Source of the DNA: an uncultured Lysobacterales bacterium
GTDB lineage: Bacteria > Pseudomonadota > Gammaproteobacteria > Xanthomonadales > SZUA-36
Length of the DNA: 10,464 bases
NCBI GenBank assembly: GCA_937995275.1
Contig: CALKKN010000290.1
Coordinates: forward strand, 1-10,464
Direction: 5' to 3'
The notes beneath the pieces are model-generated. The model made no database searches. It was not told the DNA's origin and worked only from the letters and a program-made list of their open reading frames with translations. The translations under genes and the position numbers were made by a program. The stretch's first letter is position 1, and each line of letters begins with the position of its first letter. Shown piece after piece: positions 1 through 10,464 of the stretch.

Positions 1-199
1 ACGGCGGAATACCGTAGGGCGTTTCCCATGCCTCGAAAAAGGGATTGACGTCCTCCGCTGCGGCCGGCACCGCTGCGACCGGCGGCTGAGTCGAATCCTG
101 GGCCGCCGTTTGTTCTGAGCGCTCGCCGCAACCGTTGAGGCCGGCCATAAAGACGAGGACCAACAACGCGGCGGATACGATACGATGCTTGAACTTCAT
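1..199 (-). CDS. Partial lipoprotein, probable M3-family (Dcp-like) oligopeptidase, N-terminus only
   Basis: Only the first 66 codons are inside the window; the gene runs off the left edge. Translation starts MKFKHRIVSAALLVLVFMAG and continues to LNGC at residues 21-24. This is a basic n-region, a hydrophobic stretch and a lipobox-like cysteine (C24), so the product should be an exported lipoprotein. A Ser/Gln/Ala/Pro-rich linker follows, then DVNPFFEAWETPYGIPP near residues 50-66. That segment resembles the start of the mature part of M3 zinc metallopeptidases of the peptidyl-dipeptidase Dcp / oligopeptidase A type, which degrade short peptides. The HExxH active site would lie outside the window, so the family call rests on this short stretch only. 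The ATG at 199 is preceded by AGGG about 6 bases upstream. It is separated from the PrsW gene by 121 bp and probably has its own promoter. Confidence 0.6.
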   Translation of the reverse strand, partial: MKFKHRIVSAALLVLVFMAGLNGCGERSEQTAAQDSTQPPVAAVPAAAEDVNPFFEAWETPYGIPP

Positions 200-320
200 G
201 GTTTTCCCTGTGTGGTTCGAATACCCGTACACGCTAACATTTCATGCCGGAATGGCACGTGCCACAGGTCATATGCGGGGGCTTCCGCGGGTGGTCGGGA
301 GCGTCGCTGCCCAGCAAGTG
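200..320. promoter_or_regulatory. Intergenic region upstream of the M3-like peptidase gene, with a 12-bp perfect palindrome
   Basis: These 121 bp separate the stop of the PrsW gene from the start of the leftward peptidase gene and should hold the latter's promoter. The clearest structure is TGGCACGTGCCA at 253-264, a perfect 12-bp palindrome about 55 bp upstream of the ATG. It could be an operator. I see no convincing -35/-10 pair and no terminator hairpin with a T-tract behind the PrsW gene. Confidence 0.3.
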
Positions 321-1337
321 TTATCGCCGCCCGATGACCTGCATCTGCCAGAGGTCTTTCCGTTCCAGCAGCAGGAAAGGCTTCATGGCCAGGCAACCGG
401 TCTTGCCGATACTCTGTTCGAGAAATCGCAGTTCCTCGAATTTTTCACGCGTGCGCTCGCCGACCGGAAGCTCGAGGCCATTCTCGCGCGCCATCAGGGC
501 GGCCTTCGCACGAATCGCGAGTTCGGTGTAAACCCTCAGGTAGCAGAGCATGTCGGCCACCACCGGCCCTTCGAATTTGCTGCGCAGATCGTCGAGGAAA
601 CGGCCGATCCTGGAGTCGGAGAACTCGCCGGACGTGATCATCGCAATCAGCCTGGCATCGGCATCGAAGTCGATTTCCAGCCACCGGTGGAGGGCCGCGG
701 CGCTCCGTTGGAAGACCAGGCCCAGCAGCGGCGGCAGCACGATCAGCGTGCCAACCGCCTGCAGCACCGGCGCCACCAGGAAATGGTTGTAGATCGAGTG
801 CAGGAACGCGGCGACGGCCAAGCCCGGCAGGTAGTACAGCGGATTGATCTTCATCTGCCGTTCGGTCAGCGTCTGCGACAGGATCGCGAAGATCGCGGTG
901 ACACCGCCATGCATGATGGCGGTGCCGAAGCCCCGCACGATCCAGACGCCCAGGCTGGCAGTGCCGAAGGCCTGCAGGTAAAAGACATTTTCAACCAATG
1001 CAAAACCGGCGCCGACCGCGAAGCCCATGATGGCGGCATCCACCAGGAATCCGATGCGATGGGAGCGGAAGAGGTAGACAATGACCAGCGCTTTGAGCAC
1101 CTCCTCGCTGATCGGCGACACGTAACGCGAGAAGCGGGCCAGATCTATGTCGAGCAGGTCCAGCAGCCAGCCGTTCACATACATCGCGGCGAAGGCCGTC
1201 AGCCCACCCACGGCGATAACGGCCAGCACGCGCTTCAGGCTGACCAGCTTGTAGCTGTCCATCCAGACCAGAACAAACAGGAAGATGACCACGGGTAGGA
1301 GGCCCACGGGCGCCCGGATGAACCACTCCACCGGCAT
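321..1337 (-). CDS. PrsW-family intramembrane protease
   Basis: A 338-residue polytopic membrane protein of the PrsW (glutamic-type intramembrane protease) family. Hydrophobic segments lie near residues 10-26, 36-55, 80-92, 100-120, 130-155, 168-190 and 195-210. The family motifs are all present: EEVLK at 78-82 (EExxK), FALVE at 112-116 (FxxxE), H143, and HSIYN at 180-184 (Hxxx[N/D]). Known family role: in Bacillus subtilis PrsW performs site-1 cleavage of the anti-sigma factor RsiW. Many other members are uncharacterised. Residues from about 212 to 338 form a charged, probably cytoplasmic, helical tail. The ATG lies 2 bp after the stop of the metallopeptidase-barrel gene and has no Shine-Dalgarno, so translation is probably coupled to that gene. 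The nearby ECF sigma/anti-sigma pair makes the membrane anti-sigma a candidate substrate, by inference only. Confidence 0.85.
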   Translation of the reverse strand: MPVEWFIRAPVGLLPVVIFLFVLVWMDSYKLVSLKRVLAVIAVGGLTAFAAMYVNGWLLDLLDIDLARFSRYVSPISEEVLKALVIVYLFRSHRIGFLVDAAIMGFAVGAGFALVENVFYLQAFGTASLGVWIVRGFGTAIMHGGVTAIFAILSQTLTERQMKINPLYYLPGLAVAAFLHSIYNHFLVAPVLQAVGTLIVLPPLLGLVFQRSAAALHRWLEIDFDADARLIAMITSGEFSDSRIGRFLDDLRSKFEGPVVADMLCYLRVYTELAIRAKAALMARENGLELPVGERTREKFEELRFLEQSIGKTGCLAMKPFLLLERKDLWQMQVIGRR

Positions 1338-1339
1338 GG

Positions 1340-4291
1340 CTAGAATATTTTCAGCGACAGCATCAGCTCGTCATCGTATTTTTTGCCGTCGATATAGCCT
1401 TGCGCATAGCCGGCCGAGAGTGTCATCGCCAAGCGATGGACGATGGTGAAGTGTAAGTCGACCTGAAGACCCAGGCTGCTGTAGGTTTCCTCGTAGGCGC
1501 TGTCCCCGATATCGGTCATCAGGACACCACCGAACAGCGAAGCGCGCAACCAGGTGAGGTAGAAACTCGGCACTCCGATTTCGCTGAAGAGGATCGGCGG
1601 CAGGTTCCACTCCAGGATCGACTTGGCGAAATCCTGTCCGCCGATCTCGTCGATCTCGAAGCCGGGGAAGCTGTAAAACTCCCGGTAGCGCTTAATCTCG
1701 CTGTCGTCCACGTAATTGTTGCCGAAGGCGCCGAAATACCAATTGGCCAGCGAATTGTCGCGATTGCCGCTGGAAATTCCGGCCGAGTTGTAAAACCAGA
1801 TTGAAGAATGCCTGATAGGCAGCGCGAAGCCGAAATCGAAGCCTGCGCGGACCTTGCCGACGAAATCGCTATCGGCGTAGTCGGCATAGCCCATCGCGTC
1901 CCAGCGAAAGCCCTTCTCGTGGTCGACCGCGCCCAGGGATTTTCGGGTGTGGCTGTAGGACAGGCCTGCGCGGCCGGATGCCAGCTTTTCGAACGTGGTC
2001 GGCACGTTCTGATTGTTGGGCAGCGTGTCCAGGTCGGTGTAGTAGGCGGCGCTCAATTCCACGTCCATGCGGCGCGGAAGTTCATAGATCAGCGCCCGGT
2101 CGTACCGCGTGATGAAGGCATTGCCCTTGCGCGCCCGCTCCGTCGGACCGAACAGGTCGTAAAAATCCGCCAGGTTGTGCCAATAGCGGAAACTCCAGTT
2201 CAACTTGCGATACTCGAGATCGACGTGCAGCCGCTCCTCGGAATCGAGCGAGCTGTCGGGACTGTAGGAAACCGTGGCAGCGAGACCGTTGAGGCCCATC
2301 GGGTCCATGATGTTCATGCGATAACCCAGCGCCGCCGTATCCCGGTAGCCCTCGATGACCGGGTAGCCGGACATCACCTCCAGCTCACGGGGCGGTTGAT
2401 ACATGCCGCGGTGGGTTACCAGGCCATCGAAATCGACTTCCGCAGGCGAGCCGACGGCCCAGTCCCGCACCCCGGGATGCTTCTTCACGATCTCGTTGCC
2501 GAGAAAACGGATCGCGCTGAGATCCTCGAGCGGCACTGGCTCGATGACGCCGGGCTTGAAGCCATCGCCGGTGTATTCGAACACCAGGAGGCGGCCGTCC
2601 GGCATTGGCACCGGCCGGAACAGGCCAGTCTCGGCGTTACTCACCGCCTCGATATCGCCCGTGGCCACCTCGTAGCGGAAAATATTGGAAATGCCCGTGT
2701 AGTACGAGCTACCGTACAGATAGCGGCCATCCGGCGAAAAAACGAAACCCTCGGGCACCGCATGGCCGAAATCAAATTGCTGCAGCGGAACCCGTTCTCC
2801 ATTTTCGAGTTCCTGGATGCGGTAAATCCGCAGGAAATGCCTGCCATCGATTGCCGCCACTGTGGCCGAAAACAGCGTTCCATCCGGTGAGACGTCTATC
2901 TCGGAGGGCACCATCCCATATGGCCAGGAATGGATGTCTTCCCATTGGTCGTAGGGTGCCGGGATGCGCACCAGCGTGACGAGGCCGTTCTGGTGCCGCA
3001 GGCCATACAGGCTGCTTGTGGTGTGGTCGAATACCAGGTCACCGATACGCGCATCCTTCATCAGCCGCTGCGGCTTGCCGCCGTCCAGGCTGACCGTCAT
3101 CAGGTCACGGTATTCGTTGTTGTCGTTGGTGTAGAAAACGGTTCGGGTTCGCTCATCGAAGGCCAGTGCGGTCACCTTGAACAGCATCGGCCCTATGACG
3201 TCGGTGATCCGTCGGGTCGAGCGATCGTCGAGGGAGTACTCCCCGATATGGGCGACAACACCCGGGTAACGGAAGGCCGCGATGACACTGTTGTTACCCG
3301 CATCGATGAACGAACGCGAGATCGAGCCCAACCCCCGTTCCGTCAATGGTTCGATGTTGGTCAGCGGGTGTTGGCGGACGGTCTCGAGATTGGCCTGCTG
3401 AAATCCGTGCTCAAATTCGATCCAGTCGTCCCAGGCGTCTTCCAGGGATTTGCCGAAAACGTGCTGGAACTGGGTTGCGTAGTAGCGTTTGCTGTCTTCG
3501 TCCCGCCGGAGCCATTGCACGACATGCTCCGGGGAATAGTGGTAAGCGAGGTAGTTGAAGAATCGGGTCCCGTACAGGTACGCATTCACGCCAACCTGGA
3601 AATCGATGCGGGTGCCCTGGGAGACTACACCGAGGTTGCTGTAGAAATGTGCATCGTCACGGACCATGGAACGGAACACCATTTCATCGTAGGCACCTTG
3701 CGCTCGGCCGATCCCACCCGCCATCCAGGTTTCGAGGAACACGGCACTGCCCTCGGTAAACCAGCGCGGTGTGACGGCTCGGGGCGATGCCAGGTAGAAC
3801 CAGAGTACAGACTCGGGATTCTCCTGGATCGGGGATGGTTTGCCGAGAAAAACCCGGCGCCAGAATTTGTCCTGCTCGTTCCACACATCGCTGCTCGCCA
3901 CGTGTACCAACTCGTGGTTCATGGTCATGAACACGCGTTCGCTGGCGGGAACCGTCTCAAAAACGCGATTCAGGGGTGCAATGTCCAACTTGATCGAGTT
4001 GGTGGGTACGGAGCCGGCCGAAGCGTTCCCCTGGTCGTAGAAATCGGTCAGCAGCAGTGTAGTCTTTTCCCACGGCTTCCAGTCGAAAATGGATTGCTGG
4101 AATTCCATGGAATTGTGGAAACTGCGGCCTACGTGAGGCACGAGATAGGTTTGCAACGGATCAACGTAGAGCAGCCTGAGTTCGTCGGTCTCCACTACAC
4201 TGAGCTCTATCGAGCCAGCACCAAGCTCACTCCCGACCAGAGCCAGCACGAGGAGCAAGAGCGCCCGTTTAGCCTTACAGCCGTGATTCAC
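1340..4291 (-). CDS. Secreted HExxH metallopeptidase / beta-propeller / Omp85-like barrel fusion protein
   Basis: I place the start at the GTG at 4291, because GGAGGG lies 7 bases before it and it opens directly into a signal peptide (NHGCKAKRALLLLVLALVG). The upstream in-frame ATG at 4327 is the alternative and would add 12 residues. From the GTG the protein has 983 residues. Residues about 28-300 hold HELVH at 126-130 and a downstream FTEGSAVF with E180, the zinc-ligand layout of gluzincins (peptidase MA-like). Residues about 320-620 contain repeated SPDG-type strands (VSPDGTL, FSPDGRYLYG), typical of TolB/WD40-like propellers. From about 660 to the end the sequence alternates aromatic and polar residues, has an FPGFEIDEIGG...LEWNLP segment near 875-898 resembling the Omp85 loop-6 region, and ends in Phe, like barrel proteins recognised by BAM. 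No POTRA domain is apparent. Exact substrate and role are unknown. It is cotranscribed with the PrsW gene. Confidence 0.75.
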   Translation of the reverse strand: MNHGCKAKRALLLLVLALVGSELGAGSIELSVVETDELRLLYVDPLQTYLVPHVGRSFHNSMEFQQSIFDWKPWEKTTLLLTDFYDQGNASAGSVPTNSIKLDIAPLNRVFETVPASERVFMTMNHELVHVASSDVWNEQDKFWRRVFLGKPSPIQENPESVLWFYLASPRAVTPRWFTEGSAVFLETWMAGGIGRAQGAYDEMVFRSMVRDDAHFYSNLGVVSQGTRIDFQVGVNAYLYGTRFFNYLAYHYSPEHVVQWLRRDEDSKRYYATQFQHVFGKSLEDAWDDWIEFEHGFQQANLETVRQHPLTNIEPLTERGLGSISRSFIDAGNNSVIAAFRYPGVVAHIGEYSLDDRSTRRITDVIGPMLFKVTALAFDERTRTVFYTNDNNEYRDLMTVSLDGGKPQRLMKDARIGDLVFDHTTSSLYGLRHQNGLVTLVRIPAPYDQWEDIHSWPYGMVPSEIDVSPDGTLFSATVAAIDGRHFLRIYRIQELENGERVPLQQFDFGHAVPEGFVFSPDGRYLYGSSYYTGISNIFRYEVATGDIEAVSNAETGLFRPVPMPDGRLLVFEYTGDGFKPGVIEPVPLEDLSAIRFLGNEIVKKHPGVRDWAVGSPAEVDFDGLVTHRGMYQPPRELEVMSGYPVIEGYRDTAALGYRMNIMDPMGLNGLAATVSYSPDSSLDSEERLHVDLEYRKLNWSFRYWHNLADFYDLFGPTERARKGNAFITRYDRALIYELPRRMDVELSAAYYTDLDTLPNNQNVPTTFEKLASGRAGLSYSHTRKSLGAVDHEKGFRWDAMGYADYADSDFVGKVRAGFDFGFALPIRHSSIWFYNSAGISSGNRDNSLANWYFGAFGNNYVDDSEIKRYREFYSFPGFEIDEIGGQDFAKSILEWNLPPILFSEIGVPSFYLTWLRASLFGGVLMTDIGDSAYEETYSSLGLQVDLHFTIVHRLAMTLSAGYAQGYIDGKKYDDELMLSLKIF

Positions 4292-4350
4292 TTCTGTCCC
4301 TCCCTCCACGATGGCATACCCCGGCATCCGCCAGATGACCTATGGATGTT

Positions 4351-4363
4351 AATACAGCCCAGC
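4351..4363 (-). repeat. 13-bp shared upstream motif, copy 1 (GCTGGGCTGTATT on the - strand)
   Basis: On the minus strand GCTGGGCTGTATT lies about 60 bases upstream of the GTG of the metallopeptidase-barrel gene, just after the T-tract of the terminator. The identical 13-mer occurs at 6902-6914, immediately before the ECF sigma start, again 3-4 bases after a T-tract. It could be a shared promoter element. With only two copies, chance is not excluded. Confidence 0.3.
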
Positions 4364-4367
4364 GAAC

Positions 4368-4403
4368 AAAAAAAAACCGCCTGCACGAATGCAGGCGGTT
4401 TTT
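4368..4403 (-). terminator. Rho-independent terminator of the six-gene sigma/repeat-protein operon
   Basis: The core stem ACCGCCTGCA (4376-4385) pairs with TGCAGGCGGT (4390-4399) around a four-base loop. A/T pairs extend it to 4372-4403. Read on the minus strand it ends in a run of nine T (complement of 4368-4376). It lies about 20 bp beyond the stop of the repeat-protein gene and separates that operon from the metallopeptidase/PrsW unit. A shorter T-run on the other strand could make it weakly bidirectional, but no rightward gene approaches it. Confidence 0.9.
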
Positions 4404-4423
4404 ATCGTTAAAACGTTCAGGTA

Positions 4424-5536
4424 TTAGCGTTCAGTTGCGCGGTTATCCATTGCGTGGTCGCGCAGTCGGCCCACAAAGGCCGGGTCACGCAACAGGCCGG
4501 AAAAGGCCGGATCGCGCAGCAGGCCGCTGAAAGCCGGGTCGCGGAGTAGACCGGTAAAGGCCGGGTCGCGCAGCAGGCCGCTGAAAGCCGGGTCGCGCAG
4601 CAGGCCGCTGAAAGCCGGGTCGCGGAGTAGACCGGTAAAGGCCGGGTCACGCAAAAGGCCGGTGAAAGCCGGATCGCGCAACAGGCCGCTGAAGGCCGGA
4701 TCGCGCAGTTTGTCGTTGAAGGCCGGGTCGCGCAGCAGACCGCTGAACGCAGGGTCGCGCAGCAGACCGGTGAACTTGTCGTCGCGCATCAAGCCGCTGA
4801 AGGCCGGGTCGCGCAGCAGGTCGGTGAAGGCCGGGTCACGCAGCAGGTCGGTGAAAGCCGGGTCGCGCAGCAGACCGCTGAAGGCCGGATCGGCGAGCTT
4901 GTCGGCGAACGCCGGATCACGCAGCTTGTCGTTGAAGGCCGGGTCGCGCAGCAGGCCGCTAAAGGCCGGATCGCGCAGCAGTCCGCTAAAGGCCGGATCG
5001 CGCAGCAGTCCGGAAAACGCCGGGTCACGCAGCTTGTCGTTGAAGGCCGGGTCGCGCAGCAGGCCGCTGAAGGCCGGGTCGCGCAGCAGGTCGGTGAAAG
5101 CCGGGTCGCGCATCAGACCGGAGAAGGCCGGATCGCGCAACTTGTCGTTGAAGGCCGGGTCGCGTAACAGGTCGGTAAACGCGGGATCGCGCAACAGGCC
5201 GCTGAACGCGGGATCGCGCAACAGGCCGGTGAATGCCGGGTCGGCAAGTGCATCACGGAAGGCTTCAATTTCCAGCGCTTCGATCATCGCCTCGTTGGTG
5301 ACGAGCATTTCGAACTCGTCGGTCTGCATGAATCGCGCCAGCGTATCGTCACCCAACACGACATCGTCGCTCTCGATCTGGCCTGCGCGATAACGCTCTG
5401 CGGGAACGATGGTGCCGGCGGCATCTTTTCCGCTCGGCAGGTAGCTGTCACCCAGGAACATGATTGCACCCGCTGCAATGACGAGCGCGCCTACGAGCAC
5501 CCAAATCTTTGCATTACCACTCTGTCTCATCTTCAT
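4424..5536 (-). CDS. Membrane-anchored nonapeptide-repeat protein, last gene of the ECF sigma operon
   Basis: The product has 370 residues. Residues about 10-29 (IWVLVGALVIAAGAIMFLG) form one hydrophobic segment after a basic N-terminus, so the protein is probably an inner-membrane-anchored periplasmic protein or, less likely, secreted. Residues 31-60 are a linker. Residues 61-96 contain four degenerate 9-residue units, and residues 97-366 contain 30 tandem units of consensus LRDPAFSGL; the last unit (LRDHAMDNR) is decayed. Only unit positions 7-9 vary much: SGL, TGL, TDL, NDK, with single ADK and VGR. There is no cysteine. AGGAG lies 6 bases before the ATG at 5536; a second in-frame ATG two codons later is possible. 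The gene starts 56 bp after the anti-sigma gene and ends at a strong terminator. I do not recognise the family. The DPxF...LL pattern loosely recalls the Asp-Pro helical motifs of STI1/ubiquilin-type domains, which is a resemblance only. A role as envelope sensor or binding scaffold is inferred from operon position. Confidence 0.9.
   Translation of the reverse strand: MKMRQSGNAKIWVLVGALVIAAGAIMFLGDSYLPSGKDAAGTIVPAERYRAGQIESDDVVLGDDTLARFMQTDEFEMLVTNEAMIEALEIEAFRDALADPAFTGLLRDPAFSGLLRDPAFTDLLRDPAFNDKLRDPAFSGLMRDPAFTDLLRDPAFSGLLRDPAFNDKLRDPAFSGLLRDPAFSGLLRDPAFSGLLRDPAFNDKLRDPAFADKLADPAFSGLLRDPAFTDLLRDPAFTDLLRDPAFSGLMRDDKFTGLLRDPAFSGLLRDPAFNDKLRDPAFSGLLRDPAFTGLLRDPAFTGLLRDPAFSGLLRDPAFSGLLRDPAFTGLLRDPAFSGLLRDPAFSGLLRDPAFVGRLRDHAMDNRATER
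4439..5248 (-). repeat. 30 tandem copies of a 27-bp coding repeat
   Basis: The array spans 810 bp in exact 27-bp steps with no frame break, encoding 30 nonapeptides. Most units keep L-R-D-P-A-F at positions 1-6. Exceptions are LADPAF (units 1 and 14), MRDPAF (unit 6), MRDDKF (unit 18) and the final LRDHAM. Silent differences between units, such as different alanine and phenylalanine codons, show that many copies are not brand new. Two longer duplications are also visible: a 56-bp identity 81 bp apart (4512 and 4593) and a 44-bp identity 108 bp apart (4917 and 5025). Confidence 0.97.
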
Positions 5537-5592
5537 CTCTCTCTCCTAAGTCTCCCTTCGCCAAATTTCCCCGCGCACGGCAATCAGCCCAT

Positions 5593-6345
5593 TCAGGACT
5601 GATCCCGGTCGCTGGATACCACTACGGTGATCTGCTTCGCATCCACGGCCTGAGCGCCGCGGTCCTTGCGAAGGAATACCGCGAATTGCTGCCATCCCTG
5701 GTTCACCACACGCAAAGTCCCCCCGGAAATTGCAACCGAATCGAAGACCGGGTCGGCATCGCCAGCCGGCTGCGCGAAGCCCCCAAACAACAGGCCGGTG
5801 CCGTCCAGGCCCACTTCGATCTCGGTCCGTTCTTCGGACTCGAGATCAAAATTCATCACATATACGCCCTCCTGGTCGCGCACCGAAATCTTCCCGGAGA
5901 AGCCGTCGCCGCTAACCAGCAGGTCGTTCTTAAGAGGAACCCGTTCACCGGGCTCACTCGTCACCATCGTTCCGACCATTCGGGACGTGTCACCGTCCAT
6001 CCCGCGCTCGGGTCCGAGTTCATAGAAGCCGACCGCCAACAGCAGTCCGGCCGTAAACGCCAGGCCGGCGGGCGCGGGCTGGAACGACGAAAACAGGGTG
6101 GCGAGTGAAAATGAGGGCTTTGCCGGTCCCGGCGACAATCGGCTCACAACCTGCCAGGTGAGTCCGGGCGGAGGGTCCAGCTCGGGAGCGTTGTCCAGGA
6201 GGTGGGCCAGTTTGCGCAGCTCCGCCTGCATGGTCCGCGCTTCAGCGGAGCCTGCGAGGGCTGCCTCGAGTTCTTCCTTCTCCGCGGCATCGAGCTCACT
6301 GTCGATGTTCGCGTTGATCAGGTTCAGAATGCGCTCTTCCAACAT
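5593..6345 (-). CDS. Single-pass membrane anti-sigma factor, zinc-less type, for the adjacent ECF sigma
   Basis: The product has 250 residues. Residues 1-60 (NLINANIDSELDAAEKEELE...) resemble the anti-sigma domain that clamps ECF sigma factors. The usual ligand pattern Hxxx-CxxC is replaced: the aligned stretch reads LEAALAGSAEAR and the whole protein has no cysteine, so it should not bind zinc. Residues about 91-110 (APAGLAFTAGLLLAVGFYEL) form one transmembrane segment. Residues 111-250 would be a periplasmic, mostly beta-type domain of unknown fold. The gene begins 15 bp after the sigma stop, and its GAGGGG ribosome site overlaps that stop, so coupled translation and near-equal expression are likely. 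The function is inferred from position, topology and the N-terminal pattern. It is a candidate target for regulated proteolysis, possibly by the PrsW homologue. Confidence 0.72.
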   Translation of the reverse strand: MLEERILNLINANIDSELDAAEKEELEAALAGSAEARTMQAELRKLAHLLDNAPELDPPPGLTWQVVSRLSPGPAKPSFSLATLFSSFQPAPAGLAFTAGLLLAVGFYELGPERGMDGDTSRMVGTMVTSEPGERVPLKNDLLVSGDGFSGKISVRDQEGVYVMNFDLESEERTEIEVGLDGTGLLFGGFAQPAGDADPVFDSVAISGGTLRVVNQGWQQFAVFLRKDRGAQAVDAKQITVVVSSDRDQS

Positions 6346-6360
6346 GATGGGTTCTGCCCC

Positions 6361-6900
6361 TCAGTGTACGCCGCTGGCCAGCAGTTGGTCCTTCATCAGC
6401 TGTCGCGCCGAGTAGAGTCTCGATTTGACCGTCTTTTCAGATATCTGCAGAATCTCGCTGATCTGCCGGTAGCTGCGATCCGAAAAGTGCCGCAGTACCA
6501 ACACCGTTCTGTAGTGGTCAGGCAGCGCCATCAATGCCTCCTGCACCTGGTGTGCAAATTCGCCGGCCTCAGTCTCACGGTAGGGGCCGGGGCTGTTGTC
6601 CGCCGCAGACTCGTCGACCTGCTGGTGCCCCCTGTTACGCTTGGCCTGATTAATCGATTCATTGATTGCAATTCGGTATATCCAGCTGAAAAACTTGTAC
6701 TTCGGGTCGTAACTGTCCAGATGTTCGAAGGCCTTCAGAAACGCTGCCTGCGTCGCATCGGCCGCATCCTCCGAATTTCCCAGTATCCGGTAGGCCGCGT
6801 TGTAGAGGGGTCTCTGGTACTCGTCGATCAGCGCGGCGAGCGCCCTTCGGTCACCGCGCAAGCACCTCTTGACGAGCACATGACCCCGGCTATCGACCAC
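6361..6900 (-). CDS. ECF (group 4) sigma-70 family RNA polymerase sigma factor
   Basis: The product has 179 residues, normal for ECF sigma factors. Region 2 spans about residues 20-90, with YNAAYRILGN (33-42), DAADATQAAFLKAF (45-58) and FFSWIYRIAINESIN (70-84), the core-binding and -10-recognition segment. Region 4 spans about 118-170, with ALPDHYRTVLVLRHF (125-139) and a helix-turn-helix around YRQISEILQISEKTVKSRLYSARQ. There is no region 3. The start is GTG at 6900, where the product aligns with typical ECF N-termini (VLVKRCLRGD). Its ribosome site is weak (GGG only), and an in-frame GTG at 6879 behind GGGG is the alternative. It lies 37 bp after the STAS gene and 15 bp before the anti-sigma gene. 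Targets are not visible here; ECF factors often drive their own operon. Confidence 0.95.
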   Translation of the reverse strand: MVDSRGHVLVKRCLRGDRRALAALIDEYQRPLYNAAYRILGNSEDAADATQAAFLKAFEHLDSYDPKYKFFSWIYRIAINESINQAKRNRGHQQVDESAADNSPGPYRETEAGEFAHQVQEALMALPDHYRTVLVLRHFSDRSYRQISEILQISEKTVKSRLYSARQLMKDQLLASGVH

Positions 6901-6901
6901 A

Positions 6902-6914
6902 AATACAGCCCAGC
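6902..6914 (-). repeat. 13-bp shared upstream motif, copy 2 (GCTGGGCTGTATT on the - strand)
   Basis: This is identical to 4351-4363 and ends one base before the annotated GTG of the sigma gene. A five-T tract lies 3 bases upstream on the minus strand. If it is a promoter element, the sigma would have to start further downstream (for example 6879) or the transcript would be nearly leaderless. Confidence 0.3.
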
Positions 6915-6937
6915 AGGAAAAAGGTTGGTAACAAAAC

Positions 6938-7228
6938 TCAGGCGCTCCTGATCACAAACAGCTTGTCGAAGCCCGAGTAGCGGAATATGTCACCGATATG
7001 CGGATTCACATTGATCAGTTCGAGCCCGGAACGGCCGGCCATCAGCCGCTTGTGGGTACTGAGGAGAACACCGAGCCCGGCACTGGAAATGTATTCCAGG
7101 CCGCCCATGTCGAGCACGCAGCCGCCGCTGATTTCGTCCAGGAACCCCTGTGCCCGCGGCGCGCTCGCGGCATCCAGACGGCCGCTGACAACCACTTCGC
7201 CGCGCTCATTAATATCGATTTCAAACAT
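6938..7228 (-). CDS. STAS-domain anti-sigma factor antagonist (SpoIIAA/RsbV-like)
   Basis: A 96-residue single STAS domain. The signature LEYISSAGLGVLL at 44-56 contains the phosphorylatable serine of this family, most likely S49. In the known partner-switching scheme the unphosphorylated form binds the ATPase anti-sigma and frees its target, the ATPase phosphorylates it to switch it off, and the PP2C phosphatase reactivates it. All three partners are adjacent here. Its ATG overlaps the end of the ATPase gene by 8 bp (ATGTTTGA), with GAGGGG about 10 bases upstream inside that gene, so the two are translationally linked. What the released ATPase would otherwise hold (a sigma factor or another effector) cannot be read from sequence. 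Confidence 0.93.
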   Translation of the reverse strand: MFEIDINERGEVVVSGRLDAASAPRAQGFLDEISGGCVLDMGGLEYISSAGLGVLLSTHKRLMAGRSGLELINVNPHIGDIFRYSGFDKLFVIRSA

Positions 7229-7646
7229 CGTCCATAGCCCCCTCAGGCGCCATTATATTCCTGAACGTAATCTTACTGGTCCGATCGTGGTATTCGTAGT
7301 GAATCGAATCGGCCATTTTGAGGACCAGGTACAGCCCCAGGCCGCCCGGCGTCCGTTCCGACAGCGGTGCTTCGATATCGACGTCCGGGACGATGGTCGG
7401 ATCGAAGCGCTCGACATCGTAATCCGTCAGGGTCACCTCGACCCCACCGCTGACAGGCCGCATCTCCAGTTGGATGTCCCGGTCGGTTTCCGAATTGTAG
7501 GTCACCATGTTCACGAACAGTTCCTCCACGGACAGGTCGACTTTCATACGCAGGGAACCGTCGATATTCTGCTCCTCGAAGAAGCGACCGGTGTCAGCGA
7601 CGATCTGCTCGAGTTGGTCGAAGCTTCTCCTGTAGCGTTTCCTCAT
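7221..7646 (-). CDS. RsbW-like serine kinase / anti-sigma factor (HATPase_c_2)
   Basis: The product has 141 residues from the ATG at 7646, chosen because GGAGG lies 7 bases upstream and the ATG overlaps the phosphatase stop as ATGA. The GHKL ATPase fold is marked by the N-box EELFVNMV (41-48, with E42 and N46) and the glycine-rich GGLGLYLV (101-108). The middle box reads TDYDVERFDP (74-83), where most relatives have D-x-G, so the usual glycine is Asp77. Known family role: it binds a sigma factor or other effector and phosphorylates the STAS antagonist. It sits between its two expected partners. The longer open frame upstream of 7646 only shadows the phosphatase gene and is not part of this protein. 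Confidence 0.9.
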   Translation of the reverse strand: MRKRYRRSFDQLEQIVADTGRFFEEQNIDGSLRMKVDLSVEELFVNMVTYNSETDRDIQLEMRPVSGGVEVTLTDYDVERFDPTIVPDVDIEAPLSERTPGGLGLYLVLKMADSIHYEYHDRTSKITFRNIMAPEGAMDDV

Positions 7647-8938
7647 GATTCGTCCTCCGGCAGCCGCCGCACCAGTACGAGGGTGATGTCGTCTTCCTGC
7701 GCCACGCCCTGCCCGTGTTCGAAGGTGGCGTGCAGGATCTGCCGCGCGAGTTCCGCGACCGGCAGGCGGTAGTGGTATTCCAGCAGGCGGGCGACCCGTT
7801 CCTCGCCAAGCGGTGCGCCCTGGCGGTTCTCGAACTCGTAAATGCCGTCCGAGAGCAGCACCAGGACGTCGCCGGGCGCCATTTCCAGCTGCCTGGCCTC
7901 GCCCGGCTCGTCGATCTCCAGGATGCCGACCGGAAACGTGGTCGGCCGGTACCAGTCGCACCGCTGTTCGGCAGCCCCGAAGTGCAGAATGGGACCCTGT
8001 CCGCCGGAGTGGTAGCGAATGACGTGCTTACTCGGGTCGAGGAATCCCATGAAGGCCGTGACGAACCGGTCGTCCGGCAGGTCCTCCTCGAGCTGATTGT
8101 TGACGTGGCGGTACGCTTGGTCGAGATCGGCCCCGCAGCGGAAGGCGACGCGCAGCATGGCCTGCATCTGCGTCGCCGAGAGCGCCGGTCCGAACCCGTG
8201 GCCGGTGGCATCGCCCATCAGGATGAACAACTGGCCATCCAGCACGACGAGGTCGAACATGTCTCCGCCGGCATGGCCGGTGGGCAGGAACTGTCCGTGC
8301 AGGTCGTAACCCGGAACGTCGGGCATTTCGGTCGGCAGCGTGCTTATCTGGATCTCCCGCGCCAGCGAGACCTCCTCGTCGAGGCGCTCGTTCAGCAACA
8401 ACGCCTCCATCAGTTGGGCGCGCTGCACGGCGACGGCGCATTGCGCCGCCAACGCGGAAGCCACGAGTTCGTCGTTGCCGTCAAAAACCCCGATGAGCTT
8501 ATTCAGCAGCTGGAGCACGCCGACAGGCTGCTTCTCCCATCCCAACAGGGGTACATTCAGGACCGATTGCGTTTTGTAGCCCGTCGACTTGTCGACCGCG
8601 CCGAGAAAGCGGGGATCGCCATAGGCGTCAGCGACGTTGATTATCTCGCGGCCGGCCAGGCACTGGCCGACCAGCCCGTCCCCAATGGCGATGCGGGGCG
8701 GAAGCTTGATGTTGGGGACCTTCATGACGAGGTCGCCGCTGTCGGGTTCGTACAACCAGATGGCGGCCTTGTCGGCCGTCAGCACGGACCTGCCGGCATC
8801 AACCACCTCGCTCAGCATCTGCAGCAGGTCCAGCGGTTGAGCCAGTTTCTGCGCCACGTCCAGGATGCGCGCCACAGCGTCCTGGCCCAGAGTCGGAGTT
8901 GTGGTCAGCGCACTCATTGCAGGTTGGCGGGCCTCCAT
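7643..8938 (-). CDS. GAF domain-PP2C (SpoIIE/RsbU-type) serine phosphatase
   Basis: The product has 431 residues. Residues about 20-175 form a GAF domain (AAIWLYE, VMKVPN, SVLNVPLLGWEKQPVGVLQLLNK), a small-molecule or redox sensor fold whose ligand cannot be told. A coiled linker (about 176-200, VSLAREIQ) is typical of the join to SpoIIE phosphatases. Residues about 205-428 are the PP2C domain with the metal-binding motifs intact: GGDMFD (224-229), MGDATGHG (241-248), LSDGIYE (362-368) and EDDITLVLVR (416-425). It should dephosphorylate the STAS protein encoded two genes downstream. It is the first gene of the leftward operon. The start is uncertain: ATG 8938 has GGAG only 2 bases away, and ATG 8917 (MSALTTTP) is an alternative. 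Confidence 0.95.
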   Translation of the reverse strand: MEARQPAMSALTTTPTLGQDAVARILDVAQKLAQPLDLLQMLSEVVDAGRSVLTADKAAIWLYEPDSGDLVMKVPNIKLPPRIAIGDGLVGQCLAGREIINVADAYGDPRFLGAVDKSTGYKTQSVLNVPLLGWEKQPVGVLQLLNKLIGVFDGNDELVASALAAQCAVAVQRAQLMEALLLNERLDEEVSLAREIQISTLPTEMPDVPGYDLHGQFLPTGHAGGDMFDLVVLDGQLFILMGDATGHGFGPALSATQMQAMLRVAFRCGADLDQAYRHVNNQLEEDLPDDRFVTAFMGFLDPSKHVIRYHSGGQGPILHFGAAEQRCDWYRPTTFPVGILEIDEPGEARQLEMAPGDVLVLLSDGIYEFENRQGAPLGEERVARLLEYHYRLPVAELARQILHATFEHGQGVAQEDDITLVLVRRLPEDES

Positions 8939-8986
8939 TCTCCGCGAAGGCCTAATGTAGCAGAGTTCGCGCGGCGATCGACAAAG

Positions 8987-9023
8987 ATAGTATTTATCTA
9001 TCGAATCGATATACTTAATCGAT
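8987..9023 (+). promoter_or_regulatory. OxyR-like binding site (ATAG-N7-CTAT-N7-ATAT-N7-CGAT)
   Basis: Four tetranucleotides lie at exact 7-base spacings: ATAG 8987-8990, CTAT 8998-9001, ATAT 9009-9012 and CGAT 9020-9023. The OxyR consensus is ATAG-N7-CTAT-N7-ATAG-N7-CTAT; 13 of 16 defined positions match, and the first half-site pair is perfect. The site directly abuts a -35-like hexamer upstream of a peroxiredoxin gene, the position expected for OxyR activation. No oxyR gene is in the window. Confidence 0.65.
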
Positions 9024-9052
9024 TTTACGAATAGTCTACCGCTGGGTATCCT
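9024..9052 (+). promoter_or_regulatory. Candidate sigma-70 promoter of the peroxiredoxin gene
   Basis: TTTACG (9024-9029) as -35 and TATCCT (9047-9052) as -10 are separated by 17 bp, each matching 4 of 6 consensus positions. Such a weak promoter fits activator dependence, with the OxyR-like site ending one base before the -35. The start of transcription would fall near 9059, giving a leader of about 60 bases. Confidence 0.5.
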
Positions 9053-9119
9053 GTCCTCGTTCGAAATCGCAACCGGCCGATGGCCGCCGCGTCACCCGAA
9101 TCAACCGGAGGAAAAAACC

Positions 9120-9662
<543 letters not shown>

Positions 9663-9722
9663 CGGGCCCTCCCGGCATCATAATTTTTGGAGGGGTAACT
9701 GGTGCTTTCCAGGAGGTAAACC

Positions 9723-10406
9723 ATGCTTCAGAAACTCGCAGTCGTTCCGTTAATGGCCCTGCTGATCGCGCCGGCAGCCATCGCCCAGGCCAGCGAGGCG
9801 ACCCCCGAAGTATCCATGGAGGGCCTCGAACTGGTCGAAAAGGACCGGCGGGGCGAGATCTACGCCGACCCCGGCATCGACTGGAGCGTTTACAGCCGCA
9901 TCCAACTCGACGAGGCGACGGTCGCCTTTCGCAAAAACTGGCAGCGTGATCAGAACCGCGCCCAGTCATTCAAAATCAGGACCGAAGACATGGAGCGCAT
10001 CAAGCGTGAACTGTCGACCCTGTTCGGCGAGGTCTTCGCAGGCGAACTGACCGGCAATGGGGGCTACACGCTCACCGATGAGGTCGCCGAAGACGTGATG
10101 CGCATCGCGCCCCATATCGTCGACCTAGATGTCTACGCCCCGGACAGCCGCACGTATCCCGGGCGGACCAGGTCCTATACCCAGCAGGCAGGCCGCATGA
10201 CGCTGCAGCTCGAAATCTTTGACTCGGTCACCGGCGACCTGATCGCGAAGACGAGCGACCGGCAGGAGGCGCCGCGCCGCAACTACATGCAGTGGACGAC
10301 CTCGGTCACGAACCGCACCGAGGCGCGACGCATGATCGAGCGGTGGGCCACGGACTTCCGCGAGCGCCTCGATCAAGCCCGCAGCGAAGGCGGCGCCTCA
10401 AGCTGA
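9723..10406 (+). CDS. Exported DUF3313-like protein of unknown function
   Basis: The product has 227 residues. The first 23 (MLQKLAVVPLMALLIAPAAIAQA) form a Sec signal peptide with a likely cut after AQA. There is no lipobox, although many family members are lipoproteins. The mature part holds a DUF3313-like core: GEIYADPGIDWSVYSRIQLDE (about residues 44-64), a central VDLDVYAPDS (residues 133-142), then MTLQLEIFDSVTGDLIAKTSDR and a helical C-terminus (RMIERWATDFRERLD). The family has no assigned function that I can state. A strong AGGAGG lies 6 bases before the ATG. The gene follows the peroxiredoxin gene by 60 bp without an evident terminator between them, so the two may be cotranscribed and peroxide-induced. 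The family call is from the pattern of the conserved strands and is moderately sure. Confidence 0.72.
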   Translation: MLQKLAVVPLMALLIAPAAIAQASEATPEVSMEGLELVEKDRRGEIYADPGIDWSVYSRIQLDEATVAFRKNWQRDQNRAQSFKIRTEDMERIKRELSTLFGEVFAGELTGNGGYTLTDEVAEDVMRIAPHIVDLDVYAPDSRTYPGRTRSYTQQAGRMTLQLEIFDSVTGDLIAKTSDRQEAPRRNYMQWTTSVTNRTEARRMIERWATDFRERLDQARSEGGASS

Positions 10407-10436
10407 GCGGAGCTGGTTCGCTCGATCCGTTACCGG

Positions 10437-10464
10437 GAACCTCCCGCCTCGGCGGGAGGTTCTC
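10437..10464 (+). terminator. Hairpin terminator after the peroxiredoxin/DUF3313 unit, cut by the window edge
   Basis: GAACCTCCCGCC (10437-10448) pairs perfectly with GGCGGGAGGTTC (10451-10462), a 12-bp stem about 30 bp after the stop codon. The window ends two bases later, so any T-tract cannot be seen. Confidence 0.7.

Follow-up and report, generated by a model that had tools for sequence, protein, structure and literature searches.

What does a membrane-anchored array of 30 near-identical nonapeptides do in an ECF sigma factor operon? This question is raised by a 10,464-nucleotide stretch of DNA from an uncultured Lysobacterales bacterium (contig CALKKN010000290.1, analyzed as a whole and referred to here as the window), in which positions 4424 to 5536 of the minus strand encode a repeat protein of 370 amino acids (REP), consisting of a membrane helix with its N terminus inside, a juxtamembrane stem, and the array. 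An AGGAGA sequence lies immediately 5′ of the REP ATG. The strongest hydrophobic window of the protein begins at residue 11 (Kyte-Doolittle value, 2.49), and hydropathy places the transmembrane helix at about residues 12 to 30 (5447 to 5503, minus strand); the modeled helix spans residues 6 to 27 at low pLDDT. Since residues 1 to 11 carry a net charge of +3 and residues 31 to 96 one of −10, the positive-inside rule puts the array in the periplasm, and no more than about 11 residues ahead of the helix are left on the cytoplasmic side. The conserved stem covers residues 41 to 63 (GTIVPAERYR...VVLGD; 5348 to 5416, minus strand), and the array covers residues 97 to 366 (4439 to 5248, minus strand). 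A plus-strand open reading frame (4662 to 5393) lies within the array; we took it as a by-product of periodic codons rather than as a gene.

The initial annotation had described a single hydrophobic segment acting as an anchor and 30 units over residues 97 to 366, near-invariant at positions 1 to 6 and variable at positions 7 to 9. Hydropathy bore out the anchor, and the description of the array proved accurate: over the 30 units, the first six positions are L (28), R (28), D (30), P (28), A (29), and F (29), while position 7 is mostly S, T, or N, position 8 is G or D, and position 9 is L, K, or R. The same annotation had made REP the last gene of its operon. An intrinsic terminator, found by a terminator scan at 4372 to 4403 (minus strand), does come right after it, but two co-oriented genes (4327 to 1340 and 1337 to 321) lie beyond.

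The periodicity of the array is strong at both the protein and the DNA level. Identity at lag 9 is 0.76, versus a maximum of 0.19 at lags 3 to 30 in 200 shuffles, and Tandem Repeats Finder reported a 27-bp period over positions 4456 to 5243. At the DNA level, 28 of the 30 units are distinct, for which reason phase variation of the array is disfavored, and the mean between-unit identity is 0.75. Over all 30 units, pS is 0.49 and pN is 0.16; across 17 arrays with enough units, pN/pS ranges from 0.11 to 0.43, with codon bias uncontrolled, units matching their own array consensus at less than 55% skipped (none in the window), triplets read as nonapeptides in one array (L041), and synonymous sites saturated in another (L031); L042 had too few units. 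Because the DNA units differ, and more so at synonymous sites, the array looks old and constrained at the protein level rather than the product of recent slippage. It is very improbable that REP is a low-complexity frame grown by repeat slippage without selected function, for although the unit sequence is unstable between species and L041 carries SDK triplets, these pN/pS values, the invariance of the GT, PAER, GD, and Q.D motifs of the stem in 11 aligned orthologues, and the conserved position and period all speak against drift.

AlphaFold2, supplied with an alignment of four sequences, predicted one short helix per unit, and the anchor and stem (residues 1 to 16 and 21 to 68) were modeled at pLDDT below 50. 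The units are thus predicted to be capped short helices stacked into a rod, so that the regular solenoid favored over disorder in the initial annotation holds as a prediction. Its statement that no named repeat family has this unit also stood. Comparison of the REP model with the PDB gave no significant match, which does not in itself prove a new fold; designed helical repeat fibers (8g8i and 8eoz) and the TALE-like BurrH (4cj9) resemble the modeled REP in being helical solenoids, at scores that are not significant. PDB sequence matches (Spt5, with an E value of 2e-7, and protein A chains) were taken as other repetitive sequences. The STI1-HOP_DP family (PF17830), whose domain is likewise built of DP-containing short helices, scored 61.9 bits on the whole protein, above its gathering cutoff, but no single stretch passed. 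In a Pfam scan at E values up to 0.1, the 11 REP orthologues scattered over 24 families, PF17830 matching 3 of them and the commonest match, DUF826, 5; one of the 24 families, PF23195 (UBQLN1), is itself ubiquilin-like. Because there is no standalone match to a domain of about 55 residues and none is kept in the orthologues, membership in PF17830 was rejected; such matches arise when weak resonances along a periodic sequence add up. The NCBIfam TPR_END_plus match (33.7 versus 32 bits, with no single stretch passing) was set aside as the same artifact. The RTX calcium nonapeptide has the consensus GGxGxDx(L/I/F)x. REP shares the nine-residue unit with it but has GG in 0 of 30 units and is predicted to be helical, and an RTX identity was rejected. 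RTX repeats, in contrast, are rich in glycine and aspartate and are calcium binding.

The gene order on the minus strand is PP2C-HATPase-STAS-ECF-anti-sigma-[REP + prop995]-PrsW; the initial annotation had overlooked the last two genes and the partner-switch genes upstream, as well as the stem common to REP and the anti-sigma factor. The series begins with an RsbU-like phosphatase having GAF (55.7 bits) and SpoIIE (PP2C; 133.5 bits) domains (7643 to 8938), an RsbW-like HATPase (7221 to 7646; HATPase_c_2, 56.1 bits; start estimated from orthologues), and a STAS anti-anti-sigma-like protein (6938 to 7228; STAS_2, 49.4 bits). These are followed by the ECF sigma factor (6361 to 6900), with Sigma70_r2 and r4_2 above the cutoff, and by an anti-sigma factor with a single membrane helix and a periplasmic domain (5593 to 6345), assigned by alignment and profile matches (NCBIfam antisigma, E value of 8.5e-9 and 35.7 bits with a cutoff of 100; zf-HC2, 18.9 bits with a cutoff of 22.2). 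Its juxtamembrane stem, located by alignment, starts with GTMV and covers residues 125 to 144 (5914 to 5973, minus strand). The last gene (321 to 1337, minus strand) encodes a PrsW-family intramembrane protease (PF13367, 69.2 bits with a cutoff of 23.5), which scored 33.2 bits against the NCBIfam PrsW equivalog with its cutoff of 225 and hence belongs to the family without being the equivalog. Redoxin and DUF3313 genes in divergent orientation (9120 to 10406, plus strand) flank the operon and are kept beside it in four other loci (L029, L030, L111, and L112).

An intrinsic terminator lies between REP (or a lipoprotein gene in its place) and prop995 in 10 of the 16 intervals scanned. Reading by eye, we found AGTATGCT, which resembles a sigma70 −10 element, downstream of the terminator and 5′ of prop995 in L031, L032, L036, and L043, and the same reading established no ECF-type promoter motif in the upstream sequences. 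The prop995 and PrsW genes may form a separate transcript.

The prop995 gene (1340 to 4327, minus strand) encodes 995 amino acids comprising a signal helix, an HExxH...E peptidase-like domain, a TolB-like beta-propeller, and a predicted C-terminal barrel region. The fold was modeled from the window sequence and 42 of the 120 relatives listed. The propeller is predicted to have the TolB-type fold, and at 21.1 bits against the NCBIfam TolB equivalog (cutoff, 343.15) the protein is TolB-like, not TolB. H138, E139, H142, and E192, that is, HExxH and a downstream Glu, are invariant in 43 aligned close relatives; Pfam Peptidase_MA_2 did not exceed its cutoff in the window protein, and two distant homologues scored 15.6 (L121) and 15.4 (L127) versus 32.4 bits. 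From residue 650 on, the model has 17 beta-strands of at least 7 residues. Omp85_2 matched the window protein below the cutoff (E value of 0.036), and the distant homologue L127 scored 25.8 against Omp85 with a cutoff of 24. On this basis, prop995 is predicted to be an outer-membrane barrel protein. The family is large and has a member in the cultivable relative Elongatibacter sediminis; no stem or array gene was found upstream of three distant homologues (L125 to L127). One genome, G219, has a second prop995 copy (L122:4587-7942) with no sigma-operon gene found nearby; this copy adjoins a 108-amino-acid lipoprotein containing AATITAAKR, and its HExxH is changed to HETMS, with loss of the second His.

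REP matches were found in 15 of the 101 relatives searched, the organism's own genome included, and orthologues (an 11-row alignment) in 14 of 39 genomes of the family, again including its own. Class-wide, at least 2 of 369 genomes have a match (its own and G368), a lower bound because the search missed a ten-residue array in G208. A related locus also occurs in a Chromatiales bacterium MAG (JAHEFT010000031.1). A PF11271 (DUF3068) protein, P0001, lacks the stem and was not counted as an orthologue. A PrsW match was absent from 16 of the 39 family genomes, and the one genome of the same genus that was searched (G001, 89% complete) gave no match for REP, prop995, or PrsW. A second PrsW paralogue, 46% identical, occurs in L123 (G004:C53) and L124 (G006:C22), with no stem-bearing gene beside it in either stretch. 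These two stretches, although from different genera, share the same neighboring proteins, identical starts, and the same paralogue, a likeness that is probably due to contamination in one MAG.

Wherever the neighborhood could be read, the position of REP was constant. It follows the anti-sigma gene in all 15 loci with the upstream side present (the window, L029 to L033, L035 to L042, and L120), such that the recurrence beside ECF sigma and anti-sigma genes on which the initial annotation had staked its reading was found. It is followed by prop995 in 13 of 13 loci with the downstream side present (the window, L029 to L034, L036, L039, L041, L043, L119, and L120). L042 and L043 are separate pieces of the same genome, and L035, L037, L038, L040, and L042 end in or just past the array. 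PrsW comes next wherever the contig extends far enough, the exception being the second prop995 copy in L122, outside the operon. Most orthologues keep the nine-residue helical scheme, i.e., the period and the helix-cap/Phe pattern, while the unit sequence is replaced. The F-3 cap at a level of at least 76% was not shown by L043, by L119, which has ten-residue units, or by P0002, and L038, L041, and L042 had too few Phe residues to be counted. The array periods of the sister loci L037 and L042 are 9 and 10, and L041 (positions 4905 to 5336; G003) has an SDK triplet array at the REP position, without the QTD motif or the Phe pattern, which is either a degenerate arm or a truly different one. Because units are replaced wholesale, sister periods differ, and one array consists of SDK triplets, a multivalent binding surface tied to LRDPAF was not borne out; of the overall interpretation in the initial annotation, the anchor, the solenoid, and the recurrence stood, and that specific surface did not.

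Seventeen intervals between the anti-sigma and PrsW genes could be scored. Nine contain both REP and prop995 (the window, L029 to L033, L036, L039, and L120), always between the two flanking genes, and eight contain neither (L111 to L117 and L118, the last with its anti-sigma gene cut by the contig end). REP and prop995 behave as a two-gene cassette, no interval having only one of them; the caveat is a distant G219 locus (L121), in which prop995 and PrsW are accompanied by a 99-amino-acid lipoprotein (AAGTIMAAKR) without an array at the REP position. In G009 and G012, prop995 was not found (apart from a weak 29% match in G012), and their contigs with REP and PrsW end at its expected place. In one locus (L036:9668-12649; G008), a TAG stop splits prop995 while REP is intact, reflecting a sequencing error or recent decay.

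In a tree of four upstream proteins from 22 loci, in which one deep node has a support of 0.19, the loci without the cassette fall in three places (L111 and L112; L113, L114, L116, and L117; and L115). L115 groups with L033 at a support of 0.99. Its anti-sigma-PrsW gap keeps about 80 bp of the REP-prop995 intergenic region, terminator included, with both genes gone, and this scar scores 80 against L033, versus a maximum of 22 in 200 shuffles. The terminator scar and the nesting among cassette-bearing loci argue for loss of the cassette in L115, probably by way of two removals; the alternative, in which the two genes were inserted on either side of a terminator that predates them, is possible but less parsimonious. 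One deletion can remove adjacent genes without any functional linkage, and only L115 argues against such an event.

We then compared the stem of REP with that of the anti-sigma factor. Behind the membrane helix, REP has the pattern [A/S/T]GT[I/V][V/M/A]...R, typically AGTIVPAERYR..Q...DV.LGD. The anti-sigma stem has GT at a comparable distance from its helix, the next residue being M, I, V, L, or T; GT is present in 22 of 23 aligned anti-sigma factors (GS in L040), including 7 from operons without REP. HHalign aligned the two stems over 37 columns (score, 31.4; probability, 76.5; P of 2.2e-5), using for REP 17 of the 20 stem rows (the L121 and L122 lipoproteins and L041 were left out) and for the anti-sigma factor a window picked after the motif had been noticed. 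With windows at fixed steps on a second anti-sigma alignment, the best score was 24.9, still above all controls: the maximum was 17.9 after shuffling all anti-sigma columns and 19.3 after shuffling only those behind the helix, with 0 of 100 shuffles reaching 31.4 in either case, and 17.7 for 91 windows of PrsW, PP2C, prop995, ECF, and HATPase. On sequence grounds, the simplest reading is that the two stems share an ancestor or are recognized by the same factor. REP resembles class I anti-sigma factors cut by PrsW, such as RsiW of Bacillus subtilis, in its single membrane helix with a cytoplasmic N terminus, in a gene near those for an ECF sigma factor and PrsW, and in a stem aligned with that of the operon's anti-sigma family, which at the above probability is not beyond doubt. 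It differs in lacking a sigma-binding domain and in having a nonapeptide array as its periplasmic part, and was rejected as an anti-sigma factor itself since the few residues before its helix hold no such domain.

The anatomy of REP is well supported, and from it we infer the following mechanism, offered tentatively as possible but short of probable: REP would be an inner-membrane-anchored arm in the periplasm whose anti-sigma-like stem couples prop995 in the outer membrane to proteolysis of the anti-sigma factor by PrsW. The stem would dock on whichever factor in the inner membrane recognizes the stem of the anti-sigma factor as well. This factor is most likely PrsW, known as the site-1 protease of B. 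subtilis RsiW (PMC5358783 and PMC10202637). The rod would extend toward prop995 and may contact it, with the propeller and peptidase-like domain of the latter facing the periplasm. Alterations in prop995 or in the spacing of the two membranes might be passed along the arm, freeing or blocking PrsW and so setting anti-sigma cleavage and sigma release, in whichever direction. Operons without the cassette would run the same PrsW switch without outer-membrane input. Against the mechanism stand the 8 of 17 scored intervals that have no cassette but presumably function, the second PrsW paralogue without a stem-bearing neighbor in the two stretches examined, and the same-genus genome with no match to any of the three proteins; nor is the solenoid indispensable, because the REP position holds an array-less lipoprotein in G219 and SDK triplets lacking the Phe pattern in L041. 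A more specific version, which would amount to a new type of envelope signal relay, is doubtful: a solenoid of interchangeable nonapeptides that spans the periplasm and carries a decoy anti-sigma stem would connect the TolB-propeller/peptidase barrel in the outer membrane mechanically with the intramembrane site-1 protease, and selection would preserve the helix-cap scheme as the sequence turns over. The arrangement recalls TolB/Pal/TolA in combining a TolB-like propeller (prop995) with an inner-membrane protein having a long helical arm, as TolA has; it differs in that a peptidase-like domain and a predicted barrel share one chain with the propeller and in that the arm is a nonapeptide array in a sigma operon.

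The same stem similarity, exceeding all controls, could arise if REP derived from the helix and stem of an anti-sigma factor, lost the sigma-binding domain, and now acted as a dummy anti-sigma factor that competes for PrsW as a substrate and so titrates it, with the array serving only to position or tension the stem. The short cytoplasmic part, the freedom of the array sequence to change, and the near-constant succession by PrsW would agree with this reading, which we nevertheless regard as rather unlikely, since it explains neither the joint presence and absence of REP and prop995 nor the retained helical scheme of nine residues. The cassette would also be accounted for if REP were a structural spacer or anchor needed for assembly or stability of the prop995 barrel and only coregulated with the sigma operon. 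Freely changing units, one hydrophilic SDK array, and a large prop995 family with three distant members lacking an upstream stem or array gene would fit, but a stem common to REP and the anti-sigma factor would have no reason, and the placement between anti-sigma and PrsW in 9 of 9 complete two-gene intervals also weighs against this idea, which is unlikely.

That REP is cargo or a substrate of prop995, its array being cut by the peptidase-like domain such that fragments or loss of the array become the signal, appears improbable. The invariant HExxH and Glu residues, the repeated near-identical sites, and the cassette would suit such a role, but REP units diverge strongly between species while prop995 stays 57 to 73% identical to the window's copy among the operon loci compared, and the second His is lost in the distant copy L122. 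The preferred reading remains that of a periplasmic arm coupling prop995 to PrsW.

Taken together, these results indicate that REP genuinely belongs to an ECF sigma system and is conserved within it. Among the matches listed in a search of titles and beginnings of abstracts, neither such an array nor such an operon was recognized. To our knowledge, signaling from the outer membrane to anti-sigma proteolysis in Gram-negative bacteria is known for few systems (RseA/DegS and FecR). The loci described here offer a natural comparison of one PrsW-sigma switch with and without a cassette of arm and barrel. The GT...AER stem, a surprising link between a repeat arm and an anti-sigma factor, provides a testable hypothesis at residue level, and the array, whose repeat scheme persists through wholesale changes of sequence, is useful for the design of repeat proteins and for the study of their evolution.
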